A DNA stretch of 64,000 nt from Curvibacter sp. CHRR-16 (lineage in GTDB: Bacteria > Pseudomonadota > Gammaproteobacteria > Burkholderiales > Burkholderiaceae_C): positions 1-64,000 of the forward strand of contig NZ_JAHCSH010000002.1 of the NCBI RefSeq assembly GCF_018474005.1. Reading direction: 5' to 3'. The translations under genes and the position numbers were made by a program. Within the stretch, counting starts at the first letter, position 1. Every line of letters starts with the position of its first letter. The notes beneath the pieces are model-generated. The model ran no database searches. It had not been told where the DNA came from and was given only the letters and a program-made list of their open reading frames with translations. Of the stretch, positions 1 to 64,000 are shown one piece after another.

Positions 1-308
1 CCGCTCCAGCCAAAAAGGTAGCAGCCAAGAAAGCCGCTCCCGCCAAGAAGGCCGCAGCTCCTGCTAAAAAAGCAGCCGCTCCAGCCAAAAAGGTAGCAGC
101 CAAGAAAGCCGCTCCCGCCAAGAAGGCTGCAGCTCCTGCTAAAAAAGCAACCGCCCCTGCCAAGAAGGCCGCAGCTCCTGCTAAAAAAGCAGCCGCTCCA
201 GCCAAGAAAGCCGTTGCCGCCCCTGCGAAAAAGCCCGCAGCCCCCAGCGCTCAAACCACTTTGAGCCCCCAAGCTGCATGGCCCTTTCCAACAGGGAACA
301 AACCTTGA
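1..308 (+). CDS. Histone H1-like Lys/Ala/Pro-rich DNA-binding protein, C-terminal part (5' end outside window)
   Basis: The open frame enters from the left edge and ends at TGA 306-308. About 80 residues consist of PAKKAA / AAKKAA blocks, then a different tail (reading QTTLSPQAAWPFPTGNKP). Such strongly basic, low-complexity tails are typical of bacterial histone H1-like/AlgP-type proteins, thought to bind DNA non-specifically in the nucleoid. No folded domain is visible in the part present, so the assignment rests on composition only. The gene is followed directly by a strong bidirectional terminator and converges on the zinc-ribbon gene. Confidence 0.75.
   Translation, partial: APAKKVAAKKAAPAKKAAAPAKKAAAPAKKVAAKKAAPAKKAAAPAKKATAPAKKAAAPAKKAAAPAKKAVAAPAKKPAAPSAQTTLSPQAAWPFPTGNKP
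3..152 (+). repeat. 75-bp (25-codon) tandem repeat, two near-identical copies
   Basis: Bases 3-77 and 78-152 are two in-frame copies that differ at only a couple of positions (for example GGCCGCA versus GGCTGCA). Partial, more diverged units continue to about 240. The repeat encodes the PAKK/AAKK blocks of the H1-like protein and probably continues to the left of the window. Near identity at DNA level suggests recent duplication and possible copy-number variation. Confidence 0.85.
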
Positions 309-328
309 GAAAAAGGCTTTGCCTTTGT

Positions 329-358
329 AAAAAACCCAAGCCTTGCTTGGGTTTTTTT
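329..358. terminator. Bidirectional rho-independent terminator
   Basis: A perfect 10-bp stem (332-341 with 345-354) around a CTT loop is followed by T's on the plus strand and preceded by A's that form a U-run on the minus strand. It lies between the convergent H1-like gene and the zinc-ribbon gene and should stop both transcripts. The stop codon of the minus-strand gene (357-359) lies within it. Confidence 0.85.
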
Positions 359-1244
359 ATGGATAAAAAGCAATCAATCGATAACCAGAAACCACTTTGT
401 CTGCATCAGGCAAGCTGATTTCCAAAGCAAACTCGGTCGCTGCCAACTCTTGTGCTGTCAGGGTCTTTTTGGCCCCCCAGACCTGCTCGGGCAACAAGAC
501 TTTGCGAACCACAGGTTTTTCTTGGGTATCCGTCAATGTCAACTCCAAGGCAGGTGCAGCCAACTGCATGGCTGAACGATTGCGGATTTCAGCCTGAATT
601 TGGTAAACCTTGCCACGCAGTTTGACAAAAGACGAGCTCTCCAGCATGAGTGCTTCAACATCGCGCCAAGGATGCAGCGCGCATCCGGTACTGGCACACA
701 CTCTCTGCCACAGTGACTCCACCGCTGGTGACGCAGCAGCCATGCGATCGCGCTCACGCCATACAAATTGCCCCACCAATGCGGTAGAGAGCAGTATGGC
801 AAAAGCCAAGGTGAGGCGGCGCTTCCAAACACTGATTGGCGCTGTACCCTGCATGAATGAAGGCACCGATGGCTCTGCCTCATGGTGCACAGCAGGGGTC
901 CCGAGCTGCTCAAGCTCTTCAGTCCAAGGCTCAGAGACCAGCAAAGGCTCCGTATCGGGCATCAAGGACGTCGTTACCTGCTCAGGCGTGGCCACCGCAC
1001 TAGGGCGAGCACCGTCCACTGGTGTGGCGGGGACGCTTGGCGTTTCTCGCCCAGTGGCTTGGACTCGCACCTCTGGCTGGGGCGATACATCCAAGTGAAT
1101 GGACTTGGGATCTATGAGGTGTGCTTGGGCATCAAATACCTCATCGCATTGGCCACAACGAACCCACCCCTCTGACACACGCAATTGGTCTGGCACGACC
1201 TTGAACATGGTCATACAGGCTGGGCATTGGGTGATCAGACTCAT
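357..1244 (-). CDS. Zinc-ribbon (MJ0042) / DUF3426 membrane protein
   Basis: Residues near the N-terminus form a CPAC...CGQC zinc ribbon of the MJ0042 type (Cys pairs around residues 7-10 and 31-34). A long Pro/Ala/Glu-rich linker follows, then a single hydrophobic segment (near LTLAFAILLSTALVGQFVW) and a C-terminal DUF3426 domain. The start MSLITQCPAC is chosen over one nine codons upstream because family members begin almost directly at the ribbon. The gene sits 61 bases downstream of prmA on the same strand, a common betaproteobacterial arrangement. Its function is not established; the architecture suggests a membrane-anchored protein. Confidence 0.85.
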   Translation of the reverse strand: MSLITQCPACMTMFKVVPDQLRVSEGWVRCGQCDEVFDAQAHLIDPKSIHLDVSPQPEVRVQATGRETPSVPATPVDGARPSAVATPEQVTTSLMPDTEPLLVSEPWTEELEQLGTPAVHHEAEPSVPSFMQGTAPISVWKRRLTLAFAILLSTALVGQFVWRERDRMAAASPAVESLWQRVCASTGCALHPWRDVEALMLESSSFVKLRGKVYQIQAEIRNRSAMQLAAPALELTLTDTQEKPVVRKVLLPEQVWGAKKTLTAQELAATEFALEISLPDADKVVSGYRLIAFYP

Positions 1245-1305
1245 ACCGCCATTGTAGGGAGTCCAGACCATCCCACAGTAGCCACTCGCCCGTGCAGTGG
1301 TGCCG

Positions 1306-2190
1306 TTAGAAAGATGCGGTCATCAAAATCCAGCCATCTTCACTATCGGCCACTTGCAACGCGCAATAAGGTGCGTATGCGGCCTTGAGTTCATCGGCTT
1401 GGCGCTCCAAAATGCCTGCCAGCACCAGATGCCCGCTGGCTTGCACATGCGCACACAGCAGTGGTGCCAGCACCTTGAGTGGGGTGGCCAAAATATTGGC
1501 CAGTACCACCCCGTATTGGCCTTGGGCCAGTTCCGGCAAACCTGCTTGCACAGTCACACCATTGGCTTGGGCATTCTGCAAAGTGGACTCCACGGCTGCA
1601 TCATCAATGTCCACGCCTGTGATGGAGGCCGCGCCGTACTTGGCAGCACCGATGGCCAAAATCCCAGAACCACAGCCGTAATCCAACACGCGCTCAGGCA
1701 TGGCATTGCGCGCTATCCAGCGTAAACACATACGCGTGGTGGGATGCGTGCCAGTGCCAAAGGCCAAACCTGGATCGAGACGGATGATGTGCTGCGCTCC
1801 TGCTGGTGGCTCGTGCCAAGTTGGCACGATCCAGAACTCGGGCGTGATTTCCACCGGGGCAAACTGCGACTGGGTCAAACGCACCCAGTCTTGGTCTTGC
1901 ACCTGCTCAATACCCACTGTGCTGCAATCTTCGTAAAAAGGCTGTGCTTCCAACACTTCTTGGGCATAGGCTGCGGCTTTTGCCTCGCTGAACAAGGCTG
2001 TGATGCGTGAGCGGTTCCAACCCGCTTTGGGCGGGGGCATACCGGGCTCCCCAAACAAAGCCTTTTCTGCATCGGTTTGGGCATCCGCATCTTCCACACT
2101 CACGCTCAGCGCATCGAGTTCATCGAGCGCATCGCTGAGCAGTTCTACCTTGTCCTCGGGAGCCAACAACCGCAATTCAAACATAGCCAT
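1306..2190 (-). CDS. prmA: Ribosomal protein L11 methyltransferase
   Basis: PrmA uses S-adenosylmethionine to trimethylate ribosomal protein L11 in the cytoplasm. The 294-residue length matches the family. The substrate-recognition domain occupies about residues 1-110; the SAM-binding motif is VLDYGCGSG (168-176), preceded by the characteristic LAFGTGTHPTT stretch (142-152). The gene follows accC with only two bases between them, so it is probably part of the accB-accC-prmA transcript. Start ATG at 2190; a second ATG two codons later is an alternative. Confidence 0.96.
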   Translation of the reverse strand: MAMFELRLLAPEDKVELLSDALDELDALSVSVEDADAQTDAEKALFGEPGMPPPKAGWNRSRITALFSEAKAAAYAQEVLEAQPFYEDCSTVGIEQVQDQDWVRLTQSQFAPVEITPEFWIVPTWHEPPAGAQHIIRLDPGLAFGTGTHPTTRMCLRWIARNAMPERVLDYGCGSGILAIGAAKYGAASITGVDIDDAAVESTLQNAQANGVTVQAGLPELAQGQYGVVLANILATPLKVLAPLLCAHVQASGHLVLAGILERQADELKAAYAPYCALQVADSEDGWILMTASF

Positions 2191-2192
2191 CC

Positions 2193-3542
2193 TTAGCGCT
2201 TGCGCTGTTCCAACCAGTGCTCAAGGTAGTGGATGTTGGTTCCACCTTCGTTGAACTTGGCATCCACCATCAAATCACGGTGCAATGGAATGTTGGTCAA
2301 GATGCCTTCCACCACGGTCTCGGCCAATGCAGTGCGCATACGGGCAATGGCTTGCTCACGGGTGTCGCCGTGCACAATGATTTTGCCCACCATGGAGTCG
2401 TAATTGGGGGGCACGAAGTAGTTGTTGTACACGTGCGAATCCACGCGCACGCCAGGGCCACCGGGTGCATGCCACAGTGTCACGCGACCGGGTGATGGAA
2501 TGAACTTGTACGGATCTTCCGCGTTCACGCGGCACTCGATGGCATGGCCACGCAGCGTGATGTCGCGCTGGGTAAAGGGCAACTTTTCACCAGCAGCCAC
2601 CATGATTTGGGTCTTGACGATGTCAATACCGGTCACCATTTCGGTCACAGGGTGTTCCACCTGCACGCGGGTGTTCATTTCGATGAAATAAAACTCACCG
2701 TCTTCGTACAAGAACTCGAAGGTACCAGCACCACGGTAGCCAATGCGCTTGCAGGCGGCGACACAACGCTCACCAATGCGCTCAATCAACTTGCGGTTAA
2801 TGCCCGGCGCAGGGGACTCTTCCAACACCTTTTGGTGGCGGCGTTGCATAGAGCAATCGCGTTCACCCAAATACACGGCGTTCTTGTGCTTGTCGGCCAG
2901 CACCTGAATTTCCACGTGGCGTGGGTTCTGCAAGAACTTTTCCATGTAGACCGCAGGATTGCCAAATGCTGCTTGCGCTTCGGCCTTGGTCATGGTCACC
3001 GCGTTGATCAGGGCCGCTTCGGTGTGCACCACACGCATACCGCGTCCGCCGCCACCGCCTGCCGCCTTGATGATGACGGGGTAACCAATGGATTTGGCAA
3101 TGCGCTTGATTTCTGCAGGGCTTTCAGGCAATTCACCTTCCGAGCCAGGAACGCAGGGCACGCCAGCCTTGATCATGGCCTGCTTGGCCGACACCTTGTC
3201 CCCCATGATGCGGATGGACTCGGGTGTAGGGCCGATGAACTGGAAGCCACTTTGCTCAACGCGTTCAGCAAAGTCTGCGTTTTCACTCAAAAAGCCATAA
3301 CCGGGGTGAATCGCTTCTGCATCGGTCACTTCGGCAGCCGAAATGATGGCAGGCATATTCAGATAACTTTGACCCGATGGTGCTGGGCCAATACAAACCG
3401 CTTCTTCGGCCAATTTCACGTATTTGGCTTCACGATCCGCTTCGGAATACACCATCACCGCCTTGATGCCCAGTTCGCGGCACGCACGTTGGATGCGCAA
3501 GGCAATCTCGCCACGGTTGGCGACCAAAATTTTCTTGAACAT
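2193..3542 (-). CDS. accC: Acetyl-CoA carboxylase, biotin carboxylase subunit
   Basis: AccC carboxylates the biotin on AccB with bicarbonate and ATP, the first half-reaction of malonyl-CoA synthesis. The 449 residues match the family. N-terminal [14 protein letters not shown], the ATP-grasp glycine loop GGGGGRGM (162-169) after the Lys at about 159, and the biotin-carboxylase signature with [14 protein letters not shown] are all present. It lies ten bases after accB on the same strand and two bases before prmA, indicating co-transcription. Confidence 0.98.
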
Positions 3543-3552
3543 GGTCTGGTGC

Positions 3553-4014
3553 TTATTCGATGATGAACAGAGGTTGGCCGTATTCCACGGCTTGGCCGTT
3601 GTCGCACAGAATTTGTGTCACGGTGCCAGACTTATCGGATTCAATCTCGTTCAGAATCTTCATCGCTTCCACGATGCAGATGGTGTCACCCTCTTTCACC
3701 ACGCTGCCCACTTCCACAAAAGACTTGGCGCCGGGTGCCGATGCACGATAGAACGTACCCACCATGGGGCTCTTGACAGTGTGGCCTGTGACGACAGGCG
3801 CTGCTTCCACCGCAGGAGCAGCCGCTGGCGCTGCTGCGGGAGCCGCTACTGGCGCTGCCGCCATGGGCGCTGCATACACTGGAGCGGCCACCGCCACTGC
3901 ACCCGTACCCCCCTTGACAATGCGCACCTTGCCTTCGGCTTCGGTGATTTCCAACTCAGACACATTGGATTCAGACACCAGATCAATCAGGGTTTTGAGT
4001 TTACGAAGGTCCAT
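3553..4014 (-). CDS. accB: Biotin carboxyl carrier protein of acetyl-CoA carboxylase
   Basis: This 153-residue BCCP has an N-terminal [13 protein letters not shown] segment, a flexible Ala/Pro linker (about 42-75) and a C-terminal biotinyl domain. The biotin-accepting Lys is in EAMKILNE (Lys119); the family usually reads AMKM or AMKL, so Ile is a mild variant. A GGAG ribosome-binding site precedes the ATG. It carries the carboxyl group from AccC to the transferase AccAD, which is not in the window. Confidence 0.97.
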
Positions 4015-4154
4015 GAATACTCCATCAAACCGGAATTTAACGAAAGCGCGACTGTAGCGCAGAAATGCACCAATTCGCGCCGAAAATCACTGATCTACAG
4101 TCAAAAAATAATAACTTCGATCATCTTTACCTGCATCCAAAAACTGGGCGAGGC

Positions 4155-4176
4155 GAGAAAAGCCCGTCGCAGGGCT
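4155..4176 (-). terminator. Weak hairpin after the TlpA-like gene
   Basis: On the minus strand AGCCC / GGGCT (4172-4176 with 4161-4165) forms a 5-bp stem with a six-base loop, followed by TTTTCTC. It lies between the TlpA-like gene and accB and may separate the two transcripts. The 174-base gap (4015-4188) must also carry the accB promoter; no convincing -35/-10 pair was found by eye. Confidence 0.4.
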
Positions 4177-4188
4177 AGAGAGAGGTCT

Positions 4189-4764
4189 CTATTTTAGCGC
4201 CTTCCAAGCAGCCAAATCCCCCTCTTGCAAGCGACCCATTTTGCGCTGCAGCACGCGCCCTTGTGAATCCAACACGATGGTAAAGGGCAAGCCCCCCACC
4301 AAATTACCCAGCGTGCGCGACAGGGCAATGCCTGCCGTATCCACCACCGCAACCGGATAGGTCACAGGATGTTGGGACAAAAACCGCTGCACCGACTCCA
4401 TTTTGTCGGCGGCCAAACCAAGCACCTGCCAACCTGCGCCTTGGGTTTGGGCAAAAAAATCGTCCAGCATCGGCATTTCTTGCACACAAGGCGCACACCA
4501 ACTGGCCCAGAAATTGAGCACTATGGGTTTGCCACGCAAAGACTGCATGGCCAGAACGCCACCACTGGGCGTTGGCCATTGCTGCTGCCAAAGGGCGGCC
4601 AAGGCCGCATCAACGGTGGTATCGGCCATGGTATCTGCCCCATGGGCTGCAGATTGTCGCCGCCAAGACCACCACGCCACGCCTGCCGTAGCAGCGACCC
4701 CCAAACCGGCCCCCATCCAAGCCAGCCAACGGCGACGCCCTTGGTCTGCCATGCGGTCAACCAT
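4189..4764 (-). CDS. TlpA/ResA-family thioredoxin-like protein, membrane-anchored
   Basis: The thioredoxin active site WCAPC (Cys90, Cys93) lies in the usual NFWASWCAPCVQEMP context, followed by the cis-Pro loop VGGLPFTIV. An N-terminal RRRWLAWMGAGLG segment and a hydrophobic stretch to about residue 33 suggest an uncleaved anchor or a Tat-like signal, so the domain should face the periplasm. Such proteins supply or remove electrons at disulfides, often for cytochrome c maturation. The ATG at 4764 overlaps the stop of the upstream gene by eight bases; an in-frame ATG at 4752 is possible. Confidence 0.88.
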   Translation of the reverse strand: MVDRMADQGRRRWLAWMGAGLGVAATAGVAWWSWRRQSAAHGADTMADTTVDAALAALWQQQWPTPSGGVLAMQSLRGKPIVLNFWASWCAPCVQEMPMLDDFFAQTQGAGWQVLGLAADKMESVQRFLSQHPVTYPVAVVDTAGIALSRTLGNLVGGLPFTIVLDSQGRVLQRKMGRLQEGDLAAWKALK

Positions 4765-5350
4765 GGTGAGCCTCCAGCAGACGACTCAGTGCGGCCGCAT
4801 CGCCTCTCGGTTTGCGTCCCAAGCCATCGGCTTGCAAGGCACCGCGCAAATCATCAGCGTCATATATTTGCAAATGCACTCCCACAGTGGTGTGCCACTG
4901 CGGTATGGGCACATGCACACTCAAAGCCTCTACGGGGTCGCCGTGCAGTCCCCGCATGGTATGGGGTTCGTAGGAAACGCCTGCATCGATCAAAGCAATT
5001 TCGGCCGATTTGGGGTCATCACAAAAAAGCTGGATAAACACATCACTGTGCTGCGTAGCCCAGCCGTGCCACACCGCGCCGCTGATATGCGGATGGAACA
5101 CAGCCATGCGCTGCATCCACTGCAAGGCCAGTTCGCGCAGCACGCGCAACTCTTGCGGCTGCGTGTCGGCGCAAAAAATGCTGATGTATTCCTGCACGGC
5201 CTCTTCCAGCTGCAGGTTGTCGGGCAAGGGCGCACGAGCCCCCAAACCCAGCGCCTTGACCGCGCGCTGCTTGGCCGCCGCAAAGTCCAGCCCTTCTTCC
5301 ACCACCCAACGTGCCGCCACAGCGGCTATTTCTGATTTCTCATCGTCCAT
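4757..5350 (-). CDS. Conserved protein of unknown function next to mpl
   Basis: A soluble protein of 197 residues beginning MDDEKSEIAA, with no signal peptide or membrane segment. An acidic, Ala-rich N-terminal helical region precedes a mixed region containing VWHGWATQHSDVFIQLF and a C-terminal His/Arg-rich end. I do not recognise the family. It lies back to back with mpl and overlaps the TlpA-like gene downstream. A TTG ten codons upstream would also open the frame, but ATG 5350 is preferred. Confidence 0.7.
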   Translation of the reverse strand: MDDEKSEIAAVAARWVVEEGLDFAAAKQRAVKALGLGARAPLPDNLQLEEAVQEYISIFCADTQPQELRVLRELALQWMQRMAVFHPHISGAVWHGWATQHSDVFIQLFCDDPKSAEIALIDAGVSYEPHTMRGLHGDPVEALSVHVPIPQWHTTVGVHLQIYDADDLRGALQADGLGRKPRGDAAALSRLLEAHHG

Positions 5351-5399
5351 GGCTGCATTGTGCCTGCTGCTCTGCTCCAACAGTTTTCACATGCTGTTT

Positions 5400-5416
5400 G
5401 CTATTGTTTTTATAGC
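5400..5416. repeat. Short palindromic element GCTAT-N7-ATAGC
   Basis: Five-base arms GCTAT (5400-5404) and ATAGC (5412-5416) flank a T-rich spacer. The same core is found at 15080-15102 and 22618-22634, and a related form at 10055-10075. Here it lies in the divergent gap between the unknown gene and mpl, in a position where it could affect mpl leader structure. Confidence 0.5.
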
Positions 5417-5460
5417 GCCTCCAGCAATATCCACGGGCTCAAGCGGCATAAAATACCTGT

Positions 5461-6864
5461 ATGCACATTCATATATTGGGTATTTGCGGTACTTTCATGG
5501 GCGGCTTGGCCGCCTTGGCGCGTGAAGCAGGCCATCGTGTGACCGGTTGCGATGCCGGTGTTTATCCACCCATGAGCGACCAATTGCGCGCTTTGGGAAT
5601 CGAGTTGATAGAGGGTTTTGGTGCCGAGCAAATGGCGCTCAAGCCCGATGTATTTGTCATTGGCAACGTGGTCAGCCGCGCCCGCTTGGCCGATGGCAGC
5701 CCCAAATTTCCCCTGATGGAAACCATTTTGGACAGCGGTGCACGCTACACCAGCGGGCCCCAGTGGTTGGCTGAAAACGTGCTGCAAGGCCGCCATGTAC
5801 TGGCCGTGGCAGGTACCCATGGCAAAACCACCACCACCAGCATGCTGGCTTGGGTGCTGGAACAAGCTGGTTTGCAACCTGGCTTTTTGGTCGGCGGTGT
5901 GCCGCAGAACTTTGGCGTATCGGCCCGCTTGGGCCAAGGCGATTGCTTTGTCATCGAGGCCGATGAGTACGACACCGCCTTTTTCGACAAGCGCAGCAAG
6001 TTCGTGCACTACCGCCCCCGCACAGCGGTGCTCAACAACTTGGAATTCGACCACGCCGATATTTTTGACAACTTGAGGGCCATCGAGCGCCAGTTTCACC
6101 ACTTGGTACGCACCGTGCCCAGCCAAGGCCGCGTAGTCGTCAATGGCCTAGAAGAAAGCCTGCAACGCGTGCTGGGCATGGGCTGCTGGAGCGGTTTGCG
6201 CAGCTTTGGCGCGACCGACTCGGACTGGCAAACCCATGGTGAACCGCACGACTTTGCCGTGCTGCACCAACACCAGCCCGTAGCCCACGTGCGCTGGGAG
6301 CTGACTGGGGTGCACAACCAACTCAACGCCTTGGCCACCATGGCAGCCGCTGACCATGTGGGTGTCTCTCCCGAGCAAGCCGCAGCAGCGTTGAGTCGTT
6401 TTGAAAGCGTCAAACGCCGCATGGAGGTGGTGGCCCAAGGCGTGCTCAAAGGACAAACAGGTAGCCCCGCCGTCACCATTTACGACGACTTTGCCCACCA
6501 CCCCACGGCCATTCGCACCACCATCAACGGACTACGCCGCCGTGTGGGATCTGGGCGCATCTTGGCAATTTTTGAACCCCGCTCCAACACCATGAAGCTA
6601 GGCACCATGAAAGCGCAGCTGCCTTGGAGCTTGGAAGAAGCCGACTTGGCCTTCTGCCACAGCGGCGGATTGGACTGGAACGCCCATGAAGCCCTGCACA
6701 GCATGGGCGAACGCGCCCAAGTGGCCCCCACCATTGCTGCACTGCTGGAGCAAGTCGCCCACGCCGTGCGCCCCGGTGACCATTTGCTGTGCATGAGCAA
6801 CGGCGGCTTTGGTGGTATCCACGGCCTGCTGCGCAATACCTTGCTGGAAGGAGCCCCCGCGTGA
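5461..6864 (+). CDS. mpl: UDP-N-acetylmuramate:L-alanyl-gamma-D-glutamyl-meso-diaminopimelate ligase
   Basis: Mpl attaches the recovered tripeptide L-Ala-gamma-D-Glu-meso-DAP to UDP-MurNAc, recycling peptidoglycan fragments in the cytoplasm. The 467 residues start MHIHILGICGTFMGG, the Mpl-specific N-terminal nucleotide loop. The Mur-ligase ATP loop is GTHGKTTTTS (118-127), and EADEYDTAFFDKRSKF is the Mpl version of the central domain. A TAAAAT hexamer ends six bases before the ATG and no ribosome-binding site is visible, so the transcript could be leaderless. The stop overlaps the next gene. Confidence 0.95.
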   Translation: MHIHILGICGTFMGGLAALAREAGHRVTGCDAGVYPPMSDQLRALGIELIEGFGAEQMALKPDVFVIGNVVSRARLADGSPKFPLMETILDSGARYTSGPQWLAENVLQGRHVLAVAGTHGKTTTTSMLAWVLEQAGLQPGFLVGGVPQNFGVSARLGQGDCFVIEADEYDTAFFDKRSKFVHYRPRTAVLNNLEFDHADIFDNLRAIERQFHHLVRTVPSQGRVVVNGLEESLQRVLGMGCWSGLRSFGATDSDWQTHGEPHDFAVLHQHQPVAHVRWELTGVHNQLNALATMAAADHVGVSPEQAAAALSRFESVKRRMEVVAQGVLKGQTGSPAVTIYDDFAHHPTAIRTTINGLRRRVGSGRILAIFEPRSNTMKLGTMKAQLPWSLEEADLAFCHSGGLDWNAHEALHSMGERAQVAPTIAALLEQVAHAVRPGDHLLCMSNGGFGGIHGLLRNTLLEGAPA

Positions 6865-7145
6865 CCACCCCCACCCCTGACACCACCCTGACCCTGAAAC
6901 TGCCCGATGGCGCGCGCTTTGCCGACCTCAAGCTACGCCGCTGTGATGACCAAGCCATTGACATGGATATGGACTTGATCACCCGCATTTGCCTGCTCAA
7001 CGGCTGGGATGTGACCAAGGTGCAATCCGATCCTGGCCCCATCGTCAGCACTATTTTGAGTGTCTGGTACCGCACCCACTTGGCAGAAGGCGGTCAGCCC
7101 GATCCGGTGATGGAGTCTCTGCGCCCCCAGCGCACGCTGCACTAA
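6861..7145 (+). CDS. Small conserved hypothetical protein translationally coupled to mpl
   Basis: A GTG start at 6861 overlaps the mpl stop (GTGA), giving a 94-residue protein. It begins VTTPTPDTTLTLKLPDGARF and contains the acidic stretch DMDMDLITRICLLNGWDV. There is no signal or membrane segment. I do not recognise a family. The four-base overlap means it is almost certainly co-expressed with mpl; whether it acts in cell-wall recycling is unknown. Confidence 0.65.
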   Translation: MTTPTPDTTLTLKLPDGARFADLKLRRCDDQAIDMDMDLITRICLLNGWDVTKVQSDPGPIVSTILSVWYRTHLAEGGQPDPVMESLRPQRTLH

Positions 7146-7172
7146 AACGGAGCCCAAGCTAACGCAGCACGA

Positions 7173-7562
7173 CTAATCGCGCAGATAGTGGCGCAATGTG
7201 TCCTCTGCGGCTTGGCTCAGGGACAAGAAATTCAGACCAATCTTGAAGCCACCGGCCTCGCGCGCCAAAACGCTGTAGTTGATTTTGGCGCGTGCAGAGA
7301 ACTCGGCCACACCGTACTGCAGTACCAAGCGCATGAACACGCTGCACGTATCACCTGGATGCAAGTTCAATTGGGAGGACACGCACATGCCTGAGTCACT
7401 GATGTCCAAGCTGTATTCATCGAGCTGCGTGCCATCTTGCAGCGTCAAAATGACGTGGGTGTGTAGCAACTTGCGGTTTTCTTTGCGCCTATCGTTTGCA
7501 ACTTGATGGGGCGCTGCAAACGCAGGCGCGGAATCATTCTGTTCTGATTCTGACTCGGACAT
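7173..7562 (-). CDS. PilZ-domain protein (predicted cyclic-di-GMP receptor)
   Basis: The start MSESESEQ at 7562 gives 129 residues. The two PilZ hallmarks are present: an Arg-rich loop (NDRRKENRK) and the downstream DISDSGMCV matching the D/NxSxxG motif. The loop is RRKENR rather than the canonical RxxxR spacing, but Arg residues are suitably placed. PilZ proteins bind cyclic-di-GMP and modulate motility, pili or exopolysaccharide; the partner here is not evident, although pilBCD lies elsewhere in the window. Confidence 0.82.
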   Translation of the reverse strand: MSESESEQNDSAPAFAAPHQVANDRRKENRKLLHTHVILTLQDGTQLDEYSLDISDSGMCVSSQLNLHPGDTCSVFMRLVLQYGVAEFSARAKINYSVLAREAGGFKIGLNFLSLSQAAEDTLRHYLRD

Positions 7563-7599
7563 AGGGTCAATACAGAAGAGGGGCTGTGGATACCCCATT

Positions 7600-7637
7600 G
7601 TGCAACAAGCAGGCCAGCCACCACGCAACTGGCCTGC
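7600..7637 (-). terminator. Hairpin after the DAHP synthase gene
   Basis: A 9-bp perfect stem GCAGGCCAG / CTGGCCTGC (7609-7617 with 7629-7637) lies 22 bases after the DAHP synthase stop. On the minus strand it is followed by TTGTTGC, so the U-tract is imperfect. It probably separates the synthase transcript from the PilZ gene. Confidence 0.55.
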
Positions 7638-7658
7638 GTTGTTACAAATCACTCTCCA

Positions 7659-8774
7659 TCAACCACGGCGGGTTTGCACCGCTTGCGACAGCACGCTGAG
7701 CACCGTTTCTGAGTCATCCCAGCCCAAGCACGCATCGGTGATGCTGGTGCCATAAGCCAACTTGCTCGGATCGTCTTTGCCGGGTGTGAACTTTTGGGCG
7801 CCCGCGCACAAATGGCTTTCCACCATCACCCCAAAAATGCGGTGCGAACCACCCGCCACTTGGGTGGCAATGTCTTTGGCCACATCCAATTGGCGCTCGT
7901 GCTGCTTGCTGCTGTTGGCATGGCTGCAATCAACCATCAGCGTTTCAGGCAACTTGGCTTTGGCCAGCTCAGCACAGGCAGCGGCCACGCTCTGGGCATC
8001 GTAATTGGGGGTTTTGCCGCCACGCAAGATGACGTGGCAATCGGGGTTGCCTTGGGTTTGCACAATCGCCACTTGGCCGTTTTTGTGCACCGACAAGAAA
8101 TGGTGACCACCTGCGGCTGCTTGGATCGCATCGGTGGCGATTTTGATATTGCCATCGGTTCCGTTCTTAAAGCCAATGGGGGCAGACAAACCGGAAGCCA
8201 ACTCGCGGTGCACTTGACTCTCAGTAGTGCGTGCACCAATGGCACCCCAGCTGATGAGGTCGCCCAAATACTGGGGCGAAATCACATCCAAAAACTCGCT
8301 GGCAGCAGGCAAGCCTAAACGGTTGATCTCCATCAGCAACTGGCGAGCGATGCGCAGGCCTTCGTCGATGCGAAAGCTCTCATCCAAATACGGGTCGTTG
8401 ATGAGCCCTTTCCATCCCACGGTGGTGCGGGGTTTCTCGAAATACACGCGCATGACAATTTCCAGCGTGTCCTTGTACTGCTCGCGCAGCACCTTGAGGC
8501 GGCGTGCGTAATCCACGGCGGCTGCGGGGTCGTGGATGGAACAAGGGCCGATGATGACCAGCAGCCTGTCATCCTTGCCCGCCATGATGCGGTGGATGGT
8601 CTTGCGCGTGTCGGTCACCAGCTTTTCCATGGCCGTGCCGCGGATGGGGAAGAAGCGGATCAGGTGTTCGGGAGGAGGCAACATGGTGATGTCCTTGATA
8701 CGGGCGTCGTCGGTCTGGCTGGTGCGATCGGCAGGTTGCTGCTGGCCTGCCCAAGCGGTTGCTGCGTCTGTCAT
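7659..8774 (-). CDS. aroG: 3-deoxy-7-phosphoheptulonate (DAHP) synthase, class I AroFGH type
   Basis: The enzyme condenses phosphoenolpyruvate with erythrose 4-phosphate, the first committed step of aromatic amino acid synthesis. The 371 residues are slightly longer than E. coli AroG (about 350) because of an N-terminal extension rich in Ala/Gln. Family signatures are IGPCSIHDP, MRVYFEKPRTTVGWKGLINDP in segments, GARTTESQVHRELASG, SHANSSKQ and the C-terminal SITDACLGW. It is preceded by a leader peptide and attenuator (8800-8930), implying control by charged aromatic tRNAs. The feedback type (Phe, Tyr or Trp) cannot be read from sequence; the symbol is for the family. Confidence 0.95.
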   Translation of the reverse strand: MTDAATAWAGQQQPADRTSQTDDARIKDITMLPPPEHLIRFFPIRGTAMEKLVTDTRKTIHRIMAGKDDRLLVIIGPCSIHDPAAAVDYARRLKVLREQYKDTLEIVMRVYFEKPRTTVGWKGLINDPYLDESFRIDEGLRIARQLLMEINRLGLPAASEFLDVISPQYLGDLISWGAIGARTTESQVHRELASGLSAPIGFKNGTDGNIKIATDAIQAAAGGHHFLSVHKNGQVAIVQTQGNPDCHVILRGGKTPNYDAQSVAAACAELAKAKLPETLMVDCSHANSSKQHERQLDVAKDIATQVAGGSHRIFGVMVESHLCAGAQKFTPGKDDPSKLAYGTSITDACLGWDDSETVLSVLSQAVQTRRG

Positions 8775-8799
8775 GCGGTGGCTCCTGGTCTGAATAGGT

Positions 8800-8829
8800 A
8801 AAAAAAAACCGCCGGGGGTGCCGGCGGTT
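8800..8829 (-). terminator. Attenuator: intrinsic terminator in the DAHP synthase leader
   Basis: On the minus strand the stem CCGCCGG / CCGGCGG (8827-8821 with 8815-8809), extended by A-T pairs, has a five-base loop and is followed by nine T's (8808-8800). It lies after the leader peptide stop and 25 bases before the synthase ATG. An identical CCGGCGGT segment inside the leader ORF (8881-8874) can pair with the 5' arm (8828-8821), forming a competing antiterminator. Confidence 0.9.
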
Positions 8830-8861
8830 GGGTGTCTGGGTACTTTTCTGTCTTGGTACGT

Positions 8862-8930
8862 TCAGACCTCTCGACCGCCGGTGCAGCCAGAGAACCAAAA
8901 GTAACCAAAGAAGAAAGATGTCTTGAACAT
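8862..8930 (-). CDS. Aromatic amino acid leader peptide (22 residues) controlling DAHP synthase
   Basis: The ATG at 8930 opens a 22-codon frame starting MFKTSFFFGYFWF and ending at TGA 8862-8864. Seven of residues 3-13 region are control-type aromatics: five Phe plus Tyr and Trp between residues 6 and 13. The sequence ACCGGCGGT in codons 17-19 is the antiterminator arm. A ribosome stalled at the Phe/Tyr/Trp codons would leave this arm free to pair with the terminator's 5' arm, allowing read-through; a ribosome reaching the stop would cover it and permit termination. No good Shine-Dalgarno is seen; an in-frame TTG three codons upstream is an alternative start. The tldD stop lies 24 bases upstream of the ATG. 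Confidence 0.85.
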   Translation of the reverse strand: MFKTSFFFGYFWFSGCTGGREV

Positions 8931-8954
8931 GGGGTTCAATGTAGCACAACTTTT

Positions 8955-10427
8955 TTACGCAGTACCACCGACGGTTAAACCATCGATGCGCAAGGTGGGT
9001 TGCCCCACACCGACGGGCACGCTTTGGCCTTCTTTGCCACAGGTGCCCACACCGCTGTCCAGTGCCAAATCGTTGCCAATCATGGACACCTTCTTGAGGC
9101 TTTCGGGGCCACTGCCAATGAGTGTTGCGCCCTTGACGGGGTACTGAATCTTGCCGTTTTCCACCCAATACGCTTCGCTGGCCGAGAACACAAACTTGCC
9201 ACTGGTGATGTCCACCTGACCACCGCCAAAATTGACTGCGTACAGGCCCTTCTTGATGCTTTGCACGATCTCTTGCGGGTCTTTGTCTCCAGCCAGCATG
9301 TAGGTGTTGGTCATGCGCGGCATGGGCAAATGGGCATAGCTCTCACGGCGGCCATTGCCCGTGGGTTTGACACCCATGAGGCGCGCATTCATGTTGTCTT
9401 GGATGTAGCCACGCAAAATGCCATCTTCAATGAGCACAGTGCGCTGGGTAGCATTGCCTTCATCGTCTACGTTGAGCGAGCCACGGCGGTTGGCAATGGT
9501 GCCGTCATCGAGTACCGTCACGCCCTTGGCAGCTACGCGCTGACCAACACGACCACTGAATGCACTGCTGCCCTTGCGGTTGAAGTCGCCTTCCAAGCCA
9601 TGGCCTACCGCCTCGTGCAGCAGCACGCCAGGCCAGCCGTTGCCCAGTACCACCGTCATTTCGCCAGCAGGCGCAGGGCGGGCATCCAAATTGGTCAATG
9701 CCGCGTGCACAGCCTGATCCACGTATTGGCTGATTTGCTCTGGACTGAAATAGGCCAAACCAAAACGCCCACCACCGCCACCGGAACCCACTTCGCGGCG
9801 GCCGTTTTTCTCGGCAATCACGGTAACGGACAAACGCACCAAGGGGCGCACGTCGGCTGCCAAGGTGCCATCCGCACGGGCCACCAGCACCACGTCGTAT
9901 TCACTGGCCAAGCCGGCCATGACCTGCACCACACGCGGGTCTTTGGCGCGGGCGAGGCGCTCCACTTCTCCCAGCAAAGCCACTTTGGCGGTGCTGTCTA
10001 GGCTGTCGATGGGGTCTAGCGCACCATACAAACTGCGGCTCTTGGCAATCTTGCTTGCTATCTTTTTACTAGCAACCTTAGCGCGTCCATCTTGGCCTGC
10101 AGCCGCAATAGTGCGTACGGTTTGGGCTGCATCAAGCAGTGATGCAGCCGATATGTCATCCGAATAAGCAAAGGCGGTTTTCTCGCCCGCTACGGCACGC
10201 ACACCCACCCCTTGGTCGATGGAGAAAGATCCGGTTTTGACAATGCCCTCCTCCAAGCTCCACCCCTCGCTGCGGGTGTATTGGAAGTACAGGTCTGCAT
10301 CATCCACCTTGTGCTGCTGGATGACAGCCAGCGCCCGGTGCAGGTCTTGTTCATCCAAACCAAAAGGAGATAGCAACAAATGCTTGGCCGTTGCCAGCCG
10401 TTCAAGAGTAGGTTCACGCGCAATCAT
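8955..10427 (-). CDS. tldD: TldD metalloprotease subunit
   Basis: TldD, with PmbA/TldE, forms a zinc protease that processes small peptides such as microcin B17 precursor and CcdA. The start [11 protein letters not shown] gives 490 residues, close to the family. The HExxxH zinc motif is HEAVGHGLE (271-276), preceded by the conserved NGWPGVLL; the glycine-rich [11 protein letters not shown] stretch (213-223) is also typical. Residues about 116-130 ([16 protein letters not shown]) are encoded partly by a short palindrome (10055-10075). PmbA is not in the window. Confidence 0.95.
10055..10075. repeat. Palindrome TTGCTA-N9-TAGCAA inside tldD
   Basis: Six-base arms (10055-10060 and 10070-10075) flank a T-rich spacer within the coding sequence, where they encode part of the Lys/Ala/Ser-rich stretch of TldD. 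It resembles the GCTAT...ATAGC elements elsewhere in the window and may be a copy absorbed into the reading frame. Confidence 0.4.
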
Positions 10428-10460
10428 TGGGCCATTGTAGGGGCTGCTAAAGTTGAGTGC

Positions 10461-11678
10461 ATGGCTATAGCAACAACCCCAACGGCCACACCGTTTTACC
10501 TGTCTCTTCTTCTCGCGCGACTGGCAGACCAAATCCTGCTGTTCATCGTCCCTCTGGTGGTGTACCAGCACACCCAAAGCACCTCGCTCACGGGCTGGGC
10601 GTTCTTTGTGGAGTCCTTGGCGCGCTTTGGTTCCTACCCCATTTGCGGCATTTTGAGTGACCGCCACCCGCCCCTGCAGCTACTGCGCCAAAGCCAAATG
10701 TGGCGCGCTGCTGTCAGTGCCTGCGGCGTACTGCTGTGGGTGCTGCCTTACATCGCCCCGCACCTGCTGCCGGGGCACACCGACATCGTGGTGCTGGTCA
10801 TTATTTCCGCTGCCTGCGGTGTCTTCACCACCCAAGGCGTAATGGGTCGCGAAGTGCTATTGCCCCTGGCATTTGAAAGCGGCCACGGGTTGCAGCGCAT
10901 CGTGGCACAAACCCAAATTGCCGACCAAATCGGCATGGTGGCGGGCCCAGCCTTGGCTGGTTTGGCCTTGGCACTGCTGCCTTGGCAAGGCGTGCTGGTC
11001 ATCACCGCCGTGCTGTTTGTACTGGCCGACTTATCACTCGCTTGGTGGCAACGCAGTGCCGTGATTCGCCCCCACCACGCCGCCGATGAACCCCAAAACT
11101 GGTGGCCCGCCATGCGTACAGCGCTGGGGCATTTGTGGCATGTCAAAGGACTGAAAACCGCCACCCTCATCACCTCGGGCATCACCCTCATGCTGGGCAT
11201 TACACAAGCCACGGCAGCGGCCATGTTCATGGGTTGGCTGCAGCAGACACCCAGCCAATACGCCCACCTGCAAACGGGCGGTGCTATGGCCACCATCGCC
11301 GTGCTGGCGTGGATAGCCCGTAGCCAATGGCGCGGCCACACCAACGGCATGATGGCCTACGCCATGATGTGGGTTGGCGTGCTCATCACCCTGCTCGTAC
11401 CCCACCCTTGGGCCTACACCGCGGGCTTTTTGCTGGTGATTGGCTTTGACAAGATGTTCGCCGTCTACAACCGCATGCTGCGCCAGCGCTTGGTGCCCGC
11501 CCAAGACCTGGGCAAAACCACGGGGGTGCTGGTGCTGCTCAACAACCTGAGCCAACCGCTATCGGGCTTGCTGGTGGGCGTATTTGCCCAAGCGGCCGAT
11601 GCCAGGCCACTCATCGCCTGCATCGCCGCATGGGTGGCCGCGCTGGGCAGCCTATGGTGGTGGCAGCGCAGGGTGTGA
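10461..11678 (+). CDS. Major facilitator superfamily transporter
   Basis: A 405-residue membrane protein with about eleven or twelve hydrophobic segments. After TM1-2 it has [13 protein letters not shown], matching the MFS motif A loop (GxLaDrxGrrxxl). It begins [21 protein letters not shown] and ends in [15 protein letters not shown]. The substrate cannot be told from sequence; similarity in style is to efflux-type MFS. It is divergent from tldD with 33 bases between and converges on the YciI gene. Confidence 0.85.
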
Positions 11679-11682
11679 GGGG

Positions 11683-11976
11683 CTACAACAGTACCTGTTT
11701 GTCGGCAAACGCTTTACCCCACACCTTGATCTGGTACTGGCGCTCCCCATACTGGAAATAAGGGTCTAGCGCCAGCAAGGCCTGCACGCGCTCCATGCTG
11801 GCTGCTTCGACCACCCACAACCCACCGGTGAAGGCACCACCGGGCTCATCACGCAGACCGCCTGCGATCAAAATTTCATCGGCATGCGCCTGCAAAAACT
11901 GCAAGTGGGCTTGGCCATGCTGCTCACGCACGGCATTCATGCTGGGGGGATCGGTAAACAACACAGCAAAACGCAT
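11683..11976 (-). CDS. YciI-family protein
   Basis: A 97-residue protein of the YCII-related fold (ferredoxin-like), with the conserved His in REQHGQAHLQFL and the Asp-Pro-Tyr motif in LALDPYFQYG. Proteins of this family are small soluble dimers, mostly uncharacterised. It lies four bases from the MFS gene (convergent) and is divergent from the kyn operon with a 151-base shared upstream region. Confidence 0.85.
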   Translation of the reverse strand: MRFAVLFTDPPSMNAVREQHGQAHLQFLQAHADEILIAGGLRDEPGGAFTGGLWVVEAASMERVQALLALDPYFQYGERQYQIKVWGKAFADKQVLL

Positions 11977-12015
11977 GGGTATCTTTCTAAAAATGGCGAT
12001 AAAAGGGTAGTTGGC

Positions 12016-12043
12016 TTTTGCAAAGCAAGTACTTTGTGCAAAA
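12016..12043. promoter_or_regulatory. Inverted repeat upstream of kynBUA
   Basis: TTTTGCA (12016-12022) and TGCAAAA (12037-12043) are perfect 7-base arms separated by 14 bases, between the divergent yciI-like gene and kynB. Arm spacing near two helical turns is compatible with a dimeric regulator such as the Lrp-type KynR known from kyn operons of other proteobacteria; no kynR gene is in the window. Regulator identity is inference. Confidence 0.4.
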
Positions 12044-12127
12044 GAGTGCCTATTTTTTCATGGAAAACCATTAATTGTTGGAAAAAACCGACACCACGGT
12101 ATTTCCAAGGCCCGTACCTTCCGGGCC

Positions 12128-12760
12128 ATGCCAAAAACCATCTGGGACATTTCTGCGCCGGTGTACGCCGGCAGCCCCGTCTTCCCCGGGGACACACCTT
12201 ATCAACAGCAATGGGGTGCCACCATCGGGCCGGGTTGCCCGGTCAATGTGGCCAGCATCACCCTATCGCCCCACGTGGGCACGCATGGCGATGCACCGCT
12301 GCACTACGACCCCGAGGGGCAAACCGCAGGCGAGCTGGATTTGACGCCCTATATAGGGCCCTGCCGCGTGATCCACGCCATCCAGCCTGCTGGTGGTGGA
12401 CTCATCACCCTGGAGCACCTGCGCCACGCGCTGACCGACCTGCCGCCGCGTGTGCTGGTGCGCACCTACGAGCGCATGCCCGTAGCCCAGTGGGACAGCC
12501 AACTGAGCGCCTACCACCCTGAGACCGTGCGCGCTCTGGCCGACTTGGGCGTGCTGCTGATTGGCATAGACAGCGCCAGCATCGACCCCGCCGACAGCAA
12601 GACGCTGGACAGCCACCAAGTGATTCGCCAGCGCGGCCTGCGCGTGCTGGAAAACCTGGTGCTGGACGAGGTGACCGAGGGTGACTACGAGTTGATTGCC
12701 CTGCCCCTCAAGCTCATGAGCGCCGATGCCAGCCCCATACGGGCCATCTTGCGCCGCTGA
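12128..12760 (+). CDS. kynB: Kynurenine formamidase (arylformamidase)
   Basis: KynB hydrolyses N-formylkynurenine to kynurenine and formate. The 210-residue length fits the metal-dependent cyclase family. The metal motif HxGTHxDxxxH is [11 protein letters not shown] (His49, His53, Asp55, His59), and the N-terminal [19 protein letters not shown] is typical of KynB. The ATG at 12128 follows a 151-base divergent region. It is first in the order kynB-kynU-kynA, with 38 bases to kynU. Confidence 0.95.
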
Positions 12761-12798
12761 ATTTCGCTGCTGAATCTTTTTTCTTTTGGAGACCTGAC

Positions 12799-14097
12799 AT
12801 GACCACCGATTTCACCGCTCCCACGATGCTGGAGCAATGCCGCGCTTTGGATGCGCAAGACCCGCTGCGCGCCATGCGCCAACAATTTGACTTGCCTGCA
12901 GGGGTGATTTACCTGGACGGCAACTCGCTGGGCCCCCTGCCCCGCCGCACGGCTGAGCGGGTGGCGCAAGCCATCCATGGCGAATGGGGCACGGGCCTGA
13001 TTCGCAGCTGGAACAGCGCTGGCTGGTTCGAAGCCCCCCAGCGCGTGGGCGACAAGATAGGCCAACTCATCGGTGCCAATGCCGGGGAAGTGGTGGCTAC
13101 CGATACCACCAGCATCAACCTGTACAAGGTGCTCAGTGCTGCAATTTCTATAGCAAAGAATGACCATCCCACGCGCTCTACCGTGGTATCGGAGCGCAGC
13201 AACTTCCCGACCGACTTGTACATCGCCGAGTCCCTGTGCCGCCAGCACGGCCTGACACTGCAACTGATAGAACCCGAAGAACTGGCTGGCCTGCTGGCAT
13301 CGCCCGCAGCCCCAAACATCGCGGTGCTGATGCTCACCCACGTGAACTACCGCACCGGTGCCATGCACGACATGGCCAGCGTGACCGCCGCAGCGCATGC
13401 AGCCGGTGCGCTCATGGTGTGGGACTTGGCGCACAGTGCCGGGGCGGTGCCCGTGGACTTGAACGGAGCCAACGCCGACTTTGCCGTGGGCTGTGGCTAC
13501 AAATACCTCAACGGCGGCCCCGGTGCCCCCGCGTTTGCGTGGGTGAATCCGCGCCTGGCAGACCGCTTCTGGCAGCCTCTGTCGGGCTGGTGGGGCCATG
13601 CAGCGCCCTTCCAGTTCACGCCCGACTATCAACCCGCCCCCGGCATTGCCCGCTACCTGTGCGGCACCCAGCCGATACTGAGCCTGACGGCGCTGGAATG
13701 CGGGCTGGACACTTTCTTGGGCGTGCGCGACTGCGTGGCTGGCGAGCCCATGGCGGCGTTGCGCCGCAAGTCACTGGCCCTGACGGACTTGTTCATCGCC
13801 CGCGTGGAGGCGCGCTGCGCAGGCCACGGCTTGCGCTTGGTGACACCGCGTGAGCACCAGCAGCGTGGATCGCAAGTGTGCTTGGCCCGCGACGAAGGGG
13901 CTTACGCCATGGTGCAGGCGCTCATCGCCCGTGGCGTGATTGGCGACTACCGCGCCCCCGATGTGTTGCGCTTTGGCTTTACGCCGCTGTACCTGAGCTT
14001 TGAAGACGTGTGGAACGCTGCCGAACACCTGGCTCAAGTGCTGGAGAGTGGCGAGTGGCGCCAACCCGAGTTCAACCGCCAACACGCCGTGACCTGA
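12799..14097 (+). CDS. kynU: Kynureninase
   Basis: KynU is a PLP enzyme that cleaves kynurenine to anthranilate and alanine. The 432 residues include [11 protein letters not shown] near the N-terminus, the Asp of [15 protein letters not shown] and the PLP Lys in [14 protein letters not shown] (Lys235). A GGAG site precedes the ATG. Residues near 115-122 (AAISIAKN) are encoded by an AT-richer patch containing CTATAGCAA, reminiscent of the dispersed palindromes. It lies between kynB and kynA on one transcript. Confidence 0.96.
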
Positions 14098-14107
14098 GGA
14101 GACCTGC

Positions 14108-15031
14108 ATGAACCACAACACCCCAACACACAGCGGCTGCCCTTTCCATAGCGGGCCGTCAGGGCTAGACGCCCCCCCACAAGCCCAGACCAACGGTGTG
14201 GGCGAAGGCATCGTGCGCGAGGAAAAAGCCCAGCTCGACTTCAGCCAGAGCATGAGCTATGGCGACTACCTGCAGCTAGACGCCATCCTGAACGCCCAAA
14301 AGCCACTCTCACCCAACCACAACGAGTTGCTGTTCATCATCCAGCACCAGACCAGCGAGCTGTGGATGAAGCTGATGCTGCACGAGCTCAAAGGCGCGAT
14401 AAGCCACATCGCGCAAGACAGCTTGCCCGAAGCCTTCAAGATGCTGGCACGGGTGAGCAAAATCATGGAGCAACTGGTACACGCATGGGACGTGCTGGCC
14501 ACCATGACGCCACCCGAGTACAGCGCCATCCGCCCCTACTTGGCACAAAGCAGCGGCTTTCAGAGCTACCAATACCGCTGCATCGAGTTCAGCCTGGGCA
14601 ACAAAAACGCGGCCATGCTCCAACCCCACGCGCACCGCCCCGAACTACTGGCACAGGTGCAAGCCGCATACCAAGCCCCATCGCTGTACGACGAAGCATT
14701 GCGCCTGATGGCGCGCCGGGGCTTGACCGTGCCCAGCAGCCACTTGCAGCGCGACTGGAGCCAACCCTACAGCGCAGACGATGGCGTGGAGCAAGCGTGG
14801 CTGCAGGTCTACCGCACCCCCCAAGCGCACTGGGACTTGTACCAACTGGGCGAAGAACTGACCGACCTGGAAGACGCCTTTCGCCTCTGGCGTTTCCGCC
14901 ACCTGACCACGGTAGAACGCGTCATCGGCTTTAAGCGCGGCACGGGCGGCACGGGCGGCGTGAGCTATCTGCGCAAGATGCTGGACGTGGTGCTATTTCC
15001 CGAGATTTGGCGTTTGCGCACGGAGTTGTAA
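14108..15031 (+). CDS. kynA: Tryptophan 2,3-dioxygenase
   Basis: KynA is a tetrameric haem enzyme that opens the indole ring of tryptophan to N-formylkynurenine. The 307 residues contain [34 protein letters not shown] (with conserved substrate-pocket residues) and the C-terminal [19 protein letters not shown]. An AGGAGA site precedes the ATG. With kynB and kynU it makes a complete tryptophan-to-anthranilate pathway; a bidirectional terminator follows at 15199-15231. Confidence 0.97.
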
Positions 15032-15039
15032 GCAGCTTA

Positions 15040-15105
15040 GAAGCCAAACTAGCCTCTAACCCTTGTGCAGCAAGCTCAAGCAGCTATCAAATTGATAGCT
15101 GCCTG
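15040..15105. repeat. Comamonadaceae-type dispersed repeat with 23-bp perfect palindrome
   Basis: Bases 15080-15102 form a perfect odd palindrome, 11-base arms around a central A, with core AGCTATCAA-A-TTGATAGCT. The flank (GCCTCTAACCCTTGTGCAGCAAGC in separate parts) resembles the conserved arm of short elements that I recall being scattered in Comamonadaceae genomes. The element lies just after kynA. Family assignment is from memory, the palindrome is seen directly. Confidence 0.6.
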
Positions 15106-15198
15106 GAGCGTCAACGGGCGGGCTTTCTGCTGCAATTTCGGTTGCACTGCCACGCAGTGATGACACATGCAAGTGTCACCATACAGGCAGACTGAGAC

Positions 15199-15231
15199 AA
15201 AAAAAACGCCCCTCGAGAGGGGCGTTTTTTG
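15199..15231. terminator. Bidirectional rho-independent terminator after kynA
   Basis: CGCCCCT (15207-15213) pairs with AGGGGCG (15218-15224) around a CGAG tetraloop, flanked by A's on the left and T's on the right so that both strands carry a U-tract. It ends the kyn transcript and the convergent small secreted-protein gene. The rest of 15032-15240 holds the palindromic repeat and no gene. Confidence 0.9.
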
Positions 15232-15240
15232 TCAGGCTGA

Positions 15241-15528
15241 TCACTGCGTATCGCGGCAGTTCCAGCGTTCGTAGAAGTAAGTCGTTGTACCGCTAGTCCA
15301 ATACGCCAGTTCAACTGAGCGTGTTTTAGGATAGGCACTGCGGCATTGATCCCAAGCAGATTGCCAGCCAAGCTGCCAAGCGGCATTGAATGACGTTACC
15401 GTCACCGACACATTGCCTTTGAATGGCTTCACCAGAACCCAGCCAAGAGTTCCAGCCTCTGCGCTAGCAAACATGCCAGCAAGCAAAGCCACGGCTGCCA
15501 GTTTGCGAATAAAAATACCTGATTTCAT
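15241..15528 (-). CDS. Small secreted protein of unknown function
   Basis: A 95-residue protein with a clear Sec signal peptide (MKSGIFIRKLAAVALLAGMF, probable cleavage after ASAEA at 25). The mature part of about 70 residues is aromatic-rich and has two Cys (in DQCRSAY and WNCRD) that could form a disulfide. A GGAG site precedes the ATG at 15528. No family is recognised. Its AT-rich upstream region contains an inverted repeat (15627-15658), suggesting its own regulated promoter. Confidence 0.75.
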   Translation of the reverse strand: MKSGIFIRKLAAVALLAGMFASAEAGTLGWVLVKPFKGNVSVTVTSFNAAWQLGWQSAWDQCRSAYPKTRSVELAYWTSGTTTYFYERWNCRDTQ

Positions 15529-15626
15529 AACAACTCCGTTGTAAAACCATGAATGAAAATAGGAAAACTTCAGATAACTTTGTGCGCAAATACACATTAA
15601 TGACGCACAGCACCATCTTACGATAA

Positions 15627-15658
15627 GTAAGTATAAAAAAGTTAACAAATTTACTTAC
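15627..15658. promoter_or_regulatory. AT-rich inverted repeat and possible -10 upstream of the secreted-protein gene
   Basis: GTAAGTA (15627-15633) and TACTTAC (15652-15658) are inverted 7-base arms with an AT-rich centre holding GTTAAC. On the minus strand a TATACT hexamer (15635-15630) overlaps one arm, so a bound protein could block it. The 147-base region (15529-15675) is markedly AT-richer than its surroundings. No good -35 is seen. Confidence 0.35.
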
Positions 15659-15675
15659 AGAACAAAAAGATTGCG

Positions 15676-16479
15676 CTAATCCCACTTGGGCAAGGCAACT
15701 TCGTGCAGACCTTGGCGCAAAGCGGCGTAGTCGGGCACCACACTGGCCACGGTGTCCCAGAAACGTGGGCTGTGGTCCATGACACGCAGGTGGCTCAACT
15801 CGTGCGCCACCACGTAATCAATCAGCGCTGGGCGGCAATGGATGAGGCGCCAGTTCAAGCGAATAGATCCATCGCTTTTGGCACTGCCCCAGCGGGTGCT
15901 AGCATTGCTCAGGCGCAAGCGCGTGTAGCGCACCTGCAGCAAAGGGGCAAAGTGGTCTAAGCGCTGGGCAAAGTACACCAAGGCTTGGCGCATGAGCCAC
16001 GCCTGCACGGCATCGCGGACTTGGGTGCTGCTGGCGCTGCTGGGCAAGCCCATGTGCAACTGCTGCGTGCCATCGGCGGCCTGCACCAGCAAAGCACTGC
16101 GCAGGCTGCGGGTTTGACCAGACCCCAGCACCAATTGCACCGCATGCCCCAGATACGGAAAAGTAGCGCCATCGGCCCAGTCCACTTGGGCATGCTGTTG
16201 GCGCTGGCCGCGTTCTTGCACCTCCAAGAGCTTGCGCACGATCCAGTCCGACTTGCTGCGCAGTGCAGTGTCTACCTCGCTCAATGGCGTCCAGCTGGGT
16301 GCTCTGACACTCAGGCCATCGGCTCCAACCGTAAAACCAATGCTGCGACGCCGTGCACGGGCAAAGGCATACGCCACCACCACGCCATCGAGCATGATCT
16401 CGCGGTTGGCTTGCGGGTGGCGATAGACCTTGAGGGTGTGCTCCAACGGCAGCTCGGTTTGCAAGGCGACAGGGGCCAT
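15676..16479 (-). CDS. YgjP/DUF45-type zinc metalloprotease
   Basis: A 267-residue soluble protein with the zinc motif HELSH (226-230) and downstream His in DHSPRFW (236), matching the DUF45/YgjP SprT-like family. The preceding RWGSAKSDGSIRLNWRL is the typical conserved strand-loop. Physiological substrate unknown. The stop overlaps an AT-rich gap; upstream it follows plsC with 33 bases between, same strand. Confidence 0.9.
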   Translation of the reverse strand: MAPVALQTELPLEHTLKVYRHPQANREIMLDGVVVAYAFARARRRSIGFTVGADGLSVRAPSWTPLSEVDTALRSKSDWIVRKLLEVQERGQRQQHAQVDWADGATFPYLGHAVQLVLGSGQTRSLRSALLVQAADGTQQLHMGLPSSASSTQVRDAVQAWLMRQALVYFAQRLDHFAPLLQVRYTRLRLSNASTRWGSAKSDGSIRLNWRLIHCRPALIDYVVAHELSHLRVMDHSPRFWDTVASVVPDYAALRQGLHEVALPKWD

Positions 16480-16512
16480 GGCGTGGCTAACGTTGGGGGA
16501 AAGAGGTGGCCT

Positions 16513-17310
16513 TTACTGGTAAGCCTCGGGGTCGAGACGGCGCATCTCCGATTCGATCCAGGCCTGCACTTCGCGCATCAGTTCGTCTGCTTCGCGCCCT
16601 TCACTGGGGATGGGTTTGCCAATGGACACATCCACCACACCAGGCGTTTTCACAAACGCTTTGCGGGGCCAGCATTTGGCCGATGTCACCGCAATCGGTA
16701 TCACCGGCACACCGGTTGCCAGTGCCAAGCGGGTACCGCCCGTGCGGTACGTACCCTGCTCGCCCCGGGGAATGCGGGTGCCTTCCGGGAACATGATGAC
16801 CCACACGCCTTGGTCCAGCAGGCGCTTGCCTTGGCGCACCACTTTGTTAAAGGCTTCGGCGCGCTGTTTGCGGTCGATGTGGATCATGTCCAAGCGCGCC
16901 ATCGACCAACCAAAGAAGGGCACATACAACAGCTCCTTCTTGAATACATAAGCCAAGGGATGCGGCATGATGGCCGGCAGCAGAAACGTCTCGAAGGTAG
17001 ATTGGTGCTTGACCAACAAAATGGCCGGATCGCGCTGACCACTAGGCAGGTTTTCCATGCCCGTAATCCGCACTTCAATACCCAAGATGACACGCGCACC
17101 CTGCACAGCCAAACGCAGCCACACCGCAGCAATCCACCACAGGGGTTCACCCCGCTGGAACAAAGAGCGCCACATCAAATACAGGGCCACCGGCACTACG
17201 GTGGCCATCATCCACAGCATATGCAGCACGGAACGCACCAAACTCCAGCCCCACGATGCGCGGGTGCGCTGGTTCCACTGCTGGGCCCATTGGGCCGCTT
17301 GAGTCAGCAT
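16513..17310 (-). CDS. plsC: 1-acyl-sn-glycerol-3-phosphate acyltransferase
   Basis: PlsC acylates lysophosphatidic acid to phosphatidic acid at the inner membrane. The 265 residues carry two N-terminal hydrophobic segments (about 30-50 and 56-75), motif I as KHQSTFETF (His102; the usual Asp of HxxxxD is Glu107), and FPEGTR (174-179) with the following GTYRTGGTRLA. The HX4E form is common in betaproteobacterial homologues. It lies 13 bases after gmhB on the same strand with a GGAGC site. Confidence 0.92.
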   Translation of the reverse strand: MLTQAAQWAQQWNQRTRASWGWSLVRSVLHMLWMMATVVPVALYLMWRSLFQRGEPLWWIAAVWLRLAVQGARVILGIEVRITGMENLPSGQRDPAILLVKHQSTFETFLLPAIMPHPLAYVFKKELLYVPFFGWSMARLDMIHIDRKQRAEAFNKVVRQGKRLLDQGVWVIMFPEGTRIPRGEQGTYRTGGTRLALATGVPVIPIAVTSAKCWPRKAFVKTPGVVDVSIGKPIPSEGREADELMREVQAWIESEMRRLDPEAYQ

Positions 17311-17323
17311 AAAAAGCTCCTAA

Positions 17324-17884
17324 TCAGGTAGTAGGCTGATCGCGTGTCAGCAGGTAGTCCACAAAGCCGGACAAATCCTCGTGCACCACGGTGTGGGCGG
17401 GGAACGAGTCGGGCAACTGACGTCCCCGGTAGGCTTCGCCCTTGCCTGTGAGCACCAAATGCGGTTCACACCCCACGGCAGCACCGGCCACCAAGTCACG
17501 CGAGGTATCGCCCACCACAGGCACTGTGTGCAAATCCACCCCGAAACGCTCACCAATTTGCACAAACAAACCCGGTTCGGGCTTGCGGCATTGGCATTGC
17601 TCTTCTGGGGCATGGGGGCAAAAGAAAATGGCCTCGATGCGCCCGCCCACTGCAGCGAGCAGGCGGTGCATCTTGCCGTGCATGGCGTTGAGGGCGGACA
17701 TGTCAAACAAGCCCCGTCCCACGCCAGACTGGTTCGATGCCACCACCACGTGCCACCCCGCATGGTTGAGGCGGGCTATGGCTTCCAGCGCACCGGGCAG
17801 AGGCACCCATTCATCGGCAGACTTGATGTAATCATCGCTGTCCTCATTGATGGTGCCGTCACGGTCCAAAATGACCAACTTCAT
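17324..17884 (-). CDS. gmhB: D-glycero-beta-D-manno-heptose 1,7-bisphosphate 7-phosphatase
   Basis: GmhB removes the 7-phosphate during ADP-heptose synthesis for the lipopolysaccharide core. The start MKLVILDRDGTIN gives 186 residues with the HAD nucleophile in DRDGT (Asp7, Asp9), the ASNQSGVGRG motif II and the zinc-binding CPHAPEEQCQCRKP loop. It lies between glyS and plsC on the same strand. Confidence 0.93.
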   Translation of the reverse strand: MKLVILDRDGTINEDSDDYIKSADEWVPLPGALEAIARLNHAGWHVVVASNQSGVGRGLFDMSALNAMHGKMHRLLAAVGGRIEAIFFCPHAPEEQCQCRKPEPGLFVQIGERFGVDLHTVPVVGDTSRDLVAGAAVGCEPHLVLTGKGEAYRGRQLPDSFPAHTVVHEDLSGFVDYLLTRDQPTT

Positions 17885-17911
17885 GTGTTTGCCCTCCGCG
17901 CTGTGCATGGT

Positions 17912-20098
17912 TTATGCCGCCAAACGAGACAGATCAGCCACTTGGTTCATGGCCAGTTGCAAGGTCTTGAGCAGCCCCAAGCGGTTCAGGCGCAAGTCGT
18001 CTTGCTCAGCATTGACCATGACGTCATCAAAGAAGGCATCCACCGGCGTGCGCAGCGCGGCCAAGGTCTGCAGCGAGGCGGTGTAATCACCCGCTTGGAA
18101 CTGCGCGTCGGCCTCGGGCTTGAGCTTTTGCAGCGCGGCATACAAAGCTTGCTCGGCATCTTCTTGCAGTAAAGCGGGGTTGACGTGGGCATCCACCGCC
18201 ACTTCGGCCTTCTTCAAGATGTTGCTCACGCGCTTGTTGGCTGCAGCCAAAGAAGGCGCTTCGGGCAAAGCGGCAAACGCACGCACCGCAGCCAAGCGTT
18301 GGCCCACATCGCCCAAGCGCTGGGGACGCTGGGCTAGCACCGCATCGACCTCTTGCACGCTGTAACCTTGCTCGCGCAGGCTGCCAGCCAGTCGGTCGTA
18401 GATGAAGTCTGCCAAGGCTGCCGTGGCATCGGTTATCTTGTCGCCAAACGCTGGCACAGCGCTTTGCAACAAAGGCACCAAGTCCAGCGGCAGGTTCTTT
18501 TCGCTCAGCATGCGCACCACGCCCAAAGCGTGGCGGCGCAGGGCGAAGGGGTCTTTGTCGCCAGTGGGCAGGTTGCCAATGCCGAACATACCGACCAAGG
18601 TTTCCAGCTTGTCGGCCAATGCCAAAATGGTGCCCGTCTGGTTGCGGGGCAACTCATCGCCTGCAAAGCGGGGTTTGTAGTGGTCTTCAATGGCAATGGC
18701 CACACCGTCGCGCAGGCCTTCGTGGCGGGCGTAGTAGCCCCCCATGACACCTTGCAATTCGGGGAACTCGCCCACCATATCGGTCAGCAAATCGGTCTTG
18801 GCCAACAGGGCCGCTTCCTGCACCTTGTGGTCCAGCATGTCAAAGTGGTCTTTGTCATCCACGCTAAATGGCGTGGTGGCCATGCGCAGTTGGTTGACGA
18901 TGGCATGGGCCATCGCGCGCACGCGCTCAGCCCGCTCACCTTGCGTGCCCAACTTGTTGTGGTAGACCACTTTGGCCAGACCCGGCACACGGCTGGCCAG
19001 GGTCTTTTTGCGGTCTTGGTCAAAGAAGAACTTGGCGTCAGCCAAACGGGGACGCACCACACGCTCGTTGCCACCGATCACGGCACTGGCGTCAGCGGGG
19101 CTGATGTTGCTCACCACCAAGAACTGGTTGGTCAACTTGCCTGCTGCATCCAGCAAGGGGAAGTACTTCTGGTTGGCCTTCATGGTGAGAATCAGGCACT
19201 CTTGCGGCACTTCGAGGAATTGCTTTTCAAACGCGCAGATGAGCACATTGGGGCGCTCCACCAGTGCGGTCACTTCGTCCAGCAGGGCATCGTCTTCAAT
19301 GGGCTTGCAGCCGCCTCCCACTTGGGCAGCGGCGGCCTGCAGTTGGCGGGCGATTTCGGCGCGGCGTTCGGCATAGCTGGCAATGACGGCACCGTCGTCG
19401 CGCAGCGTAGCGGCGTAGGCCTCGGCGTGGGCGATGACCACGGGCGACTTGGCGGCCTCAAAACGGTGGCCGTGCGTGCTGTTGCCAGCCTGCAAGCCCA
19501 GTGCCGACACGGGCACCACGGTCGAACCATGCAAGGCCACCAAACCGTGGGCGGGGCGCACGAAGCTGACGCTGGTCCAGCCAGGCAACTCGCAGCCGCT
19601 TTCCAGCTGGTAGCTCATGACCTTGGGAATAGGCAGCTTGGCAATGGCTTCCTGCAAGGCTTTTTGCAGGCCTTCGGCCAGCGTAGCGCCTGCCACGGTG
19701 CTGTGCAAAAACAGGGCTTCGGCTTTGCCATCGGGGGCCCGCTGCAGGCCGGCCACGGCAGCGGCAGGGTTGCTCACGTCCACGCCCAAGGCTTGCAGTT
19801 TTTTCAACAGTGCGGGGGTGGCGGCACCATTGGCGTCCAGCGCCACGGCCACGGGCATGAGTTTTTGCGCCACAGCTTTGTCGGCCGCCTTGGTGGCCAC
19901 TTGGGCCACTTGCACCGCCAAACGGCGCGGCGAGGCATAGGCGGTCACAGCCGCATCGGCTGCGGCCAAGCCTTGGGCTTTGAGGCTATCGGCCAGCACA
20001 GTAGCGAAAGCATCGCCCAGTTTCTTCAGGGCTTTGGGTGGCAGTTCTTCGACGAAAAGCTCAACCAACAAGGTGTCTAGCAGGGTGGGGTTTGTCAT
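17912..20098 (-). CDS. glyS: Glycyl-tRNA synthetase beta subunit
   Basis: The beta subunit of the alpha2beta2 glycyl-tRNA synthetase carries tRNA-binding domains. The start MTNPTLLDTLLVELFVEELPPKAL in parts is typical and gives 728 residues (family about 690-720). An anticodon-binding DALR-like region forms the C-terminus (HVNPALLQEDAEQALY). It follows glyQ by 17 bases. A large open frame on the opposite strand is only a shadow of this GC-biased gene. Confidence 0.97.
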   Translation of the reverse strand: MTNPTLLDTLLVELFVEELPPKALKKLGDAFATVLADSLKAQGLAAADAAVTAYASPRRLAVQVAQVATKAADKAVAQKLMPVAVALDANGAATPALLKKLQALGVDVSNPAAAVAGLQRAPDGKAEALFLHSTVAGATLAEGLQKALQEAIAKLPIPKVMSYQLESGCELPGWTSVSFVRPAHGLVALHGSTVVPVSALGLQAGNSTHGHRFEAAKSPVVIAHAEAYAATLRDDGAVIASYAERRAEIARQLQAAAAQVGGGCKPIEDDALLDEVTALVERPNVLICAFEKQFLEVPQECLILTMKANQKYFPLLDAAGKLTNQFLVVSNISPADASAVIGGNERVVRPRLADAKFFFDQDRKKTLASRVPGLAKVVYHNKLGTQGERAERVRAMAHAIVNQLRMATTPFSVDDKDHFDMLDHKVQEAALLAKTDLLTDMVGEFPELQGVMGGYYARHEGLRDGVAIAIEDHYKPRFAGDELPRNQTGTILALADKLETLVGMFGIGNLPTGDKDPFALRRHALGVVRMLSEKNLPLDLVPLLQSAVPAFGDKITDATAALADFIYDRLAGSLREQGYSVQEVDAVLAQRPQRLGDVGQRLAAVRAFAALPEAPSLAAANKRVSNILKKAEVAVDAHVNPALLQEDAEQALYAALQKLKPEADAQFQAGDYTASLQTLAALRTPVDAFFDDVMVNAEQDDLRLNRLGLLKTLQLAMNQVADLSRLAA

Positions 20099-20115
20099 TG
20101 TTCTTGTCTCCGTGC

Positions 20116-21030
20116 TCAGGCGTTTTTGGCAGGCGTTGCGGGCATTTGGGCAATCCACTCGCGCGGGGCCATGGGAAAGCCCAAGCGCTCGCGGCTGTCG
20201 TAGTAGCTTTGGGCCACGGCACGCGCCAAGTTGCGGATGCGACCGATGTAGGCGGCGCGCTCGGTCACGCTGATAGCGCCCCGGGCGTCCAGCAGGTTGA
20301 AGCTGTGCGCGCTCTTGAGCACTTGCTCGTACGCAGGCAAGGCCAGCTGCTGTTCGATGAGGTATTTGGCTTGCTTTTCGTGCGCGTTGAAAGCGTGGAA
20401 GAGGAACTCCGCGTCGCTGTGCTCGAAGTTGTAGGTGGACTGCTCCACCTCGTTTTGGTGGTACACATCACCGTACTTCAGAGTGTCGGTCCACTGCAGG
20501 TTGTAGACATTGTCCACGCCTTGCAGGTACATGGCCAGGCGCTCCAAGCCGTAGGTGATCTCGCCGGTAGCGGGCTTGCAGTCGATGCCGCCCACTTGCT
20601 GGAAGTAGGTGAACTGCGTCACTTCCATACCGTTGAGCCAAACCTCCCAGCCCAAGCCCCAAGCGCCCAGTGTGGGGTTTTCCCAATCGTCCTCGACAAA
20701 ACGGATGTCGTTTTTCTTCAGGTCAAAACCCAGCGCTTCGAGCGAGCCCAGATACAGCTCCAAGATGTTGGCTGGCGCTGGCTTCAAGACCACTTGGTAC
20801 TGGTAGTAGTGCTGCAAGCGGTTGGGGTTGTCGCCATAGCGGCCATCTTTGGGGCGGCGGCTGGGCTGCACGTAGGCGGCCTTCCAAGGCTCTGGGCCAA
20901 TGGCGCGCAAAAAGGTGGCGGTGTGGCTGGTGCCGGCCCCTACTTCCATGTCGTAGGGTTGCAGCAAGGCGCAGCCTTTGGAATCCCAGTATTCCTGCAA
21001 GCGCAGGATGATTTGCTGAAAAGTAAGCAT
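20116..21030 (-). CDS. glyQ: Glycyl-tRNA synthetase alpha subunit
   Basis: The catalytic alpha subunit, 304 residues, with [20 protein letters not shown], the [25 protein letters not shown] class-II motif region (in parts) and [12 protein letters not shown]. It pairs with glyS downstream to charge tRNA-Gly. The 56-base gap to lnt upstream contains no clear terminator. Confidence 0.98.
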
Positions 21031-21086
21031 GGTGTGTTGTTATGCGTTAGGAGCCCTGCGCTATTGCCGGGCACAAGAGCGGCATT

Positions 21087-22676
21087 TTACGGGCGGGAAC
21101 CCTGCTGCCAGCGCCACAGGCCCCACCACAGCAGCAGGCACAGCGCCCACAAGGGCCACAGGCCATAGGCCGCTACCCAACGCGCATAGGGTGTGAGGCC
21201 ACTGCGCCCCTGCACCGCCGCCTGCAGTACAGCGCGTTCGCCATAGGGCAAGGCTACTACCACTTGCCCGGTATGGCTGACGATGGCCGTTGCCCCGGTA
21301 TTGGTGGCGCGCAGCACGGGACGCTGGAACTCCATGGCCCGCACGCGCGAGATGTGCAAGTGCTGATCCAGTGCCACGGTGTTGCCAAACCAAGCCAGAT
21401 TGCTCACATTGGCCAAGATGGTGGGCTGCTGGTCGGGCTTGGCAAAGCGGGTGGCGATTTCTTCGCTGTACAGGTCTTCGTAGCAAATATTGGGGGCAAC
21501 CAACTGACCTGCCACCGGCAAGGGTACTTGGCCCAAATCCCCCCGGGCGAAGGAGTCCAGCGGAATGCTCATGAGCCGCATAAACCACTTAAAGAGGGGC
21601 GGAATGAATTCGCCAAACGGCACGAGGTGGTGCTTGTCATAGCGCCACTGCGCCAGTGCTGGGTTAGACCCCCAAGCCAACATGGAGTTGGTATACCCCA
21701 CCTGCTGATTGCCCAGTGGAATACCGACCAAGGCCGTGGTACGGCTGGCCGCAAAGTGCTGCTGCAGCGTGGACAAATAGTCGCCGGGCAACTGGTAGGG
21801 CAACAGTGGAATAGCCGTTTCGGGGGCCAGCACCAAGTCCGACTGTGCGCTGCGCAGTTGCGCGCCATACCAATCGAGCGCGAGCGGAATGCCCGTGCCC
21901 ATTTCAAACTTTTCGTCTTGGGGGATAGCGCCTTGCAGCAACTCCACCCGCAGCACGCCGCTACTGGCGGTGAAGTTCTGCGCCGCTGGTGGCAACAGCC
22001 AACCGAGCAAGAGCCCCGCAGCGCATACCGCCAGCACCACACTGCGCACACGCTGGCCCAGCACCATCCAGACGGCAGGCACTGCCGCCAAGGCGGCTGC
22101 CAGCCAACCAGCACCGAACACCCCCACCCATGGGTAGGTGGCGGACAAGGGGCCATCGACCCACGCGTAGCCCACACCACCCCAGCCAAAACCTGTCAGC
22201 ACCCAACTGCGCAAACCCTCAGCCAACGTCCAGCAGCAGGCAAAAGCCAAGCCCCACGCCAGTGGGCGCTGCAGCATCCAGCGCCGCAGCACATAACCCA
22301 ACACCGCGTAGTAGCTGGCCAAGAAGGCCGCCAACAAGACCACCGCCACAAGCGATAACCACAGCCACAGGCCGCCATACACATGCATAGCCACCACCAG
22401 CCACCAAAAGGTGGCCGCCAGCCATGCGGTGGCAAAGCACCAACCCTGCCACAGGGCTTGGCGTGCACTGACAGCGTGCCGCCAATGCCACGCCAACACC
22501 GCCAAGGCCGCCCACTGTAGTGGCCACAATGGGACACCGCGTGCTGGCAGCCATGCCGCGCCGCCATCAAACGGCTCAGCAAAAGGCCATGCCAAGCTCA
22601 CCGCATGAACCAGACCCGCTATCAAAACGATAGCTGCCACAGCAATATCTGTAAGCCTTACAGGCCGATTCATCAT
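21087..22676 (-). CDS. lnt: Apolipoprotein N-acyltransferase
   Basis: Lnt adds the third acyl chain to lipoproteins in the inner membrane. The 529 residues comprise a multi-spanning N-terminal half and a nitrilase-like periplasmic domain with the catalytic triad Glu286 (APETAIP), Lys348 (RYDKHHLVPFGE) and Cys398 (NICYEDLY). The ATG overlaps the corC stop (ATGA), so the two are translationally coupled. The codons for AAIVLIAG near the N-terminus contain a GCTATC...GATAGC palindrome. Confidence 0.96.
   Translation of the reverse strand: MMNRPVRLTDIAVAAIVLIAGLVHAVSLAWPFAEPFDGGAAWLPARGVPLWPLQWAALAVLAWHWRHAVSARQALWQGWCFATAWLAATFWWLVVAMHVYGGLWLWLSLVAVVLLAAFLASYYAVLGYVLRRWMLQRPLAWGLAFACCWTLAEGLRSWVLTGFGWGGVGYAWVDGPLSATYPWVGVFGAGWLAAALAAVPAVWMVLGQRVRSVVLAVCAAGLLLGWLLPPAAQNFTASSGVLRVELLQGAIPQDEKFEMGTGIPLALDWYGAQLRSAQSDLVLAPETAIPLLPYQLPGDYLSTLQQHFAASRTTALVGIPLGNQQVGYTNSMLAWGSNPALAQWRYDKHHLVPFGEFIPPLFKWFMRLMSIPLDSFARGDLGQVPLPVAGQLVAPNICYEDLYSEEIATRFAKPDQQPTILANVSNLAWFGNTVALDQHLHISRVRAMEFQRPVLRATNTGATAIVSHTGQVVVALPYGERAVLQAAVQGRSGLTPYARWVAAYGLWPLWALCLLLWWGLWRWQQGSRP
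22618..22634. repeat. Palindrome GCTATC-N5-GATAGC inside the 5' end of lnt
   Basis: Six-base arms (22618-22623 and 22629-22634) flank AAAAC. The element matches the core of the 15080-15102 palindrome and encodes AIVLIA in the first membrane segment of Lnt, so it appears accommodated in frame. Confidence 0.5.
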
Positions 22677-23563
22677 GCAGAAACGTCAGCAACTGGTGAC
22701 ACTTTGAACCACTTCACAGCACCGCCTTTGGTGTGCATCACGACAAAGCGCAAGCCCCCCAATTCGGCGTGCTCGCCGCGCTTGGGAACGTGCCCCATTT
22801 CGTGGGCAATCAAACCACCGATGGTGTCAAAACTGGTACCAAAGCTGGTGTCGGGGTCGGAGCTGGCCAAATGGACGTCAAACGCTTCATTGACGCGTTC
22901 AATCGGCGTATCACCACTGACGCGCCAGGTTTTGTCGGCCAAGGAGAAGATGTCGCCCTCGTCTTCGGCGACATCGAATTCGTCCTCGATCTCGCCCACG
23001 ATCTGCTCGAGCACGTCTTCAATGGTGATAAGCCCAGCCACCCGGCCGAATTCGTCAATCACCACAGCCAAGTGGTTGCGGTTGCCACGGAATTCGCGCA
23101 GCAAGTCGTTTAGGCCTTTGGATTCGGGCACGAACACGGCTGGGCGCAACAAGGCGCGGATGTGCAGTTCTGGGGCGCGCTGCAGCTTGAGCAGGTCTTT
23201 GGCCAGCAAGATACCAATGATGTTCTCGCGCTCGCCTTCGTACACCGGAAAACGGGAATGCCCGGTATCGATGACAGTGTGCAGCATGGACTCCAGCGGT
23301 GCAGCAATGTCAAGCAAGTCCATGCGCGGGGCCGGCACCATGACATCTCCGGCGCTCATGTCGGCCATGCGGATCACGCCTTCGAGCATGACGCGCGATT
23401 CGGCTCCGATGATCTGATTGTCCTCAGCCTCGGCCAAAGTTTCTATGAGTTCATCCTTGGAGTCGGGCCCCGGGTGGATGAACTCGGCAATTTTTTGCAG
23501 CAAGCTGCGTTTGTCTTCTCGTGGCTCACCCGCTCGCGCGGGCGGGGGATGGTCAGCGCCCAT
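22673..23563 (-). CDS. corC: CorC/HlyC-family protein with CBS pair
   Basis: The start MGADHPPPARAGEPRED gives 296 residues: a CBS-domain pair (around MVPAPRMDLLDI and FVPESKGLNDLL) and a C-terminal CorC_HlyC transporter-associated domain (EDEGDIFSLADKTWRVSGDT in parts). In E. coli the homologue YbeX/CorC is linked to magnesium/cobalt handling and ribosome biogenesis. The gene overlaps manC upstream by 11 bases and lnt downstream by four, the conserved corC-lnt pair. Confidence 0.92.
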   Translation of the reverse strand: MGADHPPPARAGEPREDKRSLLQKIAEFIHPGPDSKDELIETLAEAEDNQIIGAESRVMLEGVIRMADMSAGDVMVPAPRMDLLDIAAPLESMLHTVIDTGHSRFPVYEGERENIIGILLAKDLLKLQRAPELHIRALLRPAVFVPESKGLNDLLREFRGNRNHLAVVIDEFGRVAGLITIEDVLEQIVGEIEDEFDVAEDEGDIFSLADKTWRVSGDTPIERVNEAFDVHLASSDPDTSFGTSFDTIGGLIAHEMGHVPKRGEHAELGGLRFVVMHTKGGAVKWFKVSPVADVSA

Positions 23564-25013
23564 AAACGTCCTCAAATCGCACAATATCGTCCTCGCCCAA
23601 GTAGCTGCCGGACTGCACTTCAATCATTTCCAAAGGCACTTTGCCGGGGTTTTCCAGCCGATGACGGGTGCCCAAAGGGATGTAGGTGGACTGGTTTTCT
23701 GACACCAGCAACACCTGCTCGCCCACCGTCACGCGGGCGGTACCACTGACCACAATCCAGTGCTCGGCACGGTGATGGTGCATTTGCAAGGACAGTGCCG
23801 CACCCGGTTTGACTTGGATGCGTTTGACCTGAAAGCGTTCGCCCGCATCCACACTGTCGTACCAGCCCCAGGGACGAAATACCTTGCGGTGGTACTGCCC
23901 TTCGCTGCGCTGGGTTTGCTTGAGACGATCAACGATCTTCTTCACATCCTGCGTTTTGTCTTTGTGGGCCACCAGCACGGCATCGGCGGTTTCGACGACG
24001 ATCAAGTCATCCACCCCCACACAGGCCAGCAAACGCCCTTCGGACAGGGCCAAGGTATTGCGGCTGTCGTGCAACAGCACGTCGCCTTGGGCCACGTTGC
24101 CTTGGGCGTCTTTGGGTAGCACGTCCCACAGGGCATCCCAGGCCCCCACATCGGACCAACCCGCCGCTAAGGGAATCACCACGGCTCGGGGCAGGTCTGC
24201 TGCTGGCTGGGCCGTAGCAGCGATGCGCTCCATCACGGCATAGTCAATCGAATCGCTGGGGCATGCGGCAAAAGTTTGTGCATCCACGCGCACAAAATCG
24301 CCATCGGTGCGACCTTGCCAACTGGCTTGCTCGCAAGCGGCTGCAATGTCGGGGCGGCACACTTGCAGTGCACGCAACCACACCGACGCACGCACCATAA
24401 AGAGACCGCTGTTCCACGAGTAAGCACCTTCATCCAAATAGCGCTGAGCGGTGGCCAAGTCGGGTTTTTCCACGAACCGCTGGATGGTTCGCGCCCCCAG
24501 TGCATCGGCTTGACCTGCGGCTTGGATATAGCCGTAGCCCGTTTCAGGGGCGTCGGGGGTGATGCCAAAGGTCACCACTTTGCCAGCGGCGGCGGCGGCG
24601 GCACCTTGGCGCACCACCTGCTGAAAAGCAGCCGTATCCACAATAACGTGATCTGCTGGCATGACCAGCAGTACTGGGTCGTCTTGACTTAGCTTTTGCG
24701 CAGCATGGGCGGCAATGGCCAAAGCCGGCGCAGTGTTGCGCCCTGTGGGTTCGAGCAATACCGTGCCAGGACGCTGCATTTGGCGCAATTGCTCGGCAAT
24801 CACAAAGCGGTATTCCTCGTTGCACACCACCAAGGGGGAGAGCAAGTGCAAATCTTGGATGCCATCCAAACGGCGCAGTGTGGCCTGCAGCAAAGAATCT
24901 TCCCCCAGCAAGGGCAAGAGCTGCTTGGGGTATTTTTCACGGCTCAAAGGCCACAAACGGGTGCCTGAGCCTCCAGAGAGGACAACAGGCAATACGGTCA
25001 CAAAGTCGGTCAT
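23553..25013 (-). CDS. manC: Mannose-1-phosphate guanylyltransferase / mannose-6-phosphate isomerase
   Basis: A bifunctional enzyme of GDP-mannose synthesis, 486 residues. The nucleotidyltransferase domain has VVLSGGSGTRLWPLSREKYPKQ (in parts, near 11-32) and ESYSWNSGLF-like AYSWNSGLFMVR; the C-terminal cupin domain has FRPWGWYDSVDAG, LSLQMHHHRAEHWIVVSG. It probably supplies GDP-mannose for surface polysaccharide. It precedes corC on the same strand and follows another nucleotidyltransferase by 18 bases. Confidence 0.94.
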   Translation of the reverse strand: MTDFVTVLPVVLSGGSGTRLWPLSREKYPKQLLPLLGEDSLLQATLRRLDGIQDLHLLSPLVVCNEEYRFVIAEQLRQMQRPGTVLLEPTGRNTAPALAIAAHAAQKLSQDDPVLLVMPADHVIVDTAAFQQVVRQGAAAAAAGKVVTFGITPDAPETGYGYIQAAGQADALGARTIQRFVEKPDLATAQRYLDEGAYSWNSGLFMVRASVWLRALQVCRPDIAAACEQASWQGRTDGDFVRVDAQTFAACPSDSIDYAVMERIAATAQPAADLPRAVVIPLAAGWSDVGAWDALWDVLPKDAQGNVAQGDVLLHDSRNTLALSEGRLLACVGVDDLIVVETADAVLVAHKDKTQDVKKIVDRLKQTQRSEGQYHRKVFRPWGWYDSVDAGERFQVKRIQVKPGAALSLQMHHHRAEHWIVVSGTARVTVGEQVLLVSENQSTYIPLGTRHRLENPGKVPLEMIEVQSGSYLGEDDIVRFEDVYGR

Positions 25014-25031
25014 GAACGGTTAGTTAGGCAA

Positions 25032-26141
25032 TCAAACGTGGCCACGGGCATCGCCCCAGCGCAAGTGCGAGCGGTCATCGCCACGGTACAAGGTTTCACC
25101 ACGGCGATCGACGCAGTAGTGGCGCGACACAATCATCTCGTGGAAGTAAGCGCCTTTGGGGATGCGCACATAGTCAAACAGCACGCTGCGCATCACACAA
25201 GCACCACCACTGATGACACTGCCATTGCCAATCCATGCTGGCCCCACGATGGTGGCACCGGGCTCCAAAGTCACGCTAGACCCAATATAAACGGGACCTT
25301 CAATCGTTACCTTATCCCAGTCGATACGCGTATTGAGACCTACCCACACACCGGGACGCACCTCGGTACCAGGCATGGGCATATTGTCCACTTCGCCTTT
25401 GAGCACACGCTGCAACACCGACCAGTAGTCGCTTACGCGACCAATGTCTAGCCAGTGGAAAGCCCGGTTTTGCACATAAAAAGGGGCTTTTTGCGCCACC
25501 AACTGCGGGAACAGCTCAGAACCAATGTCGTATTCCTTGCCCGCAGGAATCATGTCCAGCACTTGGGGCTCGAACAAATAAATACCGGTGCTGGCCAAGG
25601 TAGAGAGGGCTTCTTCGGGTTTAGGCTTTTCTTGGAATGATTGAATGCACCCTTCCTCATCAGCCACCACGATGCCATAGGCGCGCACTTGCTCGCGCGG
25701 TACATCCAAGGCCACCACACTGGCCAAAGCTTGCTTGGCCTTGTGCTCGGCAATGGCTGCCGTGATGTCCAAATCAATCAGCGCATCGCCGCACAGTACC
25801 AACGTTGTTTCATCAAAAAAACCACTGAAATCTTGAATCCTGCGCATCCCCCCCGCCGACCCCAAGGGACGAGGCACGACATCGCCGTGCTCCACCACCC
25901 CTTCGTAGGAATAACCCAACTCCACGCCCCAGCGGCGTCCATCGCCAAAGTAGCGTTCAATGGCCTGGTGGTGGTAAGCCACGTTGACCATGATCTGGCG
26001 CACACCGTGGCGGGCCAAATGCTCAATCAAGTACTCCATCACCGGTTTGCCCAAAATGGGCACCATGGGCTTAGGCAAATCATGGGTCAATGGTCGCACC
26101 CGGGTCCCCTGCCCGGCCGCCAGAATCATCCCTTTTGTCAT
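25032..26141 (-). CDS. Sugar-phosphate nucleotidyltransferase with left-handed beta-helix tail
   Basis: A 369-residue protein with an N-terminal nucleotidyltransferase fold ([22 protein letters not shown] in parts, GDALIDLD) and a C-terminal hexapeptide-type repeat region ([31 protein letters not shown]). Such GMPP/GCD1-like enzymes make a nucleotide sugar such as GDP-mannose or dNDP-glucose; the exact substrate is not determinable here. It is divergent from rfbB and next to manC, so it belongs to a polysaccharide-precursor block. Confidence 0.85.
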
Positions 26142-26216
26142 CTAGTTTCCTTGTTAAAGTGGCAAGCTTACTGCATGCATGTATGCGCCCCTACAGTGGC
26201 CCGATAATGGAGACTG

Positions 26217-26232
26217 TGCGCTATACAGCGCA
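26217..26232. promoter_or_regulatory. Small inverted repeat in the rfbB divergent region
   Basis: TGCGCT (26217-26222) and AGCGCA (26227-26232) flank ATAC, 28 bases before the rfbB ATG. It could be an operator or an RNA hairpin in the rfbB leader. The remaining 120-base divergent gap holds no clear promoter pair. Confidence 0.3.
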
Positions 26233-26260
26233 TAACCATACAACAACAAGGTTACACACT

Positions 26261-27322
26261 ATGACGATTTTGGTGACAGGTGGGGCAGGGTTTATTGGCA
26301 GCAATTTCGTGCTGGACTGGTTGGCGCAAAGCCAAGAGAGTGTTGTCAACGTGGACAAGCTCACTTATGCAGGCAATTTGGCCAATTTGGCCAGCCTGCA
26401 AGGCAACCCAGGGCATATTTTTGTGCAAGGCGATATTGGTGATCGCGCCCTGATCGAAAAGCTGTTGAAACAACACCAAGTACGGGCAGTCGTGAACTTT
26501 GCAGCCGAAAGCCATGTGGATCGCTCTATCCACGGACCCGGCGAGTTCATCCAAACCAACATCGTGGGCACTTTTGGCTTGCTGGAAGCCGTGCGTGCGC
26601 ACGTCAACGGCTTGTCAGACACAGACAAGGCGGCATTTCGCTTCCTGCATGTGAGTACCGATGAGGTATACGGCAGCCTGAGCCCCGACGCTGCTGCATT
26701 TACCGAACAGCATCGGTACGAGCCCAACAGCCCCTACTCGGCCAGCAAGGCTGCCAGCGACCATTTGGTGCGCGCTTACCACCACACCTATGGCCTGCCC
26801 GTGCTGACAACCAACTGCAGCAACAACTACGGCCCCTACCATTTCCCCGAAAAACTGATTCCACTCATGATCGTCAACGCCTTGGCAGGCAAACCCCTGC
26901 CCGTGTATGGCGACGGCATGCAAATCCGCGACTGGCTGTACGTGAAAGACCATTGCAGCGCCATTCGCCGCGTGTTGGAAGCCGGTCGTTTGGGTGAAAC
27001 CTACAACGTGGGCGGCTGGAATGAAAAACCCAATATCGAGATCGTGCGCACCATTGCCAGCTTGCTCGATGGTCTACGTCCGCGCGCCGATGGCAAGTCC
27101 TATGCCGAGCAAATCAGCTACGTGACTGATCGCCTTGGACACGACCGCCGCTACGCCATTGATGCCCGCAAAATCGAACGCGAACTGGGCTGGAAACCCG
27201 CTGAAACCTTTGAGAGTGGAATCCGTAAAACCGTGCAGTGGTATTTGGATAACCAAGAATGGGTGGCGCAAGTGCAAAGCGGTAGCTACCGCGATTGGAT
27301 TGCCCAGCAATACCAAGGCTGA
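26261..27322 (+). CDS. rfbB: dTDP-glucose 4,6-dehydratase
   Basis: RfbB converts dTDP-glucose to dTDP-4-keto-6-deoxyglucose, step two of dTDP-L-rhamnose synthesis. The 353 residues start [20 protein letters not shown] with the Rossmann GxxGxxG. The catalytic STDEVYG and [10 protein letters not shown] (YxxxK) and the C-terminal [12 protein letters not shown] are present. It opens the rfbBDAC operon, 2 bases before rfbD. Confidence 0.97.
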
Positions 27323-27324
27323 AC

Positions 27325-28251
27325 ATGAGTCAGTCCACCACATGCCCCACCATTTTGTTGTTGGGCTGCAATGGTCAAGTCGGCTGGGAGCTCCAGCGCT
27401 CCCTGAGCGTGCTGGGGCACTTGGTCAGTCTGGGTAGCCGCAGCAGCCTCAACCCCCATGGTCTGTGCGGCGACTTCACCGATTTGGTGGGTTTGCAAGC
27501 CACGCTCGATAGGGTGCAGCCCCACATCATCGTCAACGCCAGTGCTTACACGGCCGTCGACAAAGCTGAGGCCGAACCAGCCTTGGCCACACAAATCAAC
27601 GCTACAGCGCCCGCTCTGCTGGCTGAGCATGCGGCCAAAACAGGCGCATGGCTGATTCATTTCAGCACCGACTATGTGTTCAACGGCCAAGGTGACCGCC
27701 CTTGGCAAGAGGACGACACACCAGCCCCCTTGAGTGTGTATGGTCAGAGCAAACTGGCTGGTGAGCAAGCGGTGGCTCGGCACGCCAAACACCTGATACT
27801 GCGCACTAGCTGGGTCTATGCCAGCCGCGGCGGCAACTTTGCCAAAACCATGCTGCGCTTGGCCAGCGAGCGCGATACGCTGCGGGTGATCAACGATCAG
27901 TGGGGAGCCCCTACATCCGCCGAATTGTTGGCCGATGTGGTGGCGCAAGCCATTCCGCAATTGCAGCGCAACCCCGCTTTAGCAGGCAGCTACCACTGTG
28001 CTGCAACGGGCTATACCACATGGTTTGATTACGCGCGCTTGGTACTCACACTGGCACAAGCCCACGGACACACACTGACAGTAAAGCCCGAGCTGGTAGA
28101 GGCGATCCCCACCAGCGCCTACCCCACCCCGGCCCAACGTCCACTCAATTCGCGCCTCAATACCCACAAACTGCAAACCCACTTCGGCCTGCAACTACCC
28201 CACTGGGAGTCGGGCGTTCGCCGCATGTTGACTGAAATTACAGGGAGTTAA
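27325..28251 (+). CDS. rfbD: dTDP-4-dehydrorhamnose reductase
   Basis: RfbD performs the last reduction to dTDP-L-rhamnose. The ATG at 27325 gives 308 residues with the nucleotide loop LLLGCNGQVGWEL, STDYVFNG, and the YxxxK pair in VYGQSKLAGEQ. It lies two bases after the rfbB stop and six before rfbA in the operon. Confidence 0.96.
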   Translation: MSQSTTCPTILLLGCNGQVGWELQRSLSVLGHLVSLGSRSSLNPHGLCGDFTDLVGLQATLDRVQPHIIVNASAYTAVDKAEAEPALATQINATAPALLAEHAAKTGAWLIHFSTDYVFNGQGDRPWQEDDTPAPLSVYGQSKLAGEQAVARHAKHLILRTSWVYASRGGNFAKTMLRLASERDTLRVINDQWGAPTSAELLADVVAQAIPQLQRNPALAGSYHCAATGYTTWFDYARLVLTLAQAHGHTLTVKPELVEAIPTSAYPTPAQRPLNSRLNTHKLQTHFGLQLPHWESGVRRMLTEITGS

Positions 28252-28257
28252 ACAACA

Positions 28258-29145
28258 ATGACCACACCACGCAAAGGCATCATCTTGGCAGGCGGCTCGG
28301 GCACACGCCTATACCCAGCCACACAAGCCGTGAGCAAACAGCTACTGCCTATTTACGACAAGCCCATGATCTACTACCCCTTGAGCACACTGCTGCTAGC
28401 GGGTATCCAAGAGATTTTGGTCATCAGCACCCCCCAAGACACTCCCCGCTTTGAGCAATTGCTCGGCGATGGCAGCCAGTGGGGAATTCGTTTGCAATAT
28501 GCCGTGCAACCCTCCCCCGACGGACTGGCGCAGGCTTTTTTGATTGGCGAATCCTTTTTGGATGGGGCACCAGCCGCTTTGGTATTGGGTGACAACATTT
28601 TTTATGGCCATGATTTTGCAAGCTTGCTCCAAGCAGCCAACCAGCAAACGGCTGGTGCTACCGTGTTTGCCTATGCGGTGCATGACCCCGAACGCTATGG
28701 TGTGGTGGAGTTCAATGCGCAAGGACACGCCATCAGTCTGGAAGAAAAGCCCAAAGCCCCTAAGAGTCGCTACGCTGTAACAGGCCTGTATTTCTACGAC
28801 CAACAAGTCGTGGAACTGGCCAAGCAAGTCAAACCCTCTGCGCGTGGTGAATTGGAAATTACCGACCTCAACCGCCTCTACTTGGAGCGCGGAAAACTCG
28901 ATGTGCAAACCATGGGACGGGGCTATGCTTGGCTAGACACGGGTACGCACGAATCCATGCTCGAAGCCAGCCAATTCATCCAAACCATTGAAAGCCGCCA
29001 AGGCCTTAAAGTGGCCAGTCCAGAAGAAATCGCTTGGCGCAGCGGCTGGATTGATGATGCACAACTGCAGCGCTTGGCACAACCATTGGCCAAAACTGGC
29101 TATGGGCAATACCTGCTGCGCCTGTTAACTGACAAGGTCTTTTAA
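28258..29145 (+). CDS. rfbA: Glucose-1-phosphate thymidylyltransferase
   Basis: RfbA makes dTDP-glucose from dTTP and glucose 1-phosphate, the first step of the rhamnose pathway. The 295 residues include [34 protein letters not shown] (in parts), [10 protein letters not shown] and the family's [12 protein letters not shown]. It sits third in rfbBDAC. Confidence 0.97.
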
Positions 29146-29153
29146 ACACCACT

Positions 29154-29702
29154 ATGCAAGCTATTCCAACCGCTATCGCCGATGTTCTGCTACTCAAACC
29201 GAAAGTTTTTGGCGATGAACGCGGCTTTTTCTTCGAAAGCTTCAACGAACGAATTTTTCGCGAAGTGACCGGGGTGGTCTTGCCTTTTGTACAGGATAAC
29301 CACTCGAAATCGGCCTATGGGGTGTTGCGCGGATTGCACTACCAAACCGAACAAGCACAAGGCAAGCTGGTACGCGTCGTGCAAGGCGCTGTATTCGATG
29401 TCGCCGTGGACATTCGGCGTGAATCCCCTACTTTTGGGAAATGGGTAGGGGAAATCTTGAGTGCTGATAACAAACACCAAATGTGGATTCCACCGGGTTT
29501 GGCGCACGGCTTCTTGGTTTTGAGTGAAAGCGCCGAATTTTTGTACAAAACCACGGACTACTACGCCCCCCAGTTCGAACGCAGTATTGCATGGAACGAT
29601 CCCACTTTATCGATAGATTGGCCTGCCCTGAATGACGCCAGCACACCACGTTTGTCTGCAAAAGACGCTGACGCGCTTTCATTTTTGAATGCTTGTGCTT
29701 AA
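29154..29702 (+). CDS. rfbC: dTDP-4-dehydrorhamnose 3,5-epimerase
   Basis: RfbC epimerises C3 and C5 of dTDP-4-keto-6-deoxyglucose. The 182 residues have the cupin fold motifs FFESFNERIF, RGLHYQ (catalytic His), VFDVAVDIR and WIPPGLAHGFLVLS. It completes a four-gene dTDP-L-rhamnose set for O-antigen or other surface glycans. It ends 22 bases before pilB. Confidence 0.96.
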   Translation: MQAIPTAIADVLLLKPKVFGDERGFFFESFNERIFREVTGVVLPFVQDNHSKSAYGVLRGLHYQTEQAQGKLVRVVQGAVFDVAVDIRRESPTFGKWVGEILSADNKHQMWIPPGLAHGFLVLSESAEFLYKTTDYYAPQFERSIAWNDPTLSIDWPALNDASTPRLSAKDADALSFLNACA

Positions 29703-29724
29703 ATAAGCCGACTTCGGACTGCCT

Positions 29725-31455
29725 ATGGACACCCCTGTTGCACTACCCTCGGATGAATTGCAAAACTTGCCAGGTATTGGCCGTGCATTGGTTGCGGCTG
29801 GCAAAGTAGATGCCAACACTGTTTCCAGCATCTTCAAGCAGTCGCAATTAGACAAAAAAGGCTTCTTACCCAGCCTACTGGCATCAGGGGCAGTATCGCC
29901 CTACAACTTGGCTCACACTCTATCCATGTCGTTCGCCGTTCCTTTACTGGATCTGAATGCGATAGACCCCAACCGACTCCCCAAATCTTTGCTAGACCCC
30001 AAAATTTGTAGTGAGTTTCGTGTTTTGGTACTAGCCAAGAAGGGCAATCGACTCACCGTTGCCACGGCAGATCCATCCAACCAGACGGCGGCCGAACGTA
30101 TCCGATTCACAACACAAATGGCCGTAGACTGGGTTGTCGTCGAATACGACAAACTCAGCCGATTGGTGGAAGCAGAAACGGCCTCTGCTACCGAAACCAT
30201 GAATGACATCATTGGCACTGATTTCGACTTTGCAGACGTCCAAGCCGACGTAGTGATTGACGAAACCCAGTCCAGTACAACAGAAGTGGAAGATGCGCCT
30301 GTTGTGCGCTTTTTGCAAAAAATGCTGTTGGATGCTTTCAGCATGCGGGCTTCGGATTTGCACTTTGAACCCTATGAGCACAATTACCGAGTGCGCTTTC
30401 GCATAGACGGTCAATTGCGAGAAATAGCCAGCCCGCCAATTGCTATCAAGGACAAGTTGGCATCTCGCATCAAAGTCATTTCACGCATGGACATCTCGGA
30501 AAAGCGCGTTCCGCAAGATGGCCGTATGAAATTGAAAGTGGGCCCCGACAGAGTCATCGATTTTCGTGTCAGTACCTTGCCTACCCTTTTTGGCGAAAAA
30601 ATTGTGATTCGTATCCTAGACCCCAGTAGCGCCAAACTGGGCATTGATGCACTGGGGTATGAGCCAGAAGAAAAAGAGCGTTTGCTTAGCGCGATTGGCC
30701 GCCCTTACGGGATGATTCTGGTAACAGGCCCCACGGGGTCGGGTAAAACCGTGTCGCTTTACACCTGTTTGAACCTGCTCAATCAACCAGGCGTCAACAT
30801 TGCGACAGCAGAAGACCCTTCGGAAATCAACCTGCCGGGGGTTAATCAAGTCAACGTCAATGAAAAGGCAGGATTGACCTTTGCCGCAGCGCTGAAGTCA
30901 TTTCTGCGCCAAGATCCCGACATCATCATGGTGGGGGAAATTCGCGACCTAGAAACGGCCGACATTGCCATCAAAGCAGCCCAAACCGGTCACTTGGTTT
31001 TGTCTACTTTGCATACCAACGATGCCCCCACCACACTAACGCGTATGCGCAACATGGGCATCCAACCATTCAACATCGCCTCCAGCGTCATATTGATTAC
31101 AGCCCAACGCTTGGCGCGGCGTTTGTGCAGCAACTGCAAAGAGCCGTTGGATATTCCAGATACCGCTTTGCTGGACGCAGGTTTCAAACCCAGTGAGTTG
31201 GATGGTAGTTGGAAGCCCTATAAAGCAGTTGGTTGCTCAATGTGCAACAACGGCTACAAAGGCCGCGTTGGCATTTACCAAGTGATGCCAATTAGCGAGG
31301 CCATCCAAGAAATTATTTTGCGCGATGGCAGCGCACTGGAAATTGCAAGGCAAGCCGAAGCAGAAGGCGTTCGCTCTTTGCGACAGTCTGGTTTGTACAA
31401 GGTCAAATTGGGTATGACGTCGTTGGACGAAGTGTTGGCCGTAACCAACGAATAA
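29725..31455 (+). CDS. pilB: Type IV pilus assembly ATPase PilB
   Basis: PilB powers pilus extension from the cytoplasmic face. The 576 residues have an N-terminal MshEN-type domain, the Walker A GPTGSGKT (about 335-342), Asp box and Walker B (DPDIIMVGEIRD), and a zinc-binding tetracysteine (CSNC near 468 and CSMC near 506). It is followed by pilC and pilD, the usual betaproteobacterial core pilus cluster; pilin and secretin genes are elsewhere. Confidence 0.97.
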   Translation: MDTPVALPSDELQNLPGIGRALVAAGKVDANTVSSIFKQSQLDKKGFLPSLLASGAVSPYNLAHTLSMSFAVPLLDLNAIDPNRLPKSLLDPKICSEFRVLVLAKKGNRLTVATADPSNQTAAERIRFTTQMAVDWVVVEYDKLSRLVEAETASATETMNDIIGTDFDFADVQADVVIDETQSSTTEVEDAPVVRFLQKMLLDAFSMRASDLHFEPYEHNYRVRFRIDGQLREIASPPIAIKDKLASRIKVISRMDISEKRVPQDGRMKLKVGPDRVIDFRVSTLPTLFGEKIVIRILDPSSAKLGIDALGYEPEEKERLLSAIGRPYGMILVTGPTGSGKTVSLYTCLNLLNQPGVNIATAEDPSEINLPGVNQVNVNEKAGLTFAAALKSFLRQDPDIIMVGEIRDLETADIAIKAAQTGHLVLSTLHTNDAPTTLTRMRNMGIQPFNIASSVILITAQRLARRLCSNCKEPLDIPDTALLDAGFKPSELDGSWKPYKAVGCSMCNNGYKGRVGIYQVMPISEAIQEIILRDGSALEIARQAEAEGVRSLRQSGLYKVKLGMTSLDEVLAVTNE

Positions 31456-31471
31456 ACAGTAAGAGGATCGT

Positions 31472-32692
31472 ATGGCAACCGCAAAACCAAGCACCACGGG
31501 AAAAGAGCAAGTCTTTGAGTGGGAAGGCAAAGACCGGGGTGGCAAACAGGTGCGTGGAGAAATGCGGGCACAAGGGGAAAACCAAGTGCGCTCCTCTCTG
31601 CGTCGCCAAGGTATTACGCCGAGCAAAATCAAAAAACGCAAAATGCGGACTGGTAAGAAAATCACGTCCAAAGACTTGACTATCTTCACCCGCCAGCTAG
31701 CCACCATGATGAAAGCTGGTGTGCCTTTGTTGCAAGCATTCGACATCGTTGGACGCGGCAACCCCAACCCCAGTGTGACCAAACTGCTCAATGACATCCG
31801 CTCCGATGTGGAAACGGGCACATCACTGAGTGCGGCATTCCGCAAATACCCCATGTATTTTGACAACCTGTACTGCAATTTGGTGGAAGCAGGTGAAGCA
31901 GCAGGTATTTTGGATCAGCTGCTGGATCGGTTGGCTGTTTACATGGAAAAAACCGAGGCCATCAAATCCAAGATCAAGTCTGCACTGATGTACCCCATCG
32001 CCGTCTTGGTGGTTGCTTTTGTGGTGGTCTCAGTGATCATGATTTTTGTGATTCCATCGTTCAAGCAAGTATTCACTTCGTTTGGAGCGGATTTACCCGC
32101 CCCCACGCTGGTTGTTATTGCTATGAGTGAGTTCTTTGTGAGCTACTGGTGGCTGATATTTGGTGGGCTAGGAGGTGGTTTGTACTTTTTCATGCAAGCT
32201 TGGAAACGCAACGAAAAAATGCAAATCGTTATGGATCGACTCATGCTGCGTTTGCCAGTGTTTGGGCCGTTGGTTGATAAAAGCTGCGTAGCCCGTTGGA
32301 CTCGCACACTCGCCACCATGTTTGCAGCTGGCGTTCCTTTGGTGGAAGCACTGGATTCTGTCGGTGGAGCATCTGGCAATGCGGTTTTTTCTTCTGCAAC
32401 CGAAAAAATTCAACAAGAAGTGTCCACCGGCACATCCCTGACAGTTGCTATGACCAATGCCAACGTCTTCCCCAGCATGGTGCTGCAAATGTGCGCGATT
32501 GGCGAAGAATCTGGCTCTATCGACCACATGCTTGGCAAGGCGGCTGACTTCTTTGAAGCGGAAGTTGACGACATGGTGGCAGGTATTTCAAGCCTGATGG
32601 AGCCCATCATCATCGTTGTCTTGGGCACTGTGATTGGTGGAATTGTGGTCTCCATGTACTTGCCTATCTTCAAGCTCGGGCAGGTGGTTTGA
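31472..32692 (+). CDS. pilC: Type IV pilus inner-membrane platform protein PilC
   Basis: PilC is the polytopic platform on which PilB and PilT act. The 406 residues start with a basic cytoplasmic arm and contain two T2SF domains (FTRQLATMMKAGVPLLQAF and WTRTLATMFAAGVPLVEAL, in parts) with three main hydrophobic segments. An AAGAGG site precedes the ATG. Its TGA overlaps the pilD ATG (ATGA-type TGATG). Confidence 0.97.
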   Translation: MATAKPSTTGKEQVFEWEGKDRGGKQVRGEMRAQGENQVRSSLRRQGITPSKIKKRKMRTGKKITSKDLTIFTRQLATMMKAGVPLLQAFDIVGRGNPNPSVTKLLNDIRSDVETGTSLSAAFRKYPMYFDNLYCNLVEAGEAAGILDQLLDRLAVYMEKTEAIKSKIKSALMYPIAVLVVAFVVVSVIMIFVIPSFKQVFTSFGADLPAPTLVVIAMSEFFVSYWWLIFGGLGGGLYFFMQAWKRNEKMQIVMDRLMLRLPVFGPLVDKSCVARWTRTLATMFAAGVPLVEALDSVGGASGNAVFSSATEKIQQEVSTGTSLTVAMTNANVFPSMVLQMCAIGEESGSIDHMLGKAADFFEAEVDDMVAGISSLMEPIIIVVLGTVIGGIVVSMYLPIFKLGQVV

Positions 32693-33546
32693 TGCCATTG
32701 CAAGACATACCTGTACCTTTGTGGATCGCTTTTTGGGGATTTATTGGTTTACTTATTGGCAGTTTTTTGAATGTCGTGATTCATAGATTGCCGCGCATGA
32801 TGGAAGAAGAATGGAAAGCTGAGTGCCAGCAATTCATCAACCCCGAAGCCCCTCGCACAAGCGTAACCATCAGCCTGCTGCACCCACGCTCACGCTGCCC
32901 GCATTGTGACCATGCGATTCAGTGGTACGAAAATATTCCGTTGGTGAGCTATGTGATGTTGCGTGGACGATGCTCTGCTTGCAAACAACCGATTAGCACG
33001 CGCTACCCCATAGTAGAACTAATCACCGCCGGGTTATTCGCTTGGTGTGCAGCGCAACATGGCTACAGTGCAGCCTGTGTGCTATGGAGTATTTTTGCAG
33101 CAGCGTTGCTGTCATTGGCGTTGATTGACTGGGATACCACGCTACTGCCGGACAGCATTACCTTGCCCTTGCTCTGGCTTGGGCTGATTGGTGCAGCTTT
33201 GGGCTGGAGCTCCAATTCTTTATTGCCCCACTTCTGGGGAGCGGTTGTTGGGTACACCTCTTTGTGGAGCATTTACTGGGCTTTCAAGCTCCTCACTGGC
33301 AAAGAAGGTATGGGGTTTGGTGACTTCAAACTATTTGCAGCACTTGGAGCATGGTTTGGTTGGCAAGCCTTGTTGCCTATTATTCTGATGGCGTCCATAG
33401 TCGGCTCTGTCGTTGGGTTGATACTCAAACTCAATGCTTCACTCAGGCCAGGGGGCTACATCCCATTCGGCCCCTTTCTAGCTGGCGGCGCTTTTGCCTG
33501 TCTCTTTCTAGGGCCCCAAACCATCATGATGGGTATTGGCTTGTAG
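32692..33546 (+). CDS. pilD: Prepilin peptidase / N-methyltransferase PilD
   Basis: PilD cleaves and N-methylates type IV prepilins in the inner membrane. The 284 residues include the cytoplasmic zinc site CPHC...CSAC (from PHCDHAI and SACKQPI) and the two aspartyl motifs (DWDTTLLPD and GMGFGDFKL). The ATG at 32692 overlaps the pilC stop. It is followed nine bases later by coaE. Confidence 0.96.
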   Translation: MPLQDIPVPLWIAFWGFIGLLIGSFLNVVIHRLPRMMEEEWKAECQQFINPEAPRTSVTISLLHPRSRCPHCDHAIQWYENIPLVSYVMLRGRCSACKQPISTRYPIVELITAGLFAWCAAQHGYSAACVLWSIFAAALLSLALIDWDTTLLPDSITLPLLWLGLIGAALGWSSNSLLPHFWGAVVGYTSLWSIYWAFKLLTGKEGMGFGDFKLFAALGAWFGWQALLPIILMASIVGSVVGLILKLNASLRPGGYIPFGPFLAGGAFACLFLGPQTIMMGIGL

Positions 33547-33555
33547 TAGCTAGTC

Positions 33556-34167
33556 ATGTTGCAACAAGGATGGTGCATAGGGCTAACTGGTGGGATTGGC
33601 AGTGGCAAATCAACCGCTGGGCGCTTCTTTGCAGAGTGCGGCGGCACAGTGATAGAGGCGGATGCCATATCGCACCAATTGACTGCAGCGGGTGGTGCTG
33701 CTATTGCTGCGATACGCAAGCAACTGGGCGACTCTTTTGTTCTTCCTGATGGCTCATTGGACAGACAACGGACTCGAGAACACATTTTCCAAACACCGCA
33801 TGCCAAACAAACACTGGAGCACATACTCCATCCGCTGATTCGCCATGCCATGCTGGAAAACGCATCAGCGGCACAAGAACAAGGCCAGCGCCTGATCGTT
33901 ATGGACATACCTTTACTGGCAGAAAGTCCACAATGGAAGCCTTTATTGGACTGCATATGCGTAGTCGATTGTGATGAAAGCACCCAAATCAAACGGGTGA
34001 TGCAACGCAACGGACTTACATCCGATCAAGTTCAGCAAATCATGCACAACCAAGCCAGCAGATCTGAACGTTTGGCATGTGCAGACATGGTTTTGCGCAA
34101 TGACACACAAGACTTGATGAATTTGAGGCAACAAGTTACGTCTGTCTGCCAGCAGTTGGGGCTATGA
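33556..34167 (+). CDS. coaE: Dephospho-CoA kinase
   Basis: CoaE phosphorylates dephospho-CoA to CoA. The 203 residues begin with the P-loop GLTGGIGSGKST, and contain the family's EADAISHQLT and MDIPLLAE. Its TGA overlaps the zapD ATG (ATGA), linking it to the cell-division gene as in many betaproteobacteria. Confidence 0.96.
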   Translation: MLQQGWCIGLTGGIGSGKSTAGRFFAECGGTVIEADAISHQLTAAGGAAIAAIRKQLGDSFVLPDGSLDRQRTREHIFQTPHAKQTLEHILHPLIRHAMLENASAAQEQGQRLIVMDIPLLAESPQWKPLLDCICVVDCDESTQIKRVMQRNGLTSDQVQQIMHNQASRSERLACADMVLRNDTQDLMNLRQQVTSVCQQLGL

Positions 34168-34946
34168 TTGCGCAAGCAGAGAGAAATAGCGTGACACTGT
34201 ACGAATACCCACTCAACGAGCGCGTTAGAACCTATTTGAGGCTTGAGCACTTGTTTCTGCGCTTAAGCCTTCTCATGGCGCGTACAGAACCATTGGATCA
34301 CCACTACGCCTTGGCAACCATCTTTGAAGTGATGGATGTGGCCTCGCGGGCTGACTTGAAGTCCGATGCTCTGAAAGACTTGGACAAGCAAAAACAAACA
34401 CTCAACAGTTACCGCGGTAATCCGGCCATTGCAGAGAATGTATTGGATGCCGTGGTGGCGCAAATCGACCAATGCTTTACCAACCTGAATAACCAAACCG
34501 GCAAAGCAGGACATAGCCTGACTGAGAACGATTGGTTGATGAGTATTCGCAGCCGCATCAACATACCTGGCGGCACCTGCGAATTCGATTTGCCCACTTA
34601 TTACGCTTGGCAGCAAAAACCTGCTGCGCAGCGACAAGCTGATTTGCAGCGATGGGCTCAGACACTGTCGCCATTGGCCGAAGCCATCCATCTTTTACTG
34701 AAAATGCTGCGTGAGACAGGTGGAGCTCAAAAGGTGGTGGCTAGCAATGGCCAGTTTCAGCAAATTCTTCCACAAGGACGCACATTCCAATTGCTGCGTT
34801 TGTCCATCGATCCGCTCTTAGCACTGATCCCGGAAATCAGTGGGAATCGGCTCATGGTGTCCATTCGCTTGCTACAACATCAATCTGACGATCGTTTGCA
34901 GCCAAGCCACCAAGATGCGGCATTTGAACTCACTCTTTGTTCTTAA
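34164..34946 (+). CDS. zapD: Cell division protein ZapD
   Basis: ZapD bundles FtsZ protofilaments at midcell. The 260-residue, mainly helical protein has the family start with LYEYPLNERVRTYLRLEHLF (in parts) and the C-terminal beta region RLSIDPLLALIPEISGNRLMVS in parts. ATG at 34164 overlaps coaE. It is followed by yacG after 14 bases. Confidence 0.94.
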   Translation: MIAQAERNSVTLYEYPLNERVRTYLRLEHLFLRLSLLMARTEPLDHHYALATIFEVMDVASRADLKSDALKDLDKQKQTLNSYRGNPAIAENVLDAVVAQIDQCFTNLNNQTGKAGHSLTENDWLMSIRSRINIPGGTCEFDLPTYYAWQQKPAAQRQADLQRWAQTLSPLAEAIHLLLKMLRETGGAQKVVASNGQFQQILPQGRTFQLLRLSIDPLLALIPEISGNRLMVSIRLLQHQSDDRLQPSHQDAAFELTLCS

Positions 34947-34960
34947 ACAGAGGTGCCGCC

Positions 34961-35167
34961 TTGTCCACTGAACCAAAGCGCATTTTGACTGTGCCGTGTC
35001 CCCAATGCGGGGAGCAAACCCTCTACGCCAGCAGCAACCCCTATCGCCCTTTTTGCAGCCAACGCTGTAAAGCCATCGACTTTGGGGCATGGGCAAGCGA
35101 AACATTCAGAGTTCCCACTGAAGCACCACCAGAAGATGCCCCATTTGGGGACCCCAAGTTGCACTAG
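34961..35167 (+). CDS. yacG: DNA gyrase inhibitor YacG (zinc-binding)
   Basis: YacG is a small zinc protein reported to inhibit DNA gyrase. The 68 residues carry the Cys4 site CPQCGEQ...FCSQRCK. The TTG at 34961 is chosen as start because a CAGAGG ribosome-binding site (34948-34953) lies seven bases upstream; no ATG occurs before the zinc site. An upstream TTG at 34937 overlaps zapD and has no such site. It ends the coaE-zapD-yacG operon. Confidence 0.9.
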   Translation: MSTEPKRILTVPCPQCGEQTLYASSNPYRPFCSQRCKAIDFGAWASETFRVPTEAPPEDAPFGDPKLH

Positions 35168-35217
35168 CAAAACGCCACTAGGCAACCTAGCAACTTGAAG
35201 CTTGCGGGTTGAAGCAC

Positions 35218-35703
35218 CTAACTGTCAGAATGCGTAGTACCGAGAAAATGGCGCTCGGAGGCAAGCCAAGCCAATACTGGTATGGTGCCGGGCAATACAG
35301 GCTTTACAAGCACGGGTAGTTGTTGCCACGCATAGTGTTGTTGTTCACGCATTTCAAGCTCACCCATCCACTGGGTCACTTTGCAAAAATGCAATCGCAC
35401 CAAGGCGTGCGGATAGTCGACCAACTCTTCACGCCATCGTTCAATGGCTTGTACCTGTATACCCAACTCTTCCTGCAATTCACGGGACAGCGCTTGCTCA
35501 ATAGATTCACCAGCTTCTAGCTTGCCACCAGGGAACTCCCAATAACCAGCGTACACTTTGTCTGCTGGGCGACTGGTGAGCAAAAAAGCTCCGGATGCGT
35601 GCAACAAAACACCGACTGCAACATCGACTATTTTGCGTGGGCCAGTTTCATGGCGTTGCTGGTCTGCATCAACCATCAATACTGTTTTTTGCAGTTCACT
35701 CAT
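35218..35703 (-). CDS. mutT: Nudix hydrolase, MutT type (8-oxo-dGTP diphosphatase)
   Basis: The start MSELQKTVLMVDAD gives 161 residues with the Nudix box GGKLEAGESIEQALSREL...QEELGI, preceded by YAGYWEFP. MutT removes 8-oxo-dGTP from the nucleotide pool. The ATG overlaps the stop of the upstream DUF815 gene by eight bases. It converges on yacG; the 50-base gap shows only a small CTAGG/CCTAG hairpin without a T-tract. Confidence 0.92.
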   Translation of the reverse strand: MSELQKTVLMVDADQQRHETGPRKIVDVAVGVLLHASGAFLLTSRPADKVYAGYWEFPGGKLEAGESIEQALSRELQEELGIQVQAIERWREELVDYPHALVRLHFCKVTQWMGELEMREQQHYAWQQLPVLVKPVLPGTIPVLAWLASERHFLGTTHSDS

Positions 35704-36586
35704 GTGCTTGTCGCCCAGTAAAATCACGGGCAAATTGGTACGCTACGCGCCCACTGCGAGCACCTCGCTCCAAAGCCCAAAGCAAGGCCTGCGGACGGCA
35801 AGCAGCGATGCGCTCGGCACTCACGCCCATATGAGTCAGCCAATACTGCACGATACGCCAATATTCTTCTTGGCTAAATGGGTAGAAACTGAGCCACAGT
35901 CCAAACCGCTCTGATAAGGAAACCTTCTCTTCCACCACCTCACCAGGGTGAACCTCCCCCTCGGGTGTATGGGTATAGGTCAGGTTTTCACTCATGTACT
36001 CGGGCAACAAATGGCGCCGATTGCTGGTGGCATATATCAGCACATTGGGACTGGCTGCGGCTATTGAACCATCAAGCACCGATTTCAGCGCTTTGTAGCC
36101 ACTTTCACCTTCTTCAAAACTCAAGTCATCGCAAAAGATGATAAATTTTTCTGGGCGATCTGCAATGAGATCAACCAAATCTGGCAAATCCACCAGATCG
36201 TGTTTATCCATTTCAATCAAACGCAAGCCTTGGTCTGCAAACGCCTGCAAACACGCCCGCACCAAAGAAGACTTTCCCGTGCCGCGGGCTCCTGTTAACA
36301 AGACATTGTTTGCGGGTGCACCACGCACAAATTGCTCGGTATTACGGAATATCTTGTCCTTTTGCTGATCGATATCACACAAATCACGCAACTGGATGCT
36401 TGCCACGTGTTTAACTGCACTCAGCACACCCCTTCCACTGCGCGTGCGCCGATAGCGAAATGCCACGGATTCTGTCCAATCGGGCGCCTGTAGCGGCTGC
36501 GGCAAACTCGCTTCTACCCGCTCCATGAATGCCTCTAGGCGGGCTAAGAAAGGAACTAAGACTGACCAATCAGAACCAGAAGACAT
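35696..36586 (-). CDS. DUF815 AAA-family ATPase
   Basis: A 296-residue P-loop ATPase of the DUF815 family. Walker A is LLTGARGTGKSSL, Walker B is FIIFCDDLSFEEGE, and the sensor region is VLIYATSNRRHLLPEYM. Function is unknown; the gene is common upstream of mutT in betaproteobacteria. It lies 12 bases after argJ on the same strand. Confidence 0.88.
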   Translation of the reverse strand: MSSGSDWSVLVPFLARLEAFMERVEASLPQPLQAPDWTESVAFRYRRTRSGRGVLSAVKHVASIQLRDLCDIDQQKDKIFRNTEQFVRGAPANNVLLTGARGTGKSSLVRACLQAFADQGLRLIEMDKHDLVDLPDLVDLIADRPEKFIIFCDDLSFEEGESGYKALKSVLDGSIAAASPNVLIYATSNRRHLLPEYMSENLTYTHTPEGEVHPGEVVEEKVSLSERFGLWLSFYPFSQEEYWRIVQYWLTHMGVSAERIAACRPQALLWALERGARSGRVAYQFARDFTGRQAHE

Positions 36587-36598
36587 GGAAAAAGACCA

Positions 36599-37828
36599 TT
36601 AAGAGCGGTAATCGGCGTTGATGGTGACGTAGTCATGGCTGAAGTCACACGTCCATACGGTATCTTGCGCCTGACCACGTCCAAGCTGAACACGCACCAC
36701 TATCTCTGATTGCTTCATGACGCGCTGTCCATCGGCTTCTAGGTAATTAGGGTGACGTCCGCCGCGAGTTGCGACATGCACATCATCCAAGTACAACTCG
36801 ATCTTGGACTGATCTAAATCCACAATCCCAGCATACCCAACCGCAGCCAAGATCCGCCCCAGATTGGGATCACTTGCGTAAAAAGCAGTTTTCACTAGCG
36901 GTGAGTGCGCAATCGCATACGCCACCTGACGGCACTCTGCGGCAGAGTGCCCTTGCTCCACCTGAACTGTGATGAATTTGGTAGCGCCTTCACCATCACG
37001 CACGATGGCTTGCGCCAGTTGACGTGCTACATGCAGCATGGCCTGGTATAAGCGCTGACCATCCTCACTGTCCCACGATGCAATTTCGGTGTGATTTGCC
37101 TGATTGGTGGCTATGAGCACAAAAGAATCGTTGGTCGAGGTATCACCATCCACCGTGATACGGTTGAACGATCCTTCAGCCAACTGCAAGGCCAGAGATT
37201 GCATCAACTCAGGTGCAATCTTGGCATCTGTTGCCATAAAACCCAACATAGTGGCCATGTTGGGACGGATCATGCCAGCACCTTTACTAATGCCTGTGAT
37301 ACGTACTGTTTGCCCACCAATCTGCACACTGGCGCTGTAAGCTTTGGGCTGGGTATCGGTTGTCATGATGCCTTCGGCCGCTCTGAGCCAATGGTTCTCA
37401 TGCAAGTCGGCCAAAGCAGCATCCATGCCCTGAACTACACGCTCTACTGGCAGCTGCTCCATGATGACACCAGTAGAAAAAGGCAGTACTTGCTCTACGG
37501 CCAAACCCAATCGCTGAGCCAAACCTTCGCAGGTAACCCGAGCATTGTGCAGGCCTTCAGCCCCTGTCCCTGCATTCGCATTACCAGTGTTAATGAGCAA
37601 GGCACGAATTTCTTGTCCACTGTGCAAATGCTCACGGCACACTTGTACCGGAGCAGCACAAAATCGATTGGATGTGAAAACACCCGCCACGCGGCTACCG
37701 GGGGCCAGTTTGAAAATAGTCAGATCTTTGCGGCCTTGTTTGCGCACACCGGCTTCGGTGACGCCAATCGTAACGCCTGCAATTGGCAGCAAGGCAGTCG
37801 CCTCGGGAAGAGAAAGATTAACGGGCAT
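36599..37828 (-). CDS. argJ: Arginine biosynthesis bifunctional protein ArgJ (ornithine acetyltransferase)
   Basis: ArgJ transfers the acetyl group from N-acetylornithine to glutamate, closing the cyclic arginine pathway, and often also acts as glutamate N-acetyltransferase. The 409 residues include GVIMEQLPV, the autocleavage and nucleophile site [13 protein letters not shown], and the C-terminal [16 protein letters not shown]. It lies nine bases after secA. Confidence 0.96.
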
Positions 37829-37837
37829 CAGAGTTCC

Positions 37838-40582
37838 TCAAGACAGCTTGCCGTGGCACTGTTTGTATTTTTTACCGCTGCCACACGGGCAAGGGTCATT
37901 ACGCCCAACGCGCGGCACTTCTTGAATCAAGGTAGATGGATCAACCGACGTTTCAACCTCGCCAGTTTCCGTCGGTGCGCTATAGGTCACATTGGCCACA
38001 TGACTGGCTTGCTCCTCTATTTGCTCAGCAGCTTGATCTAGCTGCTCTGCCGATTGGATGCGCACATTCATCGTTACACGGGTGACTTCGTTCTTCACCG
38101 AGTCCAGCATCTGGCCAAACAATTCAAACGCTTCGCGTTTGTATTCTTGCTTGGGCTGCTTTTGCGCATATCCACGCAGGTGGATACCTTGTCGCAAATA
38201 ATCCAACGCACTCAAATGATCACGCCAGTGGGTGTCCATGCTCTGTAATAGCACCATGCGCTCAAACGGAGCAAAATTTTCAACCCCTACCGTTTCGACT
38301 TTGGCTTGGTAGGCGGCATCGGCTGCATTCAAGACCATTTGCACGATTTCTTCATCAGTAATGGCATGCGCTTCAGCGACCTTAGCAAGCAAATCTAGTT
38401 GGATATTCCACTCTTGAGTCAAGGTATTTTGCAACCCAGCAATATCCCATTGCTCTTCCATCGACTCGACAGGTACATGCTGACGCGCCAAATCTTCGAA
38501 AGCCCCTTGGCGCAGTGCCTCAATACGCTCGTGGATAGCTTGTGCCTCCAAAATACCATTGCGCTCGGCATAAATCACCTTGCGCTGGTCGTTGGATACG
38601 TCGTCGTACTCCAACAGTTGCTTGCGAATATCAAAGTTGCGTGCCTCCACCTTGCGCTGTGCACTTTCAATGCTGCGGGTCACAATGCCGGCCTCAATGG
38701 CTTCGCCCTCTGGCATCTTGAGCCTGTCCATAATGGCTTTGACTCGCTCACCAGCGAAGATACGCATGAGTGCGTCATCCAAACTGAGATAAAAACGAGA
38801 TGACCCTGGGTCACCTTGTCGCCCGGAACGACCACGCAATTGGTTGTCAATACGACGGGACTCATGGCGTTCTGTGGCAATGATGCGCAAACCACCCAGT
38901 GCCTTCACCGCTTCATGCTCTTGCTGCCACTGTGCACGCAACACAGCAATCTGTGCTTCTTTATCAGCGGCTGATAACGCATCATTGGCTTCAATTGCTG
39001 CCAGTTGCTTCTCGATATTGCCACCCAAGACGATATCCGTACCACGGCCAGCCATGTTGGTCGCAATCGTGATCATTTTGGTACGTCCAGCTTGGGCAAT
39101 GATGTCCGCTTCGCGGTCATGCTGCTTGGCGTTCAGCACTTGGTGCGGCAAACCAGCCTGCTGCAGTAGCTGAGAAATGATTTCTGAATTCTCAATTGAC
39201 GTCGTGCCTACCAGCACGGGCTGTCCGCGCTCATAACATTCACGAATATCGGCAATTGCAGCGTCGTATTTTTCCTTGGTCGTTTTATAGACACGATCCA
39301 ACTGATCTTGGCGACGATTAACGCGATTGGGAGGTATTACCACGGTCTCCAAGCCATAGATGGTTTGGAATTCAAACGCCTCCGTATCGGCTGTCCCGGT
39401 CATACCACCAAGCTTGCCATAGAGGCGGAAATAGTTCTGGAAGGTGATGGATGCCAACGTTTGGTTCTCGGCCTGAATCGCCACGCCTTCCTTGGCCTCC
39501 ACTGCTTGGTGCAAACCATCGCTCCAACGGCGTCCCGCCATCAATCGGCCGGTGAATTCATCAACAATCACCACTTCCCCATTCTGCACCACGTAATGCT
39601 GATCACGGTGGTAAAGGTGGTGTGCACGCAAAGCGGCATACAAGTGGTGCACCAAGGTGATATTGGCTGGGTCGTACAAAGACGAGCCTTCAGGGATCAA
39701 ATTCAACTCAGCCAAAATCAACTCGGCTTTTTCATGCCCTGCTTCCGTCAAAAATACTTGGTGACTCTTCTCATCCAAAGTGAAATCACCCGGTTTGGTA
39801 ATACCTTGCCCTGTGAGAGGATCAGCCTCGCCTTCTTGCCGTACCAAACGTGGGACGAGTTGGTTAATCGACAAATACAAAGCAGTATGGTCTTCTGCTT
39901 GACCACTGATGATCAAAGGAGTGCGCGCTTCATCGATAAGGATGGAATCAACTTCATCCACAATCGCGTAATTCAGGCCTCGTTGAACACGATCGGCCAC
40001 CTCATAGACCATGTTGTCACGCAGGTAATCAAAACCGTATTCGTTGTTAGTTCCATACGTGATATCTGCCCCATAAGCTGCTTGCTTCTCTTCCCGTGGC
40101 GCATGGGCTTTGTTGATACCCACAGTCAATCCTAAGAAGTTATAAAGCTTGGACATCCACTGGGCATCACGACTAGCCAGGTAGTCGTTGACGGTCACCA
40201 CATGCACACCCTTGCCAGTCAAGGCATTGAGATATACCGGCAAAGTCGCGGTCAAGGTTTTACCTTCACCCGTGCGCATTTCCGCGATCTTGCCGTAATG
40301 CAATGCCATACCGCCCAATAGCTGTACATCGAAGTGACGCATTTTCATCACACGCTTAGAGGCTTCACGCACCACAGCAAATGCTTCAGGCAACAAATCA
40401 TCCAAGCTACTACCCTGGGCTAAACGCTGCTTGAATTCTTGCGTTTTCGCTTGCAAGTCAACGTCGCTCAATCGCTCCAACTGCGATTCCAAGCTGTTGA
40501 TACGGCCCACAACCGCTTTGTATTGACGCAGCAGTCTGTCGTTGCGACTGCCAAATAGTTTGGTGAAGAAATTGAGTGCCAT
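37838..40582 (-). CDS. secA: Preprotein translocase ATPase SecA
   Basis: SecA drives Sec-dependent export. The start [18 protein letters not shown] gives 914 residues. Walker A is MRTGEGKT (102-109), DEAD-type motifs include [20 protein letters not shown] in parts, and [11 protein letters not shown] and [13 protein letters not shown] are present. The C-terminal zinc SEC-C tail ([14 protein letters not shown]) binds SecB. It is 122 bases downstream of an M23 peptidase gene. Confidence 0.98.
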
Positions 40583-40704
40583 GAATGCGGATACGCACCT
40601 TGCAGGGTATGCAAGCCAACGTACAAAAGGATTAAAAAGGGTTAAGGCAAATACACCGTCAAACTCTGCGCACCCAGCACACAAAGTCTGGGTAACGAAG
40701 CATT

Positions 40705-41655
40705 TTAGCGTTCCATTACGGCACTTGCCGCAGCACGCGCTCCTAGGCGTTCTCCACCTGCTTTCAAGAACTTCTCAGGATCTTGCGGAACACCCTGTAC
40801 CAATACCTCAAAGTGCAGATGTGGTCCGGTAGAGCGTCCAGTAGTTCCAACCTCGGCAATCAATTGCCCTCGTTTGATCAAATCCCCTTTCTTGACAAAC
40901 ACTTTGGAAGTATGCGCATAACGCGTAATCAGATTATTGCCGTGGTCAATTTCAATCATGTTGCCGTATTGGAAATGGAACTCTTGTGTGACGACCACCC
41001 CGCCTGCCGCAGCCAAAATTTTGGTTCCCACATCTGCAGGGAAGTCCAATCCTGTGTGCAGCGCAGAACGGCCAGTAATGGGGTCAATGCGAAAGCCAAA
41101 CGGAGAGCCTATTGGGACATTGGGCACTGGCACTTGGGTAGGAATCATCATTTTTTTGATCTTCTGCTCAAAAAGACGTGACTCCAAAACGGTGAACATG
41201 TCAGAACGTATGCCCAGCACCTTGTCCATAGACTCCATGGTACTGTCCAAATCTTGCAAACTGAGATTGGGGCCAGGTATGTATACGCCACCTTGACCAT
41301 CTTTGATCTTGAAGTCCGATGGATTCAAACCTGCAAGTCCCGACACACGCTCACTGATGGACTCCAATTGGGTCATCTTGACTTGCATCTCACCCAAACG
41401 CTTGGCTAGAAGCTCAATGTTCTCCTTCAAATACCGGTCGCGCTGGGCGAATTCATCTTTGACCACCAAGCGCACCATACTGCCAATGATTGGCCAACCA
41501 TCCCGTGCACCTTTGAGAAATACCCAATGGTAGAGCACCGCCGAAAGGAGCATCACAACCACCGCCAGAACCAATATGGCAGCCAATAAACGGGGGCCGC
41601 TGAGGTGATACGCACGGCTTTTTGCCATCCATGCATCAGTGATAATGATCTGCAT
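40705..41655 (-). CDS. M23-family peptidase (LytM/NlpD-type), membrane-anchored
   Basis: The 316 residues have an N-terminal hydrophobic anchor ([20 protein letters not shown]), a coiled-coil region ([20 protein letters not shown]) and a C-terminal LytM domain with [15 protein letters not shown] (zinc HxxxD) and GPHLHFEV (HxH). It should act on or regulate cell-wall hydrolysis in the periplasm. It is divergent from the dciA-like gene with 22 bases between the two ATGs. Confidence 0.92.
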
Positions 41656-41677
41656 ACCTGCATGCTCCTTCAGTCCG

Positions 41678-41983
41678 ATGATACGAAATTCCCCTCCCCG
41701 CTCCGCCTACCAAGCCGTACTCGATAGCAGTGAATTGCACAACATTGCTGCAAGAGCATTGGAGTCCAAGGAGCGCTTGCGAAGCGTCAAATCGCTTTTA
41801 CCACCAGCCTTATATGCCAACGTAGAAGCTGGGCCCATAGAAGGTACTACTTGGTGCTTGATCTTAAAAACGAGCGTTGCAGCAGCAAAAGTGCGACAAT
41901 TGGTGCCAGCTATGCAAGCACATTTACGCACCAAAGGGTGGGATGTGCAAACGATTCGTTTGAGGATTGCTACAGACGTGTAG
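41678..41983 (+). CDS. DUF721/DciA-type small protein
   Basis: A 101-residue protein beginning MIRNSPPRSAYQAVLDSS. It matches DUF721 proteins found beside secA in proteobacteria, some of which (DciA) load the replicative helicase. Shorter than typical DciA and the match is weak by eye. Start ATG 41678. It ends nine bases before the tRNA-Thr gene on the other strand. Confidence 0.6.
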   Translation: MIRNSPPRSAYQAVLDSSELHNIAARALESKERLRSVKSLLPPALYANVEAGPIEGTTWCLILKTSVAAAKVRQLVPAMQAHLRTKGWDVQTIRLRIATDV

Positions 41984-41992
41984 CTAAAGAAA

Positions 41993-42068
41993 TGGTGCCG
42001 GTTGTCGGATTCGAACTGACGACCTACCGCTTACAAGGCGGGTGCTCTACCAACTGAGCTAAACCGGC
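41993..42068 (-). tRNA. tRNA-Thr (anticodon TGT)
   Basis: A 76-base cloverleaf with acceptor GCCGGTT / AACCGGC, D-stem GCTC...GAGC, a seven-base anticodon loop CTTGTAA (anticodon TGT, reading ACA) and T-loop TTCGAAT. The CCA end is encoded (41993-41995). It lies between dciA-like (convergent) and sspB and has a strong -10 directly upstream. Confidence 0.95.
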
Positions 42069-42077
42069 ACAGCGCGC

Positions 42078-42083
42078 ATTATA
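42078..42083 (-). promoter_or_regulatory. -10 element of the tRNA-Thr promoter
   Basis: On the minus strand TATAAT is a consensus -10 about 10-15 bases upstream of the tRNA 5' end. The following GCGCGC discriminator is GC-rich, as in stable-RNA promoters under stringent control. No good -35 is seen 16-18 bases upstream (an AT/T-rich tract lies there). Confidence 0.65.
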
Positions 42084-42118
42084 TACTGCTAAAAAAGGGC
42101 CAAAAAGCTTCGCAGCAG

Positions 42119-42523
42119 TTATTTGATGCGTGTGAGTGAAGGACGCTTGGCCTCCGCTTTGCTCTCAGGCACAATGTCAGGCTCTGTAGCTGGTGCTACA
42201 AGCGCTTTTTCTACAGGGAAAGCCATGCCTTGGCCATTTTCCTTGGCATAAATGGCTGCAACCCGCACGACAGGAAAACTGATATCGCGTGCTACACCCC
42301 CAAAGCGCCCTTTGAAGCCAATGTAGTCATTGAGCAAACTCAAGGAGCCGGTAGCGTCGTAGCTAATGTTGAGAACAATCTCACCATCTTTCACGTATTC
42401 CATAGGAACCCGCACCGACTCATCCACCGCCACCACAATGTATGGAGTGAAACCATTATCCGTACACCATTCGTGAATAGCGCGAATCAAATAGGGTTTG
42501 GTAGATGGCAGATCTTGGGTCAT
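42119..42523 (-). CDS. sspB: ClpXP protease specificity-enhancing factor SspB
   Basis: SspB delivers ssrA-tagged proteins to ClpXP. The 134 residues have the substrate-binding domain (KPYLIRAIHEWCTDNGFTPY in parts) and the short C-terminal ClpX-binding tail ending RPSLTRIK. It lies nine bases after sspA on the same strand. Confidence 0.95.
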   Translation of the reverse strand: MTQDLPSTKPYLIRAIHEWCTDNGFTPYIVVAVDESVRVPMEYVKDGEIVLNISYDATGSLSLLNDYIGFKGRFGGVARDISFPVVRVAAIYAKENGQGMAFPVEKALVAPATEPDIVPESKAEAKRPSLTRIK

Positions 42524-42532
42524 GGAATACCT

Positions 42533-43144
42533 TTACTTGCGCATTACCTTCTCAGAGGGTGTCAGCGCCTCAATGTATGCAGGCCGAGAGAAAATGCGCT
42601 CTGCGTACTTGAGCAGAGGAGCAGCGTTTTTGCTCAACTCGATACCATAGTGATCCAAACGCCACAGCAAAGGGGCAATCGCCACATCCAGCATAGAGAA
42701 TTCTTCACCCAGCATGTACTTATTCTTCAAGAAAACAGGTGCCAACTGGGTCAAGCGGTCACGGATATGGGCACGGGCTTTTTCTACCGACTTATCGGTC
42801 GATTTGGCACCACGGGCTTCCATCACGGAGACGTGCGTAAACAACTCTTTTTCAAAGTTCAACAAGAACAAGCGTACGCGTGCGCGATCCACTGGATCTC
42901 CAGGCATGAGCTGGGGATGTGGGAACCGTTCATCAATGTATTCATTGATGATGTTGGACTCGTACAAGATCAGATCGCGCTCGACCAAAATCGGCACTTG
43001 ACCATACGGGTTCATAACACTGATGTCTTCGGGCTTGTTGTACAGATCAACATCACGGATCTCAAAATCCATGCCCTTTTCAAACAGCACAAAACGGCAG
43101 CGATGTGAAAAAGGGCAAGTGGTTCCCGAATACAAAACCATCAT
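42533..43144 (-). CDS. sspA: Stringent starvation protein A (glutathione S-transferase fold)
   Basis: SspA binds RNA polymerase under stress. The 203 residues have the GST N-terminal domain (MMVLYSGTTCPFSHRCRFVL in parts) with catalytic-like features of the SspA family and an all-helical C-terminal domain. An AGGAG site lies nine bases before the ATG, immediately after the petABC terminator, so its promoter must lie in or before that terminator. Confidence 0.94.
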   Translation of the reverse strand: MMVLYSGTTCPFSHRCRFVLFEKGMDFEIRDVDLYNKPEDISVMNPYGQVPILVERDLILYESNIINEYIDERFPHPQLMPGDPVDRARVRLFLLNFEKELFTHVSVMEARGAKSTDKSVEKARAHIRDRLTQLAPVFLKNKYMLGEEFSMLDVAIAPLLWRLDHYGIELSKNAAPLLKYAERIFSRPAYIEALTPSEKVMRK

Positions 43145-43159
43145 GTCAGCAAACTCCTA

Positions 43160-43197
43160 AAAACGAAAAGACTGGAAGCGGATGACCGCATCCAGTC
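43160..43197 (-). terminator. Rho-independent terminator after petABC
   Basis: On the minus strand a 12-bp stem with one mismatch (43197-43186 with 43181-43170) has a TCAT loop and is followed by TTTTCGTTTTT. It lies 28 bases after the petC stop and runs straight into the sspA ribosome-binding site. Confidence 0.85.
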
Positions 43198-43225
43198 CTA
43201 CATCATAAATTGTGAACGTAAAGCT

Positions 43226-43981
43226 TTACTTTACGTCCTTCCAGAAAGCGGCATTTAGCCGCCACGTGATGAAGATAAGGCCTGCCAAAAACAGCAGTAC
43301 CCACTTACCAATTTGCTGGCGGTGTTCCTGAGCAGGCTCACCCATCCATTGCAAATAATTCACCAAATCGGCGACAGCCCGATCATACTGCTCTGGCGTC
43401 ATCGATCCTTCGGTGACCGGCTTCCAGCCCTTAAAGACATGATTTTCTTGTCCATGGGCTTGCTCTACTTCAAACACGGCTTCGCGTTTTCCCTGCAGTT
43501 CCCACAAGGCATGCGGCATGCCAACATTGGGAAACACCATATTATTCCAACCCGAAGGACGGCTTGGATCCACATAGAAAGTACGCATATAGGTGTACAG
43601 GTAATCGGCACCTGAGCCACCCAAACCGTCCCGCGAACGGGCAATCAACGTCAGGTCAGGCGGATTGGCCCCAAACCATTCTTTGGCCTGCTTGGGATCA
43701 ATCGATGCCTTCATGGTCTCCCCCACTTTGTCAGTAGTGAAGAGCAAATTGTCTTTGATTTGCTGCTCTGTGAGGCCAATGTCTTTCAAGCGGTTAAAGC
43801 GCATGAAAGCAGCCGAGTGACAACTCAGGCAGTAATTCACAAAGAGACGGGCACCATTTTGCAGTGAGCCTTGATCCTGCAAATTAATCGGCGCTTTGTC
43901 CAAAGGAAAACCGCCTGTATTGGCCTGTGCAGCCATGACCAAACCCAGCGCTGCCACTGCCGAAACAATGATTTTTTTCAT
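43226..43981 (-). CDS. petC: Cytochrome c1 of the bc1 complex
   Basis: Cytochrome c1 carries electrons from the Rieske protein to a soluble cytochrome c. The start MKKIIVSAVAALGLVMAAQA gives a signal peptide and 251 residues. Haem is bound at CLSCH (Cys51, Cys54, His55); the C-terminal anchor is KWVLLFLAGLIFITW. It is the last of petA-petB-petC. Confidence 0.96.
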   Translation of the reverse strand: MKKIIVSAVAALGLVMAAQANTGGFPLDKAPINLQDQGSLQNGARLFVNYCLSCHSAAFMRFNRLKDIGLTEQQIKDNLLFTTDKVGETMKASIDPKQAKEWFGANPPDLTLIARSRDGLGGSGADYLYTYMRTFYVDPSRPSGWNNMVFPNVGMPHALWELQGKREAVFEVEQAHGQENHVFKGWKPVTEGSMTPEQYDRAVADLVNYLQWMGEPAQEHRQQIGKWVLLFLAGLIFITWRLNAAFWKDVK

Positions 43982-44007
43982 GAAATGAACTCCGGCCTTG
44001 AGTGGGG

Positions 44008-45423
44008 TTAGTGGGATTGGAAAGTCACGCGGCTTGGCACTGGCTTGCATTGCCCCAACGCACTCCACCATGGCATTAGCAGGAAGAAGCCAAAATAAAA
44101 CAGTGTGCCCACTTGCGATACGCGCTCACCGATTGGCGATGGTGGTTGTACGCCCAAGTAAGCCAGTACCACGAAGTCCACCACAAACACGGCATACACG
44201 TATTTGTGCCAACTCGGACGGTAGCGGATCGACTTCACAGGGCTGCGATCGAGCCAAGGTAAGAAGAACAGGATGACAACCGCACCGCCCATTACCACAA
44301 CACCCCAGAACTTGGCTTCGATGAGCAACAGCAGCGCACTAGCAACAACACCAGCAACCAATACAGCACCCTTGGTTGCATTGGGCAACTTGAGCTTCCA
44401 AACAGATCCCGCAGCACCCAGCAACACACAAACGATCAGCACGTAGACCATTTGTGTAGTGATAGCCCGCAGCATGGAATAAAACGGCGTGAAGTACCAC
44501 ACTGGCGCAATGTGCAACGGTGTCTTGAGCGGATCGGCAGGAATGAAGTTATTGGCTTCTAAGAAGTAGCCTCCCACCTCCGGCGCGAAGAAAATGATTG
44601 CACAGAACACAAACAAGAACACCGCCACACCAAAGATGTCATGCACCGTGTAGTAGGGGTGAAAGGGTATGCCATCAGTAGGCGCTGTAGCAGACCAGCG
44701 GTTGCCTTTGGGGCCGGCTTTGATCTCCACCCCGTCAGGATTGTTGGAACCCACATCGTGCAACGCCAACAAGTGCGCAACTACCAAGCCCAGCAGTACC
44801 AGTGGCACCGCGATAACGTGGAAACTGAAAAAGCGGTTCAGCGTGGCATCACCCACCACATAGTCACCACGGATCAGCAGGGCCAAATCAGGGCCAATCA
44901 AAGGCACAGCAGAGAACAGGTTCACGATCACCTGCGCGCCCCAATAGGACATTTGCCCCCATGGCAGCAAATAGCCCATAAAGGCCTCGGCCATCAGGCA
45001 CAAAAAGATGGCACAACCAAAAATCCACACCAGCTCACGTGGCTTGCGGTACGAGCCATACAGCAGCCCCCGGAACATGTGCAGATACACCACGACAAAG
45101 AAGGCCGACGCGCCGGTGGAGTGCATGTAACGGATCAGCCAGCCCCACGGTACATCGCGCATGATGTATTCCACTGAAGCGAAAGCCAAGGCCGCATCGG
45201 GCTTGTAGTGCATGACCAAAAAAATTCCGGTCACGATTTGGATCACCAGTACCAAGAGGGCTAGCGAGCCAAAGATGTACCAGAAGTTGAAATTCTTCGG
45301 CGCGTAGTACTCCGACATGTGCAGCTTGTAGGCCGCGAATGCGCTCGGAAAGCGGTTCTCAAACCAGTTAGTCACCTTGGCACTCACGGGCGCATCCGCG
45401 GCGATTTCTTTGAATTCAGCCAT
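44008..45423 (-). CDS. petB: Cytochrome b of the bc1 complex
   Basis: Cytochrome b carries two haems and the Qo/Qi sites. The start MAEFKEIAADAPVS gives 471 residues with eight predicted membrane segments, the Qo-site PWG in LPWGQMSYWG and the later PEW-type EWYFTP here as PVWYFTPFY. It lies between petA and petC with short spacing. Confidence 0.97.
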   Translation of the reverse strand: MAEFKEIAADAPVSAKVTNWFENRFPSAFAAYKLHMSEYYAPKNFNFWYIFGSLALLVLVIQIVTGIFLVMHYKPDAALAFASVEYIMRDVPWGWLIRYMHSTGASAFFVVVYLHMFRGLLYGSYRKPRELVWIFGCAIFLCLMAEAFMGYLLPWGQMSYWGAQVIVNLFSAVPLIGPDLALLIRGDYVVGDATLNRFFSFHVIAVPLVLLGLVVAHLLALHDVGSNNPDGVEIKAGPKGNRWSATAPTDGIPFHPYYTVHDIFGVAVFLFVFCAIIFFAPEVGGYFLEANNFIPADPLKTPLHIAPVWYFTPFYSMLRAITTQMVYVLIVCVLLGAAGSVWKLKLPNATKGAVLVAGVVASALLLLIEAKFWGVVVMGGAVVILFFLPWLDRSPVKSIRYRPSWHKYVYAVFVVDFVVLAYLGVQPPSPIGERVSQVGTLFYFGFFLLMPWWSALGQCKPVPSRVTFQSH

Positions 45424-45436
45424 AGTCTCTTGCTCC

Positions 45437-46048
45437 TCAGGCCTTCTTGTCTTCACCGATTAACAACTTGGTGTCCGACAAATACATGTGCGGTGGCACT
45501 TCCAAGTTATCGGGTGCGGGTTTGTTCTTGAAAACGCGGCCAGCCATATCGAATGTCGAACCGTGGCAGGGGCACAAAAAGCCTCCTTTCCAATCGTCTG
45601 GAAGAGATGGCTGGGGCCCCGCCTGAAACTTGTCATTGGGCGAGCAGCCCAAATGCGTGCAAATGCCCACCACTACCAAATATTCAGGTTTGATAGCACG
45701 CGCCACATTGCGGGCATACTCAGGGGTCATATCAGGCTTGCGGTCAGATTGTGGATCGACCAACTGGGCGTTCATTCCTTCCAATGCTTTGAGCTGCTCG
45801 GGCGTGCGACGAATAATCCACACGGGTTTCCCGCGCCACTCCACCACCTGCTTCTCGCCAGGGTTCAGGGCACTGATGTCCGCCTCTACGGCTGCACCAG
45901 CCGCTTTCGCCCGCTCCGAGGGCTGAATAGAACTCACAAACGGTACGGCAGTGGCAACGCCACCCACTGCACCAGCGCAGCCAGTGGCAATCAGCCAGGC
46001 ACGCTTGCTGTTATCAATCTCTGGGGGAGAGATGGTCGAATCACTCAT
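45437..46048 (-). CDS. petA: Ubiquinol-cytochrome c reductase iron-sulfur (Rieske) subunit
   Basis: The 203-residue Rieske protein has a twin-arginine-like anchor region (SKRAWLIATGCAGAVGG) and the two cluster motifs CTHLGC (130-135) and CPCHGS (159-164), which bind the 2Fe-2S cluster through two Cys and two His. It is first in petABC. Start MSDSTISPPE is preferred over an upstream in-frame Met. Export is probably Tat-dependent; tatABC lies in this window. Confidence 0.96.
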   Translation of the reverse strand: MSDSTISPPEIDNSKRAWLIATGCAGAVGGVATAVPFVSSIQPSERAKAAGAAVEADISALNPGEKQVVEWRGKPVWIIRRTPEQLKALEGMNAQLVDPQSDRKPDMTPEYARNVARAIKPEYLVVVGICTHLGCSPNDKFQAGPQPSLPDDWKGGFLCPCHGSTFDMAGRVFKNKPAPDNLEVPPHMYLSDTKLLIGEDKKA

Positions 46049-46191
46049 GAGAAACCTCAAGAAACAGGGCCACAGGGTCGGTGAAACGATTCTATTGAAG
46101 CCCCCCCGGAAAGCGCTATGCTTGGCCGCTAGAAACCACCGAAACCGTCATACTTCATGACATTAATCAAACTTAGCCACAGGAGTCATTC

Positions 46192-46620
46192 ATGAGCATG
46201 CTGCAGGAATTCAAAAATTTCGCCATCAAAGGCAACGTGATTGACTTGGCCGTGGGGGTCATCATCGGTGGTGCGTTTGGCAAGATCGTTGATTCGGTTG
46301 TAGGCGACCTCATCATGCCGCTCGTGGGTGCGGTTATCGGCAAACTGGATTTCTCTAACCTGTTTCTGACCTTGGGCACGGTGCCTGAAGGTACCGCCCA
46401 CACCTTGGATGCGCTCAAAAAGGCCGGTGTACCGGTGTTTGCCTATGGCAGCTTTATCACCGTTGCGGTGAACTTTGCCATTCTGGCCTTCATCATTTTC
46501 ATGATGGTCAAGCAAATCAACCGCCTGAAAAAAGAGGCTCCAGCACCAGAGCCAACACCCGCTGTCATACCAGAAGACATCGTGCTGCTGCGCGAAATTC
46601 GCGACAGCCTCAAGAAGTAA
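46192..46620 (+). CDS. mscL: Large-conductance mechanosensitive channel MscL
   Basis: MscL opens under membrane tension to release solutes. The 142 residues start [33 protein letters not shown] in parts (TM1), have TM2 around 70-95 and a charged C-terminal helix. An AGGAG site precedes the ATG. Its 3' end overlaps pdxA (opposite strand) by 11 bases; the 143-base gap to petA holds no gene. Confidence 0.97.
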
Positions 46621-47656
46621 GACTTGTTAGCTGGCGGGCCATGGCAATGGCCTGCCACAAGCTAGAAGGATCCGCCAAACCTTGGCCTGCAATATCAAAT
46701 GCTGTTCCATGGTCTGGGCTAGTGCGAACCAAGGGCAAGCCAAGAGTCACGTTCACCCCGTCGCTCACACCATCGTACTTGACTGGTATCAAGCCTTGGT
46801 CGTGGTATTGCGCCACCACCACATCAAACTCACCTGGCTTGTGCGCCGTGCTACGGGCGCGCATGAATACAGTATCGGGTGCAATCGGATCTGAAACATG
46901 GGCACCCTCTGAGCGGGCTTGCACAATGGCTGGTAGCAAAATGTCCAGTTCCTCCCGACCAAAAAGGCCGCCCTCTCCAGCATGCGGATTCACCCCTGCC
47001 ACCGCTATGCGTGGTTCGCGCCCCAACATGGCATACAAGGCCTTGCGCGTGATCTGCAAGGTTTGCAAAACATGAGGGGTCGTAATGGCATCCAAGGCTT
47101 GGCGCAAACCCATGTGGATAGTCACCAAGACCACACGCAGCTGGGGATTGGCGAGCATCATGCGCACAGGCATATCCTCTACTGCCTGGCCGGCAAAACG
47201 GGCTGCGCAGGCTTGCAGCAACTCGGTGTGACCGGGGTAGTTCTGGTAGCGCGAAGACAGATGCAAAGCCTCTTTGTGCAGGGGGGCCGTCACTACCGCA
47301 GACACATCGCCTTGCAAAGCCAGCTGCGCAGCCGCCTCCACAAACAAACCCGCACTGTGCCCCGCTGCTGCATGCACCTGCCCCCACGGCACAGCAGGCA
47401 GAGCGTCCCCCACTTGCAAAACTGCAATGGTATTGGTCGGCATATCCAGCGCCTGCCCCACCTGCTCTACACGCTGCACATGCCACTGGGCTGTAGCGGG
47501 ATGCACAGCCAACGCGCGCTGCATCGTGGCCACGTCGCCAACCACCACGCTGCCACGCATGTCAGCAGCGTGCAGGGCAAAGCACTGGGCGATGATTTCG
47601 GGACCAATGCCTGCTGCATCCCCCATGCTGATAGCCAATCCTTTGGAATTCACGCT
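46610..47656 (-). CDS. pdxA: 4-hydroxythreonine-4-phosphate dehydrogenase
   Basis: PdxA oxidises 4-phosphohydroxy-L-threonine in pyridoxal phosphate synthesis. A GTG start at 47656 is chosen: AAGGGA lies six bases upstream and the protein then reads [20 protein letters not shown], as in the family. Metal-binding motifs include [17 protein letters not shown], and [13 protein letters not shown]. The 348 residues fit. It follows the NIF3 gene by eight bases. Confidence 0.94.
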
Positions 47657-47664
47657 CTGTCCCT

Positions 47665-48423
47665 TCAAGCTGGATTGTCAATGTCCACAAATACATGCTC
47701 TATGCCCAACTGCTGCGCCAAGTGCTGCCCCAAAGCTTGCACGCCATAGCGCTCAGTCGCATGGTGACCACAAGCCAAATACGCTACACCGCATTCGCGT
47801 GCGTAGTGGGCTTGAGGCTCCGATATCTCCCCAGTGATGTAGACCTGCGCGCCAGCTGCAATGGCCGCCTCAAAGTAGCTTTGTGCACCACCGGTGCACC
47901 ACGCCACCCGCTCCACAGGCCCTTGGTGGCTTGGAATCGATACCACAGCATGCTGCAAAACTGCTTCACAGTGCTGCGCCAAGGCTTGCACACTAGGCCA
48001 AGGCCCTGCAATCCCTTGCCCCAAACAGCCCAACATCTGCTCGCCAAACTGGCTGTGCACCTGCAAGCCTAGCTGTAGCCCTAGCTGCACGTTATTGCCC
48101 CACAGAGCATGGGCATCTAGCGGTAGGTGATAAGCCAGCAAGTTGATATCGTGGGCCAGCAAAGTGCCTAAGCGTTGGCGCATCCACCCTGTCACGCGCC
48201 CATCGTAGCCACGCCAAAACAGTCCATGGTGCACGAGCACCGCATCGGCTTGCAACCGCACGGCTTCTTCAATCAATGCCAAACTGGCAGTGACTCCAGT
48301 CACCAGACGGCGCACCAACGTTTTGCCCTCCACTTGCAAACCATTGGGGCCATAGTCTTTGAAGCGCTCAGGCTGCAGCACCGTATTGCAATAGTCCACC
48401 AAAGCCTGTCGGCTGCATGTCAT
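47665..48423 (-). CDS. NIF3-like dinuclear metal-binding protein
   Basis: A 252-residue NIF3/YbgI family protein, usually a hexameric toroid with a di-metal site. The metal His/Asp motifs are VLVHHGLFW and ACGHHATERYGVQAL. GTP cyclohydrolase-type activity has been proposed, and the family is often near pdxA or degQ in betaproteobacteria. The ATG overlaps the upstream Cys-rich gene's stop (ATGA). Confidence 0.9.
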   Translation of the reverse strand: MTCSRQALVDYCNTVLQPERFKDYGPNGLQVEGKTLVRRLVTGVTASLALIEEAVRLQADAVLVHHGLFWRGYDGRVTGWMRQRLGTLLAHDINLLAYHLPLDAHALWGNNVQLGLQLGLQVHSQFGEQMLGCLGQGIAGPWPSVQALAQHCEAVLQHAVVSIPSHQGPVERVAWCTGGAQSYFEAAIAAGAQVYITGEISEPQAHYARECGVAYLACGHHATERYGVQALGQHLAQQLGIEHVFVDIDNPA

Positions 48424-48725
48424 GGGTTCACCTCATCAGAGTTGTCTATTTCGATTGAGCAGTCACAGCCTTGGCCTGCCGCTATCCAGCGTGTGACCAA
48501 ACTGCGCAACACAGCCCAGCGCTGCACCGCCACCAGCACGCCGCAGTGGTAGCGCTGTTGCTGCACATTCCACCGCAAAGCAGTACAAGCACCTTGCCTG
48601 CGCCGCGATACCAGCACCCCTATCGGACAGGGTTCGGTGGCACAGCACACCCCGCAGCCATTGCATGGCTGCCCCCAATCTGGCTTGGTTGGGGCACGAG
48701 ATTGAAGGTAAATGGTTTTTCGCAC
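48420..48725 (-). CDS. Cys-rich YkgJ-like protein
   Basis: About 100 residues with a CNGCGVCCATEPCP cluster and further Cys, resembling the CxxCGxCC metal-binding family (YkgJ/UPF0153). No ATG lies upstream in frame; GTG 48725 is given, but GTG 48734 or TTG 48737 are equally possible and no ribosome-binding site decides. Its stop overlaps the NIF3 start. It is divergent from degQ. Confidence 0.65.
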   Translation of the reverse strand: MRKTIYLQSRAPTKPDWGQPCNGCGVCCATEPCPIGVLVSRRRQGACTALRWNVQQQRYHCGVLVAVQRWAVLRSLVTRWIAAGQGCDCSIEIDNSDEVNP

Positions 48726-48828
48726 AATGGGCACCAAAGCAAGGGCAGCACTCTACTGCTTTTCACAAAGACTGAGAGCCAGTCAATGCTGCACCTACAA
48801 TCCCCCAGACTTTGCAAGGTTCAAGACG

Positions 48829-49971
48829 ATGAAACGCATTTGGCTGCTGTTTGCACAAACCACCACCGTACTACTGGCCGCATATTTTGTGGTCGCCACC
48901 CTCAAACCCCAGTGGTTGCAGCGTGGCCCTGAGCAAACCACCACCAACAATATCGCCCTGTGGCAAGCCCCGCCCACAGGCAAGCAAGACATTCCGGCAG
49001 GCAGCTACCGCGTTGCAGCCCAAAAAGCGTCTGCCGCCGTGGTCAGCATCAGCACCAGCAAAAAAGGCAGCGCCAGCACGAGCGATCCATGGCAGCGTTT
49101 CTTTGGAGACAACTCTGACGATGATCAAGAAGGCCTGGGCAGTGGCGTCATCGTCAGCGAAAGTGGCTACATCCTGACCAACAACCACGTGATTGAAGGA
49201 GCCGATGCGATCGACGTGTTGCTCAACGATGGCCGCCATGCCAAAGCCGACATCATTGGTACCGATCCAGACAGCGATTTGGCGGTACTCAAAATTAACC
49301 TTGACCGCTTGCCCATCATCGTGCTGGGTGACTCCGAAAACCTGCAAGTGGGCGACCAAGTGCTGGCCATTGGCAACCCTTTTGGTGTCGGTCAAACCGT
49401 GACCAGCGGCATCGTAAGCGCCTTGGGACGCAGCCAGCTGGGACTCAATACCTTTGAAAATTTCATCCAGACCGATGCCGCCATCAACCCTGGCAACTCG
49501 GGTGGTGCTTTGGTCGATACCAACGGCAACCTGCTGGGCATCAATACCGCCATTTATTCACGCTCGGGTGGCAGCATGGGGATTGGATTTGCCATCCCTG
49601 TTACCACCGCCAAAATGGTGCTGGAAGGCTTGGTCAAAGATGGGCACATCACACGCGGTTGGATTGGTGTAGAGCCCAATGACCTGAGCCCCGAATTGGT
49701 AGAAACCTTCGCCGTAAAAAGCGAGCATGGCGTCATCATCACCGGTGTCTTGCAAGGAGGGCCCGCAGCCAAAGCTGGTCTCAAACCAGGGGATGTGATC
49801 GTTTCGGTTGCGGGCAAGAACGTAGCCAATGTGAGCCAACTGCTCAATACCGTATCAGCCCTCAAGCCAGGGGTAGAAGCCAAATTCACCATAGAACGCA
49901 AGGGGGAGAATGTCAGCATGGCCATCATCCCCGGCGTTCGCCCCTCACCCAAACAGACCGCCAAGCGCTAA
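48829..49971 (+). CDS. degQ: Periplasmic serine endoprotease DegQ/DegS-type
   Basis: A 380-residue S1C protease with an uncleaved N-terminal anchor (LLFAQTTTVLLAAYFVVA). The triad is His120 (NNHVIEGA), Asp150 (DPDSDLAVL) and Ser224 (NPGNSGGALVD). One PDZ domain follows (KAGLKPGDVIVSVAG), so the form is DegS-like in size. It is the last gene before the tat cluster, convergent, and could help handle exported proteins. Confidence 0.93.
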   Translation: MKRIWLLFAQTTTVLLAAYFVVATLKPQWLQRGPEQTTTNNIALWQAPPTGKQDIPAGSYRVAAQKASAAVVSISTSKKGSASTSDPWQRFFGDNSDDDQEGLGSGVIVSESGYILTNNHVIEGADAIDVLLNDGRHAKADIIGTDPDSDLAVLKINLDRLPIIVLGDSENLQVGDQVLAIGNPFGVGQTVTSGIVSALGRSQLGLNTFENFIQTDAAINPGNSGGALVDTNGNLLGINTAIYSRSGGSMGIGFAIPVTTAKMVLEGLVKDGHITRGWIGVEPNDLSPELVETFAVKSEHGVIITGVLQGGPAAKAGLKPGDVIVSVAGKNVANVSQLLNTVSALKPGVEAKFTIERKGENVSMAIIPGVRPSPKQTAKR

Positions 49972-49995
49972 TCAGCGCAGGTTGCATGAAGCCGT

Positions 49996-50796
49996 TTAGG
50001 CTTCAGAGGAGGGGGAAGTCGCCTCTTCCTCCTCTGGCTTTTGCGTGTATCGCATGAAAAAGCCCGCTGCCCACAGCCCCACCTCGTAGAGCAAACACAT
50101 GGGGATGGCCAAGGACAGCTGCGACACCACGTCGGGAGGCGTCACCACAGCGGCCACCACAAACGCGCCAACAATGAAGTAGCTGCGCCATGCTTTGAGT
50201 TGCTCGATCGTCACAATCCCCATGCGGGTGAGTAAAACCACCACCACAGGCACTTCAAACGACAAACCAAAGGCCAAGAACATGGACAACACGAAGTCCA
50301 GATACGCCTCGATGTCAGGAGTCGCCGCGATGCTCTTGGGGGCAAAGCCCTGGATGAAGGCAAACACTTTGCCAAAAACAAAGAAATAGCAAAACGCCAC
50401 GCCGACAAAGAACAACAGGGTACTGGAAATCACCAAGGGCACCACCAAGCGCTTTTCGTGACTGTACAAACCAGGGGCGACAAAAGCCCACACTTGGTAC
50501 AGCACCACAGGCAGGGCCAGCAACAAAGCGGCCACCATCAGTATTTTCAGCGGCACAAAAAAGGGCGCGACCACCGAGGTGGCAATCAACTTGCTGCCTA
50601 CAGGCAATGTGTGCACCAAGGGCGCGGCCAACCAGTCGTACAAGCCCGCTGGCCCAGGGTAAATAGCCAATACCACCATGGCCACAGCCACTGCGATAAG
50701 AGCCTTGACCAGCCGATCACGCAGCTCCATCAAATGCTGGATAAAAGGCTGCTCAGTTCCTGCAAGCTCGTCTTGCGGATCGTTTTCGTTGGCCAT
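49996..50796 (-). CDS. tatC: Sec-independent protein translocase TatC
   Basis: TatC is the six-span receptor for twin-arginine signal peptides. The 266 residues have the N-terminal QPFIQHLMELRDRLVKAL and the conserved FVAPGLYSHEKRL, with the P-rich loop FEVPVVVV. It follows tatB by 24 bases. tatC and degQ converge across 24 bases containing a TGAAGCC/GGCTTCA hairpin without a T-tract. Confidence 0.97.
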   Translation of the reverse strand: MANENDPQDELAGTEQPFIQHLMELRDRLVKALIAVAVAMVVLAIYPGPAGLYDWLAAPLVHTLPVGSKLIATSVVAPFFVPLKILMVAALLLALPVVLYQVWAFVAPGLYSHEKRLVVPLVISSTLLFFVGVAFCYFFVFGKVFAFIQGFAPKSIAATPDIEAYLDFVLSMFLAFGLSFEVPVVVVLLTRMGIVTIEQLKAWRSYFIVGAFVVAAVVTPPDVVSQLSLAIPMCLLYEVGLWAAGFFMRYTQKPEEEEATSPSSEA

Positions 50797-50820
50797 GGGC
50801 TGTAAGGGACTCGGGATGTA

Positions 50821-51270
50821 TCAGACTTGGGGTTTCTTGGGACGAAAGCGCGCTACACGGGCAGAGCCAGACTGCACATGGGTGCGCGTGCCATGGCGAA
50901 CTTTGTACCAGCGTGGCGTAGCACCCCGCTTGAGGCGCCAGTTTTTCTGCGGATGGCGGTAGCTGGGGTAAACCGGATCACTCTCAACGCTGGACTCAGG
51001 GCCTTGGATCTGCTGTTCAAAATCACTGGCGTAGGTCTGTACGGCCTGCTCCACATTGCTGGCAGCTTGCTGAACTGTATCGCGCATTTTGCGCAACTCA
51101 TCAAGCTCCATGGAGCGGTTAACCTCGGCCTTCACATCGGCCACATAGCGCTGTGCTTTGCCCAGCAGCGTGCCCACGGTGCGGGCCACACGCGGCAGTT
51201 TTTCAGGGCCAATGACGATCAGCGCGACTGCGCCAATCAAGGCCATTTTGGAGATGCCAAGATCAATCAC
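50821..51270 (-). CDS. tatB: Sec-independent protein translocase TatB
   Basis: TatB partners TatC in substrate recognition. The 149 residues start at a GTG (51270): [26 protein letters not shown] in parts, one membrane segment, an amphipathic helix and a long charged tail. It sits between tatA and tatC with 45 bases to tatA. Confidence 0.95.
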
Positions 51271-51315
51271 AGGCCGCTCCGGTTGGACAACTGCTCAGCA
51301 CGCACTGCGCAGTCA

Positions 51316-51561
51316 TCAAGGTTTTTCTTTGGCTTGCACGTCGATGGTTTGGCCTTCTTTGGCCGCGCTGTTGTGGGCCACTTGCTGGCTGGTAGGCGCT
51401 GGTTTGGCAGCATCCTCGGCGTTGCCATCCTTCATGCCGTCTTTAAAGCCTTTGACGGCTGAACCCAAATCGGTGCCAATGTTTTTCAGCTTTTTGGTGC
51501 CAAAAATCATCACCACGATAGCCAACACAATCAGCCAATGCCAAATAGAAAAAGAACCCAT
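51316..51561 (-). CDS. tatA: Sec-independent protein translocase TatA
   Basis: TatA forms the translocation pore. The 81 residues start [29 protein letters not shown] in parts, with the membrane segment, FGTKKL hinge and amphipathic helix typical of TatA. It is followed by HIT at 70 bases on the same strand. Likely targets in the window include the Rieske protein PetA. Confidence 0.96.
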
Positions 51562-51630
51562 GGTACGTACTCCTAAATATTGCTGGTTATTCTAGTCCTG
51601 CCCTGTGGCGCAGGAATAAACCAAGATCAA

Positions 51631-52014
51631 TCAACCCTTAGCCCAAGGGCGGGGGCCACCAATCACATGCAGATGCAAATGGTGCACCTCTTGCCCACCA
51701 TCTTGCCCAGTATTGGCGATCAGGCGAAAGCCCCCATCCGGATAGGGCCTGCAGCCCTGCTCTGTTGCCAAACGCGGCGCCAAAGTCATGATGTGCCCCA
51801 TCAACTGCGCATGCTCAGGCCCCACCTGGGCCATGCTGGCAATATGCAGCTTGGGGATGATGAGAAAGTGCACCGGTGCCCACGGACTGATGTCGTGAAA
51901 AGCGTACACCTGCTCGTCCTCGTACACCGCACGCGACGGAATTTGCTTGGCTGCGATCTTGCAGAACAAGCAGTTGGGGTCAAAACCGGGGGAATGGACG
52001 GAATGTTGGCTCAT
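51631..52014 (-). CDS. Histidine-triad (HIT) nucleotide-binding protein
   Basis: A 127-residue HINT-type hydrolase with the catalytic HHLHLHVIGG (HxHxH) near the C-terminus and FCKIAAKQIPSR near the N-terminus. It hydrolyses adenosine phosphoramidates. It lies between hisE and tatA on the same strand, the usual arrangement in this group. Confidence 0.94.
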   Translation of the reverse strand: MSQHSVHSPGFDPNCLFCKIAAKQIPSRAVYEDEQVYAFHDISPWAPVHFLIIPKLHIASMAQVGPEHAQLMGHIMTLAPRLATEQGCRPYPDGGFRLIANTGQDGGQEVHHLHLHVIGGPRPWAKG

Positions 52015-52033
52015 GCAAACTCCTGCAAAACGA

Positions 52034-52429
52034 TCAACGCGGCTGATTCAGCGACTCTTGCGCCTCACGGTCTTGCGCTTTGCGCAAGGCTTTTTCTTCC
52101 AGCCCGCTCAAACCTTCGCGGCGAGCCAATTCAGCCACCACGTCGTGCGGATGTAAGCCGTAGTGGGACAAAGCAATCATGCTGTGAAACCACAGATCAG
52201 CCACCTCGTACAGCAGCTTATCAACTCCTGCGCCGTGATCCACGTCTTTGGCCGCCATGACCACCTCAGTGGCCTCCTCGCCAATCTTTTTCAGAAAAGC
52301 ATCGGGGCCTTTGGCCATGAGACGGGCCACATAACTGGCTTGGGGATCGCCGCCGTTGGCGGGTTTTCGGCTCTCGATGGTGGCAGCCAAGCGCGCCAAA
52401 ACATCTTGGGATTGCAGGGTATCGCTCAT
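52034..52429 (-). CDS. hisE: Phosphoribosyl-ATP pyrophosphatase
   Basis: HisE converts phosphoribosyl-ATP to phosphoribosyl-AMP, step two of histidine synthesis. The start [18 protein letters not shown] gives 131 residues with the [16 protein letters not shown] and [14 protein letters not shown] motifs of the MazG-like fold. It follows hisI by seven bases. Confidence 0.95.
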
Positions 52430-52436
52430 AAAAAGC

Positions 52437-52847
52437 TCACTCGGTAGGCTTGTAAATGCTGTGCGGGTCTTTGAGCACAGGATCGACTGCTTGCCATTGA
52501 CCGTCTTGCAAGATGCTGTAAAAGCAGCTGTGGCGGCCCGTGTGACAGGCAATACCAGGTTCGTGGCCCGTTTGCGTGACGCGCAGCAGCACTACGTCGT
52601 TGTCGCAATCCAAACGAATTTCGTGTACCTGCTGCACATGGCCGGACTCCTCGCCCTTGAACCACAGCTTGTTGCGCGAGCGGCTGAAGTACACGGCTTG
52701 GCGTAGCTGGGCAGTTTGGGCCAAAGCCTCGCGGTTCATCCACGCAAACATCAGCACATCGCCCGTGCTGTGTTCTTGGGCAATCACCGGCACCAAGCCT
52801 TTGTCGTCCCAACGCACAGCGTCGAGCCAGTTGTCTGTAGCAGTCAT
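52437..52847 (-). CDS. hisI: Phosphoribosyl-AMP cyclohydrolase
   Basis: HisI opens the purine ring of PR-AMP, step three. The 136 residues have the zinc ligands in [11 protein letters not shown] and [10 protein letters not shown]. It lies between hisF (18 bases) and hisE. Confidence 0.96.
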
Positions 52848-52865
52848 GGGTATCTCTTTACAGCG

Positions 52866-53663
52866 TTAAATGCGCACCGGAATGCCACGCGATGCCATGT
52901 GCGCTTTGGCCTGAGCGACGGTGTATTCACCATAGTGGAAGATGCTAGCGGCCAGCACGGCATCGGCACCGCCTTGCTGCACACCATCGGCCAAATGGTC
53001 CAGATTGCCCACACCACCGCTGGCGATGACGGGCACGCTGACCGCATCGGCCACAGCGCGGGTCAGAGCCAAGTCGAAACCGCTCTTGGTGCCATCGCGG
53101 TCCATGCTGGTGAGCAAAATTTCACCCGCGCCCCGGCGCGCCATGTCACGGGCCCATACCACAGCGTCCAAGCCGGTGTTTTTGCGCCCGCCGTGGCTGA
53201 ACACATCCCAACCGGGGCCCACAGGAACACCGTTGACCAAGCGCTGCTCGTCGTCGGCGCTGCGGCGCTTGGCGTCAATGGCCACCACAATCGCCTGTGC
53301 ACCAAACTTGCTCGAAGCATCCTCAATGACTTGGGGATTGGCAATGGCTGCCGAGTTGAAACTGATTTTGTCCGCCCCTGCGTTGAGCAAGCGGCGCACA
53401 TCCTCGACCACCCGCACCCCTCCGCCCACAGTGAGCGGAATGAACACCTGCGAGGCCACGGCTTCGATGATGTGCAGAATCAGGTCACGCCCATCGCTGG
53501 TGGCGGTGATGTCCAAAAACGTCAGTTCGTCAGCCCCTTGGTCGTTGTAGCGGGCAGCGATTTCCACCGGGTCGCCCGCATCGCGCAACTCCACAAAGTT
53601 GACGCCTTTGACCACGCGACCACCAGTCACGTCTAGGCAGGGAATGATGCGTTTAGCGAGCAT
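52866..53663 (-). CDS. hisF: Imidazole glycerol phosphate synthase, cyclase subunit
   Basis: HisF, with HisH, makes imidazole glycerol phosphate. The 265-residue (beta/alpha)8 barrel has [20 protein letters not shown] with the catalytic Asp of CLDV (Asp11), the second catalytic Asp in TSMDRDG and [10 protein letters not shown]. It follows hisA by 24 bases. Confidence 0.98.
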
Positions 53664-53687
53664 AAAAACCTTTGCGGCGAGGCGCCA

Positions 53688-54428
53688 TCATCCATTCAAC
53701 TCGTCGGCGCGGGCCTGCGCTTTTTCAAAGTCCAAGTCGCCGGTATAAATGGCGCGGCCACAGATCACGCCCTCTACCCCCTCGTCCTGGACGGCGCACA
53801 GGGCTTCGATATCGGCCATATTGCTCAGACCACCCGAAGCGATGACGGGGATGGTGAGGGCTTGCGCCAGCTTGACGGTGGCCTCTACGTTGATGCCCGT
53901 GAGCATGCCATCACGGCCAATGTCGGTGTAGATGATGGATTCGACGCCGTAGTCTTCGAACTTCTTGCCCAAATCCACCACATCGTGTCCCGTGAGTTTG
54001 CTCCAGCCATCGGTGGCGACTTTGCCGTCCTTGGCGTCTAGGCCCACGATGATGTGGCCGCCAAAGGCCGTGCAGGCATCGCGCAAGAAGCCGGGGTTTT
54101 TCACCGCTGCCGTGCCGATGATGACGTAGCGCAGACCGGCATCGAGGTAGCGCTCTATGGTGTCCAGATCGCGGATACCGCCACCCAACTGGACGTCGAT
54201 TTCACTGCCCACCTCTTTGAGGATTTGGCGAATCGCTTGCTCGTTCTTGGGATGACCGGCAAACGCACCGTTCAAGTCCACCAAGTGCAGGCGTCTAGCG
54301 CCTTTGTTCAACCAGCCTTGGGCCATGGTAGCCGGGCTGTCGCTGAAGATGGTGGATTGATCCATATCGCCTTGTTTGAGGCGAACGCAGTGGCCGTCCT
54401 TGAGGTCGATTGCGGGAATGAGCAGCAT
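53688..54428 (-). CDS. hisA: Phosphoribosylformimino-5-aminoimidazole carboxamide ribotide isomerase
   Basis: HisA isomerises ProFAR to PRFAR. The 246-residue barrel has [20 protein letters not shown] with the catalytic Asp8, VQLGGGIRD and the second catalytic Asp in [10 protein letters not shown]. It lies between hisH and hisF. Confidence 0.97.
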
Positions 54429-54455
54429 GATGCTTAAAAGCTAGTTGAGAAAAAA

Positions 54456-55118
54456 TCAGGGATTCCAGTGCAGAAAATTGCGGTACAGGGCTAGGCCCTG
54501 GTCGGCGCTTTTCTCTGGGTGAAACTGGGTCGCAAAAATATTATCGCGCGCCACAGCACAGGCAAAGCGTACACCGTAATCGGTGCTGCCCACCACATGC
54601 TGGGGGTTGCTGGGTGCGGCATAGTAGCTGTGCACAAAGTAAAAGTAGCTGCCATCGGGGATATCACCCCACACGGGATGGCGGGGTGCACTGCCGTCTG
54701 AGCCGGTTTGCCACACTTGGTTCCAGCCCATTTGCGGCACTTTATAGCGGCTACCATCAGCTTGCAGTTGGCCTTCTAGGTCAAAGCGCACCACGCGCCC
54801 GCCTATCAGCCCCAGACTGGCGGTATCTTGCTCATCGCTGTAGTCCAGCAGCATTTGCATGCCCACGCACACGCCCATGAGGGGCTTATTGGCCGCAGCA
54901 TGCATCACGGCGTCGAACATGCCGCTCTCGTGCAGCTCGCGCATGCAGTCGCGCATGGCCCCCTGACCGGGCAGCACCACCCGCTCTGCGTCCATCACCT
55001 CTTGGGCACTGCGCGCCCACACCACCTCAACCCCGACTTGGCTGGCTGCATGCACCACGGCCTGAGTGACCGAGCGCAAATTGCCCATGCCATAGTCCAC
55101 CACGGCAACTTTTTTCAT
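54456..55118 (-). CDS. hisH: Imidazole glycerol phosphate synthase, glutaminase subunit
   Basis: HisH supplies ammonia to HisF. The 220 residues have the class-I glutaminase nucleophile in [12 protein letters not shown] (Cys near 85) and [10 protein letters not shown] (His, Glu). It follows hisB by six bases. Confidence 0.97.
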
Positions 55119-55124
55119 AGCGAC

Positions 55125-55769
55125 TTACAGGCTTCCTTTGGTCGAAGGGATCACGCCCACCGAGCGGGGGTCGATCTCCAGCGCAAAACGCAGGGCGCGG
55201 GCAAAAGCCTTGAAGATGGTTTCGGCTTGGTGGTGGGCGTTGCGGCCTTTGAGGTTGTCGATGTGCAAGGTCACCAAGGCGTGGTTCACAAAGCCTTGGA
55301 AAAACTCATAAGTCAGCTGGGTATCGAACGCGCCGATCATGCCAGCGGTGAAGTCCACGTGCATGTCCAGACCGGGGCGGCCCGAGAAGTCCACCACCAC
55401 ACGGCTCAAAGCTTCGTCCAATGGCACGTAGGCGTGGCCGTAGCGGCGCAGGCCTTTCTTGTCGCCCACGGCTTTGGCAAACGCCTGCCCGATGGTGATG
55501 CCCACATCCTCGACGGTGTGGTGGCCATCAATATGCAAGTCGCCCTGCACGTCCACTTCCATGTCAATGAGACCGTGGCGGGCAATTTGGTCCAGCATAT
55601 GGTCAAAAAAACCAATGCCTGTGGAAAGGCGGCTGGTGCCCGTGCCGTCCAAGTTGACACGCACACGGATACGGGTTTCAGCGGTTTGGCGCAGCACTTC
55701 GGCCACACGCTGGGCTGTGGCTACGGTGGGGGCGCTGCCGCCCACTTCGGTAAGGGGATAGTTGCTCAT
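55125..55769 (-). CDS. hisB: Imidazoleglycerol-phosphate dehydratase
   Basis: HisB dehydrates imidazole glycerol phosphate. The start [12 protein letters not shown] gives 214 residues, slightly longer than typical (about 195-200) through the N-terminal extension. Metal-binding motifs are [13 protein letters not shown] and [11 protein letters not shown]. The ATG overlaps the hisC stop (ATGA). Only the dehydratase domain is present, not the phosphatase fusion of enterobacteria. Confidence 0.97.
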
Positions 55770-56908
55770 AGGCTTTCCTGCAAGGCGGCCAGCAGTTGGC
55801 GGTTTTCGTCGGGGGTTCCCACCGTCAAGCGCAGGCAATTGGCCAGCAATGGGTGCATTGTAGAAACGTTCTTGATGAGAATGCCACGCTCTTTGAGACG
55901 CTGGAACACGACAGCCGCCTCGGTTCGCTCACTGCGCAACAAAATCATGTTGGCTTGGCTCTCAAACACGGTCACGATAGGCATGGCTTGCAATGCTCCT
56001 AAAAGCATAGCGCGCTCAGCGCATATTTGCTGGGCTTGAGCCGCAAAAACAGCTTGGTGCTCAAGCGCAAAAATGGCGCATTCGTAGTTCAGTACGCTCA
56101 CGTTGTAGGGCGGGCGCACTTTGTCAATCTCGGCCACCAGCGCAGCGGGCCCCATGAGGTAGCCCAAGCGAACACCAGCCAAGCCGAATTTGCTCAGCGT
56201 GCGCATCAGGAGCACATGGCCATGGGCAACCGGGTCGGCGCGCATCTCGTCTAGCCATGTGTGACTGGAAAAAGGCTGGTAAGCCTCGTCCAGCACCACG
56301 ATGCTGCCCACCGCAGCAGCAGCGGCAATCACGCGGCGCATGTCGGCCTTGTCCCACAGCGTGCCAGTGGGGTTATTGGGATAAGCCAAGTAGACAATGG
56401 CAGGCTGCTGTTCGGCAATGGCCGCTTCCATGGCCGGTACGTCCAATGCAAAGCTGGGCAACAGTGGCACGCCGCAAAAGTCCAGCCCCAGCAAGGCGGC
56501 ACTCATGGCGTACATGACAAAACCCGGCACAGGAGCCAGCACCACGGGCTTGCGCCCGGTGGTGGGGTCTGTGCCCTGCTGGCAGGCCATGGTGACCAAG
56601 CTGATCAACTCGTCGGAACCATTGCCCAATATGAGGCGATAGTCTGCGGGCATGTCGGTGTACTGCTGCAGCGCTTGGCGCAGCGCTTCCACGCGGTTGT
56701 CCGGGTAACGGTGCAACGCGGCTTGGCCCAAGCGCTGGCCCAGCGCGGCCTGCAAGTCAGCGGGCAGGCAAAAAGGGTTTTCCATCGCGTCGAGCTTGAC
56801 GTAGCCACGGCTGTCTTGCACGTGGTAGGCGTGCATGGCGCGCACATCGGCGCGGATGCGGCGCTCCAGCACGCGTTGGGTCAGGTTGTTGGTAGGTGTG
56901 GTACTCAT
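55766..56908 (-). CDS. hisC: Histidinol-phosphate aminotransferase
   Basis: HisC is a PLP aminotransferase acting on imidazole acetol phosphate. The 380 residues contain [28 protein letters not shown] and the PLP Lys in [15 protein letters not shown]. Its start overlaps the toxin stop (ATGA), so its translation and expression are coupled to the toxin-antitoxin genes. An alternative later start is possible. Its paralogues for other pathways are excluded by the his neighbourhood. Confidence 0.95.
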
Positions 56909-57363
56909 GCAAGGCTCTCGAGCAAAGACAAATCGGCTGCATCCATGTTGGCAAACGGGTTAATCACTTGCACCGCACCATAGCGCTGCTCATGCGGCAG
57001 GTCTTCGCTGAGCAGGTATTGGCAGTCCAAGTGCTGGGCAGCGGCCACTACCAAGCTGTCGGCAAAGTGCAGGCCAAAACGGCTCTCGATGGCCCAAGCC
57101 GACTCAACAGTGGCGTGGTCTATCTGCCAAGGCTGCCAGTGCTCGTAGCGGCGCACCTCGGCGCGGGCGTCGCCAGCGGGCATGGGCGGCTGCAGCTCAT
57201 AGGTGGCGATGCGGTAAAAGTCGTGCAGCACCTGCGTGCTGGTGCGCCCCAAACCGCGCTGCCACAGGGCCGTGAGCCACTGCAGCGCCACGGCGCGGCG
57301 CTCGGGGTAGGCACCGTCTTCACTGGCCAGCAGCAGCGATACGTCCACGAACACGCCACTCAT
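56905..57363 (-). CDS. PIN-domain protein, VapC-like toxin candidate
   Basis: The start [16 protein letters not shown] gives 152 residues of PIN fold, with acidic residues Asp7, Asp102 (LHFADSLVVAAA) and Asp121 (LLSEDLP) in the usual places; the PIN glutamate near 44 is Gln in STQVLHDFY, and His47/Asp48 follow, so the active site should be checked. The stop overlaps hisC by four bases and the start overlaps the antitoxin. Normally a ribonuclease that inhibits growth when free. Confidence 0.85.
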   Translation of the reverse strand: MSGVFVDVSLLLASEDGAYPERRAVALQWLTALWQRGLGRTSTQVLHDFYRIATYELQPPMPAGDARAEVRRYEHWQPWQIDHATVESAWAIESRFGLHFADSLVVAAAQHLDCQYLLSEDLPHEQRYGAVQVINPFANMDAADLSLLESLA

Positions 57364-57593
57364 GGCTTGGCCTTCGCAGATGTGCTGCGGCTGGGATATG
57401 ACGCGCCGTTGGACGACCAGAGGCGGTCTTTGCTCATCCAGTCCCGGGTGGCGCGGGCATAGGCATCGGTGCGCGCCATCTTTTCGGCAATCATTTCCCC
57501 CACCAACCGCGACACACTGGTGTTGCGCCGTGCAGCCTCGATGCGCACCCACTCCAAGGCGGCATCGTCCACGGTGATGGTGACGTTTTTCAT
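57360..57593 (-). CDS. Ribbon-helix-helix antitoxin candidate (VapB/CopG-like)
   Basis: A 77-residue basic protein starting [20 protein letters not shown], with the N-terminal beta-strand and two helices of the ribbon-helix-helix fold and a charged C-terminal tail suited to toxin binding. It precedes the PIN gene with an ATGA overlap. Two tandem palindromes upstream (57607-57638) are fitting autoregulatory operators. Confidence 0.8.
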
Positions 57594-57606
57594 GTGCCGC
57601 AGTTTA

Positions 57607-57657
57607 CACGATTTTCGTGCAACACGAAATTCGTGTTGATATTTGCTCGCACGAAAT
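57607..57657. promoter_or_regulatory. Tandem palindromic operators of the toxin-antitoxin promoter
   Basis: CACGA-TTT-TCGTG (57607-57619) and CACGA-AAT-TCGTG (57623-57635) are two 13-base palindromes, centres 16 bases apart; the second extends to a perfect 19-base palindrome CAACACGAA-A-TTCGTGTTG (57620-57638). A further half-site CACGAAAT lies at 57650-57657. They occupy the divergent gap between the antitoxin and the YnfA-like gene. Confidence 0.7.
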
Positions 57658-57668
57658 CCAGCTACAGT

Positions 57669-58034
57669 ATGTCCACCATGCGTTCGCTACTCCCCACTTT
57701 GCCACCCCTGATGTCTGCCCTGCTCCTGTACATCGCCACCGCTCTGGCCGAGATCGTGGGCTGCTACCTGCCCTACCTGTGGCTGCGCCAAGGCCACAGC
57801 GCGTGGTTGCTGCTGCCAGCTGGCTTGGCGTTGGGGCTATTCGCTTGGCTACTGACCCTGCACCCGGCTGCTGCTGGCCGGGTCTACGCCGCATATGGTG
57901 GGGTGTACATCGTGGCGGCCATCGCCTGGCTGTGGCTGGTAGAAGGCATACGCCCTAGCGGCTACGACGTGCTGGGCTGTGCCGTAGCGCTAGTGGGCAT
58001 GGGCATCATCGTGCTAGCACCGCGTGGACAATAA
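57669..58034 (+). CDS. YnfA/UPF0060 small membrane protein
   Basis: A four-span protein of the UPF0060/YnfA family ([35 protein letters not shown]). Function is uncertain; homologues have been linked to small multidrug resistance-like transport. Starts at 57669, 57678 or 57711 are possible because the conserved core begins near [12 protein letters not shown]. It is divergent from the antitoxin and shares its operator gap. Confidence 0.85.
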
Positions 58035-58040
58035 GACGCC

Positions 58041-58739
58041 ATGCACACCCTTCCCACCCACCCCCACGCCGGCAAACCGCTGTGGCTGCGCATGGCCTTG
58101 AGCCGGCCGCGCTTACTGATTGCCGCCACCTTGGCGGTACTCACGTATGTGGGCATGCCATCGGTGCTGGAGTCACACACGGCAACCAAGCTCATTACCG
58201 CGTGGAATGTGGGGGCCTGCCTGTATTTGGTGCTGGCCTTGCACATGATGTTTGGCTCCAGCCACGAACGCATGCGCACACGCGCCGTGCAGCACGATGA
58301 AGGGCGTTTGTTCATTTTGTTGCTGGTGGTGCTAGCGGCTGTCGTGTGCATAGGCGCCATCTTTGTCGAACTGGCTACGGTCAAAGACATACAACGCCCC
58401 AGCGCATTGCGCTACGGTCACATTGCGTTGGCAGCGCTGACCATTGCCAGTTCATGGCTCTTCACGCAGGTGATGTTTGCCCTGCACTACGCACACGACT
58501 ACTACGTGGCGCTGATGCGCTACGGCTCAGGCGGGCTGGAGTTTCCGGGTGGGCATGCGCCGGACTACAGCGACTTTTTGTACTTTGCCTGCGTGATAGG
58601 CACCTCAGGCCAAACCGCCGATGTGAGCTTTAGCAGCCGCGCCATGCGCCGCATAGGCACAGTGCACTGCGTGCTGGCTTTCTTCTTCAACACCACCGTG
58701 GTGGCGTTGACGATCAACATCGCTTCAGGCTTGTTTTAG
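58041..58739 (+). CDS. DUF1345 membrane protein
   Basis: A 232-residue DUF1345 protein with five or six hydrophobic segments, containing FACVIGTSGQTADV and CVLAFFFNTTVVALTINIA typical of that family. Function unknown. It starts six bases after the YnfA-like gene and probably forms an operon with it. It converges on the chemoreceptor gene. Confidence 0.85.
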   Translation: MHTLPTHPHAGKPLWLRMALSRPRLLIAATLAVLTYVGMPSVLESHTATKLITAWNVGACLYLVLALHMMFGSSHERMRTRAVQHDEGRLFILLLVVLAAVVCIGAIFVELATVKDIQRPSALRYGHIALAALTIASSWLFTQVMFALHYAHDYYVALMRYGSGGLEFPGGHAPDYSDFLYFACVIGTSGQTADVSFSSRAMRRIGTVHCVLAFFFNTTVVALTINIASGLF

Positions 58740-58761
58740 GCATGCCGGCAGTTCTAACCGC

Positions 58762-60378
58762 TTAATGAAGAAGCGGTGGCTGCCAGTGCTGGTTTGCGTT
58801 TGCATTTTGATCGGATGCATCAATACGAAAAGCGGATACCGCTTGAACCAAACTGGAAGCTTGATTGCGCAGCGCTTCTGCTGCAGCGGCACTCTGCTCT
58901 ACCAGCGCAGCGTTTTGCTGCGTACTCCGATCCATGTCCAATACGGCTTGGTTTACACGCTGAATTCCCTGCGCTTGATCTACAGCAGCTTTGGATATAT
59001 CCAGCACCATGGCGCTCACTTGCTCAATAGAACTCACAATACGATCCATGGTTTCTCCAGCGGTCTGCACTTTGACCGTACCGAGCTCAACTTGCTCAAC
59101 CGATGCACTGATCAGTGTGCGAATTTCTTTGGCAGCCTCCGCAGAACGCCCAGCCAAAGAACGCACTTCAGACGCAACCACCGCAAAGCCTCGACCTTGA
59201 TCCCCTGCCCTAGCTGCCTCTACAGCAGCATTGAGGGCCAAGATATTGGTTTGAAAAGCAATGCTATCGATCGTGCCTATGATTTCACTAATACGCTTGG
59301 CTTGGGTACTGATGACATCCATTGAGGAAATCACTTCACCCACAGCCATTCCACCTTGCTGGGCGATGTGCGAGGAATCAAAAGCCAGTTCACTAGCACG
59401 CGAAGCGGTTTCTGAACTCAATTGCAGCGTGCGGGTCAAGTCCCCAACAGCAGATGCCGTAGATTGAAGGGCCATCGCGGTCGATTCCGTGCGTGAAGCC
59501 AAGTCGTTGTTACCTTGTGATATTTCGCTAGCAGCCGTATTTATTTGATGGGCGCTACCACGTATGCCTGCAATCATGGCACGCAGACGGGCTGAAACGT
59601 CATACAAGGCACTGACCACGCGGCCTGCCTCATCTTCACCAGCACGGACTTTTTGCAGCGCCAAATTCCCGCTTGCTACATCATTCGCAATATGCATGGC
59701 TGTTTGCAATGAAGCAACTATTTGTCGAGCAATAAACCACGTCAAAAATATACCCAACAACAATGCACCAAGCGTTAATACAACAGATATATTGACACCG
59801 GCACTAAGTCCATTAGCGGCATTATCTGCTTCTACTTTCGCTTCATTGACTTCGCTTTGAAACTGTTTTTCAAGAAGCATTTGCGCCTCTTTATATGCTG
59901 TCTCGTTCGCAGAAAGCAAAACAGCTGCAGCGGTGATATCCGCATCACGCATATCAAGTGTATCCAAGACACCTTTAGTATAAATTTTAAATGCCTTATC
60001 TACTTTTTCCAGACGCTCTGTCGCATCTGCATCACCTTCCCCTACAATACTTCTCGTTTTATCCATTTGCTCCTGCGCTGCTTTTAACTCACTGGTGAGT
60101 TTTTCGTCCAGCGCCTTAATAACATCCGCCTTAAGCCCTGCTGCAGAATAGGCGACACTCTGCATCACAAGCGCATTGATGGAAACCACCCGCGCTTGCA
60201 ATTGGGCAGTCAAAACTGTGTGGCGTATGCCTTGGCTAGCCAAGTCATTCAGGGTTGCCGAAGACTGCTGAGCAGTCCAAATACCGTAACCGGTAACTAC
60301 AAGCAAAAAAACAAGAACCAGCGCTGGGGCTAATGCCACTTTGAACATGAGTGGCAATCGGGCAAAAAGGTATTTCAT
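58762..60378 (-). CDS. Methyl-accepting chemotaxis protein
   Basis: The start MKYLFARLPLMFKVAL gives 538 residues: TM1 (about 10-33), a four-helix-bundle periplasmic domain, TM2 (about 200-222), a HAMP domain and the MCP signalling domain with the hairpin tip EIIGTIDSIAFQTNILALNAAVEAARAGDQGRGFAVVA in parts. The N-terminal half is notably AT-richer than neighbouring genes, consistent with acquisition. No clear ribosome-binding site; a terminator hairpin lies just upstream. Confidence 0.95.
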   Translation of the reverse strand: MKYLFARLPLMFKVALAPALVLVFLLVVTGYGIWTAQQSSATLNDLASQGIRHTVLTAQLQARVVSINALVMQSVAYSAAGLKADVIKALDEKLTSELKAAQEQMDKTRSIVGEGDADATERLEKVDKAFKIYTKGVLDTLDMRDADITAAAVLLSANETAYKEAQMLLEKQFQSEVNEAKVEADNAANGLSAGVNISVVLTLGALLLGIFLTWFIARQIVASLQTAMHIANDVASGNLALQKVRAGEDEAGRVVSALYDVSARLRAMIAGIRGSAHQINTAASEISQGNNDLASRTESTAMALQSTASAVGDLTRTLQLSSETASRASELAFDSSHIAQQGGMAVGEVISSMDVISTQAKRISEIIGTIDSIAFQTNILALNAAVEAARAGDQGRGFAVVASEVRSLAGRSAEAAKEIRTLISASVEQVELGTVKVQTAGETMDRIVSSIEQVSAMVLDISKAAVDQAQGIQRVNQAVLDMDRSTQQNAALVEQSAAAAEALRNQASSLVQAVSAFRIDASDQNANANQHWQPPLLH

Positions 60379-60384
60379 AGCTAT

Positions 60385-60411
60385 AAAAAAACCAGTCAAA
60401 AGACTGGTTTT
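60385..60411 (-). terminator. Rho-independent terminator between cache gene and chemoreceptor gene
   Basis: A 10-bp stem AAAACCAGTC / GACTGGTTTT (60411-60402 with 60397-60388) with a TTTT loop is followed by a run of seven T's on the minus strand. It ends seven bases before the chemoreceptor ATG, so the chemoreceptor needs read-through or a promoter inside this hairpin. Confidence 0.8.
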
Positions 60412-60418
60412 CAAAAAA

Positions 60419-60880
60419 TCAACGATAAATACCTACCCCAGCAAATCCGTCAAAGCCCGGTATACGCTTCAAATAGCTTGACTTACCTTCTAGTTTTTTC
60501 GTAACTGGATTAGCCCAATCATAATCAACCCAAGTTTCTGAACCCGCTGTCATTGCATCCACAAAACCACGAATAAATTGCTTTCCATTCTGATCTTTTA
60601 GTTCTATAAGATTTTTTCCAATCAATTTCTCGTTTGCGCCATGTGCAATCATGACGCCCTTCATGTCCATAACAAAGACATACAAATCTTTTTTATTCCA
60701 GTTCGCCTTATCGGTTGAAAAATCTTTGAATGCCTGCTCTGCGCCAACTTTCTTAACATGGGCTAGTGCCGCATTCACCATGGCTTTGGCTTCGTCTTTG
60801 GTTCCATGCTCTTGAGCAGAAGCTGAAAAACAAATAGCAAGGGCGGCAAAAAAAGTGAGCAAGGGACGCAAAATAATCAT
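60419..60880 (-). CDS. Secreted single-cache-domain protein
   Basis: The start MIILRPLLTFFAALAICFSAS gives a signal peptide (cleavage after SAQ region near 22) and a 153-residue protein with a cache-type core: DLYVFVMDMKGVMIAHGANEKLIGKNL in parts and WVDYDWANP with GYIPGFDGFAGVGIY-like C-terminus. It has no membrane anchor or signalling domain, so it is an exported binding domain. Next to the chemoreceptor gene on the same strand. A GGAG site precedes the ATG. Confidence 0.85.
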   Translation of the reverse strand: MIILRPLLTFFAALAICFSASAQEHGTKDEAKAMVNAALAHVKKVGAEQAFKDFSTDKANWNKKDLYVFVMDMKGVMIAHGANEKLIGKNLIELKDQNGKQFIRGFVDAMTAGSETWVDYDWANPVTKKLEGKSSYLKRIPGFDGFAGVGIYR

Positions 60881-60919
60881 GAACAATCTCCAATGGATTT
60901 TATAAACCAATGCAACGAT

Positions 60920-60947
60920 AAAAAAAAGCGGCGAAGAACACTCACCG
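60920..60947 (-). terminator. Terminator after hisD / Rap1a-like gene
   Basis: On the minus strand a 6-bp stem (CGGTGA with TCGCCG, one G-U pair) with a seven-base loop is followed by CTTTTTTTT (eight T's, 60927-60920). It lies between the 61097 gene and the cache gene. The rest of 60881-61096 is AT-rich and holds no gene. Confidence 0.6.
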
Positions 60948-61096
60948 TATCGTTACAGAGTTGCAGATGATATATTTAATTACCAAAACACTCAAGTCTT
61001 CACGATTGATGCCACATTCCCATTCGTTGGCATGAAGATGGGATGCTGCGCCTTGCGCACATTCAGCAGGTTCGATCAGCTAGCAACGCCAATCCG

Positions 61097-61495
61097 TCAG
61101 CACGGATAGCTGGCTTCCAAAGCATTGCGCATGATCAGCTCGACGGGCATATCGGCTTCGTACAAACCTTCGTTGCGCAGCAGTTCAGCATTGAACAGGT
61201 TACGCGCCATACTGGGCTCCAGTTTGCGACCATTGGGGCAAATGCGGGGCTGCTCACCGCGGCGGGAAATGTCCGCTTGGTCTTCCACAATGCCCTCCAT
61301 CAAGCCCACCAAGTAGTAGGTGGCATATAGATCGCCTTGATCCGGCACTTGACCCAAGGTACGCCACTCGCGCAGGCTCATGGCTTGTGCACTAGTTGCC
61401 AGCAAGCATGCTCCTATGCCCAATAGCGCTGCCCAGTGCTGTACAGCACGGTGCACAGGGCGGATGGCCAATCGCGAACGGGTGACGGGAAACAT
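61097..61495 (-). CDS. Rap1a/Tai-like secreted protein of unknown function
   Basis: A 132-residue protein with a signal peptide (WAALLGIGACLLATSAQA) and a small mature domain with YYLVGLMEGIVE, an internal Cys (ICPNGRKL) and the terminal YPC. This pattern resembles Rap1a/Tai family proteins, which include immunity proteins against type VI amidase effectors, but no effector is adjacent. It lies 15 bases downstream of hisD on the same strand. Confidence 0.55.
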   Translation of the reverse strand: MFPVTRSRLAIRPVHRAVQHWAALLGIGACLLATSAQAMSLREWRTLGQVPDQGDLYATYYLVGLMEGIVEDQADISRRGEQPRICPNGRKLEPSMARNLFNAELLRNEGLYEADMPVELIMRNALEASYPC

Positions 61496-61510
61496 AGCGG
61501 TGCTCCGGAT

Positions 61511-62827
61511 TTACTTGAGGCGCATTTCTGCCGCGCGGGCATGGGCTTGCAGACCTTCGCCATGGGCCAGCACGCTGGCGATACGGCCCAGGCTTTGTGC
61601 GCCCTGCTCGCTCACTTCGATCAGGCTGCTGCGCTTTTGAAAGTCGTACACGCCCAGCGGGCTGGAAAAGCGTGCGGTGCTGCTGGTGGGCAGCACGTGA
61701 TTGGGGCCAGCGCAGTAGTCGCCCAAGCTCTCGCTGGTGTATGCGCCCAAAAAGATGGCTCCAGCGTGCTTGAGCAGCGGCTCCCAGCGGTGCGGGTCGC
61801 TGCTGCTCACTTCCAAGTGCTCAGGCGCAATGCGGTTGCTGATGGCGCAGGCCTCTTCCATGCTGCGGGTCAGAATGAGCGCACCACGGCCTGTGAGGCT
61901 TTTGGCGATGATTTCAGCCCGCGGCATTTGTGGCAGCAGGCGGTCTATCTCGCGCTGTACGGCGTCGATGTAGGCCGCATCAGGGCACAGCAAAATGCTC
62001 TGCGCCAGTTCATCGTGTTCGGCTTGGCTGAACAAATCCATGGCCACCCAGTCTGGGGGCGTTGTGCCATCGGCCAGCACCAAAATCTCGCTGGGGCCTG
62101 CAATCATGTCAATGCCCACGGTGCCAAACACGCGGCGCTTGGCAGCGGCCACATAGGCGTTGCCGGGGCCGGTGATTTTGTCCACGCGCGGCACCGTGGC
62201 AGTGCCGTAAGCCAAGGCAGCCACAGCCTGAGCGCCGCCGATGGTGAAGGCACGGCTCACACCGGCCACGTAGGCGGCAGCGAGCACCAGTGGGTTCTTT
62301 TCTGCTTTGGGCGTGGGCACCACCATGATGATCTCGCCCACCCCAGCCACATGGGCGGGGATGGCGTTCATCAGCACGGACGAGGGATAGGCCGCTTTGC
62401 CGCCGGGGACGTAGATGCCCACGCGGTCCAGCGGCGTGACTTTTTGGCCCAGCAAGGTGCCGTCTTCGTCGCGGTAAGTCCAACTCTCGCCCGATGCTTT
62501 CTTCTGTGCCTCGTGGTAGCTGCGCACCCGCTTGGCCGCGGCTTGCAGGGCATCGCGCTGCTCGGTGGGCAGGCTGTCGAAAGCGGCTTTCAGCTCCGTC
62601 TGGCTCAGCTCCAGCGCGGCCATGGTGCCAGCCTGCACACCGTCAAAGCGGGCGGTGTACTCCAGCACGGCGGCGTCGCCGCGTTGTTGCACATCGGCCA
62701 AGATATCGGCCACCCGCTGCTCGATGGCGGCATCGGTATCGGCAGACCAATGCAAGCGGGCCTGAAAATCAGCCTCAAATGTGGCGCTAGCCGTTGATAG
62801 ACGGTCTGGAGCAGCTACAAAAGTCAT
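61511..62827 (-). CDS. hisD: Histidinol dehydrogenase
   Basis: HisD performs the last two oxidations to histidine with NAD and zinc. The start [14 protein letters not shown] gives 438 residues with the zinc-binding and signature regions ([22 protein letters not shown] in parts, [18 protein letters not shown]). It follows hisG by 16 bases. It is separated from hisC by about 4.6 kb of unrelated genes. Confidence 0.97.
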
Positions 62828-62843
62828 AGCAAAAATTCTCCGG

Positions 62844-63482
62844 TTACAAAGCCACAGCACCAGCGAACGCATCGATGATGCGGCGAATGGGCTCTTGCTT
62901 GAGTTTGAGCGCGGCTTGGTTGACCACCAAGCGCGAGCTGATGTCCATGATTTGCTCGACTTCCACCAGGTTGTTGGCGCGCAGCGTGCCGCCGGTGGAG
63001 ACCAAGTCCACGATGGCGTCGGCCAAGCCCACCAATGGCGCCAACTCCATGCTGCCGTAGAGCTTGATCAAGTCCACGTGCACGCCTTTGCTGGCAAAAA
63101 ATTCGCGCGCAATAGCCACGTACTTGGTGGCCACACGCAAGCGCGAGCCTTGGCGCACGGCACGGGCATAGTCAAAGTCGGCCCGCGTGGCCACGCTGAT
63201 GCGGCACTTGGCAATCTGCAAGTCCAGTGGCTGGAACAAGCCTTGACCACCATGCTCCAGCAAAGTGTCCTTGCCAGTAATGCCCATATCAGCCCCACCA
63301 AACTGCACGTAAGTGGGCACATCGGTGGCGCGCACGATGAGCACGCGCACATCGGGCTGGTTGGTGGCCAAAATCAGCTTGCGCGACTTGTCCGGATCGT
63401 CCAGCACCTCAATGCCAGCGGCGCGCAGCAGCGGCACGGTTTCTTCAAAAATGCGTCCTTTGGACAGCGCGAGGGTAATCAT
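62844..63482 (-). CDS. hisG: ATP phosphoribosyltransferase catalytic subunit, short form
   Basis: HisG catalyses the first step of histidine synthesis. At 212 residues it lacks the C-terminal ACT regulatory domain, so it is the HisG_S form that needs HisZ; hisZ is not in the window. Motifs [19 protein letters not shown] and [10 protein letters not shown] (in parts) match. The ATG overlaps the murA stop (ATGA), so it is coupled to murA. Confidence 0.96.
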
Positions 63483-64000
63483 TTCACTCTTTCAATGTCG
63501 GCACCAATGCCACGCAACTTGGCCTCCATGCGGTCATAACCACGGTCGAGGTGGTAGATGCGGTCCACCACCGTCTCGCCATCGGCCACCAAACCGGCAA
63601 TCACCAAGCTGGCCGATGCGCGCAGATCGGTGGCCATGACGGTGGCACCCGACAAACGCTGAACACCTTCCACCACGGCCACTTTGCCGTCGGTTTGGAT
63701 GTGGGCACCCAAGCGCACCAGTTCATTGACGTGCATGAAGCGGTTTTCAAAAATCGTCTCGGTCACCTTGCTGCTGCCTTGCGACACGCAGTTGAGTGCC
63801 ATGAACTGCGCTTGCATATCGGTCGGGAAACCGGGGTACTCGGTGGTGCGAAAGCTCTGCGCCTTGAGGTGTTGCCACGCTGGGCCGGGAGAGCTGACGC
63901 GGATGCCCCCCTCCACCGCCTGCACGTTGGCACCGGCTTCGCGCAGTTTTTCCACCACCGCGTCCAAGTGATCGGCACGGCCATGGCGTACCAGCACATC
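63479..64000 (-). CDS. murA: UDP-N-acetylglucosamine 1-carboxyvinyltransferase, C-terminal part (start outside window)
   Basis: MurA starts peptidoglycan synthesis by adding enolpyruvate to UDP-GlcNAc. The visible 174 residues contain [45 protein letters not shown] (in parts) and [21 protein letters not shown], all characteristic of the C-terminal half. The frame continues to the right edge. Its stop overlaps hisG, linking cell-wall and histidine genes. Confidence 0.97.

Follow-up and report, generated by a model that had tools for sequence, protein, structure and literature searches.

A Phe-, Tyr- and Trp-rich leader upstream of the DAHP synthase gene aroG in Curvibacter and other Burkholderiales is a probable ribosome-mediated transcription attenuator

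The minus-strand gap between tldD and aroG in the stretch of Curvibacter sp. CHRR-16 DNA analysed here (64,000 nucleotides, referred to as the window) carries what we take, with a probability of about 0.92, to be a ribosome-mediated transcription attenuator of the trp/phe type controlling aroG, which encodes DAHP synthase. This reading, which comes from sequence comparison and modelled RNA folding, draws on conservation in relatives, selection at the codon level, coevolution of two competing pairings (2:3 and 1:2) against flat controls, and folding with a ribosome placed at different positions. The locus combines a short leader open reading frame (ORF) rich in codons for the pathway end products, an intrinsic terminator between this ORF and the structural gene, a mutually exclusive antiterminator (2:3, subject to the equilibrium caveat given below) and a 1:2 protector pairing that overlaps the control codons. 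The mechanism would be an ordinary one with very strong support from sequence, and we found no account of it for this gene and lineage. Its features, all on the minus strand, are:

8938..8946, minus strand: extended -10 promoter element TGC-TACATT (sequence reading and alignment of relatives)
8862..8930, minus strand: leader ORF MFKTSFFFGYFWFSGCTGGREV, TGA included (relatives in 70 of 80 loci)
8892..8915, minus strand: aromatic control codons 6-13, F F F G Y F W F (sequence and codon counts)
8845..8916, minus strand: predicted 1:2 protector hairpin of the ribosome-free RNA, limits approximate (free-RNA fold and swap test)
8874..8881, minus strand: region 2 core CCGGCGGT, codons 17-19, a copy of the terminator 3' arm
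8821..8881, minus strand: predicted 2:3 antiterminator hairpin, CCGGCGGT..GTCTG..GTAC / GTAC..CAGAC..ACCGCCGG (folding and swap test)
8807..8829, minus strand: 3:4 intrinsic terminator stem-loop, 9 bp (folding, terminator scan and alignment of relatives)
8800..8808, minus strand: run of nine T's, the U-tract (sequence)
7659..8774, minus strand: aroG, type I DAHP synthase, the putatively controlled gene (TIGR00034, PF00793)

The gap opens where tldD (NF008006, same strand) ends at 8955 and runs through the leader ORF, the hairpin and its T's to the aroG ATG at 8774. A first-pass annotation, made from the sequence of the window, had marked a 22-codon Phe/Tyr/Trp-rich leader frame, which is present as described, with its ATG at 8930 and its TGA finishing at 8862. 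The same annotation placed after it a perfect 7-bp GC stem with nine T's, 25 bases before the aroG start; the T's and the spacing are right, but the stem (AACCGCCGG-CACCC-CCGGCGGTT, 8829-8807) has 9 bp, of which seven are G-C. It had further noticed that a segment inside the leader at 8882-8874 duplicates the 3' arm of the terminator and is complementary to the 5' arm, and ACCGGCGGT indeed stands there. The aroG product scores 544.9 bits against TIGR00034 (cut-off 173.2) and 320.7 bits against PF00793 (cut-off 25.5), and falls narrowly below the AroG equivalog NF006723 (565.3 versus a cut-off of 568). Two DAHP synthase genes were found in the genome, aroG and a paralogue 59% identical to it, whose 300-nt upstream region contains no aromatic ORF.

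In the mechanism that we propose, transcription would start at or beside the leader ATG, and a ribosome would load on the 5' end of the RNA and trail RNA polymerase. When Phe-, Tyr- or Trp-tRNA is uncharged, the ribosome would stall in the F/Y/W block, prevent the 1:2 pairing and leave region 2 (codons 17 onwards) free to pair with region 3, the 5' arm of the terminator, so that polymerase would continue into aroG. With charged tRNAs the ribosome would reach the stop codon and cover region 2, 3:4 would form and transcription would end at about 8800. An RNA free of ribosomes would form both 1:2 and 3:4, and transcription would likewise end. That the peptide is made, where transcription starts, that it terminates, the order of folding and which amino acid matters most are all points that we infer.

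Of 80 loci of relatives (aroG 67-87% identical), 70 have a comparable leader and terminator ahead of aroG, a result that together with the retention of the aromatic codons described below bears out the conservation that the first-pass annotation had proposed to check. Leader-bearing records include Rhodoferax, Acidovorax, Variovorax, Hydrogenophaga, Comamonas and Polaromonas, as well as Limnohabitans, Rubrivivax, Rhizobacter, Roseateles and Solimonas. Among the 80 loci, one (L028) had just 49 nt upstream, and nine in which the leader is absent were set aside (L053, L054, L056, L057, L059, L060, L075, L077 and L080). The comparisons below use 71 close leaders, in four of which the frame or start was chosen by hand (L016, L045, L049, L072); two are divergent (L045, L062), and three have an uncertain start codon (L048, L062, L069).

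A covariance model (R1) was built from 64 of the 71 leaders with the terminator as sole structure, omitting near-duplicates or odd starts (L008, L013, L016, L041, L048, L062, L070). Searched against 250 genomes of the order, it gave 64 full-length matches, 61 of them directly upstream of DAHP synthase: 57 precede a listed, co-oriented DAHP synthase by at most 400 nt, four more (L225-L228) were recognised on inspecting the sequence, and the remaining three (L229-L231) are not upstream of one. None of the 28 partial matches tested is upstream of DAHP synthase; matches were placed for 92 of 112 rows, the omitted 20 being all partial with E above 0.003. The 61 leader genomes span 14 family labels and count among them the genome of the window and at least two from which R1 drew training sequences (L099/L033 and L102/L069); the set of 250 overlaps in part with the 80-locus set.

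Of the 189 genomes with DAHP synthase, 145 were listed, 57 of them with a leader match and 88 examined without one; four more leader genomes were confirmed beyond the 145. The 89 upstream regions of these 88 genomes contain no aromatic ORF followed by a terminator. Counted per nine codons, aromatic codons number four or more in all 71 leaders against a maximum of two in the 89 regions when a terminator is required, although three regions reach five or six without one (L145, L147, L188). Screening the same regions by F/Y/W content only gave scores up to 2.8 that overlap those of weak true leaders, and was replaced by the combination of density and terminator. Presence and absence are thus well separated among the genomes examined, and presence is patchy in the order. 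In a class-wide sample of 274 genomes, full-length matches outside the window's family came from two genomes of one other family, which lies outside the order (L127 and L128), with the leader upstream of DAHP synthase in both.

Composition by itself would have been a poor guide. The leader ORF ranks second in aromatic content among the 2721 short ORFs (12-45 codons) of the window; first is MDRFLGIYWFTYWQFFECRDS at 32720-32785 on the plus strand, which is embedded in another frame of a longer ORF resembling, in our own naming, a prepilin peptidase, and which serves as a chance example and a warning against judging leaders by composition. Aromatic content alone was therefore dropped as evidence, and we judge the leader real because of its conservation in relatives.

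Codon usage within the conserved leaders is more telling. In the eight-codon block ending at the last aromatic codon, F/Y/W make up 79% of codons in frame 0 versus 23% and 17% in the other frames, figures that are biased upward in that the block is defined so as to make position 0 aromatic and loci were partly picked by F/Y/W content. Within this block the ratio of TTY to TTR is 279:0 in frame and 133:51 and 77:120 in the other two frames; in-frame codons starting with TA comprise 110 TAY and no stops, and those starting with TG comprise 62 TGG, three TGY and no TGA. We do not think that choosing loci by F/Y/W alone would explain the total lack of TTR. Phe is encoded by TTT in 62% of cases in leaders vs 21% in aroG, an excess that may reflect selection for weak structure or for slow decoding.

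The pairings expected of an attenuator are stable and have coevolved. In the window, folding energies are -26.6 kcal/mol for the 62-nt 2:3 segment (z -6.3, 0 of 200 shuffles as stable), -16.3 kcal/mol for the terminator (z -4.1, 0/200) and -44.3 kcal/mol for the whole 131-nt leader (z -2.9, 2/200). The 2:3 hairpin consists of ACCGGCGGT pairing with the terminator 5' arm, extended by GTCTG:CAGAC and GTAC:GTAC. We compared each leader's own pairing partners with partners swapped between leaders, on non-overlapping segments of 68 of the 71 leaders (without L008, L013 and L070), using 10000 permutations in a model that leaves out phylogeny. Region 2 with its own spacer and 5' arm beats all 10000 permutations (z -7.4), the distal part of 2:3 outside the invariant core gives z -6.4, and the 1:2 pairing (aromatic block with the downstream 60 nt) gives z -6.9 (0/10000). 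Reversed-sequence and aroG-segment controls are flat, with z between -0.9 and +0.2 (+0.2 and -0.7 for the 1:2 controls), and the aromatic block with region 3, intended as a control, also beats swapped partners (z -2.7 and -3.4), so some weaker signal is present there. Tested against just the 5' arm, region 2 shows a weak advantage over swapped partners (z -2.1, 190/10000), because that arm hardly varies. Across 64 sequences, 96.9% of cells in the terminator stem are paired, and covariation within it, where the arms barely vary, amounts to just one pair with changes on both sides.

Region 2 is conserved as RNA and not as peptide, since its GGCGG core is kept while the reading frame through it shifts: the core stands in frame 0 in 48 of the 71 leaders (reading GGREA and similar), in frame 2 in 16 (AAGEA, PAEER and similar) and is absent in seven. 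A GAGAG-like segment follows GGCGG in 60 of 64 leaders, six of these segments overlapping or following the stop codon.

Folding with a modelled ribosome (footprints of 11, 13 and 15 nt, all 71 leaders) was carried out for the moment before arm 4 of the terminator has been made. With the ribosome stalled in mid-block, arm 3 is paired upstream in 71/71 leaders at all three footprints; with the ribosome at the stop codon, it is paired upstream in only 4, 3 and 2 of 71 (11, 13 and 15 nt, respectively). A stall at the last aromatic codon gives a footprint-dependent result (69, 60 and 40 of 71), and with neither ribosome nor arm 4, 42 of 71 leaders already pair arm 3 upstream (0.46 in the window). 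The last aromatic codon ends 6-12 nt before the region 2 core in 60 of the 68 leaders with an exact complement of at least 5 nt. At equilibrium with the full leader, the window itself forms 2:3 when the ribosome stalls at the last aromatic codon (P(3:4) 0.10), 3:4 when it sits on the stop codon (0.97), and 3:4 also after a middle-codon stall. When the whole terminator is allowed to equilibrate in relatives, P(3:4) in the stalled state drops below 0.5 in only 5/71 and the terminator wins in most; equilibrium folding of the full leader, which gives no switching in most relatives, was accordingly abandoned as a model of the switch in favour of folding before arm 4. The switch would therefore rest on 2:3 forming first during transcription, as the classical trp attenuator likewise needs. 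Together with the coevolution of the pairings, these modelled positions agree with the first-pass proposal of exclusive 2:3 and 3:4 pairings in an attenuator on DAHP synthase.

Upstream of the ORF we found a feature beyond those of the first-pass annotation, an extended -10 element 6-8 nt before the start codon. A TACATT-like hexamer ends at this distance in 63 of the 71 leaders, with TG one base ahead of it in 62 of the 63, and the arrangement TGCTACATT-N5-9-ATG occurs twice in the 3.45-Mb genome. A sigma-70 scan requiring a -35 box reports no promoter at this site. From the position of the element, the transcription start is predicted at about 8930-8931, at or within about 2 bases of the leader ATG, and the leader mRNA is thus probably leaderless. 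A Shine-Dalgarno match of at least 3 nt is absent in 52 of the 71 leaders, 17 having 3 nt and two having 4. There is a precedent in the Sinorhizobium meliloti trpL leader, for which the relevant sections of PMC7298713 report a leaderless start.

Elsewhere in the same genome, the region upstream of trpE (contig C3, upstream of 604736) shows TGCTACACT, then seven bases, then a 28-codon ORF MFIHRIRTTGCSDRGAWPWRRCVVVPAH with W-P-W. By appearance it is another leaderless attenuator leader, with promoter and ATG arranged in the same way; it has no Rfam match. The prephenate dehydratase gene of the genome seems to start four bases after the preceding stop, which would leave no room for a leader.

The first-pass annotation went on to propose that the first step of the shikimate pathway responds to the combined charging of Phe, Tyr and Trp tRNAs. 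Here, Phe and Tyr make up the conserved core of the leader in the sequences compared, whereas control by all three amino acids would be an extension from codon content. The 71 close leaders encode F+Y+W in 59 cases, F+Y in nine, F only in two and F+W in one; a wider set of 35 leaders, from the order plus one family outside it, encodes all three in 19, F+Y in 15 and F in one. Tyr codons accordingly occur in 68/71 close and 34/35 wider leaders and Trp codons in 60/71 and 19/35. Aromatic residues average about 30% of the 71 leaders.

We tentatively propose, at somewhat less than even odds, that in many Burkholderiales entry into the shikimate pathway is run by a leaderless attenuator that replaces the TyrR/TrpR control of enteric bacteria and combines the charging states of Phe-, Tyr- and Trp-tRNA as an OR gate, and that with the trpE leader sharing its layout it forms part of a set of leaderless attenuators on the aromatic pathway. 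A narrower version, in which the same attenuator senses starvation for Phe alone, or for Phe and Tyr, with the Trp and perhaps the Tyr codons as passengers, is distinctly possible although improbable on balance. It fits the predominance of Phe codons (306 F, 114 Y and 63 W in the 71 leaders), the lack of Trp in 16 of the 35 wider leaders and the behaviour of the Corynebacterium aroF leader, whose Phe-Tyr-Phe answers under Phe limitation in the account given in PMC11802643; it sits less well with the presence of all three amino acids in 59/71 close relatives, with the placement of TGG just before the last aromatic codon in 44/71, near the modelled limit at which a stalled ribosome leaves region 2 free, and with Trp codons in two leaders outside the order.

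The dense and strongly conserved aromatic block might instead mean that the peptide itself acts, through nascent-chain arrest that senses a free aromatic metabolite or as a small protein in trans, as the attenuator leader peptide peTrpL is reported to do in the relevant part of PMC7298713. We consider this quite unlikely, as the residues past the block vary with the frame (PGGREASA, TAAGEASA, RPAEER) over a constant RNA core, six leaders stop right after GG, and F and Y interchange inside the block. Still less probable is that the hairpin is a mere tldD terminator and the small ORF a by-product of T-rich intergenic DNA. In its favour, tldD precedes the leader in the same orientation in the window, a tldD was also found ahead of it in 51 of 70 relatives, and the aromatic score alone is not unusual within the window. 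Yet 19 of the 70 loci keep leader and terminator with no tldD detected in the sequence retrieved, and another 13 keep them with tldD ending about 640-1100 nt away; the absence of TTR codons in frame, the conserved -10 element just before the leader and the coevolving pairings argue against it as well. The terminator would also suit an untranslated element (a riboswitch, T-box or protein-binding attenuator), but the probability of one is close to negligible: coding selection is seen within the ORF, the three Rfam matches around the site (E up to 5) include no T-box or riboswitch, and 20 relatives show none at gathering scores.

Attenuator leaders are known to control pheA, trpE and pheS, and the DAHP synthases of E. 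coli are under the control of the TyrR and TrpR repressors. The E. coli pheA and pheST leaders, in which a Phe-rich leader peptide is combined with alternative pairings, resemble the present leader in both respects, but they control pheA or pheST and not a DAHP synthase. Rfam Phe_leader (RF01859) scores 23.7 bits at the site versus a gathering score of 55, no leader match reaches the gathering score in 20 relatives, and neither Rfam nor the protein-family libraries offer a family name for the leader. Among attenuators on DAHP synthase, that of aroR-aroF in Corynebacterium glutamicum has its source study, reportedly, in Neshat et al. 2014. The sections of PMC11802643 and PMC4046766 that deal with it describe, as here, an aromatic leader peptide upstream of a DAHP synthase gene, with a Phe-Tyr-Phe leader and read-through on amino-acid shortage; PMC11802643 also names pheL and pheST attenuation. 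The Corynebacterium aroR leader differs in belonging to an actinobacterium, in having a short F-Y-F described under Phe limitation, and in that those sections mention no Trp codons, whereas the leaders described here usually carry F, Y and W.

A second relative is the uORFC-13-1 motif of Acholeplasma aroF, presented in the relevant part of PMC8632094 as a prediction only, from 24 sequences of Acholeplasma and environmental DNA: a small ORF with Phe codons, then a terminator, upstream of DAHP synthase. It shares with the present leader the small ORF and terminator before the gene, but differs in its predicted ribosome-binding site and in a Phe content of at least one codon; the same source also mentions a hypothesis for E. 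coli aroF. The S. meliloti trpL is, like the leader here, an attenuator leader ORF with its ATG at the RNA 5' end, but it is a Trp leader upstream of trpE(G) with a reported leaderless start where ours is deduced (PMC7298713, in the sections concerned). The open-licence literature, as far as it was covered, gave no account of this aroG leader, and older predictions (Vitreschak 2004, Merino's attenuator database) could contain it. The kind of mechanism is familiar, and on DAHP synthase it is known in Corynebacterium and predicted in Acholeplasma; the present leader is unusual in its three amino acids and has a probable leaderless start. In Ralstonia solanacearum, deleting one of two DAHP synthase genes raised the reporter of the other 10-20 fold, as related in the pertinent part of PMC6379268; this would be consistent with starvation control.

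DAHP synthase governs entry into the synthesis of all aromatic amino acids, and a widely conserved RNA element before its gene (61 of the 250 genomes of the order, the window's own included, under 14 family labels) would read tRNA charging directly. Annotators gain a small gene and an RNA family absent from Rfam, engineers of Comamonadaceae and related hosts gain a natural sensor of aromatic starvation, and the weighing of three amino acids by one leader becomes testable.

Several individual records add to this picture. A Solimonas record (L049; Gammaproteobacteria, placed in Nevskiales in the NCBI taxonomy) carries the leader, which, with the two genomes outside the order mentioned above, suggests transfer or an older origin. 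Three leaders (L004, L038 and L025, the last two from records titled Aquabacterium) have His codons among or in place of the aromatic ones, for example MRTTVRYHFWHFHIQHLTGAGVANA and MSTVRFYFSRFHLPPHTGAGVANC, and a different region 2 (CCGGCGCAGGAGTGG). A scan of viral contigs gave nine DAHP synthase relatives. The Cupriavidus copies L053 and L056 (77% and 76%) are without a leader, and in one genome (G217) R1 matches before a less similar DAHP synthase (62%) and not before the 77% copy. The leader can thus sit on different paralogues. In two further genomes, tandem DAHP synthase pairs lie behind one leader (G211:C1:2562309-2564623 and G081:C1:2636369-2638699).
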